Below are positions 1 through 64,000 of a stretch of 64,000 nucleotides of DNA, piece by piece. A program made the translations under genes and the position numbers. How positions within the stretch are numbered: position 1 is the stretch's first letter; every line of letters begins with the position of its first letter. Source of the DNA: Pseudomonas lijiangensis (GTDB taxonomy: Bacteria > Pseudomonadota > Gammaproteobacteria > Pseudomonadales > Pseudomonadaceae); NCBI RefSeq assembly GCF_018968705.1, contig NZ_CP076668.1, forward strand, positions 4,227,001 to 4,291,000. Reading direction: 5' to 3'. The notes beneath the pieces are model-generated. The model made no database searches. It saw only the letters and a list, made by a program, of their open reading frames with translations, and had not been told where the DNA came from.

Positions 1-703
1 GAAGAATCGCCAGCCACTCATTCTTTTCAGGACCGCTCAGGTCATCGCGCAGCGGGCTGACATTGACGAACTCCACACCTGCTTTCGACATCGCCTGCAA
101 GGCATCGCTCAGCAGGTGATCGCTGGCACCGCCGGGGCTTGTCTGGGCGTTCTTGGCAGGCAGACCACCGAAGGCCACGAACAACTCGCAGTGCTCGGCC
201 AGGTTTTTCCAGGAGGTATGCGCCGCCAGCAGCCAGTCCATATTGCCGACGATATGCGGCATCAACACGCGTCCTGCGCCGAGGCTGTAACTGTCGGTAC
301 TGAACACATACCCGTCCAGGCAGTTGAGGAAGCGATGCAATTGACTCTGGGCATGATGAAAGCGCCCCGCACTGCCCCAGCCATAACTGCCGCCGAAGAT
401 CGCCTGATTGCCATGCTCGCCCTTGATGCGCTTCAGCTCCCGGGCGACCAGATCCAGTGCAACATCCCAGGACACTTCAACGAACGGCTCCTGCCCCCGC
501 AGGTCGGGTCGGCCACCTGACTCATGAAGAAAACTGCGGCGCACGGCAGGACGCTTGATACGGGTCGGCGACGCGATGGCGCCAGCAACCGAATCACCGA
601 TGGGCGAAGGATCCTTGTCCCACTCAGCGGGCACCAGCGCTTCAAGCTGTCCATCCACGACCTGCGGACGATAGACGCCCCAGTGCAATGAAGTGAAAGT
701 CAT
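1..703 (-). CDS. BisC/TorA-type molybdopterin oxidoreductase, N-terminal part
   Basis: The gene runs off the left edge, so only about 234 N-terminal residues are visible. The start is the ATG at 703, preceded by an AGGAG ribosome site about 10 bases upstream. The protein opens GVYRPQVVDGQLEALVPAEW and, near residues 103-122, has GSYGWGSAGRFHHAQSQ, the signature of the biotin sulfoxide / TMAO / DMSO reductase family of Mo-bis-MGD enzymes. No twin-arginine signal is seen, so a cytoplasmic BisC-like reductase of biotin or methionine sulfoxide is more likely than periplasmic TorA (inference). It lies 61 bp downstream of a sulfonate-type binding protein gene on the same strand and may be cotranscribed with it, pointing to sulfur scavenging. 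Confidence 0.85.
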   Translation of the reverse strand, partial: MTFTSLHWGVYRPQVVDGQLEALVPAEWDKDPSPIGDSVAGAIASPTRIKRPAVRRSFLHESGGRPDLRGQEPFVEVSWDVALDLVARELKRIKGEHGNQAIFGGSYGWGSAGRFHHAQSQLHRFLNCLDGYVFSTDSYSLGAGRVLMPHIVGNMDWLLAAHTSWKNLAEHCELFVAFGGLPAKNAQTSPGGASDHLLSDALQAMSKAGVEFVNVSPLRDDLSGPEKNEWLAIL

Positions 704-738
704 GGTGAAGGGGCTCCTGAGTGGTTGAGGTGTGGTTT

Positions 739-758
739 TTCGCGAATGAATTCACGAA
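739..758. repeat. REP-like half palindrome
   Basis: The 20 bases TTCGCGAATGAATTCACGAA can fold into a short hairpin and match the core of the REP elements at 27727-27768 and 63433-63487. It sits in the short gap between the binding-protein gene and the molybdoenzyme gene. Such elements in operon gaps are often mRNA-stabilising or attenuating hairpins (family knowledge). Confidence 0.6.
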
Positions 759-764
759 GAGCAA

Positions 765-1745
765 TCAACGGGAAACCTGCTCCTGCAATTCCAGCGCCGA
801 ATTGAACGACTCATCGAACACGCTGGCCGCAGGATAGCTTTTGGTCAGCCCGGCGCTGTTGAAAAAATCGATGGTCTGCTGCGCGCCCGCAATCACGTCA
901 GGGGTAATCGGCACCACGACTATCTGCGAACGGGAGAACCAGCGGCGGGCGACGTCTGCATCGGCCCTGGTCAGGCCTGACCAGGCATTGGCGTAGGCTT
1001 CGCTGTTCTTCGGATCGCGCACCGACCAGTCGCGAGCGGCTTGCAAACGCTGAAGGAAGTCATTGATCTGAGCACGCTTGTTCTTGATGGCCTTGTCGTT
1101 GGCAACAATGAAGCTCTGGGCAGGAATCAGCCCCTTGGCTGTGACGATCACACGCGCGCCCTGACGCTCCTGCTGGGTGACATAAGGCTCCCAGGTCGCA
1201 ATGGCATCCACCGAGCCGCCGTCCAGGGCATGGGAGGAATCCAGCGCGCTGAGGTAACGATAATCCACGGCATCACGGGACACGCCCGCCTTGTCCAGTG
1301 CCGTGAGCATCAATTGCTGACTGAAAGAACCTTTCCAGATCGCCACTTTCTTGCCTGCCAAGTCCGCAACGCTCTTGATGGAAGAGTCCTTGCGCACCAC
1401 GATGGCCACGCCATCCAGATTCTGCCGCGACACACCAATGACCTTGATCGGCGCACCCAGAGCGCCCATGAACAACGCTGGCGAATCCCCCAACAGACCA
1501 ATATCCAGACTGCCGACGTTCAAGGCTTCGGCCACTGGCGAGCCGGCGGTGAACTGCTTCCATTCAAGTTCATAAGGCAGGTCGTTGAGCACACCCGCTG
1601 CCTCCATCACGGTACGTGCGCTGTAACTCTGGTCACCGACCACAAGGTCGGCGGCCTGCACGGTCAAGGAAGCAACAAGTGTCAGGAGCAGACCGGGCAG
1701 CAGGCTCTGCTTCCATCGGGCGAGGGTGTTGTCGGGCACGTGCAA
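765..1745 (-). CDS. Sulfonate/taurine-type ABC transporter substrate-binding protein
   Basis: This 326-residue protein has an N-terminal signal peptide (hydrophobic stretch about residues 15-30, probable cleavage after VQA) and then the type 2 periplasmic-binding fold of the SsuA/NMT1 family: the GSLDIGLLGDSPAL region and the DAIATWEPYV segment that contacts ligands in this family. It would capture an aliphatic sulfonate or similar anion in the periplasm. No permease or ATPase gene is adjacent within the window, although they could lie beyond the left edge after the molybdoenzyme. A LysR-type regulator gene lies upstream on the same strand, with a 171-bp gap that probably holds this gene's promoter. 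The ligand is not readable from sequence. Confidence 0.85.
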   Translation of the reverse strand: MHVPDNTLARWKQSLLPGLLLTLVASLTVQAADLVVGDQSYSARTVMEAAGVLNDLPYELEWKQFTAGSPVAEALNVGSLDIGLLGDSPALFMGALGAPIKVIGVSRQNLDGVAIVVRKDSSIKSVADLAGKKVAIWKGSFSQQLMLTALDKAGVSRDAVDYRYLSALDSSHALDGGSVDAIATWEPYVTQQERQGARVIVTAKGLIPAQSFIVANDKAIKNKRAQINDFLQRLQAARDWSVRDPKNSEAYANAWSGLTRADADVARRWFSRSQIVVVPITPDVIAGAQQTIDFFNSAGLTKSYPAASVFDESFNSALELQEQVSR

Positions 1746-1916
1746 TCTCCACAGGATCGAAATGAGGTCTGGATCCGCAGGTGCGGTAGCCGGTTTTTGA
1801 TAACGGTTTCAATGTCTGAAACGAATTCCAGGAACCCTATCACTCTCAAAAACATTATCTAAATTCATTTTCGATCTAGCCTGATATGCAAAAAGCTCAG
1901 TTATCACTCTCCAGAT

Positions 1917-2810
1917 TCAAAGCGTGTCGCTGCTTGCCAGCCTTTCGCGCAGGAACTCGATCAAGGCCTGCACCGGCCTTGAGGCCTGACGATGCTGGGG
2001 ATAAACCGCCGACAGCGTCAGGGGCTCGGGACGCAGATCGTCCAGCACCCGGACCAGGCTTCCACTGCTCAGCGCGGCCCCGACAATGAAGGTCGGCAAA
2101 TACGTGATGCCAAGCCCGGCAATCGCCGCATCCCGCAACAACTCGCCGTTATTGGTACGCATCCGCCCGCTGACATTCAGGCTCACGGGTTTGCCGCTGC
2201 CCTGGAAACGCCACTGCACCTGGCGATTGTGGCCATAGGGCAAGCAGTCGTGGGCGTGGAGGTCTTCAGGTTTTTCCGGACGTCCCCGCTCGGCCAGGTA
2301 AACGGGGCTTGCGCAGTACACCCGGTCGATTGTGGCAATACGCCGGGCAATCAGGCTGGAGTCTTCCAGCACGCCAATGCGCAACACCAGATCATAGCCC
2401 TCGCTGAGCAGGTCCACCGGCCGGTCACTCAGGTCCACTTCCACTGCCACATCCTTGTAACGCTGCAAAAACAGCGGCAGCAGGCAACCCAGATGTGCCA
2501 CGGCAAACGAGAGCGGCGCACTCAGGCGCAAGGTCCCACGCGGCTCGCTGTTCTGCCCGGAAATGCCTTGCTCGACCTGCTCGACTTCCCCCAGCAGGCG
2601 CAAGGCCGACTCGTAATAGCTCTGCCCCAGCGGGGTGACATCAAGACGCCGGGTGGAGCGATTGAGCAAGCGCACGCCGAGGCGCTCTTCGAGCTGCATC
2701 AGACGACGGCTGACGAACTGCTTGGACAGGCCCAGCTTGTCGGAGGCCGCCGTGAAGCTGCCCGACTCCATGACCTGGCAAAAAATGCGCATATCTTCAA
2801 AGGGGTTCAT
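1917..2810 (-). CDS. LysR-family transcriptional regulator
   Basis: This is a 297-residue LysR-type regulator. The start chosen is the ATG at 2810 (MNPFEDMRIFCQVMESGSF), which matches the usual family N-terminus; an upstream in-frame start would add 29 residues reading into the divergent promoter. The winged HTH spans about residues 1-60 (SFTAASDKLGLSKQFVSRRL, then RLLNRSTRRLDVT), followed by an effector-binding domain. It belongs to the subgroup that usually controls a divergent neighbour. The neighbour here is the secreted alpha/beta hydrolase starting at 2961, so that gene is the likeliest target (inference). The inducer is unknown. Confidence 0.9.
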   Translation of the reverse strand: MNPFEDMRIFCQVMESGSFTAASDKLGLSKQFVSRRLMQLEERLGVRLLNRSTRRLDVTPLGQSYYESALRLLGEVEQVEQGISGQNSEPRGTLRLSAPLSFAVAHLGCLLPLFLQRYKDVAVEVDLSDRPVDLLSEGYDLVLRIGVLEDSSLIARRIATIDRVYCASPVYLAERGRPEKPEDLHAHDCLPYGHNRQVQWRFQGSGKPVSLNVSGRMRTNNGELLRDAAIAGLGITYLPTFIVGAALSSGSLVRVLDDLRPEPLTLSAVYPQHRQASRPVQALIEFLRERLASSDTL

Positions 2811-2960
2811 TGTCACAACCTGGTTGACAGTTAAACGCTTTATAGCCGCTTTTTCGCCTTTCAGCACCCTATTAATCTGTGTCCATGGTGCAGACAAGGC
2901 CCGAAGCCAGGACTGCCCTCAGTTGCCAAACCCTTACGTTTTCTCAAAAGGACTGACCCC
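2811..2960. promoter_or_regulatory. Divergent promoter region, LysR regulator / hydrolase
   Basis: This 150-bp interval separates the divergent regulator and hydrolase genes. A TTGACA hexamer is present at 2824-2829, and an AAAGGA ribosome site lies just before the hydrolase ATG. LysR proteins normally bind such shared regions at T-N11-A sites; I could not assign a specific operator by eye. Confidence 0.45.
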
Positions 2961-3983
2961 ATGAACACTCTGCAAAAAGCCCTGACCACCACCCTGCTCG
3001 CCCTGTCCGTCAACAGCGCCTTTGCCGCTGGCAGCCCTGGCGTCGAACACAACACCCAGGCCTTTCTCGAAGCGCTGGCCGCTGGCGGTGGCAAGCCGCT
3101 TGAGCAACTGAGCCCCAAGGACGCCCGTGCCGTCCTGACCGGCGCCCAGGCCTCGGTCAAGGTGGATCTGTCGGGAGTGGAAGTCAGCGAGCGTTCGATT
3201 GATGCCAACGGTCAGAAGATCACCCTCAAGATCGTCCGTCCTGCCAAGATCAAGGGTGACCTGCCGGTGTTCATGTTCTTCCACGGCGGTGGCTGGGTAT
3301 TGGGCGACTTCCCTACCCACCAGCGGCTGATCCGCGACCTGGTGGTCGGCTCGGGGGCGGTAGCCGTGTATGTGGATTACACGCCATCACCTGAAGCCCG
3401 GTACCCGACAGCAATCAATCAGGCTTATGCCGCGACCCGCTGGGTGGCCGAGCATGGCAAGCAGATCGGTGTGGATGGCAGCCGACTGGCGGTCGCCGGC
3501 AACAGTGTCGGCGGCAACATGGCGGCAGTAGTGGCGCTGATGGCCAAGGAGCAGAAAACCCCGGCACTGCGCTTCCAGTTGCTGCTGTGGCCGGTGACCG
3601 ATGCGAACTTCGATAACGGCTCCTACCAGCAGTTTGCCGAAGGTCACTTCCTGACCAAAGGCATGATGAAGTGGTTCTGGGATAACTACACCACCGATGC
3701 GGGCCAGCGCGCTCAGATCCATGCCTCACCGTTGCAGGCCAGCAATGAACAATTGCGCGGACTGCCAGCAGCCCTGGTGCAGACCGCCGAGTTCGATGTG
3801 CTGCGCGACGAAGGTGAAGCCTATGCCCGCAAGCTGGATGCGGCCGGTGTACCGGTTACGGCGGTGCGCTACAACGGGATGATTCATGACTTCGGCCTGC
3901 TCAACCCGCTGACCCAGATCCCGCAAGTACGTGCAGCAATGCGCCAGGCGGCGAACGAGCTGAAAACCCACCTCGGTAACTGA
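2961..3983 (+). CDS. Secreted alpha/beta hydrolase (HSL-type esterase)
   Basis: This 340-residue protein starts with a signal peptide (cleavage near AFA, residue 22). The body is an alpha/beta-hydrolase fold-3 (hormone-sensitive-lipase type) esterase. The oxyanion-hole motif HGGGW is at residues 108-112 and the nucleophile elbow GNSVGGN at 180-186 with Ser182. Probable catalytic Asp279 lies in EFDVLRDE and His309 in MIHDFG. It would hydrolyse small esters in the periplasm or outside the cell; the substrate is unknown. A close paralog of the same length (31100-32119) shares the motifs at the same residue numbers and sits in the ohr cluster. The gene is divergent from a LysR regulator that probably controls it. 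Confidence 0.9.
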   Translation: MNTLQKALTTTLLALSVNSAFAAGSPGVEHNTQAFLEALAAGGGKPLEQLSPKDARAVLTGAQASVKVDLSGVEVSERSIDANGQKITLKIVRPAKIKGDLPVFMFFHGGGWVLGDFPTHQRLIRDLVVGSGAVAVYVDYTPSPEARYPTAINQAYAATRWVAEHGKQIGVDGSRLAVAGNSVGGNMAAVVALMAKEQKTPALRFQLLLWPVTDANFDNGSYQQFAEGHFLTKGMMKWFWDNYTTDAGQRAQIHASPLQASNEQLRGLPAALVQTAEFDVLRDEGEAYARKLDAAGVPVTAVRYNGMIHDFGLLNPLTQIPQVRAAMRQAANELKTHLGN

Positions 3984-3999
3984 TTCCCTCACGTAATGA

Positions 4000-4020
4000 C
4001 CTGCCCCCATCGGGGGCAGG
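4000..4020 (+). terminator. Possible terminator after the hydrolase gene
   Basis: A perfect GC-rich hairpin CCTGCCCCC...GGGGGCAGG begins 17 bases after the stop codon. It lacks a good T-run, so termination may be weak. Confidence 0.5.
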
Positions 4021-4159
4021 TTCAAGCCAGTCGCCAGGCCACTTTCCAGACGGGCTGAGACCTCGCTGAAAACCTCAGGCCAGAGCGCTGCGCACAGACG
4101 CGAAGCCACCCACCGAATTAACAACGATTAACTCGTCAGCCCTGTTCCTTCACCCAAGA

Positions 4160-4696
4160 ATGGCGCTCTCTTCGCAGACTTTTGCCCATCGAAAGGTGCT
4201 GACAAAACAGCCAACTCACTTGCACCTTCACGCGACAATGGACATTGCCATGACTCAGGTTCCGCAATACCCCTGCTCGATATGCAAAACCATGGACGGC
4301 ATCAAGCAACCGACAGCCGTCAGCGGCGGCCTGACCCTCTGGCGCGAGCGTCTGGCCAAGCAGTTGATCCTCGAAAAACTGGGTGAAAACATCGAAGTCT
4401 CCGAACTGGCCCGAGCCTGTGCCTTGTCCAGAAGCTATTTCTCCAGAGCCTTCAAACGCAGCACCGGCCTGTCGCCTCAGGAATGGATTCGCTGCCAGCG
4501 CATAGCCCGCGCAAAGTGCCTGATCCAGCACACGGAAATGACCTTGACCCAGATAAGTCATGAGTGCGGATTCTGTGATCAATCGCACTTCTCGCATATC
4601 TTTTCCCGTACTGAAGGCATCAACCCCTTTACTTGGCGCGGCCATGCGCTAAAGAACACAGATAACAGCAAAGTGTTTGCCGCCAGCGGATTCTGA
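4160..4696 (+). CDS. AraC-family transcriptional regulator (short form)
   Basis: The protein is up to 178 residues and consists almost wholly of an AraC-type double helix-turn-helix DNA-binding domain. The first HTH is around IEVSELARACALSRSYFSRAFK, followed by GLSPQEWI, and the second around MTLTQISHECGFCDQSHFSHIF. There is no room for the usual N-terminal ligand-binding domain, as in the SoxS/MarA-like short regulators. The start is uncertain: ATGs at 4160, 4238 and 4250 are all in frame and none has a strong ribosome site. Target genes are unknown; it lies between a hydrolase gene and a STAND regulator gene on the same strand. Confidence 0.8.
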   Translation: MALSSQTFAHRKVLTKQPTHLHLHATMDIAMTQVPQYPCSICKTMDGIKQPTAVSGGLTLWRERLAKQLILEKLGENIEVSELARACALSRSYFSRAFKRSTGLSPQEWIRCQRIARAKCLIQHTEMTLTQISHECGFCDQSHFSHIFSRTEGINPFTWRGHALKNTDNSKVFAASGF

Positions 4697-4794
4697 AATA
4701 AGGGCTAGATTGAAAGTCGCATCACGAGCAAGCTCGAGAGCGTACTTGTCTGCCCGAAAAACAGAATCCCAGGCGACACAACAGGAATGAACCC

Positions 4795-7569
4795 TTGACC
4801 CTTCTCACCGAGCCGGCCGTGCATTTCGGCCCTTATCGGATCTACCCGCAGCAACGTCTGGTGCTGGAAGCTGGCCGTCCCGTGCGGCTGGGCAGTCGCG
4901 CCCTGGATATCCTGCTGATCCTTATCGAACATGCCGGGGATACGGTCAGCAAACAACAGCTCATTGCCCATGTCTGGCCCAGGACTGTGGTCGAGGACAG
5001 CAATCTGCGCGTACATATGGCTGCGCTGCGCAAAGCGCTGGGCGATGGCCAGGCGGGACAGCGTTACATTGTTACGGTTGCACAACGTGGTTACAGCTTT
5101 GTTGCTCCCATCGCCCTGCAACGGGTCGAACACAGGCCAGATGCCCCTATGAAAATCTCGACCAGCCACAATCTGCCCACTCGTCAATCGCGCATCCTGG
5201 GACGTGATGCACTGGTCAACAGGCTGGCAGGCCAACTGCAACAACACCGCTTCATTTCTCTGACGGGCCCCGGCGGCATCGGCAAGACCACGGTCGCCCT
5301 GCGGGTTGCGGAGCAGTTGATCGGCCAGTATCGCGATGGTATTCGTCTCATGGACCTGGCGCCCCTGACCGATCCGGCAATGGTCGCGACTCATCTGGCC
5401 CTGCTGCTCGATATCGCGGTACACGATGACGACCCCATGAGCCATCTTGGCGCCCACCTGCGCGATCGCCGGATGCTGCTGGTGATCGACAACTGCGAGC
5501 ACATGGTCGATACCATTGCCCTGCTGAGCGAAAGCATTCTGCGCAGCGCCCCCGATGTACACATGCTGATCACCAGCCGCGAAAGCCTGCAGGTCGATGG
5601 CGAATGGGTCGAGCGACTGGAACCTCTGGACTGCCCGCCCTTCGAGGGTGTGAGCAGCGCCGAAGCCATGAATTTTGCGGCACTGCAATTGTTCGTCGAA
5701 CGCGCCATGGCCAGTCAGGAACACTTTGAACTGACCGAAGCCAACCTGCCGATGGCCATTGAAATATGCCAGCGCCTGGATGGTATTCCCCTGGCCATCG
5801 AACTGGCCGCCGCTCAGGTGGGTAACCTGGGTTTCAGCAAGCTGCTCGAACACCTGCAAACCAGTTTCCGTCTTCACGGCCAAAGCCATCCGGATGGGTT
5901 GGCTCGCCACCAGACCTTGCGCGCCACGCTGGACTGGAGCTTCCAGATGCTGAGCGCCAGCGAGCAGACCTGCCTGCAACGCCTGAGTATCTTCAAGGAT
6001 CGCTTCACCCTGGAGTCCGTCATGGCGGTGGTGGTGGATCCGCAGATCAGCCCGCAGGAAGTCATGGCCATCCTTCCCCAACTGGTCAGCAAATCGTTGC
6101 TCAATGTCGAGTTCGTGGACGACGAGGTCCTCTATCACTTGCTGGATACCACCCGCAGCCATGCACTGGAAAAACTGCTCCAGCACGAACGACTGCCCGA
6201 GCTTCGCGAACGCCATGCACGGCGCTGCCTGGCGCTCATGCAACAGTCACAGCAGGACTGGGAGCACATTCCCACTCAACAGTGGATCGACCGCTATATC
6301 TACAGCCTGGAAGACATAAGGACAGCACTGGAGTGGGGATTCAACAGCGCTCACGCGCAGAGGCTGGCCATCGAGCTGGTTGCCAACAGCACGCCTCTCT
6401 GGCAGGAGTTATCGTTGCTCAAGGAGCACGACTTTTATGTGCGCAAGGCATTGAAGCTGCTGGAAGCCGATCCCCTTGCCCCCGCTAATCTGCTGATCCC
6501 CCTGAAGCTGGCACTGGGCAGCATTTCCTTTCATACCCGTAACGGCACGCCCGAAGCGCTGGACGCTTTCATGAGCGCACGGGTATTGGCCGAACATGAC
6601 AATGATCTGGCTGGCCAGTTACAGGCCATTTCCGGAAAGATGATCGTTGACGTGTGTCGCGGTGATTACCTGCAAGCCCTTGAACAGAATCGCCAGTTCA
6701 ATCGGCTGGGAATGAACACCGATACCTTTATCTGCATGAGCACCCATCGCCTACGGGTTCTGGCGCTGCACTTTTCCGGCGATCAGACTCTGGCACGGCT
6801 GAATGCCGAGCAGGTCATCCAGCGCATGGCCCAAAGCGGACATCCTCATCAGTTCACCTATGTTTTCGGCGTGCAGTACGATCAGAGCGTTGCGGCCCTG
6901 ACCATTCTGGCGCGCATTCTCTGGCTGCAAGGCCGTCCCGAACTTGCGTGGCAGACCGCCCGGCAGGCGCTGGACATTGCCCTGCAGATCAACCATGGAA
7001 CGTCCATCTGCCACACCCTCTCCCTGGCCGGTTGCTCCATCGCCCTCTATAACGGCGATACCCAGACAGCCAGCGAGTTGTTGAAGCTGCTGCGCGATCA
7101 GTCGCAAAGGCATTCGGCGCTGCTGTTTTATGACTGGGGGCAGCGCTATGCGCAGTTGATGACGTCTCCAGCCACCGAGAACAATTTTGCGGACAGCACC
7201 GGGTTCATCAGAGACATCATGATCACCCTGCGTCCAGGCCCGATCGACGATGTCCTGTTCGAGCGGGCGCAAAGCGGAGCAGCAGGCTGGTGCACGTCGG
7301 AAATCCTGCGCGCCAGAGCCGACACTCTCCCACCTGAAGAGGCCGACACCGCAGAAGCCCTATTGCTCAAGGCATTGAGCGTGGCGCAAAAACAGGGTGC
7401 CCTGGCCTGGGAACTGCGCAGCGCTACGTCACTCGCCAGACTCAAGCAGCGTCAGGGCCACAGGCAGCAGGCATACGCTTTGCTGGAGCCTGTGCATGCA
7501 CGATTCACCGAAGGCTTCACAACGCCGGACCTGATCGCGGCCCAGCAATTACTCGATCAGTTGCGGTGA
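4795..7569 (+). CDS. Winged-helix / STAND ATPase transcriptional regulator, full length
   Basis: This is a 924-residue multidomain regulator. Residues about 8-105 form an OmpR/PhoB-type winged helix (GSRALDILLILIEHAG, SKQQLIAHVWP, RGYSFVAPI). A STAND-class NTPase follows, with Walker A GPGGIGKTT at 158-166 and Walker B LLVIDNCEH at 228-236. The remaining 450 or so residues are helical and TPR-like. The start is a TTG at 4795 with an AGGA site 8-9 bases upstream; the nearby ATG at 4787 is out of frame and stops after three codons. In this family nucleotide and ligand binding is thought to switch oligomeric state and DNA binding. The gene faces a shorter paralog head-on and its last 21 bases overlap that gene's end. 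Confidence 0.85.
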   Translation: MTLLTEPAVHFGPYRIYPQQRLVLEAGRPVRLGSRALDILLILIEHAGDTVSKQQLIAHVWPRTVVEDSNLRVHMAALRKALGDGQAGQRYIVTVAQRGYSFVAPIALQRVEHRPDAPMKISTSHNLPTRQSRILGRDALVNRLAGQLQQHRFISLTGPGGIGKTTVALRVAEQLIGQYRDGIRLMDLAPLTDPAMVATHLALLLDIAVHDDDPMSHLGAHLRDRRMLLVIDNCEHMVDTIALLSESILRSAPDVHMLITSRESLQVDGEWVERLEPLDCPPFEGVSSAEAMNFAALQLFVERAMASQEHFELTEANLPMAIEICQRLDGIPLAIELAAAQVGNLGFSKLLEHLQTSFRLHGQSHPDGLARHQTLRATLDWSFQMLSASEQTCLQRLSIFKDRFTLESVMAVVVDPQISPQEVMAILPQLVSKSLLNVEFVDDEVLYHLLDTTRSHALEKLLQHERLPELRERHARRCLALMQQSQQDWEHIPTQQWIDRYIYSLEDIRTALEWGFNSAHAQRLAIELVANSTPLWQELSLLKEHDFYVRKALKLLEADPLAPANLLIPLKLALGSISFHTRNGTPEALDAFMSARVLAEHDNDLAGQLQAISGKMIVDVCRGDYLQALEQNRQFNRLGMNTDTFICMSTHRLRVLALHFSGDQTLARLNAEQVIQRMAQSGHPHQFTYVFGVQYDQSVAALTILARILWLQGRPELAWQTARQALDIALQINHGTSICHTLSLAGCSIALYNGDTQTASELLKLLRDQSQRHSALLFYDWGQRYAQLMTSPATENNFADSTGFIRDIMITLRPGPIDDVLFERAQSGAAGWCTSEILRARADTLPPEEADTAEALLLKALSVAQKQGALAWELRSATSLARLKQRQGHRQQAYALLEPVHARFTEGFTTPDLIAAQQLLDQLR

Positions 7570-9018
7570 CGGAGCGCGCGCTGCTGCGAAGCGCTCCATA
7601 CCGAGATAACGTGCAAGACGCGCCTCGTATATTCGCCCGTCACCACTGGCTTGCAGTTTCTCCAGCGCATAGAAACGAGTGGTGCGCAGCAAGTCATAAC
7701 GCAAGGTGCCACCGCCCTGGCTTATCGACAGCAGCGACTTGTCTACCAGTTGCTCCAGTGCCTTGCCGATGCCTTCGGCGTGCAACGAAACACAGGTGCA
7801 GACCGCAATGGCAGCCGACTTCGTGAAGGCCGAACCAAAGACCGCAATACGCTGCAGTACGATTTGCTCGTGCAGACTCAGTCGCTCGAAACTCCAGTCC
7901 AGGGAGGCCTTGAAGGTCTGGTGACGCAGGACAGAAGTGCGCCGGCCAAAGCCCGGCAAATGAACCCCCTTGTCCAGTTGAGCTTGCAAACCCGTCAATC
8001 CGAACACGTCGATTCTGGCAGCCGCCAGTTCGATCGCCAGAGGGATGCCATCGAGCCGTCGACAGATATCAGCCACGATCGCGACATCCTGTTTACGCAA
8101 GACAAACCCTTGTCTGGAGGCCTGGGCACGACGGACAAAAAGCTGCATGGCCGAACAGGCCATGGCGTCACGCGTGCCTGCGGATGCAATGGTCAGCGCC
8201 GGCAGCCCCAACACGGATTCGCCTCTGGCCTGCAGCGCTTGACGGCTGGTCACCAGAATCGACAGATGAGCACAGGCCGGCAACAGGGTTTCGGCCCAGC
8301 GTCGACTGTTTTCAAGCTGATGCTCGCAACCGTCGAAGATCAACAACGCACGCCGGCCGGCCAGGGTCGAGGCCAGATCAGCCAGAGACGAGTCTCTGCC
8401 AAGCCCCAGCGCCAAAGCCATTTGACCGGCCACCTGCTGCGGATCATCCAGAACAGAAAAGTCGATAAGCCAGGCACCGTCCGGGTAATGCCTGAGCAGT
8501 GATTCGGCGACCCGGCAGGCCACCGTGGTCTTGCCGATGCCGCCAGGCCCGACCAGGGTCATGAGCCGTACTCCCGGCAACTGACGCACGATCCTGCCCA
8601 CCACTTCATCGCGCCCAATCACCGATGTCAGGCGCGCAGGCAGATTGTGCTTGGGCGCATTGACCTGCGGAGTCACCTCCACGTGCTCGACCCTGGCCAC
8701 GAAGCAATAACCTCGCAGAGGCACCGTCTCGATAAAGCGCTGACCTTCCTGCCCGTCTTTCAAGGCTCGGCGCAAGGCCGCGACCTGCACGCGCAAATTG
8801 ATATCTTCGACGATAGAGTCAGGCCAGACCTGAGCAATGAGGCTGTTCTTGCTGACAATGCTGCCCGCCTGCCCGATCAGCACCTGAAGGATATCAAGCG
8901 CCCTGCTCCCGACACGCAATGCTTTGTCGCCCTGCATCACCAGACGCTGACGAACATCAAACACATAGGGACCGAAACGCAACACCGAATCGTTGTGAAT
9001 ATTCTTGAGGCTGTCCAT
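7549..9018 (-). CDS. Winged-helix / STAND ATPase regulator, short paralog
   Basis: The 489-residue protein is clearly homologous to the 924-residue regulator opposite it. It has a winged helix at about residues 13-110 (GSRALDILQVLIGQAG, RGYCFVARV), Walker A GPGGIGKTT at 157-165 and Walker B LLIFDGCEH at 225-233, followed by the NB-ARC-like helical region (RRLDGIPLAIELAAARI). It ends where the paralog's long TPR-like sensor half begins, so it has DNA-binding and ATPase modules but no sensor. Either it is a natural short form or its 3' half was lost when the convergent gene came to overlap it by 21 bp. Both catalytic motifs are intact, so it is probably still expressed. Confidence 0.85.
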   Translation of the reverse strand: MDSLKNIHNDSVLRFGPYVFDVRQRLVMQGDKALRVGSRALDILQVLIGQAGSIVSKNSLIAQVWPDSIVEDINLRVQVAALRRALKDGQEGQRFIETVPLRGYCFVARVEHVEVTPQVNAPKHNLPARLTSVIGRDEVVGRIVRQLPGVRLMTLVGPGGIGKTTVACRVAESLLRHYPDGAWLIDFSVLDDPQQVAGQMALALGLGRDSSLADLASTLAGRRALLIFDGCEHQLENSRRWAETLLPACAHLSILVTSRQALQARGESVLGLPALTIASAGTRDAMACSAMQLFVRRAQASRQGFVLRKQDVAIVADICRRLDGIPLAIELAAARIDVFGLTGLQAQLDKGVHLPGFGRRTSVLRHQTFKASLDWSFERLSLHEQIVLQRIAVFGSAFTKSAAIAVCTCVSLHAEGIGKALEQLVDKSLLSISQGGGTLRYDLLRTTRFYALEKLQASGDGRIYEARLARYLGMERFAAARAPSPQLIE

Positions 9019-9655
9019 ATCCGTTCACGCGCCGTTAAACCCGGCTATCCGGACCACCGCACGCCCCTTGCAAAAGATTCGTGTTTATCTTGGCAGGCAG
9101 GAAAACCGGGACAACCGGGACAGGAGGCGCGATACGGTCATTGCGGTGCGCAATACGGACAAAGAGATTGGTATGTAATATTGGATCTCATCAAAAAACG
9201 CAAAGCGATGAGTGAAAAGCCAATTTTTGTAGGACAAGATCGAGCGGTGCTCTGTAAATCTGAGGTGAAGCATATATCCATATGCCTTTTAAGGCAGAAA
9301 TAACATCTCTCCAGATAAATCCGACCCTATCTGCTAATGCCGATCAATTAAGGTCACAAATCACTTTGTGGGAGGCCGCTTGCTCACGACGTCAGTATAC
9401 AGACGCAAAACATCTGCCGGCTTTCAGACTTTTCGCCAGCAAGCTGCTCCCATAAGCCTTGTTTACGTCGTAACTAATCTGAATTACTCGTGTAAAAATA
9501 TTTTTCTAGCGCATTAAAAAATTTTAACGAACCCCTTTCCTATCATTGAAGCCCCCAACACTTTAACGACACGCCAAAAAAGGACAAAATTTAATTTGCA
9601 GACTCCCAAAATCATGCATTAACATCTCAAAACTTACCACTTTCAGAGAAACCAC
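9019..9655. other. Gene-free AT-rich interval with a REP pair
   Basis: No convincing gene is present. The left part is the probable promoter region of the short STAND regulator. The middle has an inverted REP pair (9367-9454). From about 9460 base composition falls sharply towards AT, continuing into the next gene, which suggests the boundary of acquired DNA. Confidence 0.6.
9367..9454. repeat. Inverted REP pair (BIME-like)
   Basis: The left arm TGTGGGAGGCCGCTTGCTCA and the right arm (9432-9454), read in reverse as TGGGAGCAGCTTGCTGGCGA, are related inverted copies of the Pseudomonas REP consensus. They are separated by about 40 bases. The pair lies just before the composition shift at 9.46 kb. 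Confidence 0.65.
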
Positions 9656-10576
9656 ATGCCCACTGCAGTAGTACTAATAACACTTTACATACTCCTACCA
9701 ATTATTTGGGGAACAAAAAAACACTATTCAACCCCTAAAAACTACAAAACCCTGATCCGCCAACTGTCACCCCTGACTAAAAAATTGAAAAATCTAGATA
9801 CAGAAACGATTATTTCCATTATATTCTGGATTGCCACCTCCCTCCTATACATCTTTGTTTTTCTCCAAGCAAAAGGTGTGACACAGTCAAAATTTTTTGG
9901 CCGCTCCTTATTATTTTTCTGCTCAGCAACCCCCCTATTACTATTTATAATAAAATTCAAAATCCTCCTATTCATACGCAGCAATTATTCTTGGCTAAAA
10001 TGGACTGCTGGTGTAATAGGTGTGATAGTCACTATTTTTGCAAGCGTGTACGCTGATGAAATGATTGTAAAAGCCACACACTCAAGAGCAGAAAATTTTC
10101 CTGCGGCACAACGAGTACTAATAGTTGCAAACTCACTTCTGGCATATTACTACCTCATGATATTTACCATACTTACTGTCTGTGCATTTCAAATGTTTTA
10201 TATTTTCTTCAAAGAAATGATTCGAGACAAATACCTGAGCAAATACATTCGAGCCTGGAATATTATTCTCCAAAAAAAACCAAGCAAAGCCCATTACAAA
10301 AAAGCAAACTTTAGTGATCTTTCACTAGTTGTAGGACTTCTACTTTGCAGCACAGGCATGATAAAGCTTGGCGAGATACATCTTAATGAAAACTCACTCA
10401 ACACGAACATTCAACGGATTATTATTTTTTCCTCTTTTCATGCAAGACCAGAAGATTGTGACATGGAATATAGCGACCGTATCTTCGTTGCTATTTTACC
10501 TTTTGATAAGATGGTTACTGCTACCCGCACCGAAAACGGGACGTATGATTTTAAGTCGGGACGATGCCAACGCTAA
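9656..10576 (+). CDS. Unknown AT-rich multi-pass membrane protein
   Basis: I do not recognise this 306-residue protein. It shows hydrophobic segments at about residues 3-18, 52-71, 83-105, 116-132, 154-185 (possibly two) and 222-238, linked by Lys-rich loops. A C-terminal tail of about 60 residues has two cysteines (268 and 304) near an aromatic and charged stretch. The tail could be periplasmic with a disulfide (inference). Base composition is roughly 37% GC, far below the neighbouring genes, and codon use is AT-biased (many AAA, ATA, TTA), which indicates horizontal transfer. The start is the ATG at 9656 with a weak AGAG site. It stands alone between a REP pair and a toxin-antitoxin module; function unknown. 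Confidence 0.75.
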   Translation: MPTAVVLITLYILLPIIWGTKKHYSTPKNYKTLIRQLSPLTKKLKNLDTETIISIIFWIATSLLYIFVFLQAKGVTQSKFFGRSLLFFCSATPLLLFIIKFKILLFIRSNYSWLKWTAGVIGVIVTIFASVYADEMIVKATHSRAENFPAAQRVLIVANSLLAYYYLMIFTILTVCAFQMFYIFFKEMIRDKYLSKYIRAWNIILQKKPSKAHYKKANFSDLSLVVGLLLCSTGMIKLGEIHLNENSLNTNIQRIIIFSSFHARPEDCDMEYSDRIFVAILPFDKMVTATRTENGTYDFKSGRCQR

Positions 10577-10655
10577 CAGTTTTTGATAATAAACACTGCC
10601 CCTATTCATCCTTCAACTTTAAATATCAATACTTTTCTAGTTGGGCTGACCTTGA

Positions 10656-10943
10656 TCAACAGCTGAAGCGCTCGTTACGCTCATGGAGAATTCGCGCAAT
10701 GAAAACGATATCTTGCTTGACGATATAGCTCACAACAAACGGGTAGCGATTAAGTACCAACTCCCGAACATCAGGATTCTGGGCTGGTCGCCCCATGCCC
10801 GGAAATGCTTCAAGTTGTTCAATCGAGGCGAAAATTTCGGAAATTACTGTATCGGCTCGAAGGTCGCCTATAAGTGCCGCGTAATAACCATGAATGGCAT
10901 CAAGGTCGCTATCAGCTTTTTCACTTAACTCGATTTGCGGCAC
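10656..10943 (-). CDS. ParE/RelE-superfamily toxin
   Basis: This 95-residue protein has the ParE-type toxin fold signature: an N-terminal helical pair (KADSDLDAIHGYYA), the FPGMGRP turn, VRELVLNRYPFVVSYIV strands and a C-terminal FIARILHERNE strand. ParE toxins act on DNA gyrase and RelE toxins cleave mRNA on the ribosome; sequence alone does not tell which applies. Its start overlaps the end of the upstream antitoxin gene by 23 bp, a typical toxin-antitoxin operon giving coupled translation. Confidence 0.85.
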   Translation of the reverse strand: MPQIELSEKADSDLDAIHGYYAALIGDLRADTVISEIFASIEQLEAFPGMGRPAQNPDVRELVLNRYPFVVSYIVKQDIVFIARILHERNERFSC

Positions 10944-11169
10944 GTGCTGCCCACTTGGCTTTAACAGTTTCCAGTTTGATCGTTTTCCCGGCCTCGATGT
11001 CAGTAAGCCCTTCGCTGACAGCCTTTACGTGCCAGGATTCTGCTTCGACATAGCGGGTCAAGGCTCGCTTAAGGTGGTACTGACGATCACGATCCGTAGC
11101 CAAGGCGAGCTGATCAAGCATTTCAATCAGACCTTCTTCAACACGGAATGACAAAACAGGGGATGCCAT
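10921..11169 (-). CDS. Ribbon-helix-helix antitoxin (CopG/ParD type)
   Basis: This 82-residue protein has an N-terminal ribbon-helix-helix (SPVLSFRVEEGLIEMLDQLA, then a second helix RQYHLKRALTRYV) and a charged C-terminal tail that would wrap the toxin. Such antitoxins dimerise and repress their own promoter through the RHH ribbon. It has an AAGGAG ribosome site and is the first gene of the pair. A palindrome immediately upstream (11188-11227) is the probable operator. Confidence 0.85.
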   Translation of the reverse strand: MASPVLSFRVEEGLIEMLDQLALATDRDRQYHLKRALTRYVEAESWHVKAVSEGLTDIEAGKTIKLETVKAKWAARAANRVK

Positions 11170-11187
11170 GATAGCTCCTTGATGATG

Positions 11188-11227
11188 GTCGTATACGTTG
11201 CATACACAACATGCGCAAGTATACGAC
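11188..11227. promoter_or_regulatory. Antitoxin operator palindrome
   Basis: GTCGTATAC at 11188-11196 is perfectly inverted as GTATACGAC at 11219-11227, with a weaker TTGC/GCAA inverted pair inside. It lies about 20-58 bp upstream of the antitoxin start, where RHH autorepressors bind (inference from position and symmetry). Confidence 0.7.
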
Positions 11228-11290
11228 GAACATTACGCATATTCCACGGCCTGCTCCACTCAACGGAACCGTAGCTATGCAGCACAAAGC

Positions 11291-12241
11291 CTAACTGAAC
11301 TGCTCACGATACTGGGCTGGCGTCAGCCCGATCTTGCCGCTGAACAGGAAGCGCATGTGTCGCACACTGCCGAAGCCGCTTTTATAAGCCACGGTCTTGA
11401 GTGGCAGCTCTGTGGTTTCCAGCAGGTTCCGGGCGTGATCGATGCGGGCGCTCTGCAGGAAGTCCATGGGTGTCATCCCGACTTCACGGGCAAAGGTGCG
11501 AGCGAAGTGTCGGGCACTCATATTGGCGAGGCCGGCCATGCGCTCGACGCTGAAGGCCTCATCCAGATGCTCCAGCACGTAGTTCTGTACACGGGTAACG
11601 GGGGTTTCCTGCAAGGCAATGGCAGTCATCAAGGGGCTGAACTGCGCCTGGCCGCCCTGGCGCCTCATCAATACCAGCAACACTTTGGCCACATCCTGGG
11701 CGACCTTCTTGCCATGATCCTGGGCAACGACCGCAAGCGAGAGGTCGATACCGGCAGTGACGCCACCGGAGGTCATGAGGTTGCGATCACGGATGTAGAT
11801 CTGATCGGTTTCCACCTGCGCCTTGGGGAAGCGCTTGATGAGCCGGTCCGTATAATGCCAGTGAGTGGTCACGCGATGTCCGTCGAGCAGACCGGCATCC
11901 CCCAGAATGAAGGCCCCGGTACAAATGGAGCCATAGCAGGAAGACCGAGGCGCGACCTCATTCAGCCAGTTCAACAAAGGCTGGTGTCTTTCGTTGTAAG
12001 CCCCTGGACCTCCAGGTATCAACAGAAGGTCGTAGTCTTCCACGGCCTGGTCCATATGCCGATCGGCCACGATGTTGACGCCGCTGGACGCACGAAGCGC
12101 ACCCAGCTCGGTGCCAATGGTCGTTATCCGGTAATGCTTGTCGGGCGCCAGATAGCGATTGGCAATGGAAAAAACCTCGATAGGCCCGGCCATGTCGAGC
12201 AAGAGAAAGTCCGGGAACAGCACCATCGCCACGGTTTTCAT
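11291..12241 (-). CDS. GlxA-family regulator (DJ-1/PfpI-like domain + AraC HTH)
   Basis: The 316-residue protein has a class I glutamine amidotransferase-like (DJ-1/PfpI) domain in residues 1-195, with the nucleophile-elbow motif SICTGAF around Cys107. An AraC-type DNA-binding domain follows at about 215-316 (FSVERMAGLANMSARHFARTF, GMTPMDFL, TVAYKSGFGSVRHMRFLF). This architecture is shared by regulators of amine and amino-acid catabolism such as GbdR, ArgR and CdhR, which sense metabolites. The target here is unknown; the divergently transcribed pirin gene at 12445 is a candidate by position only. Confidence 0.9.
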   Translation of the reverse strand: MKTVAMVLFPDFLLLDMAGPIEVFSIANRYLAPDKHYRITTIGTELGALRASSGVNIVADRHMDQAVEDYDLLLIPGGPGAYNERHQPLLNWLNEVAPRSSCYGSICTGAFILGDAGLLDGHRVTTHWHYTDRLIKRFPKAQVETDQIYIRDRNLMTSGGVTAGIDLSLAVVAQDHGKKVAQDVAKVLLVLMRRQGGQAQFSPLMTAIALQETPVTRVQNYVLEHLDEAFSVERMAGLANMSARHFARTFAREVGMTPMDFLQSARIDHARNLLETTELPLKTVAYKSGFGSVRHMRFLFSGKIGLTPAQYREQFS

Positions 12242-12444
12242 GAGTTTCGCATCGTTTGAATGAAGACAGGCTGCACATTATGAACAAGATGGCCCGGCTC
12301 TGCTGGCCACTCGAAACTGTCAACCAGAACAGGACAGTCATTCGTTTTTCAGCTACTTATTGCCAGCCCCGATAACCAGTAACCTTTCTCTCACTAGGTC
12401 GATACCTGAATTTGCAGCCTCGACATCTGAATGGAGAAAGAATC

Positions 12445-13167
12445 ATGCTGACTCTTCGCAAAGCTTCCGATCGTGGCGCAGCCAACCATGGCTGGCTGAA
12501 ATCCTTTCACACCTTCTCGTTTGCCAGCTACTACAACCCGCTGGAACAGGGATTTTCCGATCTGCTGGTGATCAATGACGACCGTGTCGCAGCAGGCAAA
12601 GGGTTCGGCCAGCACCCCCATCGCGACATGGAGATTTTCTCCTATGTGCTCGAAGGTGCTTTGGAGCACAAGGACACTCTGGGGACCGGCTCGGTGATCC
12701 GCCCTGGCGATGTGCAATTGATGAGCGCTGGCAGCGGCGTCGCCCACAGCGAGTTCAATCACTCGGCAAGCGAGCCGGTGCATTTCCTGCAGATCTGGAT
12801 TGTGCCGAATGTGGCTGGTGCGCAACCGACCTATCAGCAGGAACACTTCAGCCCGGAACAGAAGCGCGGACGCCTGAAGCTGATCATTTCCCCCGAAGGG
12901 AACGATGGCTCCTTGAAAGTCCGTCAGGATGCCCGGGTCTATGCCGGTCTGTTCGACGGTAATGAATCGGCCAGCCTTGAACTGGCAGCCGATCGCCATG
13001 CCTACGTACATGTCGCCCGTGGCAGCGTTGTACTCAATGGTGAGCGTCTCGGGGCAGGCGATGGTGTGCGCCTGCGTGACGAACAGCAGATTCACTTGAG
13101 TGAAGGCGTCGATGCCGAAGTACTGGTTTTCGACCTGCGGCCGAACGAGCGGCCACAGATGCCTTGA
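12445..13167 (+). CDS. Pirin-family protein (YhhW-like, putative quercetinase)
   Basis: This 240-residue bicupin has the pirin metal site: H57 and H59 in GQHPHRDMEIF and H101 and E103 in VAHSEFNHS. The start is the ATG at 12445, preceded by GGAGA eight bases upstream; an earlier in-frame ATG at 12412 lacks a ribosome site. The E. coli relative YhhW has quercetin 2,3-dioxygenase activity, and other bacterial pirins bind metabolic enzymes, so the physiological role is open. It is divergent from a GlxA-type regulator gene. Confidence 0.9.
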   Translation: MLTLRKASDRGAANHGWLKSFHTFSFASYYNPLEQGFSDLLVINDDRVAAGKGFGQHPHRDMEIFSYVLEGALEHKDTLGTGSVIRPGDVQLMSAGSGVAHSEFNHSASEPVHFLQIWIVPNVAGAQPTYQQEHFSPEQKRGRLKLIISPEGNDGSLKVRQDARVYAGLFDGNESASLELAADRHAYVHVARGSVVLNGERLGAGDGVRLRDEQQIHLSEGVDAEVLVFDLRPNERPQMP

Positions 13168-13170
13168 AGA

Positions 13171-13225
13171 TTCTTTCTATATATAGAAAGAAAAAGCGCG
13201 CCTCCTGATGACTGGGAGGCTCGCG
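13171..13225 (+). terminator. Palindromes after the pirin gene
   Basis: A perfect 22-bp AT-rich palindrome at 13171-13192 (TTCTTTCTATA and its inverse) begins 4 bases after the pirin stop. It is followed by a hairpin with GCCTCC...GGAGGC arms at 13200-13220. Together they probably end the pirin message and form a backup stop for the tRNA operon coming the other way, since the minus-strand side of the second hairpin is followed by a T-run. Confidence 0.5.
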
Positions 13226-13229
13226 AAGG

Positions 13230-13275
13230 GAAAAAACGCAAAAACAAGAACGCCGCTCAATGAGCGGCGTTCTTG
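13230..13275 (-). terminator. Terminator of the tRNA operon
   Basis: A strong hairpin (arms AAGAACGCCGCTCA, inverted at 13246-13274) starts about 8 bases past the 3' end of the last tRNA. On the minus strand it is followed by T-rich sequence, a classical intrinsic terminator. Confidence 0.85.
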
Positions 13276-13282
13276 AAGAATA

Positions 13283-13358
<76 letters not shown>

Positions 13359-13360
13359 AA

Positions 13361-13436
13361 TGGCGTCCCCTAGGGGACTCGAACCCCTGTTACCGCCGTG
13401 AAAGGGCGGTGTCCTAGGCCACTAGACGAAGGGGAC
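13361..13436 (-). tRNA. tRNA-Glu (TTC), second copy
   Basis: This 76-nt gene has acceptor GTCCCCT, anticodon loop CCTTTCACG giving TTC, T-arm AGGGGTTCGAGTCCCCT and an encoded CCA. Only two bases separate it from the following tRNA-Gly, so they are processed from one transcript. Confidence 0.97.
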
Positions 13437-13540
13437 ACGCTACCCGGAACACATGGTGTGTGTTCCAGTGTCCAGATCCGCATCCGAAGATTTGGTTCTG
13501 GTTTCACTCAACCCCGCCCGAAAGCAGAATTGTATAAAAC

Positions 13541-13616
<76 letters not shown>

Positions 13617-13620
13617 AATA

Positions 13621-13696
13621 TGGCGTCCCCTAGGGGACTCGAACCCCTGTTACCGCCGTGAAAGGGCGGTGTCCTAGGCCACTAGACGAAGGGGAC
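13621..13696 (-). tRNA. tRNA-Glu (TTC), first copy
   Basis: First gene of the tRNA operon; 76 nt, anticodon TTC, encoded CCA, identical to the second copy. It lies about 60 bases downstream of a near-consensus sigma-70 promoter. Confidence 0.97.
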
Positions 13697-13758
13697 ACAC
13701 GTGCAACATTCACTACTTACTGCGCTTCGCTGTGTGCTTTACGCTGTAAGTGGCGCGC

Positions 13759-13787
13759 ATTCTATGGATGGTTTGGCAGGCCGTCAA
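13759..13787 (-). promoter_or_regulatory. Sigma-70 promoter of the tRNA operon
   Basis: On the minus strand TTGACG (13787-13782) and TAGAAT (13764-13759) are separated by exactly 17 bases. They are followed by a GC-rich discriminator (GCGCGCC), the hallmark of stable-RNA promoters under stringent control. Confidence 0.85.
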
Positions 13788-13969
13788 CCCCCTTCTGAAA
13801 ATTTATTTAAATCAATGACTTCGCCCCTCTTTAAGGTTCACGCCGCTGGCCGGAAAACTATTGCCTCAGGAGAAAATTTAGTTGCAATGTCCGACGGAGG
13901 CATCTATGCGCAATAGTGCTTAGCCACTACACTCGCACAATAATTTATGGAAAAAATGAGGTTTGCGCA

Positions 13970-14740
13970 GTGACACCACTCATGATCACGTTGATGGTAG
14001 TAGCTGGTATCGCGCTGCTTATAGCGATTGGCTACCTGAACCATGTCGCTGAAAACAGCAAACTGGACAAGGCTCGTGCAAAGGTAGAGCTCAACGACCG
14101 GCTACGGCGTTGCAGTGAAATCAGCGAGACCTTCCCCGGCCAGTTGATGTCGCCAGCCCTCAAGCTGTTGCTGACCCGCCTGGAGCTCAATGTCGTGCAG
14201 CGCATGCTGGCGCTGGAAAAAGGCAACCCACAGCTCAAGACCCGCGTGACCGAACTGGAAGAGCTGGTGGCACAGGGCGACCGTATCCAGGTCACCAACG
14301 CCGTCAGCCCGATCCAGACCGAAGCCAAGGCCAAGGACATTCGCTTTCTACTGGAAGCGCTGCATGGTCAGGTCACTCGCGCCGCTCATGACGGTTTCCT
14401 GCCAACCAGCGAAGCCAAGCACTGGATCCGCGAAATCCGCACCATCCTGGTGAACCTGCACATCGAGTTCTTCAATAACCTCGGCCAGCTTGCGCTCTCT
14501 CAAGAGCAGCCAGGTCAGGCCCGCCTGGCTTTCGAGCGCGGCGTGCAGTACCTGCGCAATCAGCCGGACCCTGTGACCTATCAGCAACAGTTGCAGGCCA
14601 TGGAAAAACAACTGGCACGCGCCAACTCCATGGTGCTGACCAATACAGCGCCTACCGATGATGACGACAACGCCCTGACCGAAGGCCTGAAGGCCGACGA
14701 AGTCGAATCGGAATGGAAGAAGAAAGTCATCTACGATTGA
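13970..14740 (+). CDS. Conserved membrane-anchored protein of unknown function
   Basis: This protein of about 256 residues has one N-terminal transmembrane segment (MITLMVVAGIALLIAIGYL) followed by a cytoplasmic, mostly helical body rich in Glu, Gln, Leu and Arg (ELEELVAQGD, LARLAFERGVQYL-like repeats) and an acidic linker (DDDDN) before the C-terminal KKKVIYD. I recognise no domain; the helical part may be TPR-like. The GTG at 13970 is chosen because a GAGG site sits about 8 bases upstream; ATG at 13982 is the alternative. It stands alone between the tRNA operon promoter and the convergent fRMsr gene. Confidence 0.75.
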   Translation: MTPLMITLMVVAGIALLIAIGYLNHVAENSKLDKARAKVELNDRLRRCSEISETFPGQLMSPALKLLLTRLELNVVQRMLALEKGNPQLKTRVTELEELVAQGDRIQVTNAVSPIQTEAKAKDIRFLLEALHGQVTRAAHDGFLPTSEAKHWIREIRTILVNLHIEFFNNLGQLALSQEQPGQARLAFERGVQYLRNQPDPVTYQQQLQAMEKQLARANSMVLTNTAPTDDDDNALTEGLKADEVESEWKKKVIYD

Positions 14741-14791
14741 TGACCGCACCGCCGTTGCGCTGCACTGCGCAACGGCGGACAGGCTCCCGGC

Positions 14792-15274
14792 TCAGCAGTC
14801 GGTAGACGCCAGAAAGATAGCTGCCAGACGTTCGATCCCCTCCTGATCCTTCTCCTTGAATCGCCCGACTTGCGGGCTGTCCAGATCCAGCACGCCAATC
14901 AGACGCCCTTCCTTTATCAACGGAATGACCAGCTCGCTATTGGAGGCACTGTCGCAGGCGATGTGCCCCGCAAAAGTATGGACATCTTCCACTCGCTGGG
15001 TTTGCCGGCTTTGGGCCGCAGCACCGCATACACCACGCCCGAACGGGATGCGCACGCAGGCGACCTGCCCCTGGAACGGCCCGAGCACCAGCTCTTCGTT
15101 GCGATTCAGATAAAAACCTGCCCAGTTCAAATCCGCTATCTGGGTATAGAGAAACGCAGAAAACTGCGCGGCGTTGGCAATGAAGTCACGTTCATCGGCC
15201 AGCAGCGCCTGTAACTGTGCAGCCAACAGGTCATAACCTTCCTGGCCCGCACCCACGTCTTGCAAATCGATCAT
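14792..15274 (-). CDS. msrC: Free methionine-(R)-sulfoxide reductase (fRMsr, GAF domain)
   Basis: This 160-residue single GAF-domain protein matches the YebR/MsrC family, which reduces free methionine-R-sulfoxide using thioredoxin. The three redox cysteines are C73 (GQVACVRIP), C83 (GRGVCGAA) and C107 (GHIACDSAS), spaced as in the E. coli enzyme. The start chosen is the ATG at 15274 (MIDLQDVG), which overlaps the stop codon of the upstream ATPase gene as ATGA, implying translational coupling. A longer reading would begin inside that gene. Together with MsrB and glutathione peroxidase a few kb away it forms an oxidised-sulfur repair set. Confidence 0.88.
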   Translation of the reverse strand: MIDLQDVGAGQEGYDLLAAQLQALLADERDFIANAAQFSAFLYTQIADLNWAGFYLNRNEELVLGPFQGQVACVRIPFGRGVCGAAAQSRQTQRVEDVHTFAGHIACDSASNSELVIPLIKEGRLIGVLDLDSPQVGRFKEKDQEGIERLAAIFLASTDC

Positions 15275-16161
15275 GCCTGTTGCTCCAACAATTTCAGGCC
15301 TACCCAGTAACGCGCAAACTGGTAGGCACAACGACCATTACGATTACCCCGCCCGGTCGCCCAACGGACAGCCGCCTTGTCCAGCTCTTCATCGCGCTGC
15401 CACGTCAGGCCGGCCTTCTGTGCGAGTTGGGTAATCCAGTGTTCCACGACATTCAGGAAGTGCTCCTGAGTGAACGGATAGAAAGACAGCCACAAGCCAA
15501 AGCGGTCCGACAGCGCTATCTTGTCTTCCACCGCCTCGCTGGGATGCAGCTCGCCTTCCACATGCTTCCAGTTTTCGTTATCGCTCTCCTTCTCCGGCAC
15601 CAGATGGCGGCGGTTGGAGGTTGCATAGAGCAGCACATTATCCGGTGCCTGTTCGAGCGAGCCATCGAGCACGCTCTTGAGTACGCGATAGTCACCCTCC
15701 CCCGACTCGAAGGAAAGATCATCGCAGAACAGCACAAAACGCTGGGGCAGTTTCTGCAGTTGCTCGACCACTCGCGGCAGATCACCCAGATGGTCCCGTT
15801 CGATTTCGATCAGGCGCAGGCCTGCACCGGCATATTCAGCCAGCAAGGCCCGAATCAGCGAAGACTTGCCGGTGCCACGCGAGCCCCACAGCAACGCATG
15901 GTTGGCAGGCAGGCCATCGATGAACTGACGAGTATTGCGTCCCAACTGGTCCCGCTGCCGATCGACACCGATCAGGTCCGACAGGCGCATGTCCAGGCTG
16001 ACCTCAAGGGGCAGCAGATAACCGCTGCGCCCTTCTCGCACCCAACGCGCCGCCAGAGTCGCGGACCAGTCCAGCGGCTCGCGAACGGCAGGCAACAAGG
16101 GCTCCAGACGAGTCAGCACGGCATCGGCGCGCTCCAGAAAAGCCATCAACCGAGAATCCAC
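15271..16161 (-). CDS. DUF815-family AAA-like ATPase
   Basis: This 296-residue P-loop ATPase has Walker A GSRGTGKS at residues 93-100 and Walker B VLFCDDLSF at 143-151, followed by ATSNRRHLVP and the conserved basic helix GRGNRNGRCAYQFARYWVG near the C-terminus. This is the DUF815 family, common in proteobacteria and without a firmly established role. It is translationally coupled to fRMsr downstream and divergent from sagS. Confidence 0.85.
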   Translation of the reverse strand: MDSRLMAFLERADAVLTRLEPLLPAVREPLDWSATLAARWVREGRSGYLLPLEVSLDMRLSDLIGVDRQRDQLGRNTRQFIDGLPANHALLWGSRGTGKSSLIRALLAEYAGAGLRLIEIERDHLGDLPRVVEQLQKLPQRFVLFCDDLSFESGEGDYRVLKSVLDGSLEQAPDNVLLYATSNRRHLVPEKESDNENWKHVEGELHPSEAVEDKIALSDRFGLWLSFYPFTQEHFLNVVEHWITQLAQKAGLTWQRDEELDKAAVRWATGRGNRNGRCAYQFARYWVGLKLLEQQA

Positions 16162-16221
16162 GAAACCTCCTTATATTTAACTGATTAACCACAAGGCCCG
16201 ATCGGCTATGCTTGCCCCGCA

Positions 16222-18609
16222 ATGAGCATCAGAAGTGACTGGACTTCCATGGATATATCGTTCACCAACAGGCTGTCGTTCAAGCAAGCCAGAATGGCCG
16301 TCCTGATCGGTTTCATTCTTGGAACCTTGCTCAGTCTGCTCCAGATTGCCCTCGATTATGCCAGCGAAGATGCTTCCATCGATCGTGAAATTGGCTCCCT
16401 GATGGAAATCAGCCATAACCCGGCATCGCGCATGGCGTACAACATCGACGCCGAACTGGCTCAGGAACTGACCCTGGGCCTGCTGCACTCCCCCGCCGTG
16501 GTCAGCGCCAGACTGACCGACAACAACAATATGGTGCTCTCCAGCGTCGAACGCCCCATGGCCACCGGACGCTATCGGGTACTCAGCGACTGGCTGTTCG
16601 GAGAAAGCCGGCATTTCGAAGAAGTCCTGCATCTGGACCATATGCCCACCGAGGTCATCGGCACCCTGAGCCTGACCGTCGACACCTTCGCCTTTGGCAG
16701 CCACTTCCTGCAGCGGGCCGAGATCACCCTGCTCAATGGCTTCGTGCGCAGCCTGGTGCTGGCCGGGATCCTGACCATGCTGTTCTACGCGACCCTGACC
16801 AAGCCGCTGGTGAACCTGATCCGGGATTTGAGCCGTCACGATCCGCGCAGCCCGATCCAGAAAAAAATGGCCTGCCCGCCCAATCATGAAAACGATGAAA
16901 TCGGCGTACTGGTCAAGACGTTCAACCTGCATATCGAAACCATGAGCACCGAGTTCGCCAGACGTCGCGAGGCAGAGGACCGGCTCACCAATCACCTGAA
17001 CGAACTGGAAAACATCGTTTCGGCACGCACCAACGAACTCAAGGCCAGCAACATTCGCCTCAGCCAGTCCAACGAGGAATTGCAGATCGCCCGCAGCACC
17101 GCCCTGGACATGGCCAATGCCCGCACGGCCTTCCTGGCGAACATGAGCCATGAGATCCGCACACCGCTCAATGGATTGCTGGGCATGCTGGCCCTGTCAC
17201 TGGACGGCCCGCTCAGTGCCGAGCAACGCCAGCAACTGATGATTGCCCATGACTCGGGCAAAGTGCTGGTGGAACTGCTCAACGATATTCTCGACATGTC
17301 CAAGTTCAACGCAGGACAACTGGAAATCGAGCGCATCCCTTTCGATCTGGGCATGCTGGTCGAAGACACTGCCAACCTGCTCTCGCAGAACGCCGCCCCC
17401 AGCGTGGAACTGACCTGTCTGATTGCTCCGGACTTTCCGCCATTGGTGATCGGCGACCCCACGCGGGTCCGGCAGATCGTCAGCAACCTGCTCTCCAATG
17501 CGCTCAAATTCACCCGTTTCGGGCGCGTGGATGTGCGCCTGTCCTGCGTGCAGGATTCTGAAACCGGGGAAAACCGGGTGCGAATCGAAGTCCGGGACAC
17601 CGGCATCGGCATCCCCAAGGAAGCTCAGGAGCGGATATTCCAGCCCTTCACCCAGGCCGAAGCCGCGATCACCCGGCAATTTGGCGGCACGGGCCTGGGC
17701 CTGTCCCTGACTCACAACCTGTGCGAAGCCATGAATGGCCGCCTGAGTATCCAGTCCCAGTCAGGCCTGGGCAGCCTGTTCTGCGCCGAACTGCCGTTGC
17801 CGGTACACCTGAAGGCGGTGACACCACCCGCGCTCAAAGGCCGCGTGACCGTGATCAGCAAGGCGGGCAGTGGTCTGGTGGAACTGCTTGGCACCCTGTT
17901 GCCCAGTTGGGGAGTCGCCTTCACTCGCCGAGGCATCGATGACCGGACCTGCGAGCAGGAGCTCGACCCCGATACCGACCTGGTGATCACCGATTGCCCG
18001 GAATGCCTGTTCTCGATTCGCCCCACCACACAGGTGCCTATCCTGCTGGTCACGGCCTATGGCAACTTCATGCCCGTCGAGCAGGTCAGCGCCCTGGCGC
18101 CCTTGCAGCAGCAGGCTCGACCGCTGGCCCGCAACGCGCTCTACAACACCTTGCGCCGCGCCCTGCACATGGAAGAACCCGGAATAAGCGAAACCTCTCC
18201 CGAAGAACTCGCAACCCAGCGTCCGGCACGCATCCTTCTGGTGGAAGACAACCCGGTCAATCAACTGGTCGCCAAAGGCATGCTCAGCAAGCTGGGCTGT
18301 GAAGTGATTGTCAGCGCCCATGGCGCAGAGGCCATCGAGCAACTGGAGCACAGCAGCTTCGATCTGGTCCTGATGGACTGCAACATGCCGGTCATGGACG
18401 GTTACGAGGCCAGCCGCCAGATCCGCAGCAGCGGGCGCTGGCCCGGCCTGCCTATCGTCGCCCTGACCGCCAATGCCATGCCCGAGGAGCGCGAACGTTG
18501 CAGGGCGGCCGGCATGAACGACTATCTGGCCAAACCGTTCCGCCGAGCAGAACTGGTCAGCATGCTGGACCAGTGGATTGCGCTCACACCGGGCAACCGT
18601 GCTATTTGA
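16222..18609 (+). CDS. sagS: Hybrid sensor histidine kinase SagS
   Basis: This 795-residue inner-membrane kinase has transmembrane segments at about 24-43 and 174-191 flanking a periplasmic sensor of about 130 residues. A HAMP-like segment and coiled coil (193-300) lead to HisKA with His310 in FLANMSHEIRTPLNG. The HATPase domain includes NLLSNALKF, DTGIGIP and GGTGLGLSL. A receiver-like domain at 540-645 lacks the conserved lysine, and a true receiver at 670-785 has Asp719 and Lys772. I name it SagS because the downstream order gpx, msrB, alaA, htpX matches P. aeruginosa as I recall it. SagS there feeds the HptB/Gac-Rsm and BfiSR pathways controlling biofilm. The start could also be ATG 16249. 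The stop overlaps the convergent gpx gene by 8 bp. Confidence 0.8.
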   Translation: MSIRSDWTSMDISFTNRLSFKQARMAVLIGFILGTLLSLLQIALDYASEDASIDREIGSLMEISHNPASRMAYNIDAELAQELTLGLLHSPAVVSARLTDNNNMVLSSVERPMATGRYRVLSDWLFGESRHFEEVLHLDHMPTEVIGTLSLTVDTFAFGSHFLQRAEITLLNGFVRSLVLAGILTMLFYATLTKPLVNLIRDLSRHDPRSPIQKKMACPPNHENDEIGVLVKTFNLHIETMSTEFARRREAEDRLTNHLNELENIVSARTNELKASNIRLSQSNEELQIARSTALDMANARTAFLANMSHEIRTPLNGLLGMLALSLDGPLSAEQRQQLMIAHDSGKVLVELLNDILDMSKFNAGQLEIERIPFDLGMLVEDTANLLSQNAAPSVELTCLIAPDFPPLVIGDPTRVRQIVSNLLSNALKFTRFGRVDVRLSCVQDSETGENRVRIEVRDTGIGIPKEAQERIFQPFTQAEAAITRQFGGTGLGLSLTHNLCEAMNGRLSIQSQSGLGSLFCAELPLPVHLKAVTPPALKGRVTVISKAGSGLVELLGTLLPSWGVAFTRRGIDDRTCEQELDPDTDLVITDCPECLFSIRPTTQVPILLVTAYGNFMPVEQVSALAPLQQQARPLARNALYNTLRRALHMEEPGISETSPEELATQRPARILLVEDNPVNQLVAKGMLSKLGCEVIVSAHGAEAIEQLEHSSFDLVLMDCNMPVMDGYEASRQIRSSGRWPGLPIVALTANAMPEERERCRAAGMNDYLAKPFRRAELVSMLDQWIALTPGNRAI

Positions 18610-19087
18610 GCAAGGCTTCGATCTCGCCGGTCAGCTCTTCAGGCTTGGTGCGCGGGGAAAAACGCTTGACCAGCTTCCCCTCCTTGTCGACCAGAAACTT
18701 GGTGAAGTTCCACTTGATGCCCTGAGTCCCCAGAATGCCCGGTGCCCGCTTCTTCAACTGCACGAACAGCGGATGGGCGTTACCGCCATTGACGTCGACT
18801 TTCTTGAACAACGGGAAGCTGACCCCGTAGTTCAATTCGCAGAACTCCGAGATGGCGCCTTCATTGCCGGGCTCCTGCTTGCCGAACTGGTTGCAGGGAA
18901 AGCCCAGGACCACCAGCCCGCGGTCGCGGTATTGCTGCCATAGCGCTTCCAGCCCCTTGTATTGCGGGGTGAAACCACACTTGCTTGCCGTATTGACCAC
19001 CAGCACCGCCTTGCCGGCGAAATCGGCCAGGGTCTTCTGCTCGCCCTTGATCGTGGTGCAAGGAATGCTCAACAGGTTTTCGCTCAT
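18602..19087 (-). CDS. Glutathione/thioredoxin peroxidase (Gpx family)
   Basis: This 161-residue Cys-type Gpx has peroxidatic Cys37 in NTASKCGFTPQY, the GFPCNQFGKQEPG motif (about 62-74) and KWNFTKFLVDKEG carrying the conserved Trp and Asn. Bacterial members usually use thioredoxin rather than glutathione. It is cytoplasmic with no signal peptide. It converges on sagS with an 8-bp overlap. In P. aeruginosa the MarR regulator OspR lies between these two genes; no such gene is present here. Confidence 0.92.
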   Translation of the reverse strand: MSENLLSIPCTTIKGEQKTLADFAGKAVLVVNTASKCGFTPQYKGLEALWQQYRDRGLVVLGFPCNQFGKQEPGNEGAISEFCELNYGVSFPLFKKVDVNGGNAHPLFVQLKKRAPGILGTQGIKWNFTKFLVDKEGKLVKRFSPRTKPEELTGEIEALLK

Positions 19088-19250
19088 GACGATGCCTCAA
19101 AAATGAATATTGACGTCCGGGTCTGCTGCCGCTTTCTCACGGCAGCGCCGGTAACAAAACAGCAACAGACCCTAGCGTGCAATTGAATGGCCTGCGCATT
19201 CAATTTCCTCTGTTGATAGAGGCCAATAAGCCAGACCACGCCAGTGACGG

Positions 19251-19646
19251 TTAAACCCGTGGCACCAGATCCAGACACACCGAATTGATGCAGTAACGCA
19301 GGCCGGTAGGTGGCGGACCATCGGGAAATACATGCCCCAAATGGGCGTCGCACTTGGCGCACACCACTTCGGTGCGAATCATCCCGTGGCTGATGTCCCG
19401 CACTTCGACCACCGCACCGCCTTCTATCGGCGCGTAGAAACTCGGCCAGCCACAGCCGGAATCGAACTTGGTGGTGGAATCGAACAGCGCTTCGTTACAG
19501 CACACACAATGATAGACACCTTCAGTCTTCGTGCCGTTGTACTTGCCGGTAAAGGGGCGTTCGGTCGCTTTCAGGCGACAGACGTTGTACTGCTCTGGAT
19601 CGAGCATTTGCTTCCACTCTTCGAGCGTTTTGTGCAACTTGTCCAC
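19251..19646 (-). CDS. msrB: Peptide methionine-(R)-sulfoxide reductase MsrB
   Basis: This 131-residue enzyme reduces methionine-R-sulfoxide in proteins. The catalytic cysteine is C119 (LRYCINS) and the zinc ligands are C47/C50 (CVCC) and C96/C99 (CAKC). The start is a GTG at 19646 ([12 protein letters not shown]), preceded by a strong GGAGGT six bases upstream; upstream in-frame ATGs would add a tail unrelated to the family. It is divergent from alaA and follows the gpx gene's strand. Confidence 0.93.
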
Positions 19647-19837
19647 AGGTACACCTCCGAATCCGAAAAAGCCCGATCTGTGTCTTTTCCACGGATCGGG
19701 TGGCACGTATGATTGCGCCTCATCAGATGTCAGTCTGTCACCCGCGTTTGTCGCATACAAACCCATTTTCATCGGGTCATGTCCAGCGACCTTCGTTGCA
19801 AGCCAGCAACAACTCGTCCATTTTCGGGATCAATCAC

Positions 19838-21049
19838 ATGCAGTTCAGCAAATCGAACAAGCTCGCAAACGTCTGCTATGACATTCGCGGGCCAGTGCTC
19901 AAGCACGCCAAACGCCTGGAAGAGGAAGGCCATCGCATCCTCAAGCTGAATATCGGCAACCCGGCACCGTTTGGTTTCGAGGCGCCGGACGAAATCCTGC
20001 AGGACGTGATCCGCAACCTGCCGACCGCTCAGGGCTACAGCGACTCCAAGGGCCTGTTCAGCGCCCGCAAGGCCGTGATGCAGTACTACCAGCAGAAGCA
20101 GGTCGACGGCATCGGCATCGAAGACATCTATCTGGGCAACGGCGTCTCCGAACTGATCGTGATGTCGATGCAGGCGCTGCTCAACAACGGCGACGAAGTC
20201 CTGATCCCGGCTCCGGACTATCCGCTGTGGACTGCCGCTGTCAGCCTGGCAGGCGGCAACCCGGTGCATTACCTGTGCGACGAGCAGGCCAACTGGTGGC
20301 CTGACCTGCAGGACATCAAGGCCAAGATCACGCCGAACACCAAGGCCATGGTGATCATCAACCCGAACAACCCCACCGGCGCCGTGTATTCCAAGGAAGT
20401 GCTGCTGGGCATGCTGGAACTGGCCCGCCAGCACAATCTGGTAGTGTTCTCGGACGAGATCTACGACAAGATCCTCTACGACGAAGCCGTGCACATCAGC
20501 ACCGCTTCCCTTGCGCCAGACCTGCTGTGCCTGACCTTCAACGGCCTGTCCAAGTCCTACCGCGTTGCGGGCTTCCGTTCCGGCTGGGTCGCCATTTCCG
20601 GTCCCAAGCACAATGCCCAGAGCTACATCGAAGGCATCGACATCCTGGCCAACATGCGCCTGTGCGCCAACGTACCCAGCCAGCACGCCATCCAGACCGC
20701 ACTGGGCGGCTACCAGAGCATCAACGACCTGGTTCTGCCTCAGGGTCGCCTGCTGGAGCAACGCAACCGTACCTGGGAACTGCTCAACGACATTCCAGGC
20801 GTCAGCTGCGTCAAACCCATGGGCGCGCTGTACGCCTTCCCGCGTATCGACCCCAAGATCTGCCCGATCCACAACGACGAGAAGTTCGCCCTCGACCTGC
20901 TGCTTTCGGAAAAGCTGCTCGTTGTGCAAGGCACCGCATTCAACTGGCCGTGGCCTGACCACTTCCGCGTGGTGACATTGCCGCGTGTCGACGACCTGGA
21001 ACAGGCCATCGGACGCATCGGCAACTTCGTCAAAGGCTACAAGCAGTAA
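19838..21049 (+). CDS. alaA: Alanine-synthesising aminotransferase AlaA
   Basis: This 403-residue class I/II PLP aminotransferase transfers the amino group from glutamate to pyruvate. The PLP lysine is K239 in NGLSKSYRVAGFRSGW; D206 and Y209 (FSDEIYDKI) and NPNNPTG bind the cofactor. The start is ATG 19838 (MQFSKSNKL), the family N-terminus. The ribosome site is weak and an upstream reading would overlap the msrB promoter. The C-terminal FNWPWPDHFRVVTLPR is typical of AlaA/YfbQ. Confidence 0.9.
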   Translation: MQFSKSNKLANVCYDIRGPVLKHAKRLEEEGHRILKLNIGNPAPFGFEAPDEILQDVIRNLPTAQGYSDSKGLFSARKAVMQYYQQKQVDGIGIEDIYLGNGVSELIVMSMQALLNNGDEVLIPAPDYPLWTAAVSLAGGNPVHYLCDEQANWWPDLQDIKAKITPNTKAMVIINPNNPTGAVYSKEVLLGMLELARQHNLVVFSDEIYDKILYDEAVHISTASLAPDLLCLTFNGLSKSYRVAGFRSGWVAISGPKHNAQSYIEGIDILANMRLCANVPSQHAIQTALGGYQSINDLVLPQGRLLEQRNRTWELLNDIPGVSCVKPMGALYAFPRIDPKICPIHNDEKFALDLLLSEKLLVVQGTAFNWPWPDHFRVVTLPRVDDLEQAIGRIGNFVKGYKQ

Positions 21050-21062
21050 ACCCAAAGAGTCC

Positions 21063-21088
21063 ACTGCCCCGACCCGATTCGGGGCAGT
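21063..21088 (+). terminator. Hairpin after alaA
   Basis: Arms ACTGCCCCGA and TCGGGGCAGT form a stable hairpin beginning 14 bases past the stop. There is no strong T-run. Confidence 0.55.
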
Positions 21089-21289
21089 TCCTGCAATACC
21101 TCCCCGCCTTCTCGCATCCCCCTCAAGACGCCCACAGCCATGGCTCAGGTGCCGTTCAGGTTGGGAGGATTAACATCGAATACGACAAGAGGACACAGTT
21201 TGAAATAGTCCCTCTGTTGAATAGCAGCGGGCATCACCTTATATACCCGGCATCACGTTGCATTTATTCCCCAGGAGAACGTTTCGACC

Positions 21290-22177
21290 ATGATGCGCAT
21301 TTTGCTGTTTTTGGCCACTAACCTTGCGGTCGTGCTGATTGCCAGCATTACCTTGAGCCTTTTTGGCTTCAATGGGTTCATGGCGGCCAATGGGGTTGAT
21401 CTCAACCTCAATCAGCTGCTGGTCTTCTGCGCCGTGTTCGGTTTCGCCGGCTCGCTGTTCTCGCTGCTCATCTCCAAGTGGTCGGCAAAAATGAGCACCG
21501 GCACGCAGATCATTACCCAGCCTCGCACTCGCCATGAGCAATGGTTGCTGCAGACCGTGGAGCAACTGTCCAGGGAAGCCGGTATCAAAATGCCGGAAGT
21601 CGGTATTTTCCCGGCCTACGAGGCCAACGCCTTCGCCACGGGCTGGAGCAAGAACGACGCTCTGGTTGCGGTGAGCCAGGGTTTGCTGGAGCGCTTCTCG
21701 CCCGACGAAGTCAAGGCAGTACTGGCCCACGAAATCGGTCACGTCGCCAATGGCGACATGGTGACACTGGCACTGGTACAGGGCGTGGTGAACACCTTCG
21801 TCATGTTCTTTGCACGGATCATCGGCAACTTCGTCGACAAGGTGATCTTCAAGACTGAAAACGGTCAAGGTATCGCCTACTACATCACCACGATCTTCGC
21901 TGAACTGGTCCTGGGCTTCCTGGCCAGCGCTATCGTGATGTGGTTCTCGCGCAAACGCGAATACCGGGCTGACGAAGCGGGCGCCCGACTGGCCGGCACC
22001 AGCGCAATGATTGGCGCACTGCAACGCCTGCGCTCCGAACAGGGCGTACCGGTCAATATGCCGAGCACCCTGAGCGCATTCGGCATCAACGGCGGCCTCA
22101 AGCACGGTCTGGCTGGCCTGTTCATGAGCCACCCGCCACTGGAAGAGCGTATCGAGGCGCTGCGCCGTCGCGGTTGA
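21290..22177 (+). CDS. htpX: Membrane metalloprotease HtpX
   Basis: This 295-residue M48 zinc protease of inner-membrane quality control has transmembrane segments at about 3-25 and 41-61, the zinc motif HEIGH at 147-151, two further hydrophobic stretches (about 158-178 and 190-215) and the third-ligand region [11 protein letters not shown]. It cleaves damaged membrane proteins together with FtsH. An AGGAG site lies about 13 bases before the first ATG; a second ATG follows immediately. In other proteobacteria it is induced by envelope stress through CpxR or heat shock; I could not identify a box by eye. Confidence 0.95.
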
Positions 22178-22194
22178 TCCAGGGCTGTAACCGG

Positions 22195-22220
22195 AAGGGC
22201 GACGCGAGTCGCCCTTTTTT
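22195..22220 (+). terminator. Intrinsic terminator of htpX
   Basis: AAGGGCGAC and GTCGCCCTT arms around a GCGA loop are followed by a run of T, starting 18 bases after the htpX stop. Confidence 0.9.
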
Positions 22221-22347
22221 GTGCCTGCCTGATTGATGCCCCGGCAACGCTTCAGGAATTTCGATCAGAATACCTAAGAACTTATATTGGATTCCGATCA
22301 ATGCCCTGCCCCAAGATAAGCGCATCCCAGACACTCAGGACCTCACC

Positions 22348-23115
22348 ATGTTTCCCAGCCTGTTCATCTCCCACGGCTCTCCCATGCTCGCGCTGGAACC
22401 CGGCGAAAGCGGTCCGGCGCTGGCACGGCTGGCGAGAGAAATGCCTGCTCCCAAGGCCATCGTGATTGTTTCAGCCCATTGGGAAAGCACCGAGCTGATC
22501 GTCAACGGCAACCCGCAACCGGAAACCTGGCATGACTTCGGCGGCTTCCCGGCCGCTCTGTTCGCCGTCCAATATCCTGCAAGGGGTTTGCCGACGCTGA
22601 CCGCCGAAGTGGTCGAACTGCTGGCCGCAAACGGATTGCCCGCCCGCACAGACAGCCGACGCCCTTTTGACCACGGCGTTTGGGTACCGCTGTCGTTGAT
22701 GTACCCCCAAGCCGATATCCCGGTGGTGCAGGTTTCCCTGCCAAGCCGTCAGGGCCCGGCCTTGCAGACTCGCGTCGGCCAGGCAATCGCCAGCCTGCGC
22801 GAACAGGGTGTGCTGATCATAGGCTCCGGCAGCATTACCCATAACCTGCGGGAACTGGACTGGAATGCCGGCCCTGAAAGCATCGAGCCCTGGGCGAAAG
22901 CATTTCGTGACTGGATGATCGAACGACTGGAAAGCAACGACGAGTCGGCACTGCACAATTACCGGACCCTGGCACCCCACGCCGTGCGTAACCATCCGAG
23001 CGATGAGCACCTGTTGCCTCTGTATTTCGCCCGCGGAGCTGGCGGCAGATTCAGCATTGCCTATCAGGGCTTCACCATGGGCGCACTGGGCATGGATATC
23101 TACCGCTTCGACTGA
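22348..23115 (+). CDS. DODA/YgiD-type extradiol ring-cleavage dioxygenase
   Basis: This 255-residue class III extradiol dioxygenase resembles 4,5-DOPA dioxygenase. Metal-ligand histidines include H9 (FISHGSP) and H44 (VSAHWES); a further conserved segment is GSGSITHNL. YgiD of E. coli converts L-DOPA to 4,5-seco-DOPA; the natural substrate in Pseudomonas is not known. It stands alone with a terminator shared with deaD. Confidence 0.88.
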   Translation: MFPSLFISHGSPMLALEPGESGPALARLAREMPAPKAIVIVSAHWESTELIVNGNPQPETWHDFGGFPAALFAVQYPARGLPTLTAEVVELLAANGLPARTDSRRPFDHGVWVPLSLMYPQADIPVVQVSLPSRQGPALQTRVGQAIASLREQGVLIIGSGSITHNLRELDWNAGPESIEPWAKAFRDWMIERLESNDESALHNYRTLAPHAVRNHPSDEHLLPLYFARGAGGRFSIAYQGFTMGALGMDIYRFD

Positions 23116-23128
23116 GCAAATCCCGAGC

Positions 23129-23164
23129 AAAAAAAATCCCCGAACCAGTCGGGGATTTTTTTAT
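23129..23164. terminator. Bidirectional terminator
   Basis: ATCCCCGA and TCGGGGAT arms, flanked by an A-run on the left and a T-run on the right, serve both the dioxygenase gene (plus) and deaD (minus). Confidence 0.92.
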
Positions 23165-23187
23165 CTGACGATCAACTCAAGAGTCGA

Positions 23188-24858
23188 TCAGTCTTCGCGA
23201 TAGCGACGCAGCTTCAACTGCTTGCCAGCAACGCGGGTGTCCTTGAGCTTGGTCAGCAGACGCTCAAGGCCATCTTCCGGCAGTTCGACCAGGCTGAAGC
23301 TGTCACGAACCTGGATACGGCCGATTGCTTCGCGGGCCAGGCCGCCTTCGTTGAGGATTGCACCCAGCAGGTTCTTCGCAGCGATACCATCACGCGCACC
23401 CAGCGCGGTACGGCAACGAGCACGACCTTCGGCCAGTGGCATCGGAGCACGACGCTCGCGCTCAGGACGGTCACCGCGATCGCTACGCTCGCCACGATCA
23501 GCACGCGGAGCGTTGTTCGGAACCAGTGGACGCTCACGCTCGATGGCAGACAAGGTCAGAGCCTGACCATTGGTGGCCTTGCGCAGCAGGGCCGCAGCCA
23601 GGGCACGCGGCGTGCAGCCGATATCGGCAGTCAGACGATCGAGCAGATCGCCATGGCTCGCTTCTGCATCGGCAACCAGCGGCGACAGGCTGTTGGTCAG
23701 TTTCTTGATGCGGGCATCCAGGACGGCCTGGGAATCCGGCAGGCGGACTTCCACGACTTTCTGACCAGTTACACGCTCGATCACTTGCAGCATGCGGCGC
23801 TCACGTGGAGTCACCAGCAGCAGTGCACGACCTTCGCGACCGGCACGGCCAGTACGGCCGATACGGTGAACGTAGGACTCAGGATCGTAAGGCATGTCAA
23901 CGTTGAACACGTGAGTGATGCGCGGAACGTCGAGACCACGGGCAGCAACGTCGGTCGCCACAACGATGTCCAGACGGCCATCCTTGAGGGAGTCGATGAC
24001 GCGCTCACGCTGGTTCTGGGCGATATCGCCGTTCAGTGCAGCAGCCTTGTAGCCTTTGGCTTCCAGGGCGCTTGCCAGATCCAGGGTCGCCTGCTTGGTA
24101 CGTACGAACATGATCAGGGCGTCGAAATCCTCGACTTCCAGCAGGCTCAGTACGGCAGAGGTTTTCTGGTCAGCGTGAACCAGCAGGTGAGCCTGCTCGA
24201 TCGCGGTAACGGTCTGGGTCTTGGTCTGGATCTTGACGTGCTTCGGATCGCGCAGATGGCGTTCGGCGATGGCACGGATCGACTGCGGCAGGGTAGCCGA
24301 GAACAGAACGGTCTGACGGCTTTCCGGCATGGCCTTGAAGATGACTTCCAGGTCATCCATGAAGCCCAGCTTGAGCATTTCGTCCGCTTCGTCGAGAACC
24401 AGGTGGTTCACGGTAGCCAGGACTTTTTCGTCACGGCGCAGGTGATCGCACAGACGACCCGGGGTGGCGACAACGATCTGTGCGCCATTGCGGATGGCCT
24501 TGAGCTGTGGGCCCATGGGTGCGCCACCGTAGACGGCAACGACGGTAACGCCTGGCATCTGCTTGGCGTAGGTTTCAAACGCGGTGGCAACCTGCAGTGC
24601 CAGCTCGCGGGTTGGAGCGAGAATCAGGGCTTGCGGCTCACGCTTGCTCGGATCGATACGATGCAGGATTGGCAGGGCGAACGCGGCGGTTTTACCGGTA
24701 CCGGTCTGCGCCTGGCCGATCATGTCGTGGCCGGCAAGAATAATCGGGATGGATTGCTGCTGAATGGCCGAAGGCTCTTCGTAGCCGGTCGCGATGACGG
24801 CTGCAACAATACTCGGATGAAGGTCGAGAGCGGCGAAGCCGCCGATTTCCTGGGTCAT
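23188..24858 (-). CDS. deaD: DEAD-box RNA helicase DeaD (CsdA)
   Basis: This 556-residue RNA helicase works in ribosome assembly and mRNA unwinding at low temperature. The core shows the Q-motif around residues 25-33, AQTGTGKT at 50-57, APTRELALQ, DEAD at 156-159, SAT at 187-189, VATDVAARGLD and HRIGRTGRAG. A basic Arg/Asp-rich linker (ADRGERSDRGDRPERERR) leads to a C-terminal DbpA-type RNA-binding domain (GRIQVRDSFSLVELPED). An AGAGG site lies before ATG 24858. A promoter far upstream gives a long 5' leader, as in cold-shock helicase genes. Confidence 0.93.
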   Translation of the reverse strand: MTQEIGGFAALDLHPSIVAAVIATGYEEPSAIQQQSIPIILAGHDMIGQAQTGTGKTAAFALPILHRIDPSKREPQALILAPTRELALQVATAFETYAKQMPGVTVVAVYGGAPMGPQLKAIRNGAQIVVATPGRLCDHLRRDEKVLATVNHLVLDEADEMLKLGFMDDLEVIFKAMPESRQTVLFSATLPQSIRAIAERHLRDPKHVKIQTKTQTVTAIEQAHLLVHADQKTSAVLSLLEVEDFDALIMFVRTKQATLDLASALEAKGYKAAALNGDIAQNQRERVIDSLKDGRLDIVVATDVAARGLDVPRITHVFNVDMPYDPESYVHRIGRTGRAGREGRALLLVTPRERRMLQVIERVTGQKVVEVRLPDSQAVLDARIKKLTNSLSPLVADAEASHGDLLDRLTADIGCTPRALAAALLRKATNGQALTLSAIERERPLVPNNAPRADRGERSDRGDRPERERRAPMPLAEGRARCRTALGARDGIAAKNLLGAILNEGGLAREAIGRIQVRDSFSLVELPEDGLERLLTKLKDTRVAGKQLKLRRYRED

Positions 24859-25078
24859 GGGTCTGCCTCTAGGTGCATCCGCAAAGACCCATGCTTCAAA
24901 GCTGCGCGTGCCGTGTACGACCTTGAGGTCACCCTGGCTGCTTTGTCGGCGGGGATTTGCGAAAACGTATTGATGAATGGATCGTCAAGAATAGTCCGCA
25001 ATGCGGACAAGCTACCGAAGCAGGCTTCGGGTAACTGCAATACCTGACGAGGGCCTCTTAAGGCCGGCGCGCACTATA
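24859..25078 (-). promoter_or_regulatory. deaD promoter and long 5' leader
   Basis: A TATAGT -10 element at 25078-25073, followed by GCGCGCC, would start transcription near 25066. This leaves a leader of about 205 nt before the deaD ATG. The leader contains stable small hairpins (ACCGAAGC/GCTTCGG near 25014-25032 and TCCGC/GCGGA near 24992-25006). Long structured leaders on csdA/deaD-type genes support autoregulation and cold control (family knowledge; function here inferred). The remaining 25079-25308 shows no gene. Confidence 0.6.
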
Positions 25079-25308
25079 CCGGAATTGCGGTTGAAAGTGA
25101 GGGTTTTTTTACAAAATATTGGCGGTTGAAACGGAGTTTGCAGGCATCTCGCACGCGGACAAACCGGCCGCAATGCCTTGAGAGCCCGGTATTGCGGGGG
25201 TAATCACTTAAACGTTTCACTCTTTCATGCATATGAATATGGTTGCGGCCTGCACGGTGCGGCGAAATGTCTCACTCCAACGTCTCGCCGCCCTCCTCTT
25301 TTCGCCCT

Positions 25309-26073
25309 TCAGGTCGCCGAACGAATATCCCTGATCAAAGGCAGTAAGGAGTACCCCAGTTGCGGCGCAAGCACCTCGGCGCGCGAGGTCAGCGACTCGA
25401 CATTCAGGGTCTGTTCCAGATCGTCCGGGACAATGAGGATGACATTGCCCTCCTTCACCGGCAGCTCCCAGTAATGCCGGTGATAAAGCCCGCGCAGCAA
25501 CGCAGCACCCAGAGGCTTGCCGTCATCGGTGGCCCACTGGTTGATGATCAGCCAGCCGCCAGGGTTGAGGCGCTGCTGGCAGCCCTGGAGAAAACTCCAC
25601 GCCAGATGCCCGGCCCCCGGCCCGACATCGGTATAGAGGTCGACAAAGATCAGGTCGGCCGTTTCGGCGGTGTCGAGCAGTTCGAGGGCATCGCCGATGC
25701 GTATATAAAGACGCGGATCGTCATCGAGCCCCATGTACTCGATTGCCAGACGCGGAACATCCGGGCGCAGCTCGATGACTTCCACGTCCTCCAGAGGCAG
25801 AAACTTCATGCAGGCCTGAGTCAGCGTACCGGCGCCCAATCCGAGAAACAGTGCGCTCTCGGGCGCTTCATGGCACAAGGCACCGATCAGCATGGCCCGG
25901 GTGTAGTCGTACTCAAGCCAGCTGGGGTCAGCCGTGAAGGTACAACTCTGTTCGATGGCATCGCCAAATTCGAGGAAGCGATAATCATCCACCTCCAGGA
26001 CGCGAATCATCCCGAACTCATCATGGACTTCGGCAAGAATCCGTTCTTCGCGCTCACGCTCTTCAGTCATCAC
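25309..26073 (-). CDS. Spermidine synthase-like methyltransferase-fold protein
   Basis: This 254-residue protein has the Rossmann fold of polyamine aminopropyltransferases: [11 protein letters not shown] (SAM loop), [10 protein letters not shown] and [13 protein letters not shown]. The N-terminal tetramerisation strand domain is shortened ([13 protein letters not shown]). Stand-alone SpeE-like proteins of this kind in Pseudomonas have no proven polyamine role. The start may be either of two adjacent ATGs (26073 or 26070). It is divergent from the DAHP synthase gene. Confidence 0.8.
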
Positions 26074-26231
26074 CTTTCCCGGTTGGCCATCGCGCCGAGC
26101 GCAAAGGGCGAATTGTCAGCCAAGCGAGAGCATTTGTCACAACTATCGAGCCAGCTCGTCCCCCGCTCGCTCGCAGCTCGACAATGAACTGTTACCATGC
26201 GGATTCGATTGCACATCCCCAAGAGCCAATA

Positions 26232-27578
26232 ATGAGCCAACCCTGGAGCCCCGACAGCTGGCGGGCATTACCTATTCAGCAACAACCCTTCTACCCTGAC
26301 GCTGCGCATCTGGCAGAAGTCGAACAACGCCTGGCCAGCTATCCGCCACTGGTGTTTGCCGGTGAAGCCCGTGACCTGCGTCGCCAGTTTGCCGAAGCCT
26401 CCCAAGGCCGTGCCTTCCTGCTGCAAGGCGGCGACTGCGCTGAAAGCTTCATGGAGTTTTCGGCGGCGAAGATCCGCGACACCTTCAAAGTGCTGTTGCA
26501 AATGGCCGTTGTGATGACCTTTGCCGCTGGCTGCCCGGTGGTCAAGGTCGGGCGCATGGCCGGACAATTCGCCAAGCCGCGCTCCTCCAACGATGAAACC
26601 ATCGATGGCGTGACCTTACCGGCCTATCGTGGCGATATCGTCAACGCCATCGGCTTCGACGAAAAAAGCCGTGTGCCGGACCCGGAGCGCCTTCTGCAGG
26701 CGTATCACCAGTCCACGGCCACACTGAACCTGCTGCGAGCCTTCGCTCAGGGCGGTTTTGCCGATCTGCATCAGGTTCATCAGTGGAACCTGGATTTCAT
26801 CGCCAACTCGGCACTGGCGCAGAAGTACAGCCAACTGGCTGACCGCATCGACGAAACCCTGGCATTCATGCGCGCCTGCGGCATGGACAGCTCGCCACAG
26901 CTACGTGAAACGAGCTTCTTCACCGCCCACGAAGCCTTGCTGCTGAACTACGAAGAAGCCTTCGTGCGCCGCGACAGCCTGACCAACGACTACTACGACT
27001 GCTCGGCCCACATGCTGTGGATCGGCGACCGCACCCGGCAACTGGACGGCGCCCACGTGGAGTTCCTGCGCGGGGTCAATAACCCGATCGGGGTCAAGGT
27101 CGGCCCGAGCATGAACACCGATGACCTTATTCGCCTGATCGACATCCTCAACCCGGACAACGACCCGGGCCGCCTGAACCTCATCGCCCGCATGGGCGCG
27201 AACAAGGTCGGCGAGCACTTGCCACAACTGATCCGGGCAGTGGAGCGGGAAGGCCGCAAGGTGCTGTGGAGTTCCGACCCGATGCATGGCAATACCATCA
27301 AGGCCAGCAGCGGCTACAAGACCCGTGACTTTGCGCAGATCCTTGGGGAAGTGAAACAGTTCTTCCAGGTGCATCAGGCCGAAGGTACTTACGCAGGCGG
27401 TATCCATATCGAAATGACCGGCCAAAACGTCACCGAATGCATCGGCGGCGCACGTCCGATTACCGAAGACGGGTTGTCGGATCGTTACCACACCCACTGC
27501 GACCCACGGATGAATGCCGATCAGTCGCTGGAGCTGGCGTTCCTGATTGCCGAGACGTTGAAACAAGTGAAACGCTGA
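26232..27578 (+). CDS. 3-deoxy-7-phosphoheptulonate synthase, class II
   Basis: This 448-residue plant-type (class II) DAHP synthase condenses phosphoenolpyruvate and erythrose 4-phosphate, the first step of the shikimate pathway. Conserved segments include [11 protein letters not shown] (metal-binding Cys), [48 protein letters not shown] and [15 protein letters not shown]. The start is ATG 26232 ([11 protein letters not shown]), which fits the family; an earlier in-frame start adds 16 unrelated residues. Short class II enzymes of this type often feed secondary metabolism as well as aromatic amino acids. Confidence 0.92.
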
Positions 27579-27585
27579 AAAACCG

Positions 27586-27684
27586 GTAGGAGCGCGCTTG
27601 CCCGCGACCGGCTGCGCAGCAGTCGTAAATTTGCGAGCGCTTCGCACTCGGTCGTCGGAGTGCCGCTCAGGGCAAGCGCGCTCC
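27586..27684. repeat. REP/BIME inverted pair
   Basis: GGAGCGCGCTTGCCC (27589-27603) is repeated in perfect inverse at 27670-27684, enclosing a second GC-rich imperfect hairpin. This is a typical paired Pseudomonas REP. It begins 8 bases after the DAHP synthase stop and may act as its 3' end. Confidence 0.85.
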
Positions 27685-27726
27685 ATTAACCTTGCAATTC
27701 ATGATGTTGCGTTATATTTGATGAAA

Positions 27727-27776
27727 GCGAATTCATTCGTGAAGGCCGATATTCGCGAATGAATTCGCTCCCACAA
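27727..27776. repeat. REP pair fused to the end of the YcaQ-type gene
   Basis: GCGAATTCATTCGTGAA (27727-27743) and TTCGCGAATGAATTCGC (27752-27768) are inverted with one mismatch, continuing into the CTCCCAC end of the REP consensus. The stop codon and last codons of the gene at 27733-28935 lie inside this element. Confidence 0.85.
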
Positions 27777-28935
27777 TCCGTATGTCTGGAAGCCCCAACC
27801 AGTCGGCCAGTTGGCGCAGGTTCTGGATAAGAGCCTGCCTGCCCTCCTCGTCCAGCCCGCGCTCCTCTTCATGCACAGCATGCACTGCCAGGCAACCGGT
27901 CGCCCGCTCGGAGCGAAGGTCGACACGTGCGGCAATACGCTCGTTGTGCAGGAACGGCAAGACGTAATAGCCGTAGACCCGCTTGTGCTGCGGGGTGTAG
28001 ATCTCCAGGCGATAGCGGAAGTCGAACAGCCGCTCTGTGCGCGCACGCTCCCAGATCAGGGAGTCGAACGGCGACAGCAGCGCGCTGGCTGATACCTTGC
28101 GCGGCACGGGGATATCCGGCAGACAGAATGCAGGCTGTTTCCAGCCCTCGACCCGAACCCGTTGCAGCGCGCCCGCCTCGACCAGTTCAGCCAGGGCAAC
28201 ACGACTGGGTAACGGGTCCTGTCGGAAGTAATCTCGCAAGTCCTTTTCCGTACCGACACCCAAGGCCTTCACCGCATGCAGCAACAGGCTACGCTGTGCC
28301 TGGGCTTCATCGATTTCCGGATGATCGAGGATTGCTGCGGGAAGCACGCGCTCCGGCAGATCATACAAACGCTCGAAACCACGACGCCCGGCCACCGTTA
28401 CCTCCCCGGCAGCAAACAACCACTCCAGCGCAAGCTTTTCGGCACTCCAGTCCCACCAGGGACCTGCACGCTCCTGCCGAGAAGCCAGGCTGCCAGCACC
28501 CAGGGCGCCTCGCTCACGAACGGCCTGCAAGACGCGCTCGATAACCGGCTGCTGCTCACGACCAAAACGCGCCAGTTGCTGATAAATACCCTCGCCTTGG
28601 GCTGCCCGCCGCATGCGCCAGCGCATCAGCGGATAAAACTCGATGGGCAGCAAAGAAGCCTCGTGCCCCCAATATTCGAATAACGTGCGATACCGCCCCT
28701 GACTCCAGGCAGCCTGATCCAGCAGCGTCTGCGAATAATTTCCCAGCCGTGAATACAGCGGCAGGTAGTGAGAACGCACGAGGGCATTGACCGAATCGAT
28801 CTGCAACACGCCGAGCCGTCGGATCAACTGCGTGACGTGGTTGGCCTTGATGATGGCTGGCGGCTGGCGTCCCGTGAAACCCTGAGCGGCCAGTGTCAGA
28901 CGACGTGCTTGCTTGAGGGACAGTTCTGCAGACAT
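27733..28935 (-). CDS. YcaQ/AlkX-type interstrand-crosslink DNA glycosylase
   Basis: This 400-residue protein belongs to the winged-helix YcaQ (HTH_42) family, which unhooks DNA interstrand crosslinks. The catalytic QxD motif is present as QID in LGVLQIDSVNALVRSHYLPLY near residue 45. Other family blocks are FEYWGHEASLLP, RRGFERLYDLPERV, and SPFDSLIWERARTERLFDFRYRLEIYTP with KRVYGYYVLPFL. The final residues (IVGANSFANIGLHE and the stop) are encoded by the REP palindrome at 27727-27776, so the native C-terminus has been replaced or extended there. Core motifs are intact and function is probably retained. Confidence 0.88.
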   Translation of the reverse strand: MSAELSLKQARRLTLAAQGFTGRQPPAIIKANHVTQLIRRLGVLQIDSVNALVRSHYLPLYSRLGNYSQTLLDQAAWSQGRYRTLFEYWGHEASLLPIEFYPLMRWRMRRAAQGEGIYQQLARFGREQQPVIERVLQAVRERGALGAGSLASRQERAGPWWDWSAEKLALEWLFAAGEVTVAGRRGFERLYDLPERVLPAAILDHPEIDEAQAQRSLLLHAVKALGVGTEKDLRDYFRQDPLPSRVALAELVEAGALQRVRVEGWKQPAFCLPDIPVPRKVSASALLSPFDSLIWERARTERLFDFRYRLEIYTPQHKRVYGYYVLPFLHNERIAARVDLRSERATGCLAVHAVHEEERGLDEEGRQALIQNLRQLADWLGLPDIRIVGANSFANIGLHE

Positions 28936-29000
28936 TCGATACTCCCGAGCGAGTCTGCAACGCTAGCCGATAATGCAACGCTCTGTCAGCGATTCCAGCG

Positions 29001-29747
29001 TTAGAGCTTGAACATCAGGATCACGGCACAGAACACCAGGAACAGGCAGAACAGGTAACGCAGAAGGCGCTCGGGCATAGAATGCGCAAGCCTTACGCCC
29101 CAACTCACGCTGGCCAGGCCACCAATCGCGAGAGGAATTCCCATGGACCAGTTCACATGATCATGCAGCGCATAGGTGAACAAGGTAATCGCCGTACTCG
29201 GCACCGCCAGAGTCAGTGCCAGCCCTTGGGCAACCACCTGAGTCGCACCGAACACGCTGGTAAGGATAGGCGTGGCAACCACTCCACCGCCAACCCCGAA
29301 TAACCCGCCCGTGACGCCAGAGCCTACACCCAGCAGCCATAGCCAGTTGACGTGACGCAGTTGCGTACTGGCCTGGCTCTTTCGCGAGAACATCTGGGCG
29401 AGGTTGAAAATCGTCAGCAGGATCAGGAAAATCACAAACCCGAGACGCATGTGCTGTGGATCGACCCTGACCGCCAGCAAGGACGTGAGCCATGCCAGAA
29501 AGAAGCTGGGAACAATGAGCATCAACGCATTGCGCAGCAACACACGGTTACGCTGGTTATAACGCCACAAGGCCAGCAGGACATTGGGCAACACCATCAG
29601 CAGTGCAGTCCCCTGCGCCAGTTGCTGATCGAGACCGAACAGCACCCCCAGTGCCGGGATCGCGACCAGACCACCACCAATCCCGAAGAGTCCACCCAGG
29701 GTACCCATTGCGGCACCCATCAACACAAACATCACAACTTCAATCAC
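29001..29747 (-). CDS. TauE/SafE-family sulfite/organosulfonate exporter-like protein
   Basis: This 248-residue integral membrane protein has about 8 predicted segments. It carries the duplicated family motif: GGLFGIGGGLVAIPAL near residue 20 and GGLFGVGGGVVATPIL near residue 146. Members export sulfite, sulfoacetate or related anions, but the substrate here cannot be told. It is on the same strand as the YcaQ-type gene and divergent from ohrR. Confidence 0.9.
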   Translation of the reverse strand: MIEVVMFVLMGAAMGTLGGLFGIGGGLVAIPALGVLFGLDQQLAQGTALLMVLPNVLLALWRYNQRNRVLLRNALMLIVPSFFLAWLTSLLAVRVDPQHMRLGFVIFLILLTIFNLAQMFSRKSQASTQLRHVNWLWLLGVGSGVTGGLFGVGGGVVATPILTSVFGATQVVAQGLALTLAVPSTAITLFTYALHDHVNWSMGIPLAIGGLASVSWGVRLAHSMPERLLRYLFCLFLVFCAVILMFKL

Positions 29748-29939
29748 ACCACGTCCCCAGTCAGCCCACGAGGGTGAATGCTACGCAGTCTTGACCCGCA
29801 GGCATACGGCCAGTAGCAACATATCGTGCATGGTCCCTCAACGACTCGTATCCTGTACCCGTGAACGCCCGGATTTATCTGGCGCATTAAAGATCACGAC
29901 ACTAAATTAGATGAACGCCACCACTCACGAGGATCGCCC

Positions 29940-30413
29940 ATGAATGCCGAAGACCGCCTTGACCCCGAGGCTTCTGCCGATTGCGACTCGTTGCTGCTGG
30001 ATAACCAACTGTGTTTCGCGCTCTATTCCACTTCGCTGATGATGACCAAGGTCTACAAACCCTTGCTCCAGGCGCTGGGACTCACCTACCCGCAGTATCT
30101 GGCCATGATGGTGCTGTGGGAGAAAGACGGTTTGACCGTCGGCGATGTCAGCACACGCCTGCTGACCGATCCCGGCTCATTGACGCCACTGCTCAAACGT
30201 CTGGAAGCCGAAGGCTTCATCAGCCGCACCCGCAGCAAGGAAGACGAACGCGTGGTCCTGCTGCACCTGACAGAGCAAGGCCGTGCCCTTCAGCAAAAAG
30301 CCAGAGATGTTCCTGGCTGCATCCTCTCCTCAAGTGGCCTGACGCTGGACAAGCTGCGCGTGCTGCAGCGCGCGTTGCTGGACCTTCGCACCCATCTGCA
30401 GGACAGCCTGTAG
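29940..30413 (+). CDS. ohrR: Organic-hydroperoxide-sensing repressor OhrR (MarR family)
   Basis: This 157-residue MarR-type winged-helix regulator carries the OhrR sensing cysteine C25 (DNQLCFALYS) and the resolving C127 (VPGCILSS), the two-Cys type that forms an intersubunit disulfide on oxidation. The wing contains SRTRSKEDERVVLLHLT. In the reduced state it represses ohr, which follows 243 bp downstream on the same strand. The order ohrR-ohr matches P. aeruginosa. Confidence 0.95.
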   Translation: MNAEDRLDPEASADCDSLLLDNQLCFALYSTSLMMTKVYKPLLQALGLTYPQYLAMMVLWEKDGLTVGDVSTRLLTDPGSLTPLLKRLEAEGFISRTRSKEDERVVLLHLTEQGRALQQKARDVPGCILSSSGLTLDKLRVLQRALLDLRTHLQDSL

Positions 30414-30534
30414 GCTGACGGCAAGCCGCTCATGCACTGCGGCACTCTGCCGACGAACGGTAACCCCCCCTTCAAGCCATTGTTTTAAATGGATTTAAGT
30501 AGCTGAAAAAACTCCGCACGAGAGTTTCTTCAGG

Positions 30535-30625
30535 GCCAAGCATTTCAGATTCCCAAAAATTAACTTGCGCGCTAAATATTTGCGCTATAAATTTACAACC
30601 ACTTAGTTAGCGCACAAGATTATTG
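30535..30625 (+). promoter_or_regulatory. Probable OhrR operator and ohr promoter region
   Basis: Between ohrR and ohr lies an AT-rich near-palindrome, GCGCTAAATATTTGCGC, at about 30569-30585, with related GCGC and TTAGTTAGCGC repeats on either side. Position and symmetry fit a MarR/OhrR site. I did not align it to a known box, so this is inference. The rest of 30414-30656 holds no gene. Confidence 0.5.
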
Positions 30626-30656
30626 CGAACAATCAACCAACCTGCGAGGCAATGCC

Positions 30657-31076
30657 ATGAACACTCTCTACACTGCTGTTGCAACTGCTACCGGTGGCCG
30701 TGACGGTCGTGCCGTTTCCAGCGACAAGATCCTCGACGTCAAACTGGCGACCCCCAAAGAACTCGGTGGTGCAGGCGGCGAAGCCACCAACCCCGAGCAA
30801 CTGTTTGCTGCCGGTTACTCGGCCTGCTTCATCGGCGCCCTGAAATTCGTCGCTGGCCAGAGCAAACGCAGCATTCCGGCTGACGCCTCGATCACTGCCC
30901 ATGTCGGCATTGGTCAGATTCCGGGCGGCTTCGGTCTGGACATTGACTTGCACATCAGCCTGCCAGGTCTGGAACAAGCCGATGCCCAACAACTGGTCGA
31001 TGCTGCTCACCAGGTCTGCCCTTACTCCAACGCCACCCGCGGCAATGTCGACGTGCGTCTGCATGTAACTGTCTAA
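30657..31076 (+). CDS. ohr: Organic hydroperoxide resistance peroxidase Ohr
   Basis: This 139-residue OsmC/Ohr-family thiol peroxidase reduces fatty-acid and alkyl hydroperoxides with lipoylated-protein electrons. Peroxidatic C57 (GYSACFIGAL) and resolving C121 (QVCPYSNATRGN) are both present, as is the N-terminal Arg17 needed for catalysis. It is followed 23 bp later by an alpha/beta-hydrolase gene, suggesting an ohr-hydrolase operon. Confidence 0.95.
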   Translation: MNTLYTAVATATGGRDGRAVSSDKILDVKLATPKELGGAGGEATNPEQLFAAGYSACFIGALKFVAGQSKRSIPADASITAHVGIGQIPGGFGLDIDLHISLPGLEQADAQQLVDAAHQVCPYSNATRGNVDVRLHVTV

Positions 31077-31099
31077 ACCCACCGGTACAGGAGTCGAAC

Positions 31100-32119
31100 A
31101 TGAAAACCCTCAGCAAAGTCTTGACCGGTACTCTTCTGGCCCTGTCCGTTGGCAGCGCCTTTGCCTCAGGCAGTACGGACATCGAGCACAACACCCAACG
31201 CTTTCTGGATGCCCTGAACTCGGGCACCGGCAAGCCAATCGAGCAGTTGTCGCCCAAGGATGCCCGTGCGGTACTGGTCGGCGCTCAAGCCGGGGTCAAG
31301 CTGACACTGCCCAAGGCCGAGGTCAGCGAGAAAACCATCAAGGTGGACGGCCAGTCCATCAGCCTGAACATCGTGCGCCCTGCCGGTGTGAAGGGGACCT
31401 TGCCGGTCTTCATGTTCTTCCATGGTGGCGGCTGGGTACTGGGGGATTTCCCGACCCACGAACGCCTGGTTCGTGACCTGGTAGAGGGGTCGGGAGCTGT
31501 GGCCGTGTTCGTCAACTACACGCCATCGCCGGAGGCGCATTATCCGACTGCGATCAACCAGGCTTATGCGGCGACAAAGTGGGTCGCCGAGCATGGCAAG
31601 GAAATCAATGTCGATGGCAAACGCCTGGCCGTTGCGGGTAACAGTGTCGGCGGCAACATGGCGGCAGTAGTTGCCCTGATGGCCAAGGACAAAGGCACTC
31701 CGGCGCTCAGATATCAGGTGCTGCTGTGGCCTGTCACGGATGCGAACTTCGATACGGCTTCCTATGAGCAGTACGCCGAAGGACACTTCCTGACCCGCAA
31801 CATGATGAAGTGGTTCTGGGACAACTACACCACCGATGCCGCACAACGTAACGAGATCTATGCCTCGCCGCTGCGTGCCTCCATCGATCAGTTGAAAGGT
31901 CTGCCGCCAGCACTGGTGCAAACGGCAAGTGCAGACGTGCTACGCGACGAGGGTGAAGCTTATGCCCGCAAGCTGGATCAGGCAGGAGTGGCGGTCACGG
32001 CAGTGCGTTACAACGGCATGATCCACGACTACGGCCTGCTCAATGTGGTCAGCCAGGTTCCTGCTGTCCGCTCAGCGATGCTGCAGGCATCTCAGGAGCT
32101 GAAAACGCATCTGAAGTAA
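31100..32119 (+). CDS. Secreted alpha/beta hydrolase paralog in the ohr operon
   Basis: This 339-residue HSL-type esterase has a signal peptide (cleavage near AFA, residue 22), HGGGW at 108-112, GNSVGGN with Ser182, and the same Asp/His positions as the hydrolase at 2961-3983. The two proteins align almost without gaps and differ mainly in the N-terminal 30-100 region. A GGAG site precedes the ATG and only 23 bp separate it from ohr, so it is probably induced with Ohr by organic peroxides. A role in hydrolysing oxidised lipid or ester products is possible but unproven. Confidence 0.9.
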   Translation: MKTLSKVLTGTLLALSVGSAFASGSTDIEHNTQRFLDALNSGTGKPIEQLSPKDARAVLVGAQAGVKLTLPKAEVSEKTIKVDGQSISLNIVRPAGVKGTLPVFMFFHGGGWVLGDFPTHERLVRDLVEGSGAVAVFVNYTPSPEAHYPTAINQAYAATKWVAEHGKEINVDGKRLAVAGNSVGGNMAAVVALMAKDKGTPALRYQVLLWPVTDANFDTASYEQYAEGHFLTRNMMKWFWDNYTTDAAQRNEIYASPLRASIDQLKGLPPALVQTASADVLRDEGEAYARKLDQAGVAVTAVRYNGMIHDYGLLNVVSQVPAVRSAMLQASQELKTHLK

Positions 32120-32134
32120 AACCGGCAGACACAA

Positions 32135-32160
32135 AAAACCCGCATCGCTGCGGGTTTTTT
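32135..32160. terminator. Bidirectional terminator between the hydrolase gene and efp
   Basis: AAAACCCGC and GCGGGTTTT arms around ATCGCT, with flanking A and T runs, can stop transcripts from both sides. Confidence 0.92.
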
Positions 32161-32186
32161 GCGTATCGGGGGTTACAAAACCATGC

Positions 32187-32756
32187 TTATTTGGCACGGC
32201 CTTTGTAGGAACCGCCGTCACGGGTGTCGATCTCGATCATGTCGCCGATTTCGATGAAGTCAGCAACGCTCAGCTCGGTACCGTTTTTCAGTTTGGCAGG
32301 CTTCATGACCTTGCCCGAAGTGTCGCCACGAGCCGAACCTTCGGTGTAGTCGATCTGACGAACGATGGTGGTCGGCAGCTCTACGGAAACCAGGCGCTCT
32401 TCGAAGAACACGGCTTCGCAGACGTCGGTCATGCCTTCTTCGACGAATGGCAGAACGGCTTCGATGTCTTCGGCGTTCAGTTCGTACATGGTGTAGTCAG
32501 TGGTGTCCATGAACGTGTAGGAGTCACCGCTGATGAAAGACAGGGTGGCTTCCTTGCGATCCAGGATCACGTCGTCCAGCTTGTCGTCGGCGCTGTATAC
32601 GGTTTCAGTCTTGTAACCGGTCAGCAGGTTCTTCAGCTTGGTCTTCATGATCGCGCTGTTACGACCGGACTTGGTGAACTCGGCCTTCTGAACCAGCCAA
32701 GGATCGTTGTCGATACGGATCACGGTACCGGGTTTCAGCTCTTTACCAGTTTTCAT
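32187..32756 (-). CDS. efp: Translation elongation factor P
   Basis: This 189-residue EF-P relieves ribosome stalling at polyproline. It has three beta-barrel domains, and the loop at 30-34 is SGRNS with Arg32 at the tip. Arg32 is the residue rhamnosylated by EarP in Pseudomonas, in contrast to the modified lysine of E. coli. The start is ATG 32756 ([10 protein letters not shown]), the family N-terminus. The modifying enzyme is encoded immediately beyond the promoter on the same strand. Confidence 0.96.
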
Positions 32757-32855
32757 TGCATATATCCGAATTTGGATTGAAATAGCCAAAGGCTCTGTAC
32801 GAGAAATAGCCTGCGCAGGCACTTTTCGTACAGAGCCTGATATCAAGGCCGCGTA

Positions 32856-33989
32856 TCATAGCGAATTTCGACAAAACTGTACCAGCGCCGCTGCAAGATC
32901 GGTTTGCGAGGCCTGTTCCAGACACCAGCGCCCGGCATGTTTTTCGAGCTCGGGCCAGTGAGTGCCCAGCGCCTGCCAGCTTGCAGCGAGATCACGACCG
33001 GCATTCCAGCCCTGCCACAGCTCATTCAGTGCCTGCCCGGCATCAGGCGAAAGCCCGGCAAGATAGAGTTCCAGAAAGGCATCGAGCTTGGGCAGATGGG
33101 CATCGCCTTCCTGCTGATAGATGTGCCACAACATCGGACGCCCGGCCCATTGGGCCCGCACGAAGGAATCCTCGCCCCGCACGACATTGAAATCACAGCA
33201 CCAGAGCAACCGGTCATAGTCCTGCTGCCTGACGAACGGCAGGACCTGAATGCTGAGGGCGCCACGCTTTTGCAAGGCGCCCGCCTGCAAGGCATCGGTT
33301 CCAAGCCAGCGCTGAATGTCGCCCAGCACGCGACCTTCAGGCACCAGCAAATGAGTCGGCCGCTCATCCCTGGCCAACACTTCGAGCCAACTGCCAATAC
33401 CGGGGTTCTCGTAGGCGAACACCGAGATCAGGCGAGCACCGGCACAAGGCACGATACCCAGTTGCTGCAGAAATCCTTGCTGCGCTGACTTGTCTTGCTG
33501 AAAAGCCTGACGCTGTTCGATCAGCGCGTGCTCTCGCAGCAGGCCGCCGGTCGTCTCGCGAAATCCGGGAAAGAAAAAGAATTTCTTCAAACCACTGGAC
33601 TGCAAAGAAGGCAGGCCGTGACAGCCGGTGACCCACTCTTCGGCGCTGAGATAGTCCAGGTTCAGCCACACAGGCCGTGGCGAGCGCGGCAACATCGCTT
33701 CGGTGTAAGCAGTCGGCAGACGGCAGGCGAAGGCCTCGATCACCACATCTGCCACATCAGTGGCTACCCAGCATTCAGGCCAGTGGCAGACGTTCACGCC
33801 CTCATGCCACTGCTGCGCCGCTTCGGTACTGGCCTGGGGATAGAGGCGAACGAACGCCGACAGGTCATCGATCCACAGACGTACATTCAGATCATGCTCG
33901 GCCACCAGTTGCCGGGCCAGGCGCCAGGTCACGCCGACGTCACCATAGTTGTCGACGACGCTACAGAAAATGTCCCAAGAGGCTTTCAT
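32856..33989 (-). CDS. earP: EF-P arginine rhamnosyltransferase EarP
   Basis: This 377-residue GT-B-fold enzyme transfers rhamnose from dTDP-rhamnose to Arg32 of EF-P. The N-terminus MKASWDIFCSVVDNYGDVGV contains the conserved Asp/Gly residues and the catalytic-site region. The C-terminal domain has LPFVRQQDYDRLLWCCDFNVVRGEDSFVRAQWAGRP, which binds the nucleotide sugar. The start is ATG 33989 with an AGGGAG site; a longer in-frame reading upstream overlaps the opposite-strand gene and is not credible. It is encoded 99 bp upstream of efp. Confidence 0.95.
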   Translation of the reverse strand: MKASWDIFCSVVDNYGDVGVTWRLARQLVAEHDLNVRLWIDDLSAFVRLYPQASTEAAQQWHEGVNVCHWPECWVATDVADVVIEAFACRLPTAYTEAMLPRSPRPVWLNLDYLSAEEWVTGCHGLPSLQSSGLKKFFFFPGFRETTGGLLREHALIEQRQAFQQDKSAQQGFLQQLGIVPCAGARLISVFAYENPGIGSWLEVLARDERPTHLLVPEGRVLGDIQRWLGTDALQAGALQKRGALSIQVLPFVRQQDYDRLLWCCDFNVVRGEDSFVRAQWAGRPMLWHIYQQEGDAHLPKLDAFLELYLAGLSPDAGQALNELWQGWNAGRDLAASWQALGTHWPELEKHAGRWCLEQASQTDLAAALVQFCRNSL

Positions 33990-34106
33990 CCCGGCTCCCT
34001 GAGGCTGGATTTTGAAAAACGCTGATTGTCCTTCAGAACAACAGGTTTCCACCAGCGCCAGCCATGGCACAATTGCCACTGTCGCCCACGCCTGGAGTCC
34101 AGAGCC

Positions 34107-34493
34107 ATGCCGTCCTATCCGAATCGCCGCGAACTGTATGTTTCCCTGAAACTGATTCTCTGCATCGCGCTGGGCATCTGGCTGGGAGCGATGGCCGTGG
34201 TTCTGACAGGTTTTGTGTTCTACAAGAACCTGCCCCCGGCACAGACACAGGTACTGGAAAAGGCCGCGGCCCAGTTGCGGGCACCCGCTGCGCCACAGGT
34301 CGAGCCGGAAAATACCATGTTCCAGAAGTACGAGCAGAGCCTGCGTGAAAGCGAAGCCCGTCAGGCCCGCGAACAGGCTCAGGAACAGCAGCAGAAAAAC
34401 TTCAGCCGCTCGAAATGCGACTTCTGGATGCAGCAGGACCGCACGGCCCCCAGCGAAAAAAGCCGTGCGGGCATCAATCAATACTGCGGATAA
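34107..34493 (+). CDS. Small single-pass membrane protein, unknown function
   Basis: This protein of about 128 residues has one transmembrane segment (LILCIALGIWLGAMAVVLTG, about residues 15-35). A Pro/Ala linker, a Gln/Glu/Arg-rich helix likely to form a coiled coil (ESEARQAREQAQEQQQK), and a C-terminal segment with two cysteines (KCDFW and NQYCG) follow. ATG 34107 is chosen as the start of the MPSYPNRRELY family-like N-terminus. The stop is 3 bases before the next ATG, so the two are cotranscribed. I do not recognise the family. Confidence 0.75.
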   Translation: MPSYPNRRELYVSLKLILCIALGIWLGAMAVVLTGFVFYKNLPPAQTQVLEKAAAQLRAPAAPQVEPENTMFQKYEQSLRESEARQAREQAQEQQQKNFSRSKCDFWMQQDRTAPSEKSRAGINQYCG

Positions 34494-34496
34494 CTC

Positions 34497-34979
34497 ATGA
34501 ACAAGGCAGATATCCTGCAACAGATTATCGACAGATTGAAAATCGATCTGGATATCGCTCTGCGTGCCGCGCAGACCGCTTATGAAACCGCAACCCACGA
34601 AGAAAACATCGCAGAGAACAAATACGACACATTGGGTCTGGAAGCCTCATATCTGGCAGCGGGCCAGGCGCGCCGTGTCGAGGAGATACGCCAGTCACTG
34701 GCGCTTTACCAGAGCTGGGCACTCAAGCCATTCGATGAAGCACGCGGCATTCAGACGGGGGATCTGGTTGCCCTTGAAGCCTTGAATGGCCAGGAGCAAT
34801 ACCTGTTCATCGGTCCGGATGCGGCCGGCCTGAAGGTCAATTCAGACAATCAGCCGATTACCGTGATCACCGCTCGTGCGCCTCTGGGGCAGAATCTGCT
34901 GGGCAAATTCGAAGGCGACAGTGTCGAAATCATCATCAATGGCAACCGACAATCCTTCGAGGTCACTCAGGCTGTGTGA
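34497..34979 (+). CDS. GreA/GreB C-terminal-domain-like protein
   Basis: This 160-residue protein has an N-terminal helical hairpin (about 1-75, DILQQIIDRLKIDLDIALRAAQ) and a C-terminal GreA/GreB-like domain (GDLVAL, YLFIGPDAAG, ITVITARAPLGQNLLGKFEGD). The GQNLLGKFEGD block is the Gre/Rnk-type signature. Classical Gre coiled-coil tip acidic residues are not obvious, so it may bind RNA polymerase without stimulating cleavage (inference). It lies directly behind the small membrane protein gene. Confidence 0.8.
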   Translation: MNKADILQQIIDRLKIDLDIALRAAQTAYETATHEENIAENKYDTLGLEASYLAAGQARRVEEIRQSLALYQSWALKPFDEARGIQTGDLVALEALNGQEQYLFIGPDAAGLKVNSDNQPITVITARAPLGQNLLGKFEGDSVEIIINGNRQSFEVTQAV

Positions 34980-35089
34980 CACGCCCATCATTTTCAGGGT
35001 TCCCGCCCAGAGTTTTTGTGGGTAATGTAAACCGTTGTTACTCAGGGACTACATCGCAGCAAGCAAGGACTCAATCAAGGAGATATTTC

Positions 35090-35296
35090 ATGACGAACGT
35101 CGTCGCCTTTCCTGACGCCCATGAACGTGATCGCCTGAAGTCCAGCGAAGAACCGGCGTTGAGGTATTTGAACAAGAAAGAGAGGCTGTTGATCGATCAA
35201 TTGCGTTCGACCAGCCATGCAGGACGCCAGTATGTGTATGACTACGCGAGCATCATGCACCTGTCCAAACCTCTGTATCCGGAGCCGGTGGACTAA
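35090..35296 (+). CDS. Small conserved protein of unknown function
   Basis: This is a 68-residue hydrophilic protein starting MTNVVAFPDAHERDRLKSSE, with a strong AAGGAG site 8 bases before ATG 35090. The sequence LNKKERLLIDQLRSTSH and a Tyr-rich tail suggest a small helical regulator, but I do not recognise it. It follows the Gre-like gene by 110 bp. An 8-bp inverted repeat (CTGCCTGA/TCAGGCAG) at 35318-35335 lies just after it. Confidence 0.7.
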   Translation: MTNVVAFPDAHERDRLKSSEEPALRYLNKKERLLIDQLRSTSHAGRQYVYDYASIMHLSKPLYPEPVD

Positions 35297-35551
35297 ACCG
35301 CCAGCCCGTCCATGACACTGCCTGACATCAGGCAGCACTGCACTGCGCATTTGGGGCATTCATTTTCCGTGAGGCCCCGATAGCGACCTTCTGCACGCGT
35401 GCGTTACAGCGCCCTCCTCCTGCTCTGTCTCCTGCTGCCTTTACCCAGGCAGGCGCCATCCTTTTGCGCACTTTACATTACGATCACAATCAATAAATAT
35501 TATGCCAATAATATTTTTGACAATCCCAGTGTCGTCCAGGAGTAAAGCGCC

Positions 35552-36091
35552 ATGCAAAACCTCTCGCGTGATGAAAAACTTGCCTTGTGGCATGAGGAAG
35601 AAAGGTACATGCGGGCGCGCCTTGGCCCGGCGGGCACTACAAGCCTTGCCGAAGTAGCCGCACTGGAGCCTGTCGATTTTCTGGAAGGTATCGGTCGAGG
35701 CGAATTTCCATCCCCGCCGATTGGTGATCTGATGGACTTCATCCCGTTGCAGTGGCTGCCCGGGCTGTTCATCTTTCAAGGCACACCCGACAGCCGACAC
35801 TACAATCCGCTTGGCACTGTGCATGGCGGATATGCCGCGACCCTGCTGGACTCATGCATGGGCTGCGCAATCCATACCCGGCTCAAGAAGGGCCAGGGTT
35901 ATACCACCCTCGATTTGCGGGTCAGCTATGTTCGCGCGCTGAGCGACAAGGTCGGACCCGTGCGGGCCGAAGGCAAGGTCATTCATCTGGGACGTTCGAC
36001 GGCACTGGCCGAAGGACGCCTGTATGACGTGGATGACCGCTTGTACGCGACCGCCAGCACGACCTGCATGATTCTGGACATGAACCGCTAG
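35552..36091 (+). CDS. PaaI-type hotdog-fold acyl-CoA thioesterase
   Basis: This 179-residue protein has the hotdog-fold thioesterase core: TVHGGYAATLLDSCMGCAI with the HGG motif, TLDLRVSYVRAL and VIHLGRSTALAEGRLYD. An N-terminal extension of about 70 residues precedes the core. It would hydrolyse acyl- or aryl-CoA esters in the cytoplasm. It is a single gene with an AGGAG site and its own AT-rich promoter region. Confidence 0.88.
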   Translation: MQNLSRDEKLALWHEEERYMRARLGPAGTTSLAEVAALEPVDFLEGIGRGEFPSPPIGDLMDFIPLQWLPGLFIFQGTPDSRHYNPLGTVHGGYAATLLDSCMGCAIHTRLKKGQGYTTLDLRVSYVRALSDKVGPVRAEGKVIHLGRSTALAEGRLYDVDDRLYATASTTCMILDMNR

Positions 36092-36131
36092 GTTCGACTT
36101 ACTAGAGAGGATTGGTACAAAGAAGGGAAGC

Positions 36132-36163
36132 CTTCCACAGAGTCAGGACAGACTCTGTGGAAG
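36132..36163 (-). terminator. Terminator at the end of the amino-acid permease gene
   Basis: CTTCCACAGAGTC and GACTCTGTGGAAG form a perfect 13-bp hairpin just past the permease stop. On the minus strand it is followed by CTTCCCTTCTTT. Confidence 0.8.
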
Positions 36164-36172
36164 ATCGATTGC

Positions 36173-37450
36173 TTACTGCATCAACGAGTAGACCAGCGCG
36201 GTAATCGCTACGATACCGGCCATCACCACAAACACGTTGGACAGCTTGCCCGAGTACTGACGCATGGCAGGAACCTTGCGAATCGCATACATCGGCATCA
36301 GGAACAGCAACGCCGAGATGATCGGACCGCCCAAGGTTTCGATCATGCCCAAGATGCTTGGGTTGAGTGTCGCCACCAGCCAGCACACCACCAGCATGAA
36401 ACCGGCGGTCATGCGGTCCAGAGTGCGAGGCGCCGGACGACGACCGGTTTTCACGATCAGACCTTTCAGGCCTTCACTGGCACCGATGTAGTGACCCAGG
36501 AAGGATTTGGCGATGGCCACGAAAGCGATCAGCGGCGCGACAAAAGCAATGGTCGGGTTGCTGAAGTGATTAGCCAGGTAAGACAGGATCGAAATGTTCT
36601 GCGCCTTGGCTTCAGCCAGTTGTGTCGGCGACAGGGTCAGCACGCAACTGAACACGAAGAACAGCACCATCACCACCATCAGACCGTGAGCACGGGCCAG
36701 GATCTGTGAGCTGCGTACATCTGCATTCTTGCCGTACAGGCGCTTCTGATCCACGGCAAAGGCCGAGATGATCGCTGTGTGGTTGAAGGAGAACACCATC
36801 ACCGGAATCGCCAGCCACACGACAGGCAGGAACGTCGATGGCTCAGGCAAAGTGGTTGCCGTGCTCAGGATGCCGCCGGTCCAGTGCGGAACCAGGTACA
36901 CCGACAGGAACAGCAGCGCCACGATGAACGGATACACCATCAGGCTCATGGCCTTGACGATCAGTCGCTCGCCACAACGCACCACCAGCAGCAGGCCCAG
37001 AATCAATACGAAGGCCAGCAGCGCTCGCGGCGGAGCCGGTACATGCAGCTGGTGTTCGAGAAAACTGGTGACCGTATTGGTCAAGGCCACGCTGTAGATC
37101 AGCAGGATCGGGAAGATCGCGAAGAAGTACAGCAGCGTGATCATTGCCCCGGCGCTCTTGCCGAAATGCTGCTCGACCACTTCGGTGATATCGGCCCCGT
37201 CGCGCCCGGACAAGACGAAACGAGTCAGGCCACGGTGCGCATAAAACGTCATGGGGAAAGCCAGCAATGCCAGTACCAGCAGAGGCCAGAAGCCACCAAT
37301 GCCTGCGTTGATCGGCAGAAACAGAGTGCCAGCACCGATCGCGGTACCAAACAGTCCCAGCATCCAGGTTGTATCGTGACGACTCCACGCAGCTACGCTC
37401 GCGTGTTCTGTATCCAGGCGTTCTACGACGCCGTTGGCCTGATCATTCAT
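36173..37450 (-). CDS. HAAAP-family amino-acid (serine/threonine-type) permease
   Basis: This 425-residue permease has about 11 transmembrane segments. It belongs to the hydroxy/aromatic amino-acid family (SdaC/TdcC): TWMLGLFGTAIGAGTLFLPI near the N-terminus, SFNHTAIISAFAVDQKRLYG in the middle, and AIAKSFLGHYIGASEGL later. It probably imports serine with protons or sodium. The start is ATG 37450 (MNDQANGVVERL); a reading from 37513 would add 21 polar residues. No serine deaminase gene is adjacent. Confidence 0.88.
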   Translation of the reverse strand: MNDQANGVVERLDTEHASVAAWSRHDTTWMLGLFGTAIGAGTLFLPINAGIGGFWPLLVLALLAFPMTFYAHRGLTRFVLSGRDGADITEVVEQHFGKSAGAMITLLYFFAIFPILLIYSVALTNTVTSFLEHQLHVPAPPRALLAFVLILGLLLVVRCGERLIVKAMSLMVYPFIVALLFLSVYLVPHWTGGILSTATTLPEPSTFLPVVWLAIPVMVFSFNHTAIISAFAVDQKRLYGKNADVRSSQILARAHGLMVVMVLFFVFSCVLTLSPTQLAEAKAQNISILSYLANHFSNPTIAFVAPLIAFVAIAKSFLGHYIGASEGLKGLIVKTGRRPAPRTLDRMTAGFMLVVCWLVATLNPSILGMIETLGGPIISALLFLMPMYAIRKVPAMRQYSGKLSNVFVVMAGIVAITALVYSLMQ

Positions 37451-37655
37451 CCGGTCTGGTCTCCGTGGCCGGTTATTCAAATCGGGAGGGACGTGTCGCA
37501 ACTTGGCAGTCAAAGGCCCCTCCCGAAACAGGGGGCGCGATTGTCAGTGATCACGGAGAGAAATCAAAGAGTTATCAGACCGAACGCTCAATAGTCACGG
37601 GCAAATCCACAAAGATTTTCGAGACGGCCCCGTGCTGTCCCGGATATGTACCGCA

Positions 37656-39146
37656 CTACATCCAGCCCAGCCACTTCCAGTAGGTCATGCCGAACAGCAG
37701 CATCAGTGCATAGCCAATCAGAGTCATCGGGATGCCCACCTTCGCGAATTGCCGCGCATCGAAAGTTTCCGTCCCCAGGCAGACCATGTTCTGCGGCGCA
37801 TTGATGGGCAGGATAAAACCGTAACTGACCACAAACCCCAGCAGCATGGTCATGCCCAGCCGGTTGAAGTCTCCAGGCAGGGTCTGCAACACCGCGATCA
37901 GGATCGGCAGCAAGGCCGAGGTCAAGGCCGTTGCGCTGGCAAACCCCAGATGAATCAGAATCAGGAAAGCGCCCAGAATGGCGAAAATCCCCAGGGAGCC
38001 GAGTTGGTCGAGGCCGGTTCTGCTCACCACCTGGCCTCCCAGCCACTGACCGGCCTGGGTCGTCAGCAAGGCAGTCCCCAGACTGATACCGACGCCGAAC
38101 ACGATTACGGTTCCCCAGGGAATGCGGGACTGCACATCCTTCCAGGTCATGACGCCCCAACGCGGCAGGAGCAGAATCACCAGACCCGCGTAGGTGGTGG
38201 AGGTGGTATCGAAACTGTGCAGCTTGCCCTCGGTCGACCAGAACAGCAGCAACATTACGGAAACACTCAGCAGTCGCTTCTGGGCTCCAGTCATCGGGCC
38301 TATGTCGGCCAACGATTGTGCAACCGCTTCCTTGCCTCCGGGAATGCTGTCGCTTTCAGGCGGCAGCAGCTTGAGGACCAACAGAATCAGAACGCCCGAC
38401 ATGATCAACGCCCAGGGCGCACCGGCGATCAGCCAGTCGATCCAGGACACCCGCTCACCGAGCATCTTGTCCATGAAGCCTGCGGTCAGGAGATTCTGTG
38501 CCGCTGCCGTCTGTATACCGATGTTCCAGACACTGGTGCCCTGAGCAACGATGATCATGATCGCCACAGCGATATTCGAACGCTTGTCGACGCCAAATGC
38601 CGCAATCACGCCCATCATGATGGGCACGACACACGCGCTGCGCGCCGTGGCACTGGGCACCACGAGACTGAGCAGGATGGTGACGGCAATGGCGCCGATC
38701 ATGATCCGGCGAGTGCTGGTGCCGATGCGCGACAGGGTGACCAGCGCAATGCGTCGGTCCAGCCCGGTGTGGGTCATGGCAGCAGCCAGGAAGAGCGCCC
38801 CGGTGACCAGCGCCAGTGCCGAATTGGAAAACCCGCTCAGGGCCATCGTGATGGCGGTCGATGACCCATACAGCACCGAAGGGTCTTGCAAGGTAGGCGC
38901 CGAGCCAATCAGAAACGCAATCAGCGAAGTGATCATGATTGCGCTGGCTTCGTAGGAAACAGCCTCGGTAATCCACACCACAACGGCAAAAGCCAGAATC
39001 GCCAGCATCCGGTGGCCCGCAACCGGCAAGTCAGCGGGCATAGGCAAAAACAGCACGCCGACCATGACCAATACACCGATCAGCAGGCCCATGGGAATTT
39101 TCACCTTGCCCGTCGGTGTTTCAGGCGTCTCTGCAGACAGGTTCAT
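37656..39146 (-). CDS. DASS/SLC13-family sodium:dicarboxylate or sulfate symporter
   Basis: This 496-residue transporter has about 12 transmembrane segments. It has the DASS features: WITEAVSYEASAIMITSL (first clamshell hairpin), the NSALALVTGALFLAAAM helix, TARSACVVPIMMGV and the C-terminal GFILPINAPQNMVCLG, equivalent to the sodium-binding SNT/NAP hairpins. Substrate could be dicarboxylate, tartrate or sulfate. It is separated from the permease gene by 205 bp on the same strand. Confidence 0.88.
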   Translation of the reverse strand: MNLSAETPETPTGKVKIPMGLLIGVLVMVGVLFLPMPADLPVAGHRMLAILAFAVVVWITEAVSYEASAIMITSLIAFLIGSAPTLQDPSVLYGSSTAITMALSGFSNSALALVTGALFLAAAMTHTGLDRRIALVTLSRIGTSTRRIMIGAIAVTILLSLVVPSATARSACVVPIMMGVIAAFGVDKRSNIAVAIMIIVAQGTSVWNIGIQTAAAQNLLTAGFMDKMLGERVSWIDWLIAGAPWALIMSGVLILLVLKLLPPESDSIPGGKEAVAQSLADIGPMTGAQKRLLSVSVMLLLFWSTEGKLHSFDTTSTTYAGLVILLLPRWGVMTWKDVQSRIPWGTVIVFGVGISLGTALLTTQAGQWLGGQVVSRTGLDQLGSLGIFAILGAFLILIHLGFASATALTSALLPILIAVLQTLPGDFNRLGMTMLLGFVVSYGFILPINAPQNMVCLGTETFDARQFAKVGIPMTLIGYALMLLFGMTYWKWLGWM

Positions 39147-39317
39147 GCTGATTCCTGTGTCTCATTCCATCGAAATGCACGCTCGTGCAAGCAAGCGCTA
39201 CGGTCACGGCCATTCTGGACACGGACCGGCCTCATGCCCTTGATATCGGTCAAGCCGCAATCAGATGGCCAGAGAAAACCACGAATGTCAGATGTCTGAA
39301 ATTAGTTACCACTTACA

Positions 39318-39347
39318 ATTGACAATGATTATCATCCACACTAATTT
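39318..39347 (+). promoter_or_regulatory. Fur-controlled pvdS promoter
   Basis: TTGACA (39319-39324) and TAATTT (39342-39347) are spaced by 17 bases. A Fur box, GACAATGATTATCATCCAC (39321-39339), overlaps the spacer and the -35, matching the GATAATGATTATCATTATC consensus closely. Iron-loaded Fur bound here would block RNA polymerase, the known mode of pvdS repression. Confidence 0.9.
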
Positions 39348-39401
39348 GTTGCGCGATATGTCGGGGCTTCCCTGCAACCTCATTGCTGCCAGGTGATTTA
39401 C

Positions 39402-39938
39402 ATGCCGGAACGACTAACCTGTGATACCCCCCTGCTCCAGGCCTTCGTCGATAACCGTACGATCCTGGTCAAAGTTGCCACTCGCATCACCGGCTGCACC
39501 TCCCGCGCAGAAGATGTCGTGCAGGATGCGTTCTTCCGCCTGCAGTCAGCCCCTGAAATCTCTTCGTCGATCAAGGCCCAGCTCAGCTACCTGTTTCAGA
39601 TCGTGCGCAACCTGGCCATTGATCACTATCGCAAGCAGGCGCTGGAGCAAAAGTACTCGGGCAGCGAAGAAGAGGGGCTGAATGTGGTCGTGCACGGTGC
39701 ATCCCCCGAAACCTCACACATCAATTTTGTCACCCTGGAGCACATCGCAGACGCCTTGGCTCAGTTGCCCAGCCGCACCCGCTACGCATTCGAGATGTAC
39801 CGTCTGCACGGCGTACCGCAAAAAGAGATCGCCCAGGAACTGGGAGTGTCGCCGACGCTGGTCAACTTCATGATTCGCGATGCACTGATCCATTGCCGCA
39901 AGGTCTCACGCCAGGACCCACACACTCCCTCCTCGTGA
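39402..39938 (+). CDS. pvdS: Iron-starvation ECF sigma factor PvdS
   Basis: This 178-residue sigma-70 factor of the FecI/iron-starvation group has region 2 with CDTPLLQAFVDNRTILVKVA and AEDVVQDAFFRLQS, and region 4 with PSRTRYAFEMYRLHG and QKEIAQELGVSPTLVNFMIRDAL. The sequence is very close to PvdS, which directs transcription of pyoverdine genes from IS-box promoters. ATG 39402 has an AGGTG site six bases away; a GTG nine bases upstream is in frame but has none. A Fur box overlaps the promoter. No other pyoverdine gene lies in the window, so it is separate from the structural cluster here. The 3' flank has a weak CGCTC/GAGCG hairpin. Confidence 0.95.
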   Translation: MPERLTCDTPLLQAFVDNRTILVKVATRITGCTSRAEDVVQDAFFRLQSAPEISSSIKAQLSYLFQIVRNLAIDHYRKQALEQKYSGSEEEGLNVVVHGASPETSHINFVTLEHIADALAQLPSRTRYAFEMYRLHGVPQKEIAQELGVSPTLVNFMIRDALIHCRKVSRQDPHTPSS

Positions 39939-40162
39939 CGCTCCTCTGACGAGCGGTATCATCCTTTCGTAGTATGCCGATCGGCAGGTTCTACCTTGCG
40001 CAAAAAGACGTAGCATGAACCCGTCTTGAACTTGCATTACCGAATGTGTCTAAGACCCGGATACTGTAAATGCGATTTAAGAAATCATCACTGCATCGAT
40101 TAACCTATCCATGTGAAAATACGCAGTAACAATTTACGAGCCATAGTCGGGAGGCTCACCGC

Positions 40163-40729
40163 ATGCGTTATGCCCTGGATCACAAAGCCCAAACCCATGA
40201 GCGCATCATCAAGGAAGCGTCTGCGCGGTTTCGCCGTGACGGTATTGGTGCCACAGGCCTGCAACCCTTGATGAAAGCGCTGGGACTGACTCATGGCGGC
40301 TTCTATGCCCACTTCAAATCCAAGGATGACCTGGTAGAGCAGGCGCTGCTCTGCGCTGCGCAAGAGGCGAAAGAAACAATCGGCAAGTTCTTCGCCATGG
40401 AAGACCCGATGTCCGGCCTCATCGATCTGTACCTCTCGACTGAACACCGCGACACCCCCGAATCAGGCTGCCCCCTGCCAAACATTTGTGCAGAACTTGG
40501 GCAGGCAGGTAAACCCAGCCCGATCACCGATGAAATCATCCTTCACCTGACGTCAGCCTTTGCCCAGACATTGCCAGGGGAAAACACTCAGGAAAGAAGC
40601 ATCAGCATGATTTCGACACTGGTTGGCGCTCTGATCCTGGCACGCAGCACCCAGAGCAGCGAATTGTCGGAGCAGATTCTCAGCACCGCCAACGCCAGAC
40701 TCAAACAGGGAATAAAAGAACTTCGTTGA
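40163..40729 (+). CDS. TetR-family transcriptional repressor
   Basis: This 188-residue protein has an N-terminal TetR HTH (HERIIKEASARFRRDGIGATGLQPLMKALGLTHGGFYAHFKSKDDLV, residues about 12-57) and an all-helical ligand domain. The GIGATGLQPLMKALGLTHGGFYAHF pattern is that of the AcrR/NemR-like subgroup. The CPLPNICAELG region in the effector domain, containing a cysteine, resembles members that respond to electrophiles (inference). The target is unknown; no divergent partner gene is adjacent. Confidence 0.88.
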   Translation: MRYALDHKAQTHERIIKEASARFRRDGIGATGLQPLMKALGLTHGGFYAHFKSKDDLVEQALLCAAQEAKETIGKFFAMEDPMSGLIDLYLSTEHRDTPESGCPLPNICAELGQAGKPSPITDEIILHLTSAFAQTLPGENTQERSISMISTLVGALILARSTQSSELSEQILSTANARLKQGIKELR

Positions 40730-40752
40730 TGGCAGGCCCACAGGCTTTGAAC

Positions 40753-40776
40753 CTGCACGAGAAGATTCCCGTGCAG
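40753..40776 (+). terminator. Hairpin after the TetR gene
   Basis: CTGCACG and CGTGCAG arms lie 24 bases past the stop, followed by a second hairpin with TGAAAGT/ACTTTCA arms ending before the convergent gene. Confidence 0.5.
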
Positions 40777-40817
40777 AGGATGAAAGTCCGGTATCGGACC
40801 GAACTTTCAAGGCTGTA

Positions 40818-41150
40818 TCATTCGACCGTCAACTTGTCACGATTCTTGTCCAGAATCGCCTTGCCAATACCTTTCACTTCGATCAATTCTTCAACGGATG
40901 CGAATGCCCCGTTGGTTTCCCGATAGGCAACTATTGCCATGGCTTTATTCTTGCCAATACCGGCAAGTGCTTTCTGCAACGTTTCTGCATCGGCCTGATT
41001 GATATTGACCGTATCGCTCTTCTGCTCCTTGGCAACAGAATGAGGGGCCATGTTGTCAGTCATCACCTGGCCAGTCGGTGCAGCCGTAACGGCAACCGAG
41101 AAACTGGTAAGCAAGGCAAAGAGTAACGTGGAGAAAAGATCAGTTCGCAT
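40818..41150 (-). CDS. ComEA-like helix-hairpin-helix protein
   Basis: This 110-residue exported protein starts at ATG 41150 (MRTDLFSTLLFALLTSFSVAVTAAPTG), with a clear signal peptide cleaved after TAA or AAP. The mature part has the ComEA pattern: VNINQADAETLQKALAGIGKNKAMAIVAYRE followed by SVEELIEVKGIGKAILDKNRDKL, two HhH motifs that bind double-stranded DNA. In competent bacteria ComEA pulls DNA into the periplasm. In Pseudomonas this short form is located beside wbpM as here. Confidence 0.92.
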   Translation of the reverse strand: MRTDLFSTLLFALLTSFSVAVTAAPTGQVMTDNMAPHSVAKEQKSDTVNINQADAETLQKALAGIGKNKAMAIVAYRETNGAFASVEELIEVKGIGKAILDKNRDKLTVE

Positions 41151-41324
41151 AGATAACGCTCCATAAATTTCAAAGGCAGCATTCCAAATACTGCCCTCGC
41201 AATCTAAACCACTCGTTATCGATGTCAATAAAGCAGAAAGTTTCTACTTGTTTCACACTTCAACTCTAAAATCATGAAACACTTTAATAAAGACAACTTA
41301 TATTCTGAATATTAGAAAAACCGC

Positions 41325-43328
41325 TTAGTTAAAGTCAGGTTCACGACGACGTTCCTGATATATCCAGTCAACAATTTCACCTTCCGGGCTGTAACCACTG
41401 ACTGTTTCACGCAGCAATTGGCGAACAGTGCTGTAATCATCTTTATCCACCGCCTCAAGCAACGCCCTCAGTCGCCCCTTGAGCACATCCCATTGCAGAT
41501 AATCTTCGTTGGCACTCATGATCATCGGATGCTCGGTGGCAACCACGTTTTCACCGATAAGCAATTCCTCGTAAAGCTTTTCACCCGGACGCAGCCCGGT
41601 GAACTCGATGGAAATATCACCTTGAGGGTTTTTCTCCGAACGAATGCTCAGTCCTGACAGATGAATCATCTTTTCAGCCAGCTCGACAATCCTTACAGGC
41701 TCGCCCATGTCCAGGACAAAGACATCCCCGCCCTGCCCCATGGAGCCCGCCTGAATAACCAGTTGAGCCGCCTCGGGGATGGTCATGAAGTAACGGGTGA
41801 TCTTCGGATGGGTCACTGTCAGCGGCCCGCCTGACTTGATCTGCTTGTGGAACAACGGAATCACCGACCCTGAAGAACCCAGCACATTGCCAAAGCGGAC
41901 CATGATGAAACGAGTCTTGTTGACCTGATGGACATTGGCGACATCGCCCAGGATCACTGGCGCGGTTTCGCGGCTCAGGGCCTGCAGGATCAGCTCGGCG
42001 AGGCGCTTGGTACTCCCCATGATATTGGTGGGCCTGACAGCCTTGTCGGTGGAAATCAGGACGAAATTGGAAACCCCTGCCTGCAAAGCCGCCTGAGCGG
42101 TGTTGAGCGTGCCGATGACGTTATTGGCGATGCCCTCTGCAATGTTGTGCTCGACCATGGGCACATGCTTGTAGGCGGCTGCGTGATAGACCGTGTCGAC
42201 CTTCCAGGTTTTCATGATATCCAGCAGCTTCGGATGATTACGCACGGAGCCGAGGATAGGCAGCAACTTGACCCGCAGAGACTCTCGCGTCGCACGCTGC
42301 TCAAGCTCGCTGAGGATTGAATAGAGATTGAACTCACTGTGATCGAGCAACAGCAGCTTGACGGGCCCCAGTTCCAGTATCTGTCGGCACAGCTCTGAAC
42401 CTATCGAACCACCGGCCCCTGTCACCAGAACAGTCTGACCCTTGATGCAGTGTTCCAGCAGGTTTTCCCTGGCGGGAACGGAGTCGCGCCCCAGCAGATC
42501 CGCAATGTCGACCTCTTGCAGATCATCGACCTTGACCCGCCCCGCGGCCAGGTCCATGAAGCCCGGAACGCTTCGCACATGCAGAGGAAAGCCTTCCAGA
42601 AACCCGAGGATTTCCCGGCGACGCCCGCGCGATACGGACGGAATCGCCAACAGGATTTCCTGGGCGCCGGTGACCTCGATCATCTGCTGAATATGTTTGG
42701 GTGTGTAGACCTGCAACCCGAAAATCACTCGATTGGAGATCGACTTGTCATCGTCGATAAAAGCAACGGGGCGCATCAGCCTGCTCATTCGCAAGGCGGC
42801 TACCAGTTGATTGCCGGCAGCGCCCGCGCCATAGATCGCAACCTTGGGCAGGCCATCGTCGCGATTGCTGAAAGGTATGTGCTGCCCGGCCACGAACCAG
42901 TCACCCAGAAAGTATTGGCGCATTGCCAGACGCAGGCCTCCGATCATGACCATGCTCAACCACCAATAGTTGAACATGACGGAGCGGGGAACCACGTGCT
43001 GATGGTTACTGTACAGATAGACCACGCAGCCAAGAATGAGCGCGGAGAGTGTGACGGCCTTGATGATTGCGATCAGCGCATCGTTGCCGAAGTAGCGCAT
43101 GACAGCGCGGTACATCCCGAAGCGGATAAACAACGGGATGGCAACGATCGGGGCGCTGATGAAAAGCCAGGTGTGCTTCTCCAGAGGGTTTATCAGGTCT
43201 TCAACCCCCAGGCGAACGACAAATGCCATCCACAGTGCGAACCAGACCAGCAAGAGGTCGGCAACAACCTGAACTATTCGCTTTTTTCGCCGCGGCAGTG
43301 CCAGCAGGAAAGTTCGCAATCTGTTCAT
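41325..43328 (-). CDS. wbpM: UDP-GlcNAc 4,6-dehydratase-type O-antigen protein WbpM
   Basis: This 667-residue inner-membrane enzyme has four N-terminal transmembrane helices (residues about 20-120), a first Rossmann domain (VAIYGAGAAGNQL) and a cytoplasmic short-chain dehydratase domain beginning VLVTGAGGSIGSEL near residue 300. It also carries STDKAVRPTNIMGSTKR with the catalytic Lys environment. It converts UDP-GlcNAc to the 4-keto-6-deoxy sugar needed for QuiNAc/FucNAc in O-antigen. Length and layout match P. aeruginosa WbpM. It lies downstream of wbpL on the same strand. Confidence 0.93.
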   Translation of the reverse strand: MNRLRTFLLALPRRKKRIVQVVADLLLVWFALWMAFVVRLGVEDLINPLEKHTWLFISAPIVAIPLFIRFGMYRAVMRYFGNDALIAIIKAVTLSALILGCVVYLYSNHQHVVPRSVMFNYWWLSMVMIGGLRLAMRQYFLGDWFVAGQHIPFSNRDDGLPKVAIYGAGAAGNQLVAALRMSRLMRPVAFIDDDKSISNRVIFGLQVYTPKHIQQMIEVTGAQEILLAIPSVSRGRRREILGFLEGFPLHVRSVPGFMDLAAGRVKVDDLQEVDIADLLGRDSVPARENLLEHCIKGQTVLVTGAGGSIGSELCRQILELGPVKLLLLDHSEFNLYSILSELEQRATRESLRVKLLPILGSVRNHPKLLDIMKTWKVDTVYHAAAYKHVPMVEHNIAEGIANNVIGTLNTAQAALQAGVSNFVLISTDKAVRPTNIMGSTKRLAELILQALSRETAPVILGDVANVHQVNKTRFIMVRFGNVLGSSGSVIPLFHKQIKSGGPLTVTHPKITRYFMTIPEAAQLVIQAGSMGQGGDVFVLDMGEPVRIVELAEKMIHLSGLSIRSEKNPQGDISIEFTGLRPGEKLYEELLIGENVVATEHPMIMSANEDYLQWDVLKGRLRALLEAVDKDDYSTVRQLLRETVSGYSPEGEIVDWIYQERRREPDFN

Positions 43329-43430
43329 GCCCTTGCTACCCCTTGATCTCTACGGAACGTTACACCTGATATTCGAAGCAAATGCCGACATACAATGACT
43401 CAATCTATATGGAAAACGCGAGCACTCAAA

Positions 43431-44447
43431 TCAATTGGACTCAAGCTTGCCTGCGTCGAACTTGAGGGCCAACAGTACCAGCGGGACATAAGCGATCAGC
43501 AACCCGGTCAAACCGTCGCCACCGAATACGCCGACCCATAGCGCCACAGGCAGCAGCCAGAAGACATTGATGAAGCCAACGGCCAGGGTGACAGGCAGGT
43601 GCTTGCCATAGCGGCGCGACGCGAACTGGTAGGCGTGGCTGCGATGAGCTTCGTACACCTTGTCGCCACGCAACAGGCGACGAGCAAGCGTTACGGTGGC
43701 ATCGACGATAAATACTCCCAGCAGAATCAGCCAGGCCCAGAAAAGATGAGAGGACGCCCATGCAGCCTGCAAGGAGAGCACGCCCAGTGCAATTCCCAGG
43801 AATCCACTGCCCGCGTCACCCATGAATATCCGCGCCGGTGGAAAGTTCCAGTAGAGAAACCCCATGACCGCGGCGGCCAGCAACACAGGCCCCCACAGCA
43901 ACTGACCAAAATCGCCCAGTACGTAAATAAGGCTGATCCCGGCGCAGACCGTCACCGCCTCGATACTGGCGATACCGTCGATGCCGTCCATGAAGTTGTA
44001 GAGGTTGAGCATCCAGACGAGGTAAAAAGCGGCAAGAATATGGCCAATGATGCCCAGATCCAGAGTGAAGCCAAAGAAGTCGAGCGGTGCCAGCCCGCCC
44101 AGCCATGCCAGCGCCCAGGCCGCCGCACTGAAATGTCCCAGCAAACGCCAGCGAGCTGCGATGTGCCCGTGATCGTCCATGAAACCGATCACGGCAACCA
44201 GTCCGCCCGCGCCTAGAACGGCAATCAGGGCCGAAGACGGAATCCGGTCCCCGAGCCCCAACAGCACAATGGCAAGCAAAAAGGCTACAACAATGGAAAC
44301 CCCGCCGCCTCGCGGTGTAGGAATCTTGTGTGAGCTACGAGCATTTGGAACATCCATCAGGCTCCTGGACAGGGCGTACCTGCGAAGAACTGCCGTCAAC
44401 CCCAAAGATAAAACCGCCACAGCGACTACAGAGAACCACTCAACCAT
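43431..44447 (-). CDS. wbpL: O-antigen-initiating glycosyltransferase WbpL
   Basis: This 338-residue integral membrane protein of the polyprenyl-phosphate N-acetylhexosamine-1-phosphate transferase family has about 10-11 segments. Signature regions are HKIPTPRGGGVSIV, GFMDDHGHIAARWR with catalytic aspartates, MLNLYNFMDGIDGIAS, FMGDAGSGFLG and EAHRSHAYQ. It transfers sugar-1-phosphate to undecaprenyl phosphate, the first step of O-antigen assembly. It precedes wbpM as in P. aeruginosa. The 191 bp upstream to the beta-CASP hydrolase gene shows no gene. Confidence 0.92.
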   Translation of the reverse strand: MVEWFSVVAVAVLSLGLTAVLRRYALSRSLMDVPNARSSHKIPTPRGGGVSIVVAFLLAIVLLGLGDRIPSSALIAVLGAGGLVAVIGFMDDHGHIAARWRLLGHFSAAAWALAWLGGLAPLDFFGFTLDLGIIGHILAAFYLVWMLNLYNFMDGIDGIASIEAVTVCAGISLIYVLGDFGQLLWGPVLLAAAVMGFLYWNFPPARIFMGDAGSGFLGIALGVLSLQAAWASSHLFWAWLILLGVFIVDATVTLARRLLRGDKVYEAHRSHAYQFASRRYGKHLPVTLAVGFINVFWLLPVALWVGVFGGDGLTGLLIAYVPLVLLALKFDAGKLESN

Positions 44448-44638
44448 TTTTGCGTTCCAGAAAAGACCGTACTGTTTCTTTCATCCTGTCATCCATCTTC
44501 ACGATGGTGCCCGATCGAGCATCGTACAGGTTTTGGAAATAACGGCCTGCAAAGAATCGCAAAGCTTTTGCGAAAAACACTTTTTGCCTGGGACTGAAGA
44601 CATGTGAGCAGGATCAGACCATCTTCAAAAGACAGGGC

Positions 44639-46069
44639 TCAAGGTACTACCAGCTCAAGACGTTTATTGGCCAGCGAGTACTTCCTGTTCAGAACATTAC
44701 CCAACGTCTTCTTCGCGCTCGCCTCGCCATGCACCAGCCTTATCTGGCGCGGCCACTCGGCCATCGAGGTTACAAACCTGGCCAGCCCCTCCTGATCCGC
44801 ATGGGCGGAATAACCGGCGACCGTCGAGATACCGGCACGAATATCAAAGCGCTCACGGTCAAGCTCGACATAACCGCCGACCGGACCATGCTTCTGGATC
44901 GCAGCCCCTGGCGTACCCTTGGCCTGATAACCCACGAAAACCACATTGTGCCGCCGATCACCCAGCATGGCTTTCAGGTAATTGACGATGCGCCCGCCTG
45001 CGCACATGCCATTGCCTGCGATGACGATAGCGGGTCTGGCGGTGCTGGCCAGATAGTTGACCGTCTGCAAATGCCGGTCATGGGTATCGATGGTAATCAA
45101 TTGGGAGAATCCCAGAGGCTGCCTGCCGCTCTTGAGGCGCGCTTGCGCCTCGTCGTCCCAATAGTCTTCAAATGCCTGATAAACGCCCGTGAAGCGGCTG
45201 GCCAGAGGGGAATCGAGAATGATCGGCAATTGCGGCCAGTTAACCGGCAAGGCGCTCCCGTCAGCCTCATCGACAGGCTCGCCCAGCAAGGCCTTGCGCC
45301 GCAGGATATCTTCCAGCTCGTATAGCAGCTCCTGGGTGCGCCCCATGCTGAAAGCGGGAATCAGGACCGTGCCATGATCTTCCAGCGCCTGATCGATCAC
45401 TTGCTCAAGGCGCAATTGCCGCGTGCTGCGGTCCTCATGAAGACGATCGCCATAAGTGCTCTCGAGCACAAGAATGTCTGCGCGCTCGGGGGATTTCGGA
45501 GCGGGAAGCATCGGTGCATCCCCTGCCCCCAGATCCCCCGAAAACACCACACGCTCCGTACGTCCCTCCAGCGGATACTGAAGATCGCACTCGACATAGG
45601 CAGAACCCAGAATGTGGCCAGCACGTTGCAGGCGGACCCGGCAGACAAGTGCATCGGTATTGACCAGGGTAAACCAGTGATCGAAGGGCAAGGCAATGAT
45701 GCGCTTTTCAATCGCGGCAAGGTTTCGGTCTATCTGTTTGCGGTCATGATGAAACTCGAGTTTCAGTTGATCCTCCATGACCAGAGGCAATAAATGCGCA
45801 GAAGGCTCACTGCACAATACAGGTCCCTGATAGCCTGAAGCCAGCAACGCTGGAATACGCCCTACATGGTCAGCATGTACGTGAGTAACAATGAAGGCCT
45901 TGATATCGGCAGCAGAGAAACCGAACTTTTCATTTTCGGCACCCGGACTGTCATGTTGATTCGCACCACAATCAATCAACAGACTATGAGCCGCATCCAT
46001 ACATAACTGGTGACAGGAACCGGACACACTCCGGGTTGCGCCGCGATGAATGATTTCAGGGAAAGACAT
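44639..46069 (-). CDS. Beta-CASP metallo-beta-lactamase-fold hydrolase (RNase-like)
   Basis: This 476-residue MBL-fold protein has the metal motif HVHADH at 63-68, GHILGSAYVE, the SGDLGAGDAP block and LESTYGDRLH. A beta-CASP insert (IPAFSMGRTQELLYEL) and the C-terminal AGYSAHADQEGL follow. This is the CPSF73/YsgI-like ribonuclease group, which may cleave RNA or act on nucleotides; the substrate is not known. It stands in the interval where relatives carry O-antigen genes. No partner gene is adjacent. Confidence 0.88.
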   Translation of the reverse strand: MSFPEIIHRGATRSVSGSCHQLCMDAAHSLLIDCGANQHDSPGAENEKFGFSAADIKAFIVTHVHADHVGRIPALLASGYQGPVLCSEPSAHLLPLVMEDQLKLEFHHDRKQIDRNLAAIEKRIIALPFDHWFTLVNTDALVCRVRLQRAGHILGSAYVECDLQYPLEGRTERVVFSGDLGAGDAPMLPAPKSPERADILVLESTYGDRLHEDRSTRQLRLEQVIDQALEDHGTVLIPAFSMGRTQELLYELEDILRRKALLGEPVDEADGSALPVNWPQLPIILDSPLASRFTGVYQAFEDYWDDEAQARLKSGRQPLGFSQLITIDTHDRHLQTVNYLASTARPAIVIAGNGMCAGGRIVNYLKAMLGDRRHNVVFVGYQAKGTPGAAIQKHGPVGGYVELDRERFDIRAGISTVAGYSAHADQEGLARFVTSMAEWPRQIRLVHGEASAKKTLGNVLNRKYSLANKRLELVVP

Positions 46070-46490
46070 ACAGCCACCTATTTCAGCAAGTCCGGCTTTG
46101 CAAGAACACCGAAACCTGACATCAGACTTTAAAAGAGATGGGCTATTTTGCGCTGCAAAGGTTTATCTTCAAGTCTTGACAGGTGAGCACAAGAGCATCA
46201 AAAGAAACACTAACGTGGAGCAAATTACAGAAAATGGCCTGAAATATGGGCAAAGCTAAAAACCCGAATAACAGGCTCACAAATAGAAGTAGTTATTCCC
46301 AATAAACAACAAGAAAGTTCCTACAAGAAAATCCGACATGCATATTATGAGCGAACAGGGGAAATAGTCGAAAAACCAGAAAACGACAAGAATGCATCAA
46401 GCACAGATGCCTGAAGCCCTGAGGGGAGACAAGGGAAAGCGGGACTGGTCCTTTTCGTACCACAGCAGGCAAAAGTGCCTGCTTCAGGCT
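46070..46490. other. AT-rich gene-free interval
   Basis: I see no credible gene in these 421 bp. Composition is clearly more AT-rich than the flanks. The interval sits beside lapA-ihfB, exactly where wzz and the O-antigen genes occur in relatives. Confidence 0.6.
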
Positions 46491-46733
46491 CTAGACCGAA
46501 CGGGCTGAACGTACGCGTTTTTTACGAAAGCTTGCCAGCCATGCCAGGACAGGGCCAACCAGCATACCCAGCAAAAGCGCAAGAACCACAGGAACAGCCT
46601 GGGAAAGCTCGGGTGCCGACCAGCCGAAAAAGACCAGCGTGACAGGCTGCCGGTTTTCAAGCATGAACACCGCCGTTGCCAGAACGACAAGCAATGCAAC
46701 GACGAGCACGATGATTCGTTTGAAGATGTGCAT
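46491..46733 (-). CDS. lapA: LapA-domain (DUF1049) inner-membrane protein
   Basis: This 80-residue protein has two transmembrane helices (about 6-23 and 44-66), the ENRQPVTLVFFGW segment and a basic tail (RKKRVRSARS). This is the LapA family, which in E. coli scaffolds LPS assembly and LpxC turnover with LapB. The start is ATG 46733 with a GAGGATC site. It follows ihfB by 24 bp and is probably cotranscribed. Confidence 0.9.
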   Translation of the reverse strand: MHIFKRIIVLVVALLVVLATAVFMLENRQPVTLVFFGWSAPELSQAVPVVLALLLGMLVGPVLAWLASFRKKRVRSARSV

Positions 46734-46757
46734 CCACTGATCCTCTGGTTATCGGCC

Positions 46758-47054
46758 TCAGAGGCCCTCTTCTTCATCCTCGTTGACTCGATCCCGCAAC
46801 TCCTTGCCTGGCTTGAAGTGAGGAACGAATTTGCCGTCGAGGCTGACAGACTGGCCCGTTTTTGGATTGCGCCCTACCCGCGGTGCGCGGTAATGCAGGG
46901 AAAAGCTGCCGAACCCGCGTATTTCTATGCGGTCGCCTGTCGCCAGGCACTGGGACATTTGTTCAAGCATGGTCTTGATGGCCAACTCGACATCCTTGGA
47001 TGAGAGCAGCCCTTGATGGGTGACAATTCGTTCGATCAACTCCGACTTCGTCAT
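46758..47054 (-). CDS. ihfB: Integration host factor beta subunit
   Basis: This 98-residue DNA-bending protein starts [10 protein letters not shown]. The beta-arm [10 protein letters not shown] contains the proline that intercalates DNA, and [16 protein letters not shown] closes the fold. With IhfA it bends DNA at specific sites and supports sigma-54 promoters. It sits between rpsA and lapA, the standard Pseudomonas order. Confidence 0.96.
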
Positions 47055-47332
47055 ATTTTTCCCTTCTTTTTCAAGCAGCTAGATCAGCGCTCCGAAGGTT
47101 TTAGCATGACCGGAAGAATTTGAACAGCCCATGTATTGACTTATGTGAACCCATAGCAACCAGGCATGAATCCATGACCGGAGCATGACAGCGGGAAGAG
47201 GAATGGACGGCAGGGACAGTGACATCAGGCAGGATGCGGCCTGCAAGGCACCTGGAGACGTTTAAAACGTTTAAAGCACCGGGACAGCGGCACACTGAAC
47301 GCAGCGCTATAAGCCCCGAATAGCGCCCACAA
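47055..47332. other. ihfB leader region
   Basis: No gene is seen between ihfB and the rpsA terminator. A tandem CGTTTAAAA/CGTTTAAAG repeat at 47259-47276 is the only notable sequence and may be part of the ihfB promoter. Confidence 0.4.
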
Positions 47333-47358
47333 AAAAGGGCGACCGAAGTCGCCCTTTT
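47333..47358 (-). terminator. Terminator of rpsA
   Basis: AAAAGGGCGAC and GTCGCCCTTTT arms around CGAA, with a T-run on the minus strand, lie 18 bases beyond the rpsA stop. Confidence 0.92.
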
Positions 47359-47375
47359 CAATGGTCAAGCAGAAC

Positions 47376-49061
47376 TTAGTTCTGTTTTTCCATTTGCGCA
47401 CGCAGCAGGTCACCAATAGTGGTTGGACCAGTGCTTTCAGCAGCTTCAGGCTTGCTACGCAGGCTCTGGATAGCTTCTTTCTCGTCTTCAACGTCTTTCG
47501 ACTTGATGGACAGGCTGATTACGCGGCTCTTGCGGTCAACGCTGATGATCTTGGCTTCGATCTCTTCGCCTTCTTTCAGAACGTTACGCGCGTCTTCAAC
47601 GCGGTCACGGCTGATTTCGGAGGCTTTGAGGGTAGCTTCGATGTCGTCGGCCAGAGTGATGATGGCGCCTTTGGCGTCAACTTCTTTAACGGTACCGCGA
47701 ACGATAGCGCCTTTGTCATTGACAGTGACGTACTCGGAGAACGGATCGCTTTCCAGCTGCTTGATACCCAGGGAGATACGCTCACGCTCTGGATCAACAG
47801 ACAGGATTACGGTGTCGAGCTCGTCGCCCTTCTTGAAGCGACGTACGGCTTCTTCGCCCACTTCGTTCCAGGAGATGTCGGACAGGTGAACCAGACCGTC
47901 GATGCCGCCGTCCAGACCAATGAAGATACCGAAATCGGTGATCGACTTGATGGTGCCGGAGATTTTATCGCCCTTGTTGAACTGGCCAGAGAAATCTTCC
48001 CATGGGTTGGATTTGCACTGTTTGATGCCGAGGGAGATACGACGACGCTCTTCGTCGATGTCCAGAACCATGACTTCCACTTCGTCGCCAACCTGAACGA
48101 CTTTGGATGGGTGGATGTTCTTGTTGGTCCAGTCCATTTCGGAAACGTGTACCAGGCCTTCCACGCCTTCTTCCAGCTCTGCGAAGCAGCCGTAGTCGGT
48201 CAGGTTGGTTACACGCGCGGTAACGCGGGTGCTTTCCGGGTAGCGAGCCTTGATAGCAACCCATGGGTCTTCGCCCAGTTGCTTCAGGCCCAGGGAAACA
48301 CGATTGCGCTCGCGATCGTACTTCAGGACTTTTACATCGATCTCATCGCCAACATTGACGATTTCCGATGGATGCTTGATACGCTTCCAAGCCATGTCGG
48401 TGATGTGCAGCAGGCCATCGACGCCACCCAGATCGACGAATGCGCCGTAATCGGTGAGGTTCTTGACGATACCTTTGACTTGCTGGCCTTCTTGCAGGGA
48501 CTCGAGCAGTGCTTCGCGCTCTGCGCTGTTCTCTGCTTCCAGGACGCTGCGACGGGAAACGACAACGTTGTTGCGCTTCTGGTCCAGTTTGATGACCTTG
48601 AACTCGAGCTCTTTGCCTTCCAGGTGCGTGGTGTCGCGCACTGGACGGACGTCAACCAGAGAACCTGGCAGGAACGCACGGATGCCGTTAACGTCGACAG
48701 TGAAGCCGCCTTTAACCTTACCGTTGATAACGCCCTTGACCACTTCTTCAGCTGCGAAAGCCGCTTCCAGAACAATCCAGCACTCGGCGCGCTTGGCTTT
48801 CTCGCGGGACAGCTTGGTTTCGCCAAAGCCGTCTTCTACCGCGTCCAGCGCGACGTGAACTTCGTCACCGACCTTGATGGTCAGCTCGCCAGCATCGTTG
48901 TAGAACTGCTCGAGCGGGATGACGCCTTCGGACTTCAGACCAGCGTGTACAGTTACCCAGTCGCCGTCGATGTCGACAACGATACCGGTAATGATAGCGC
49001 CCGGCTGAAGGTTCAGGGTTTTTAGGCTTTCTTCAAAAAGTTCTGCAAAGCTTTCGCTCAT
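47376..49061 (-). CDS. rpsA: 30S ribosomal protein S1
   Basis: This 561-residue protein contains six S1 RNA-binding repeats: the first near [21 protein letters not shown], others beginning [80 protein letters not shown] and the C-terminal [16 protein letters not shown]. It recruits mRNA to the ribosome and can autoregulate its own translation. The 122-bp gap to cmk holds its promoter. Confidence 0.97.
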
Positions 49062-49183
49062 TTTAATTCCTGTTGATCAAGGGCGAAGAATACGCCCATC
49101 TGCCACGTCCCAGAAAACGTGGGTTTCGTTCATGTAAAAGGAAGCTGTCAGGACTGAATCTGGTCGCCTGTGCAACTCCTTGA

Positions 49184-49873
49184 TCACCCGGCGATATCGC
49201 GTAATGCGACCTCACTCAGAATGCGTTCCATCACCTGCTGGATGGATAATTCGGTGGAATCCAGCTGTATGGCGTCATGCGCCGGCTTGAGCGGAGCTAC
49301 CGCTCGCTGGGTGTCACGCTCGTCGCGCGCACATATCTCATCTAGCAGACTCGACAGACTAACATCATCACCCTTCGCCTTCAACTGCAAGTAACGACGG
49401 CGTGCACGCTCCTCGGCACTGGCAGTGAGAAAAATCTTCAGGGGCGCGTCGGGAAATACCACCGTCCCCATGTCTCGGCCATCGGCCACCAGCCCGGGTT
49501 CTTCCTGAAACGCACGCTGGCGCTGCAGCAAGGCATCGCGAACGGCAGGCAAGGAAGCGACCTGGGAAGCACCGCTGCCGATCTGCTCGTTGCGGATGGC
49601 ATGGGTAACGTCCTCGCCTTCGAGGATGATGCGCTGGCCCTGACCACCTGAAGCGGTCTCGAACTGCACATCGAGATGCGCAGCCAGCAGTTTCAGGGCT
49701 TCTTCATTGGTCAGGTCGACACCGTGATTGCGCGCCGCGAAGGCAAGCAGACGGTAAAGAGCCCCGGAATCGAGCAGACACCAGCCCAGATGCCTGGCCA
49801 GCAAGCCTGCAACAGTGCCCTTTCCAGAACCGCTAGGGCCGTCGATGGTAATAACAGGTGCTTTGATTTTCAC
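49184..49873 (-). CDS. cmk: Cytidylate kinase
   Basis: This 229-residue NMP kinase phosphorylates CMP and dCMP. The P-loop is GPSGSGKGT at residues 13-21; [19 protein letters not shown] and the [14 protein letters not shown] lid region are typical. Its ATG overlaps the tyrA-aroA stop as ATGA, so translation is coupled to the fusion gene. Confidence 0.96.
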
Positions 49874-52134
49874 TTTTTATCCTCTTGCGCGACACGCATA
49901 CCGACTTGAGCGCACAGCGCCAGAAAATTGGGAAACGATGTGGCGACGTTCGCACAATCGTGAATACGGATCGGTGCCGATGCCCGCAGTGATGCAACGC
50001 TGAATGCCATTGCAATGCGGTGATCGCCATGAGCATCGATCTCGGCACCGCCCATGGAACCGCCTTCAATAATAATGCCATCCGGCGTGGGCTCAACCTT
50101 GATACCCAACGCCAGCAGACCATCAGCCATGGCCTGAATCCGGTCCGACTCCTTGACACGCAACTCCTGCGCACCGCGCAGGACAGTACGTCCCTGAGCA
50201 CAAGCCGCAGCGACGAACAGCACCGGAAACTCGTCGATAGCCAACGGCACCAGTGCTTCGGGAATCTCGATCCCCTTCAGGGAGGCCGAACGGACCCGCA
50301 GGTCCGCAACCGGCTCGCCACCGACTTGCCGCGGGTTTTCCAGAGTGATATCACCGCCCATCAGGCGAAGGATATCGATAACACCCGCACGTGTCGGATT
50401 GACGCCCACATGCTCGAGCAACAACTCGGAACCTTCGGTAATGGATGCCGCCACCATGAAAAACGCGGCCGAGGAAATATCGGCAGGCACTTCTATACGG
50501 GTTGCCAGCAGCTTGTGCCCGGACTCCAGCGAAACGGTGTTGCCCTCGGCAGCCACCGGGTAGCCGAAGCCACGCAGCATGCGCTCGGTATGATCACGAG
50601 TGAGCGCCGGCTCGCTGACTATAGTCTCGCCATCGGCATATAGCCCGGCCAGCAACAGACAGGATTTGACCTGAGCACTGGCCATCGGCGCGTCATGGGT
50701 CTGACCCGAAAGCTTGCCGACAGCATGAATGGTCAACGGAGGACGGCCATCGGCCGCCGTTTCGATGGCCGCACCCATGGCCCGCAAAGGGTCGACCACA
50801 CGGCTCATGGGCCGCTTGGACAGCGAGGCATCGCCCGTCAGGGTGCTGTCGAAATCCTGCGCCGCCAGCAGACCTGCCAGCAGGCGCATGGAGGTTCCGG
50901 AATTGCCCAGGTAGATCGGACCGGGCGCAGCCTTCAGGCCACGCAAGCCGACACCATGAATGATCACGCGACCATGATGCGGTCCTTCGATCACGACCCC
51001 CATGTCACGGAAAGCCTGCAAGGTCGCCAGCGCGTCCTCGCCTTCAAGAAAGCCTTCGACCTCGGTAACGCCCTCAGCCAGAGAACCCAGCATGATCGAG
51101 CGATGGGAGATGGACTTGTCTCCCGGCACGCGAATACTGCCGCTGACACTGCCGCCGGGGCTGGCGACAAAAACCAGATCATCCGCACTGACAGGCTCTA
51201 CATAGGCGCGGCGAGCCAGAATCTTGCCGAAATGCTCCCGGGCAACCCGCGCACGGGTGAACACACCCAGCAGTTGATGGCCGTCGCCGGTATCCACCGC
51301 TTCACGCAAGGCATCCAGATCACTGCGGAATGTATCCAGAGTGCGCAGAACGGCTTCGCGGTTGGCCAGGAAGATGTCGTGCCACATCACCGGATCACTG
51401 CCCGCGATACGGGTGAAGTCACGGAAACCGCCCGCCGCGTACCTGAAGATCTCCAGGTTTTCGTTACGCTTGGCCAGGGAATCCACCAGACCGAATGCCA
51501 GCAGATGCGGCAGATGACTGGTCGCAGCCAGGACCTCGTCGTGACGCTCGACCTGCATATGCTCGACATCGGCGCCCAGCACCGACCAGAGACGATCAAC
51601 CAGCGCCACGGCATCGGGATCCGTCTCGGCCAGCGGTGTCAGAATCACCTTGTGGCGCCGGAACAAATCGGCGTTGGACGCCTCGACGCCACTCTGTTCG
51701 GAACCGGCAATCGGATGCCCCGGCACGAAGCGGGCTGGCATGTGACCGAAGGCAAGTCGTGCAGCCCGTACCACATTGCCCTTGGCGCTGCCGACATCCG
51801 TCAGGATCGCATTACCAAGGTCCAGAGGTGCCAGCAGGCCGAGGAGCTTTTCCATAGCCAGGATCGGGACTGCAAGCTGAATGACATCTGCGCCCCGACA
51901 AGCGGTCGCCAGATCCGCTTCGCAGCGATCCACAACACCCAGCTCAACGGCCAGTACGCGGGATTTCGGGTCAAGATCGACCCCCACCACTTCACGGCAC
52001 AGACCGCTTTCGCGAACACCCTTGGCAAAGGAGCCACCGATCAGACCCAGACCGACGACCACAAGCCGACCGATGACAGGTCGAGCGGATAGCTGCGAGA
52101 AATCAACCACGCGCAGAAACCTTGTGGCTGACAC
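49870..52134 (-). CDS. tyrA-aroA: Fused cyclohexadienyl/prephenate dehydrogenase - EPSP synthase
   Basis: This 754-residue bifunctional protein links tyrosine and shikimate pathways. Residues about 20-300 are the TyrA-type dehydrogenase ([17 protein letters not shown] loop, [23 protein letters not shown]). Residues about 325-754 are EPSP synthase AroA ([49 protein letters not shown]). The fusion is characteristic of Pseudomonas. The start is a GTG at 52134; the true start is uncertain because only [13 protein letters not shown] onward is conserved. Upstream, a short remnant resembles hisC2. Confidence 0.93.
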
Positions 52135-52195
52135 CCGCGCAAGGCGAATCTGTTTGCACGCCCGACAACGCAGGAGTGAGGAAATCGCTGCTCAT
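52103..52195 (-). pseudogene. hisC2: Remnant of hisC2 (N-terminal stub)
   Basis: A 30-codon reading frame starts at ATG 52195 with an AAGGGA ribosome site and begins MSSDFLTPALSGVQTDSPC before running out of similarity and stopping at 52103. From memory, Pseudomonas HisC2 begins MS-DFLALA-PGVQ-LSPY, and hisC2 lies between pheA and tyrA in P. aeruginosa. This matches in order, position and orientation, so an internal deletion that removed nearly all of hisC2 is the best reading. It overlaps the start of the tyrA-aroA frame. Confidence 0.6.
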
Positions 52196-52206
52196 GTATC
52201 GTCCCT

Positions 52207-53301
52207 TCAAAGAACCGCTTTCGGGTAGGAACCCAGTACCTTCAAGGCAACGGCTTCATGACTGATCTTCTCCAGCACCGCCTTGACCAGCGGATCCTGG
52301 TGATGCCCTACGAAATCGATGAAGAACACGTAAGTCCACTTGCCACTGCGCGACGGACGGGTTTCGATGCGGGTCAGGTCCAGGCCATTCTCATGGAAGG
52401 GCACCAGCAGTTCATGCAACGCGCCCGGCTTGTTGCTCATCGACACAATGATCGAGGTCTTGTCGTCACCGGTCGGCGGCACTTCCTGATTACCGATGAT
52501 CAGGAACCGCGTGGAGTTGTCGGGACGATCTTCGATCTTCTCGGCCAGACGGGTCAGGCCATACAGGTCTGCCGCCATATCCCCGGCAATGGCCGCGGAG
52601 TTCCACTCGCTCTTGACCCGCTTGGCCGCTTCGGCGTTGCTGGCAACCGCCACGCGCTCGACATTCGGGTAATGAGCGTCCAGCCACTTGCGGCACTGGG
52701 CCAGCGACTGGGCATGGGAATAGATGCGGCTGATGCTTTTGGTCTTGGTGCTTTCACCGACCAGCAAATGATGGTGAATGCGCAGCTCGACTTCACCACA
52801 GATGACCATGTCATGTTCGAGGAAGCTGTCGAGGGTGTGGTTGACCGCGCCCTCGGTGGAGTTCTCCACCGGCACGACACCGAAATTCACGGCACCGGCA
52901 ACCACTTCACGGAACACTTCATCGATAGCAGCCATGGGCAGGCTGATGACCGCATGCCCGAAGTGCTTCATGGCCGCAGCCTGGGTAAAGGTCCCTTCCG
53001 GGCCCAGATAGGCGACTTTCAGCGGCTGTTCCAACGCCAGGCAGGAAGACATGATTTCGCGAAACAGACGCGCCATCTCTTCGTTGCTCAGCGGACCGCG
53101 ATTGCGGTCCATGACCCGCTTGAGCACCTGAGCTTCACGCTCAGGGCGATAGAACACAGGCACTTCGCCTTCAGCCAGCGAGGACATTTTCACCCGCGCC
53201 ACTTCCTGCGCGCAGCGTGCGCGCTCGCTGATCAGCTCCAGAACCTTTTCGTCCAGGCTGTCGATGCGAACTCGCAGCGCCTTGAGTTCTTGCTCGGACA
53301 T
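52207..53301 (-). CDS. pheA: Chorismate mutase / prephenate dehydratase
   Basis: This 364-residue bifunctional enzyme makes phenylpyruvate. The N-terminal chorismate mutase (about 1-90, LRVRIDSLDEKVLELISERARCAQEV) is followed by the dehydratase (VAYLGPEGTFTQAAAMKHFG, VPVENSTEGAVNHTLDSF, DNSTRFLIIG). A C-terminal ACT domain (KTSIIVSMSNKPGALHELL and the ESRP-like ETRPSR) confers phenylalanine feedback inhibition. Its ATG overlaps the serC stop by one base. Confidence 0.96.
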   Translation of the reverse strand: MSEQELKALRVRIDSLDEKVLELISERARCAQEVARVKMSSLAEGEVPVFYRPEREAQVLKRVMDRNRGPLSNEEMARLFREIMSSCLALEQPLKVAYLGPEGTFTQAAAMKHFGHAVISLPMAAIDEVFREVVAGAVNFGVVPVENSTEGAVNHTLDSFLEHDMVICGEVELRIHHHLLVGESTKTKSISRIYSHAQSLAQCRKWLDAHYPNVERVAVASNAEAAKRVKSEWNSAAIAGDMAADLYGLTRLAEKIEDRPDNSTRFLIIGNQEVPPTGDDKTSIIVSMSNKPGALHELLVPFHENGLDLTRIETRPSRSGKWTYVFFIDFVGHHQDPLVKAVLEKISHEAVALKVLGSYPKAVL

Positions 53302-54386
53302 CAGCCGTGCTCCTTCTCGAAGTCTTTCATGTAGGTCACCAGCGCATTGACTGCATTGATGTCGACAGCATTGTAGATGGAAGCCCGCATGCCACCGACC
53401 GAGCGATGGCCCTTGAGGTTGAGCAGGCCGTTAGCGTCGGCACCCGCCAGGAACGGCTTGTCCAGACGGTCATCGGCCAGACGGAACGGCACGTTCATCC
53501 AGGAGCGATCAGGCTTGTTGATCGGGTTGCTGTACAGCTCGCTGGCATCGATGAAGTCATACAGGGTGCGCTTCTTGACTTCATTGAGCTTGCCGATGGC
53601 TTCGACGCCACCCTGCTCCTTGAGCCACTCGAAAACCAGACCGGACAGGTACCAGGCCAGGGTCGGCGGTGTGTTGTACATCGAGCCGTTGTCGGCGGCG
53701 ACCTTGTAATCGAGCATGGTCGGGCAAAGCGCACGGGCGCGACCCAGCAGATCTTCGCGAATGATCACGACGACGATGCCGCTCGGCCCGATATTCTTCT
53801 GGGCACCGGCATAGATCATGCCGAAGCGCGAAACATCCACCGGACGGGAAAGAATATCGGAGGACATGTCGGCAATCAGTGGGACATCGCCTGTTTCCGG
53901 AATCCAGTCGAATTCCAGGCCACCGATGGTTTCGTTCGGCGCGTAGTGAACATAGGCAGCGTCCTTGGACAGCTTCCATTCGTTCTGGCCAGGAATGGCG
54001 AAATAGTCGTATGGCTTGGCGCTGGCAGCGACATTGACCGTGCCGTAGCGCGAGGCTTCTTCAATAGCCTTCTGCGACCAGATGCCGGTGTCGATGTAGT
54101 CAGCCTTGCCGTTTTCCGGCAGCAGGTTCAGGGCAATCTGGGCAAACTGCTGGCTGGCGCCGCCTTGCAGGAACAGCACCTTGTAGTTCGAGGGGATGGT
54201 CAGCAGGTCGCGAAGATCCTGCTCGGCCTTGGTGGCAATGGAGACGAACTCATCGCTGCGATGACTCATTTCCATCACGGACAGGCCCTTGCCATGCCAG
54301 TCCAGAAGCTCCGCCTGGGCACGCAACAGAACCGCTTCGGGAAGCGCAGCGGGACCTGCGCAAAAGTTAAAGGCTCGCTTGCTCAT
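53301..54386 (-). CDS. serC: Phosphoserine aminotransferase
   Basis: This 361-residue class V PLP aminotransferase for serine and pyridoxal phosphate synthesis starts at ATG 54386 (MSKRAFNFCAGPAALPEAVL). The PLP lysine lies in YAGAQKNIGPSG; the phosphate-binding LFLQGGASQQFAQ and C-terminal HRSVGGMRASIYNA are conserved. A longer upstream reading adds 32 unrelated residues. It is followed by pheA with a one-base stop/start overlap (TGATG). Confidence 0.96.
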   Translation of the reverse strand: MSKRAFNFCAGPAALPEAVLLRAQAELLDWHGKGLSVMEMSHRSDEFVSIATKAEQDLRDLLTIPSNYKVLFLQGGASQQFAQIALNLLPENGKADYIDTGIWSQKAIEEASRYGTVNVAASAKPYDYFAIPGQNEWKLSKDAAYVHYAPNETIGGLEFDWIPETGDVPLIADMSSDILSRPVDVSRFGMIYAGAQKNIGPSGIVVVIIREDLLGRARALCPTMLDYKVAADNGSMYNTPPTLAWYLSGLVFEWLKEQGGVEAIGKLNEVKKRTLYDFIDASELYSNPINKPDRSWMNVPFRLADDRLDKPFLAGADANGLLNLKGHRSVGGMRASIYNAVDINAVNALVTYMKDFEKEHG

Positions 54387-54521
54387 ATCCACTCTCGTCA
54401 AATGCGTTGGGTCTTTCGCGCTGCTTTTCCGGTCTACTGACCGAATGTCGCAAGGGCCGACCCGCCTGCAATGCATACGCACTCACAGACGAGCCAGCCC
54501 TTGCCGGATTTACGTTACCGC

Positions 54522-57302
54522 TCAGCCTTGTGTTTCGTCATCGTCCGCTGCTGCATCGGCATCGACTTGCAGATCGTCGGCATCATCTGCCTCGACCACG
54601 ACACCATCCACGATTTCACCGTCAAGTTCGTCATCTTCGACTTCCGATGGCTCCTGGACACGCTCCAGACCCACCAGGGTTTCGTCGGTGGCCAGCTTGA
54701 TCAGGGTGACGCCCTGGGTGTTGCGATCCAGGCGGGAGACTTCGTCGACCCGAGTGCGCACCAGCGTACCCTGATCGGAAATCAGCATGATTTCCTCGCC
54801 TTCCTGAACCTGCACAGCGCCGATCAGCTTACCGTTACGACCCTTGGTGACCATGGCGATAACGCCCTGACCGCCACGACCGCGACGCGGGAACTTGCTC
54901 AGCAGGGTACGCTTGCCGAAACCACGCTCGGAAGCGGTGAGAATCTGCGCGCCAGACTCGGGGATCAGCATGGAAATCAGTCGGCCCTTGCCGATCTTCA
55001 TCCCGCGCACACCGCGAGCGCCGCGGCCCATCTGACGAACATCGCTCTCGGCGAAACGGATGACCTTGCCGGCGTCGGAGAACAGCATGACTTCCTTGGC
55101 GCCGTCGGTAATCGCAACGGCAATCAGGGTGTCGCCTTCCTTGAGCTTCAGGGCAATCAGGCCGCTGGAGCGAGGACGGGAGAACTGTGCCAGAGGCGTC
55201 TTCTTGACCGTACCGAAGGCCGTGGCCATGAAGATGTAGGCGCCAGTCGGCTCGGCAACCAGTTCCGGCGTATCGCCGTCTTCTTCCTCGGCTTCCTCGG
55301 CCTCGACCACTTCACCTTCGATTACCGAATCTTCGGCATCTTCCAGCTCGTCATCGGCACCCGAACTCTGCTGCAGCGCTTCAAGATCGATCGGCAGCAT
55401 GGCGGTGATGTATTCACCTTCGTCCAGCGGCAACAGGTTGACCAGCGGACGACCACGAGCGGCACGGGACGCTTCCGGAATCTCGTAGGTCTTGAGCCAG
55501 TAAACCTTGCCCTTGCTGGAGAACATCAGCAATGTGGTGTGGCTGTTGGCGACCAGCAGGTGAGCAATGTAGTCCTCATCCTTGATGCCGGTAGCCGATT
55601 TGCCTTTACCTCCACGACGCTGAGCCTGATAGACCGCCAATGGCTGGGTCTTGGCATAACCGCCGTGGGAAATGGTGACAACACGCTCTTCTTCGGTGAT
55701 CAGGTCACCCAGGGTCAGGTCCAGACGCGCATCGAGAATCTCGGTGCGGCGCACATCGCCATATTCGGAGCGAATCAGTTCCAGTTCTTCGCGGATCACT
55801 TCCATCAGGCGCGTGGCGCTGCCCAGGATGCGGATCAGCTCGCCGATCTGGTTGAGGATTTCCTGATACTCGGTGAGCAGTTTTTCATGCTCCAGACCGG
55901 TCAGACGATGCAGACGCAATTCAAGAATCGCCTGTGCCTGTTCAGGCGACAGGAAATACTTGCCGTCACGCAGACCGTACTGTGGATCGAGGTTTTCCGG
56001 ACGGCAGGAATCGGCACCGGCACGCTCGACCATTTCAACCACAGCGCTGGATTCCCAGGCCGTGCTGATCAGTCCTTCCTTGGCTTCGGCCGGAGAAGGC
56101 GAAGCCTTGATGAGGGCGATGACAGGGTCGATGTTCGACAGCGCAACGGCCTGACCTTCGAGAATATGCCCACGCTCACGCGCCTTGCGTAGTTCGAAGA
56201 CGGTACGGCGGGTCACCACTTCGCGACGGTGACGGACGAAAGCTTCCAGCAGATCCTTGAGGTTGAGGATTCGCGGACGACCGTCGATCAACGCAACGAT
56301 GTTGATGCCGAATACGCTTTGCAGCTGGGTCTGGGCATAGAGGTTGTTGAGGATGACCTCTGGAACCTCGCCACGACGCAGCTCGATGACCACGCGCATA
56401 CCGTCCTTGTCGGACTCGTCGCGCAGCTCGGTGATACCTTCGAGTTTCTTCTCTTTTACCAGCTCGGCGATCTTTTCGATCAGGCGAGCCTTGTTCAACT
56501 GGTACGGCAGCTCGGTGATGACGATCTGCTGACGACCGCCTACCTTGTCGATGTCTTCGACGATGGAACGGGCACGCATATAAATGCGGCCACGACCGGT
56601 GCGATAGGCTTCGATGATGCCGGCACGACCGTTGATGATCCCCGCCGTCGGGAAGTCCGGGCCTGGAATGTATTGCATCAACTCATCGACAGTCACTTCG
56701 GGATTGTCGATCAGGGCCAAACAGCCGTCGATGACTTCACCGAGGTTGTGCGGCGGAATGTTGGTCGCCATGCCCACGGCAATACCGCTGGAGCCGTTGA
56801 CCAGCAGGTTGGGAATACGGGTGGGCATGACCGCCGGGATCAGCTCGGTGCCGTCATAGTTGGGCACCCAGTCCACGGTTTCCTTGTGCAGGTCGGCCAG
56901 CAGCTCGTGAGCCAGCTTGGTCATGCGCACTTCGGTGTATCGCATGGCCGCGGCGTTGTCGCCGTCGACCGAACCGAAGTTGCCCTGGCCGTCTACCAGC
57001 AGGTAGCGCAGCGAGAAGGGCTGCGCCATACGAACGATGGTGTCGTAGACAGCGGTATCGCCATGCGGGTGGTACTTACCGATTACGTCACCAACCACAC
57101 GAGCGGATTTCTTGTACGGCTTGTTCCAGTCGTTACCCAGCTCGCTCATTGCGTACAGCACGCGCCGGTGCACGGGCTTCAAGCCATCGCGCGCATCCGG
57201 CAGTGCACGCCCGACGATTACGCTCATCGCGTAGTCGAGGTAGGACTGCTTCAGCTCGTCTTCGATATTGACCGGGAGGATTTCTTTGGCCAGTTCGCCC
57301 AT
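54522..57302 (-). CDS. gyrA: DNA gyrase subunit A
   Basis: This 926-residue subunit starts at ATG 57302 ([18 protein letters not shown]). The breakage-reunion domain has the catalytic tyrosine in [11 protein letters not shown], and the quinolone region [17 protein letters not shown] keeps wild-type Thr and Asp at the positions equivalent to 83 and 87. The GyrA box QRRGGKG is present in the C-terminal pinwheel. A long acidic insert ([19 protein letters not shown] and on) interrupts the C-terminal domain and a second acidic tail ends the protein. Both are longer than in E. coli GyrA (875 residues) and typical of Pseudomonas. Confidence 0.97.
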
Positions 57303-57537
57303 GAGAAGCCTGATTCCTTTTTCTGGTGAAACCTCGTACATCCATACGGGATAGACGAAGCTCGCCGCTGCCGGCATTTGCCAGGCAACGACTTACGACA
57401 AATCAACGAGTTATGCCATGGATCTGCGCAGTAAGGGCGACTACTGATAGCGCCGTTGGAAACCGCCGGATATTACCACAATCGCTGTCACGCTCCTATC
57501 CTTTGAAAGCGTTGAAAACGGGCTACGCGCAAAACCA

Positions 57538-58614
57538 TCAATGCAGGTGCTTGCGACTCATGAGCAGGGCCATCTTGGCGGTATCCGGCCGCTCGACGAT
57601 GCCCTTTTCGGTCACGATGGCATCGATCAGGTCCGCAGGCGTCACATCGAATACCGGATTGAAGGCCTCGACATCAGCGCCCACCCGATGACCGCCCACT
57701 TCCAGCAGTTCGCGACCGTCGCGCTCTTCAATGACGATGTCTTCACCGCTGGCCGTGTCCATGTCGATCGTGGAGCTGGGCGCCACCACCATGAAGCGCA
57801 CACCATGGTGCATGGCTGCGACCGCCAGTTGATACGTACCGATCTTGTTGGCCACGTCACCATTGGCGGTAATGCGGTCGGCACCGACAATGACCCAGGT
57901 GATGCCTTTGGTGCGCATCAGGTGCGCAGCGGCAGAGTCGGCATTGAGAGTGACCGGAATCCCCTCGTTGGCCAGTTCCCAGGCCGTCAGGCGCGAGCCT
58001 TGCAGCCATGGCCGGGTTTCATCGGCATAGACGCGCTCGATCATGCCTTCCAGGTGCGCAGCCCGGATCACGCCCAGCGCAGTGCCAAAGCCGCCCGTGG
58101 CCAGGGCGCCAGTGTTGCAGTGGGTCAGGACCGCCTGAAGATTGCCCTGATGCTTGCGAATCAGATCCGCACCCAGTTGCGCCATGGTCAGGTTGGCTTC
58201 ACGGTCGCTCAGGTGGATCGCAACGGCTTCGGCCTCCAGAACAGCCAGAGGGTTATCCCCTTCCTTGAGCCGTTGCAGGCGGTCGCGCATCCGGTTCAGC
58301 GCCCAGAACAGATTGACGGCCGTAGGACGCGAGTCCGCGAGCAGCGAGAAATCCGCCTCCAGCGCCGTCAGCCAGTCACCACCCGCCGCGAAACGGGCGC
58401 GAGCCCCCAGCACAACGCCATAAGCTGCCGCGATACCGATGGCAGGCGCACCGCGCACCACCATCGTGCGAATGGCCTCGGCCACTGCCGCAGCGCTGCT
58501 GTAGGCGTGCCAGGTTTCCTCGAACGGAAGCACACGCTGATCCAGGAGATACAGAGTGTCATCTCGCCAATCGATGGCCTTTACCTTCTCTGCAGCCAAT
58601 AGCCGATCGCGCAT
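57538..58614 (-). CDS. mtnA: Methylthioribose-1-phosphate isomerase
   Basis: This 358-residue enzyme of the methionine salvage pathway converts methylthioribose-1-phosphate to methylthioribulose-1-phosphate. The catalytic Cys lies in [13 protein letters not shown] and the Asp in [32 protein letters not shown] is the family N-terminal motif. ATG 58614 ([12 protein letters not shown]) is preferred because a GGAGTGG site lies upstream; ATG 58629 is possible. It is divergent from mtaD across 123 bp. Confidence 0.93.
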
Positions 58615-58737
58615 TACCACCCACTCCATCTCGAAAACCCACAGCCCGGAATCAAAAGGGGACGATTATAGCGAGCCGACCGCGAAGGTGCTCGGGTATA
58701 CTTCGCCATTACTGCAATAAGCTCTGGAAGCCTTGTC

Positions 58738-60066
58738 ATGCCGAACGCCACCGCACCGCTCGACCTTCTGCTCCTGCCCACCTGGCTGGTGCCGGTCGAG
58801 CCCGCAGGCGTGGTACTCAAGGAGCACGGGCTGGGCATCCGTGACGGCTGCATCGCCTACATTGGCCCGAGGGCCGAAGCCTTGAAGCAGAATGCCCTGC
58901 AAATACAGGAACTGCCTGGCATGCTGCTCACTCCAGGGCTGATCAATGCCCACGGCCATGCGGCAATGACCCTTTTCCGCGGCCTGGCCGACGATCTGCC
59001 GCTGATGACCTGGCTGCAGGACCATATCTGGCCGGCCGAGGGCAAATGGGTCACCGAAGACTTCGTTCGTGATGGCACGGATGTGGCCATCGCCGAGCAG
59101 ATCAAGGGCGGCATCACCTGTTTCTCGGACATGTACTTCTATCCCAAGGTCGCTGCCGATCGCGTCCATAACAGCGGGATCCGCGCCCAGATCACCGTGC
59201 CGGTGCTGGACTTCCCGATCCCTGGCGCCAGAACCACCGATGAATCCCTGCATATCGGCGTCGAGCTGTTCAACGACCTGATTCATCACCCGCGCATCAA
59301 GGTTGCCTTCGGCCCCCATGCGCCCTACACCGTCAGCGACGAAAACCTGGAAAAGGTCAGGGTCATTGCCGACGAACTCGACGCCATGATCCAGATGCAT
59401 GTGCATGAAACCGCCTTTGAGGTGGAACAGGCCCTCGAACAACGCCAGGAGCGGCCATTGGCGCGCCTGAACCGTCTCGGCCTGCTGGGCCCGCGCTTCC
59501 AGGCCGTACACATGACGCAAATCAGCGACGACGACCTGGCATTACTGGTAGAAAGCAACTCCAGCGTGCTGCATTGCCCGGAATCCAACCTGAAACTGGC
59601 CAGTGGCTTTTGCCCGGTGGAGCGTCTGTGGCAAGCCGGTGTCAACGTAGCCGTGGGTACCGATGGCGCAGCCAGCAACAATGACCTGGACCTGCTGGGC
59701 GAAACCCGCACCGCCGCCCTGCTGGCCAAGGCTGTAGCGGGTTCGGCTACAGCGCTGGACGCACACCGTGCATTGCGCATGGCGACCCTGAACGGCGCAC
59801 GCGCCCTGGGTATACAGGCAGAAACCGGCTCACTGGAAATCGGCAAGGCGGCGGACATGGTCGCGTTCGATCTTTCCAGGCTGGAGCAGCAACCGATCTA
59901 TGATCCAGTGTCACAGCTTATATATGCCACCGGTCGCGATTGCGTGAGCCATGTCTGGGTGGCAGGCAGGCAATTGCTCGACAACCGCCGCCTGACCCGC
60001 ATGGACGAGCAGGCGCTGCGCGAAACCGCCATTGCCTGGGGCAAGCGTATCAGCGGCGCAAATTGA
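58738..60066 (+). CDS. mtaD: 5'-methylthioadenosine / S-adenosylhomocysteine deaminase
   Basis: This 442-residue amidohydrolase of the TRZ/ATZ group has zinc ligands H72 and H74 in [17 protein letters not shown], further His in [12 protein letters not shown], and the Asp in [17 protein letters not shown]. From family knowledge the P. aeruginosa neighbour of mtnA deaminates methylthioadenosine to methylthioinosine, replacing the usual MTA phosphorylase route. The divergent mtnA gene supports this assignment. It precedes ubiG by 69 bp. Confidence 0.88.
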
Positions 60067-60135
60067 ATACATGAAGGCCTGGCTTGTTGATCGCCGGGCT
60101 GCCGAAACGAATTTCAAGTTCAAGAGGTAACTCCC

Positions 60136-60834
60136 ATGAGCAACGTCGACCGCGCAGAAATCGCCAAATTCGAGGCACTGGCACATCGCTGGTGGGATCG
60201 TGAAAGCGAGTTCAAGCCGCTGCACGATATCAATCCGCTTCGGGTCAACTGGATCGACGAGCGGGTCAATCTGGCCGGCAAGAAAGTCCTGGACGTCGGT
60301 TGTGGCGGCGGCATTCTCAGCGAGGCCATGGCCCTGCGCGGTGCCACCGTGACCGGTATCGACATGGGCGAAGCGCCGCTGGCCGTGGCCCAGCTGCATC
60401 AGCTCGAATCCGGCGTGAGCGTCGAATATCGGCAGATCACCGCCGAAGACCTGGCTGAAGAAATGCCCGAGCAGTTCGATGTAGTGACCTGCCTGGAAAT
60501 GCTCGAACACGTGCCGGATCCTTCCTCCGTGATCCGCGCCTGCTATCGCATGGTCAAGCCCGGCGGCCAGGTGTTCTTCTCTACCATCAACCGCAACCCC
60601 AAGGCCTACCTGTTCGCCATTGTCGGTGCCGAATACATCATGGGCCTGCTGCCACGCGGCACCCATGACTTCAAGAAATTCATCCGCCCGTCGGAACTGG
60701 GTGCCTGGAGCCGTGATGCAGGCCTGCAGGTCAAGGACATCATCGGCCTGACCTACAACCCGCTGACCAAGCACTACAAGCTGGCTTCGGACGTGGACGT
60801 CAACTACATGATCCAGACACTTCGGGAGGCATGA
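60136..60834 (+). CDS. ubiG: Ubiquinone biosynthesis O-methyltransferase UbiG
   Basis: This 232-residue SAM methyltransferase catalyses both O-methylation steps of ubiquinone synthesis. Motif I is [14 protein letters not shown] (about residues 52-65), and the membrane-insertion loop [17 protein letters not shown] is typical. It starts at ATG 60136 with a GAGG site. The phosphatase gene mupP begins 3 bases after its stop. Confidence 0.96.
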
Positions 60835-60837
60835 GGC

Positions 60838-61509
60838 ATGCGCTTGAGAGCGGTTCTATTCGACATGGACGGCACATTGCTCGATACCGCACCGGACTTC
60901 ATCGCCATTTCCCAGGCAATGCTGGCCGATCGCGGTTTGCCAGCAGTGGCGGACAAGCTGATTCGCGATGAAATCTCGGGCGGCGCCAAAGCCATGGTCG
61001 CAGCGACCTTTGCCATGTCCCCGCAGGACCCGGCCTTCGAGGCCCTGCGCCTGGAGTTCCTAGAGCGCTACCAGCGCGATTGCGCGGTGCACAGCAAACT
61101 CTTCGACGGCATGGCCCAATTGCTGGCCGATATCGAAAAGTCCGGCCTGATCTGGGGCGTCGTCACCAACAAGCCGGTGCGCTTCGCCCAGCCGATCATG
61201 GAACAGCTCGGGCTGGCCGAGCGCTCGGCACTGCTGATCTGCCCCGATCATGTCACCCACAGCAAACCTCACCCCGAGCCGCTGATCCTGGCCTGCAGCC
61301 AGCTTGATCTTGACCCGGCCAGCGTGCTGTTCGTGGGAGACGATCTGCGTGATATCGAGTCAGGTCGCGATGCTGGCACCAAGACAGCCGCCGTGCGTTA
61401 CGGCTATATCCACCCCAACGACAACCCCGATCACTGGGGCGCCGATGTGGTCGTGGATCACCCGCTGGACCTGCGCAAGGTGCTGGACAACGCGCTGTGC
61501 AGTTGCTGA
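60838..61509 (+). CDS. mupP: N-acetylmuramic acid 6-phosphate phosphatase MupP
   Basis: This 223-residue HAD phosphatase has motif [11 protein letters not shown] (residues 8-17), motif II VVTNKP, motif III Lys in HSKPHPEP and motif [14 protein letters not shown]. The placement between ubiG and the YciK gene matches MupP, which works in the Pseudomonas AmgK/MurU peptidoglycan-recycling pathway. Phosphoglycolate phosphatase (Gph) is the alternative name given to this family. Confidence 0.9.
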
Positions 61510-61538
61510 GCCTTACTGAATAGCTACAGAGGTTTCCC

Positions 61539-62279
61539 ATGTTCGATTACTCCGCCCGCCCCGAACTGCTCAAGGACCGGGTGATTCTGGTCACTGGCGC
61601 AGGACGCGGCATCGGTGCTGCGGCAGCAAAGACCTATGCAGCCCATGGCGCCACGGTGCTGCTGCTGGGCAAGACCGAAGCCAACCTGACTCAGGTGTAT
61701 GACGAGATCGAAGCGGCTGGCCATCCTCAGCCTGTGGTCATTCCATTCAATCTGGAAACCGCCCTGCCCCATCAATACGATGAGCTGGCAGCCATGATCG
61801 AAACAGAATTCGGCCATCTCGACGGCCTGCTGCACAACGCCTCGATCATCGGCCCGCGCACGCCAGTGGAGCAGTTATCCGGCGAGAACTTCATGCGGGT
61901 CATGCACATCAACGTCAATGCGACGTTCATGCTGACCAGCACCCTGCTGCCATTGCTCAAGCTGTCCGCCGATGCATCGGTGATATTCACCTCAAGCAGT
62001 GTCGGCCGCAAGGGACGCGCCTACTGGGGCGCCTATGGCGTGTCGAAGTTCGCGACCGAAGGGCTGATGCAGACCCTGGCCGACGAACTGGACACTGTCG
62101 CGCCAGTGCGCTCCAACAGCATCAACCCCGGCGCAACCCGTACCAGCATGCGAGCCCAGGCTTACCCCGCTGAAAACCCTCTGGACAACCCGACGCCCGA
62201 GGAAATCATGCCGGTCTATCTGTACCTGATGGGCCCCGACAGCACCGGCATCAACGGCCAGGCTTTCAACGCGCAATAA
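61539..62279 (+). CDS. yciK: YciK-type short-chain dehydrogenase/reductase
   Basis: This 246-residue classical SDR has the NAD(P) loop VTGAGRGIGAAAAKTY, LLHNASIIGPRTPVEQL (NNAG equivalent), catalytic Ser in IFTSSSVGRKG, and Tyr and Lys in YWGAYGVSKFATEGL. Its substrate is unknown. It is the last gene of the ubiG-mupP-yciK run (29-bp gap after mupP). Confidence 0.9.
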   Translation: MFDYSARPELLKDRVILVTGAGRGIGAAAAKTYAAHGATVLLLGKTEANLTQVYDEIEAAGHPQPVVIPFNLETALPHQYDELAAMIETEFGHLDGLLHNASIIGPRTPVEQLSGENFMRVMHINVNATFMLTSTLLPLLKLSADASVIFTSSSVGRKGRAYWGAYGVSKFATEGLMQTLADELDTVAPVRSNSINPGATRTSMRAQAYPAENPLDNPTPEEIMPVYLYLMGPDSTGINGQAFNAQ

Positions 62280-62293
62280 AGCCGGCTGCACAA

Positions 62294-62343
62294 AAGCCTG
62301 TCCTGGCGGAAATCCGTCACGGCAGGCTTATTTCATGAATATG
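62294..62343 (+). terminator. Possible terminator of the ubiG-mupP-yciK run
   Basis: AAGCCTG and CAGGCTT arms enclose a CGGAAATCCG inner hairpin, 15 bases after the stop, with a weak T-rich tail. Confidence 0.5.
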
Positions 62344-62494
62344 CCGAGTCAAGGAAACGTCGAACTGTCTTGCCCGGTCTCTTGATCGTCTTTATTAGTC
62401 GTTTAAATTCAAATAGTTAGATTAAAAAACCGTACATGGCACGACTTTCGCTCTGCCTCTCACAAGCCAGCAACGATGTGAGAGGAGTAAAGCC

Positions 62495-63421
62495 ATGAGT
62501 TCTCCGACCGGTCCCAAGACAATTGATTTCGATACTGCAAGATTGCAAAGGCTCGACTCTCGCACTCGACCGGCGGCCCCTCTTCCTCCTGCTGATCTGC
62601 CCACCCTCATTCAGCAACTGAGCCAGCAGTTACAGAGCAGTCTGGAAGCCGAAAAGATTCTTGGCATGTTCTTCCGTGGCATTCAACGCCTCATGCCATT
62701 GTCCGCGCTGATCTATGAACACTCCCGCAGCGATCTGAGCCTGCATTTGGGTGAAAGCGCGGAGCACCGTGCCCATTACACCTTGCGCCACATGAACGAA
62801 TGCCTGGGGAATCTGGAATTCCAGCGCGACACGGCATTCAGCGAGCAGGAACTGGGCGAGCTTGAGTCACTGATCATCTGCCTGCTCTACCCCATGAAAA
62901 ATGCGCTGCTGTATCGCATCGCCATGCAAAGCGCACTGCGCGACCCGCTGACCAATACCGGCAACCGGATCGCGATGGACCAGAACCTGATGCTGGAAAT
63001 CGAAGTGTCTCACCGCCAGAAACAGCCGCTTTCAGTGCTGATGCTGGATATCGATTACTTCAAGAACGTCAACGACAACTTCGGCCACAAGACCGGCGAT
63101 GAGGTGCTGCGCACCATTGCCCATACGCTCAAGACTCAGTTGCGCAGCGTTGACCGGATGTTCAGGTATGGCGGGGAAGAGTTTGTGGTTGTGCTTGCCA
63201 ACACTGATCGCGAGTGTGCAGCCATGATCGGTGAACGCCTGCGCCAGGCGGTGCTGGAACTGAAGTTCCACGAAAGCAATACCGTGCTCAACACCACCAT
63301 CAGCCTGGGCTGTTCGACGCTGCTGCCGGCAGAATCGGCCGACAGCCTGCTACGCCGCGCCGACAAGGCCTTGTATGTCGCCAAACGCGAGGGCCGCAAC
63401 CGCCTGAACATGGCGGGTTAA
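62495..63421 (+). CDS. GGDEF diguanylate cyclase with GAF-like sensor
   Basis: This 308-residue protein has an N-terminal GAF-like region (about 45-140), with no membrane segment, followed by a GGDEF domain. The active site is GGEEF at 226-230 (FRYGGEEFVVVL). The preceding DIDYFKNVNDNFGHKTGDEVL is intact, and an RSVD inhibitory site at 217-220, five residues upstream, suggests cyclic-di-GMP product inhibition. It should therefore be an active cytoplasmic cyclase. A GAGG site precedes ATG 62495. Confidence 0.93.
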   Translation: MSSPTGPKTIDFDTARLQRLDSRTRPAAPLPPADLPTLIQQLSQQLQSSLEAEKILGMFFRGIQRLMPLSALIYEHSRSDLSLHLGESAEHRAHYTLRHMNECLGNLEFQRDTAFSEQELGELESLIICLLYPMKNALLYRIAMQSALRDPLTNTGNRIAMDQNLMLEIEVSHRQKQPLSVLMLDIDYFKNVNDNFGHKTGDEVLRTIAHTLKTQLRSVDRMFRYGGEEFVVVLANTDRECAAMIGERLRQAVLELKFHESNTVLNTTISLGCSTLLPAESADSLLRRADKALYVAKREGRNRLNMAG

Positions 63422-63432
63422 GTGAGAGCTTC

Positions 63433-63487
63433 TTCGCGACTGAAGTCGCTCCCACACACAGCCCGCAGGAGCGAATTCATTCGCGAA
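63433..63487. repeat. REP inverted pair
   Basis: TTCGCGACTGAAGTCGCTCC (63433-63452) and its near-inverse GGAGCGAATTCATTCGCGAA (63468-63487) match with two changes. It lies 11 bases after the cyclase stop and before the convergent gene. Confidence 0.85.
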
Positions 63488-63515
63488 AGACCGGACCAAT
63501 GAATCCGCTGTTTTA

Positions 63516-64000
63516 TCAGGCCCCGACCGCTGCTACACGCTCGCGCGAAGGCTTTACCTTGTCCAGCTGCATACAGCTTTCAAGGAACAGGTACATGTAG
63601 TCATAGCTCTTGGTGGTCGCCTGACGCAATTCGGTCTGTAGCTGCACGCTGGGGTTGTTGCCCGCCAGGGTGCAAATGATCTCCAGCGCTTCCCATGGGT
63701 GCGCATCGTCATACTGAGCGTGCATCTTCAGCCATTTCATGGCGCGCTTGCGGGTTTCGCTGGGGAAACCTTCGGCGTAGACATCACTGGAACAGACGAC
63801 TGCCGCCCACTCGCCTGTTGCCCCCTCGATGGCATAGTTGGTGGCGGCCATGGCCACGGCCAGGGAATCCGAAGAGCTGGTCTGCCAGCACCAGTGGCTC
63901 AAGGCATGCAGCTCGGGCGCCACGCGCTGGGCGTGCAGGTCATCGACACTCACCCCATGGCCGGCACACCAGTTCACCCAATAATCTGCATGATTGAGTT
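63516..64000 (-). CDS. TenA/PqqC-like heme-oxygenase-fold protein, C-terminal part
   Basis: The reading frame is open to the right edge, so only about 160 C-terminal residues are visible. It contains NHADYWVNWCAGHG, then ALSHWCWQ and AATNYAIEGATGEWAAVV, followed by ETRKRAMKWLKMHAQYDDAHPWEALEII. This matches the all-helical TenA/THI-4/PqqC heme-oxygenase-like fold. Family members include thiaminases and iron-dependent oxygenases; metal-ligand pairs (His and Glu) appear in these blocks, but function is undefined. The frame has a GTG at 63977, but the coding sequence clearly begins further upstream. Confidence 0.8.
   Translation of the reverse strand, partial: LNHADYWVNWCAGHGVSVDDLHAQRVAPELHALSHWCWQTSSSDSLAVAMAATNYAIEGATGEWAAVVCSSDVYAEGFPSETRKRAMKWLKMHAQYDDAHPWEALEIICTLAGNNPSVQLQTELRQATTKSYDYMYLFLESCMQLDKVKPSRERVAAVGA

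Follow-up and report, generated by a model that had tools for sequence, protein, structure and literature searches.

A short open reading frame between pheA and the tyrA-aroA fusion gene of Pseudomonas lijiangensis is a remnant of hisC2, left by an in-frame internal deletion that removed approximately 340 of 370 codons and kept both the start and the stop of the gene. The start and stop geometry of this stub is conserved among related loci in excess of neutral expectation, and we think it probable that what has preserved the stub is not its peptide but a role as mini-cistron, coupling translation of tyrA-aroA to the operon by termination-reinitiation. In the window, i.e. the whole stretch of 64,000 nucleotides that was analysed, the genes concerned are arranged as follows.

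53301..54482, minus strand: frame as listed for the gene that we take to be serC; its true start is probably an internal ATG near 54386.
52207..53301, minus strand: pheA, chorismate mutase / prephenate dehydratase, 364 aa (NF008865 and TIGR01807 over cut-off).
52196..52206, minus strand: pheA-stub spacer of 11 nt (AGGGACGATAC), which holds the stub ribosome site.
52103..52195, minus strand: hisC2 stub ORF of 30 aa plus TGA, approximately the first 18 hisC2 codons joined in frame to the last codons.
52103..52110, minus strand: overlap of 8 nt (GTGGTTGA) between stub and tyrA-aroA, with the GTG at 52110-52108 and the stub TGA at 52105-52103.
49870..52110, minus strand: tyrA-aroA fusion, 746 aa, prephenate dehydrogenase / EPSP synthase, start GTG 52110 (NF011381, 1269 bits, cut-off 902).
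49184..49873, minus strand: frame of what is presumably cmk.

Between serC and pheA, stop and start share 1 nt (TGATG); between tyrA-aroA and cmk, the stop and the GTG share 4 nt (GTGA). The pheA stop, at 52209-52207, lies 96 nt from the tyrA-aroA start when the stub is disregarded. A longer GTG frame listed for tyrA-aroA (52134) proved to be an accident of frame, the conserved start being 52110. In the known supraoperon serC-pheA-hisC2-tyrA-aroA-cmk-rpsA, hisC2 (hisHb) shares the place, the strand, the start and stop signals and the tyrA overlap of the stub. There, however, hisC2 encodes a full enzyme, whereas the stub is without approximately 340 codons and no aminotransferase can be made from it.

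The first-pass annotation had pointed to a frame with its own ribosome site in the gap between pheA and tyrA-aroA, and this frame is present: it runs on the minus strand from an ATG at 52195 to a TGA at 52105-52103, encodes 30 amino acids and is preceded by AGGGA. The duplex of this site with the 16S tail was calculated at -5.0 kcal/mol; 25% of 500 random 15-mers reach -4 kcal/mol, and the stub ribosome site alone thus proves little. The proposed likeness to the HisC2 N-terminus held upon alignment. Residues were identical at 12 of 18 positions with the HisC2 of locus L103, the best match among 78, and none of 200,000 start-anchored shuffles of the stub reached the L103 score (tested against that one protein only). 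At its other end the stub reads KVSARG*, resembling the ending of HisC2 (KVLARG in 64 of the 78 proteins) in frame with the stop that overlaps tyrA. Because the stub resembles HisC2 at both its N-terminus and its C-terminus, both hisC2 ends remain and are joined in frame, in agreement with the internal deletion that had been suggested. The earlier reading had missed the C-terminal likeness, the fact that the in-frame joint keeps the start and stop of hisC2, and the persistence of the mini-ORF in relatives of the same clade. Judged by titles and abstract openings, the searches of open-licence literature listed no paper on this hisC2 remnant.

The gap is also, as had been proposed, the place of hisC2 in relatives. 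The gene sits between pheA and tyrA in 77 hisC2-bearing loci (a count that includes L123, L125 and L126, probable repeats of L035, L040 and L038) and in 20 of 20 distant genomes of the genus, which were picked among those with a strong HisC2 match and show the place of hisC2, not its frequency. In these 20 genomes the hisC2 stop lies 22-65 nt ahead of the tyrA core, and in four of them 660-852 nt separate pheA and hisC2. That relatives might share the gap without ever having had hisC2 is contradicted by the stub itself, which carries both ends of the gene. A second hisC, looked for elsewhere in the genome of the window (L007), was found as an intact HisC1 directly after hisD (TIGR01141, 309.6 bits, cut-off 276.55), which is predicted to supply the histidinol-phosphate aminotransferase.

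Throughout the genus, pheA was found in 396 of 398 genomes searched; at least 80 loci were taken in by the pheA search in named genomes. HisC2 gave a clear signal in approximately 308 of the 398 genomes, only a distant HisC1-type match in 88 (best E-values of about 1e-71 or weaker, "no HisC2" being a reading by eye) and no match in 2. Some distant genomes also are without hisC2, e.g. G079, G145, G160, G342 and G396. Loci whose PheA/TyrA row was identical to that of a named locus (L107, L111, L118, L122, L127, L130) were left out of the start and stub counts, and L153 gave no tyrA match. Loss of hisC2 in this group has been published before: according to Song et al. 2005 (PMC1173090), hisHb belonged to the ancestral supraoperon, P. 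aeruginosa and P. stutzeri have retained it, and the supraoperons of P. syringae, P. fluorescens and P. putida are without it. This is the same gene loss as the one described here; the passages of that paper on the loss describe no remnant ORF, whereas here a stub ORF is present.

By the comparison of loci and by Song et al. 2005, hisC2 is ancestral at the pheA-tyrA place. The conclusion that there were two separate losses rests on this ancestry and on the joints, which keep different parts of hisC2. In a quick protein tree of 116 rows, the window group falls into a starred branch together with 20 hisC2-bearing rows and apart from the putida-side rows. The tree is unrooted and needs two changes, of which its starred branches force only one (the 20 distant genomes being outside the tree). 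Some loci differ otherwise in this region. Between pheA and hisC2, L034, L035, L037, L121 and L123 have approximately 140-200 extra bases, which in L034, L035 and L037 contain inverted-repeat (REP-like) sequence. The pheA of L199 (G079) has an in-frame TGA and the match to that of L200 (G384) ends at residue 318, these being either broken genes or assembly errors.

The stub persists throughout the syringae/cichorii clade. In all 17 distinct loci of this clade exactly 11 nt separate the pheA stop from the ATG, no earlier stop interrupts the frame, and the stop of the stub overlaps the tyrA GTG by 8 nt (GTGNNTGA). The stubs measure 31, 24, 21 or 18 codons including the stop, all in frame; the four lengths imply three or more length changes of the interior, none of which broke the frame, and the interior sequence is largely scrambled. 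Such a lack of interior conservation would be expected of the main rival explanation, namely that the stub is plain decaying hisC2 scrap without a role and that only tyrA's own initiation region before the GTG is kept. The 3' end of the stub indeed contains the tyrA ribosome site, and a similar site occurs in putida-side genomes without a stub ORF. Plain decay is nevertheless difficult to reconcile with an ATG that is invariant in 17 of 17 loci at the far end of an ORF of 54-93 nt, with the in-frame state of every length, or with a stop preserved at a position that is synonymous for tyrA, and we regard it as unlikely.

Neutral expectation was evaluated by simulation on a tree from 287 4-fold sites with a total length of 4.5 changes per site. 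The ATG was kept in all 17 loci in 0 of 20,000 runs for each of 10 settings, and with GTG or TTG also accepted a start was kept in at most 4 of 20,000 runs. Simulated stubs were stop-free in all 17 loci in 1 to 64% of runs, which makes the open frame alone weak evidence. As a model-free yardstick, 35 of the 287 4-fold sites are invariant across the 17 loci, and 0 of 53 among the sites with A or T as main base; the A and the T of the stub ATG are invariant. Likewise invariant is the third-position T of tyrA codon 2 (GTT in 15 loci, ATT in 2), silent in tyrA and needed for the stub TGA. The start codon and this T together argue that the stub ORF is kept by selection. Among the frame-shift controls, the second frame was open in 11 of 17 loci; frame +1 was closed in 17 of 17 and, because of the TGA inside ATGA, is a partly empty control.

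Two loci without the stub, L128 (G180) and L131 (G148), join the clade in the protein tree with 97% SH-aLRT on a long branch, the count then being 17 of 19; by nucleotide identity of pheA and tyrA, however, they are no nearer to the clade than to others. They are reported apart from the 17 because the branch is long and the nucleotide identities do not place them. In both, an ATG located 4 nt beyond pheA serves as tyrA start. Here a deletion apparently joined the start of hisC2 to the frame of tyrA, and this tyrA start is another way to close the gap. A further search for relatives revealed no new clade members.

On the putida side, mini-ORFs that end in the tyrA start are found in 13 loci (the second group), with 13-16 codons, and in 3 more, with 20-21 codons. 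Both sets were assembled after viewing the gap sequences, so their counts are a description and not a test, and the protein tree places L182, which has no such stub, among the 13 (unstarred). One of the 13 is L077; in L077/L127 a one-base difference has shifted the frame of the mini-ORF, whose end still falls at the tyrA start via GTGA. The other 51 hisC2-less loci with a GTG, mostly putida-side, served as contrast; in many of them the spacer is long and contains numerous inverted repeats. The stop of the hisC frame survives in 18 of the 51, an ATG ORF to tyrA is found in 12, and an ORF with any start (ATG, GTG or TTG) reaches tyrA in 25. For contrast spacers below 100 nt an ATG ORF was found in 3 of 11 (L200, with its pheA cut short, was left out). 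The contrast loci are mutually related and this comparison is not a formal test.

Coupling by termination-reinitiation, the explanation that we favour for the kept stub, would work as follows. The in-frame deletion took approximately 340 of the 370 hisC2 codons and left the ribosome site, the start, the last codons and the stop. Ribosomes would load at the stub ATG, read 17-30 codons, end at the TGA that overlaps the tyrA-aroA GTG, and reinitiate there. The stub would keep tyrA-aroA coupled to the serC-pheA-(hisC2)-tyrA-aroA-cmk operon, in which the other two junctions are also overlapping. Both the translation of the stub and its driving of tyrA-aroA are our inference. The overlap of -8 nt falls within the range used for coupled short ORFs (-8 to +10 nt). 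Huber et al. 2023 (PMC10666635) rank the -8 overlap third in frequency among short geometries and report that it couples less efficiently than shorter overlaps; there, the last 15 nt of the upstream gene are enough for coupling, and a spacing of approximately 20 nt nearly abolishes it.

Stub ribosome sites in the clade ranged from -2.9 to -12.2 kcal/mol, compared with a mean of -2.5 for random 15-mers. The stub site exceeded the tyrA site in strength in 14 of the 17 clade loci and was weaker in the other 3; in the second group it was stronger in 8 of 13 loci and weaker in 5 of 13. The ribosome site of tyrA itself is modest (-3.8 in the window); because it is present, tyrA could also start by itself. 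Most putida-side loci do without a stub, which counts against this explanation. RNA folding did not consistently indicate that the stub must be translated for the tyrA start to become exposed; for the window, the accessibility of this start even falls, from 0.51 to 0.32, when the upstream part is cleared.

A review of 2025 (PMC12548453) describes short ORFs that serve only to bring ribosomes to the following gene. According to the relevant parts of that review, uORF-type coupling, MIRU insertions and the synthetic bicistronic design are like the stub in having a short ORF, an own ribosome site, a stop that overlaps the next start, and an apparently functionless peptide. Unlike these systems, the stub is what remains of an enzyme gene deleted from within an operon, and it has been retained across many species. 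Neither "remnant" nor "pseudogene" occurs in the text of the review.

A functional small protein built from the two hisC2 ends would likewise explain a kept ORF with its own ribosome site, and the stub pN/pS of 0.59 leans below 1, although the differences behind it (10 synonymous and 18 nonsynonymous, from six independent pairs; 11 computed) are too few to decide. The peptides, however, vary widely between species in length (17 to 30 aa) and in sequence (e.g. MSSDFLTPALPGVQTDSP..., MSHLFIALERRES..., MIRLFFTLPGCQ...), and the putida-side stubs (e.g. MSGVHADLNRVLLRG) share little beyond the hisC2 ends. We therefore consider a functional small protein very improbable; the stub peptide shows no evident conservation of sequence and probably has no function. 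That the stub is an attenuator-type leader peptide which senses phenylalanine or tyrosine for tyrA-aroA is hardly credible: one or two Phe do occur in some of the stubs and the following gene serves tyrosine synthesis, but the 17 peptides are without a Phe/Tyr run beyond FF, none of the 5 terminator-like sites in 49500-54700 of the window lies in the gap (shuffled mean 3.9, sd 2.3, so that 5 is not an excess), and the overlap of the stub stop with the next start leaves no room for a terminator.

Beyond this locus, we lean slightly towards a general form of the coupling proposal, by which dead genes in tightly coupled operons may persist as "ghost cistrons" that keep a start, an open frame and a stop as a ribosome relay. 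Such cistrons would have arisen in at least two separate Pseudomonas losses of hisC2 (in the syringae/cichorii group and on the putida side), and the relay would steer gene loss towards in-frame internal deletions. If true, the selected unit would be the act of translating and not the product, a testable constraint on gene loss at the level of translation. It would also suggest a class of short ORFs that annotation may throw out as pseudogene debris. Start and stop geometry across species offers a cheap comparative test that is applicable to other operons; in plant-associated Pseudomonas, the start and stop signals of a dead gene seem to outlast its protein.

One claim of the first-pass annotation did not stand, namely that the deletion joint had produced the unusual N-terminus of tyrA-aroA. 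A GTG 36-42 nt ahead of the GRLVVVGLG core was found in 76 of 77 hisC2-bearing loci, and in all of these 76 it overlaps the hisC2 stop; a GTG at 39-42 nt is the ordinary start. Among loci that have lost hisC2, the GTG was present in all 17 of the window clade, in all 13 of the second group and in 54 of the 61 others. A start that is shared with 76 of 77 loci still bearing hisC2 is not a product of the deletion. Further downstream in the fusion gene, the best match of L029-L033 to the tyrA-aroA of the window ends near residue 339-356, whereas the window, L027 and L028 match the whole fusion; this pattern fits the deletion of the AroA domain in P. syringae that is reported in a passage of Song et al. 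2005 (PMC1173090). In L056, L080 and L089, the best tblastn segment extends to residues 319, 406 and 319 of tyrA-aroA, respectively, possibly because of a break or of a low-similarity stretch in the AroA domain.
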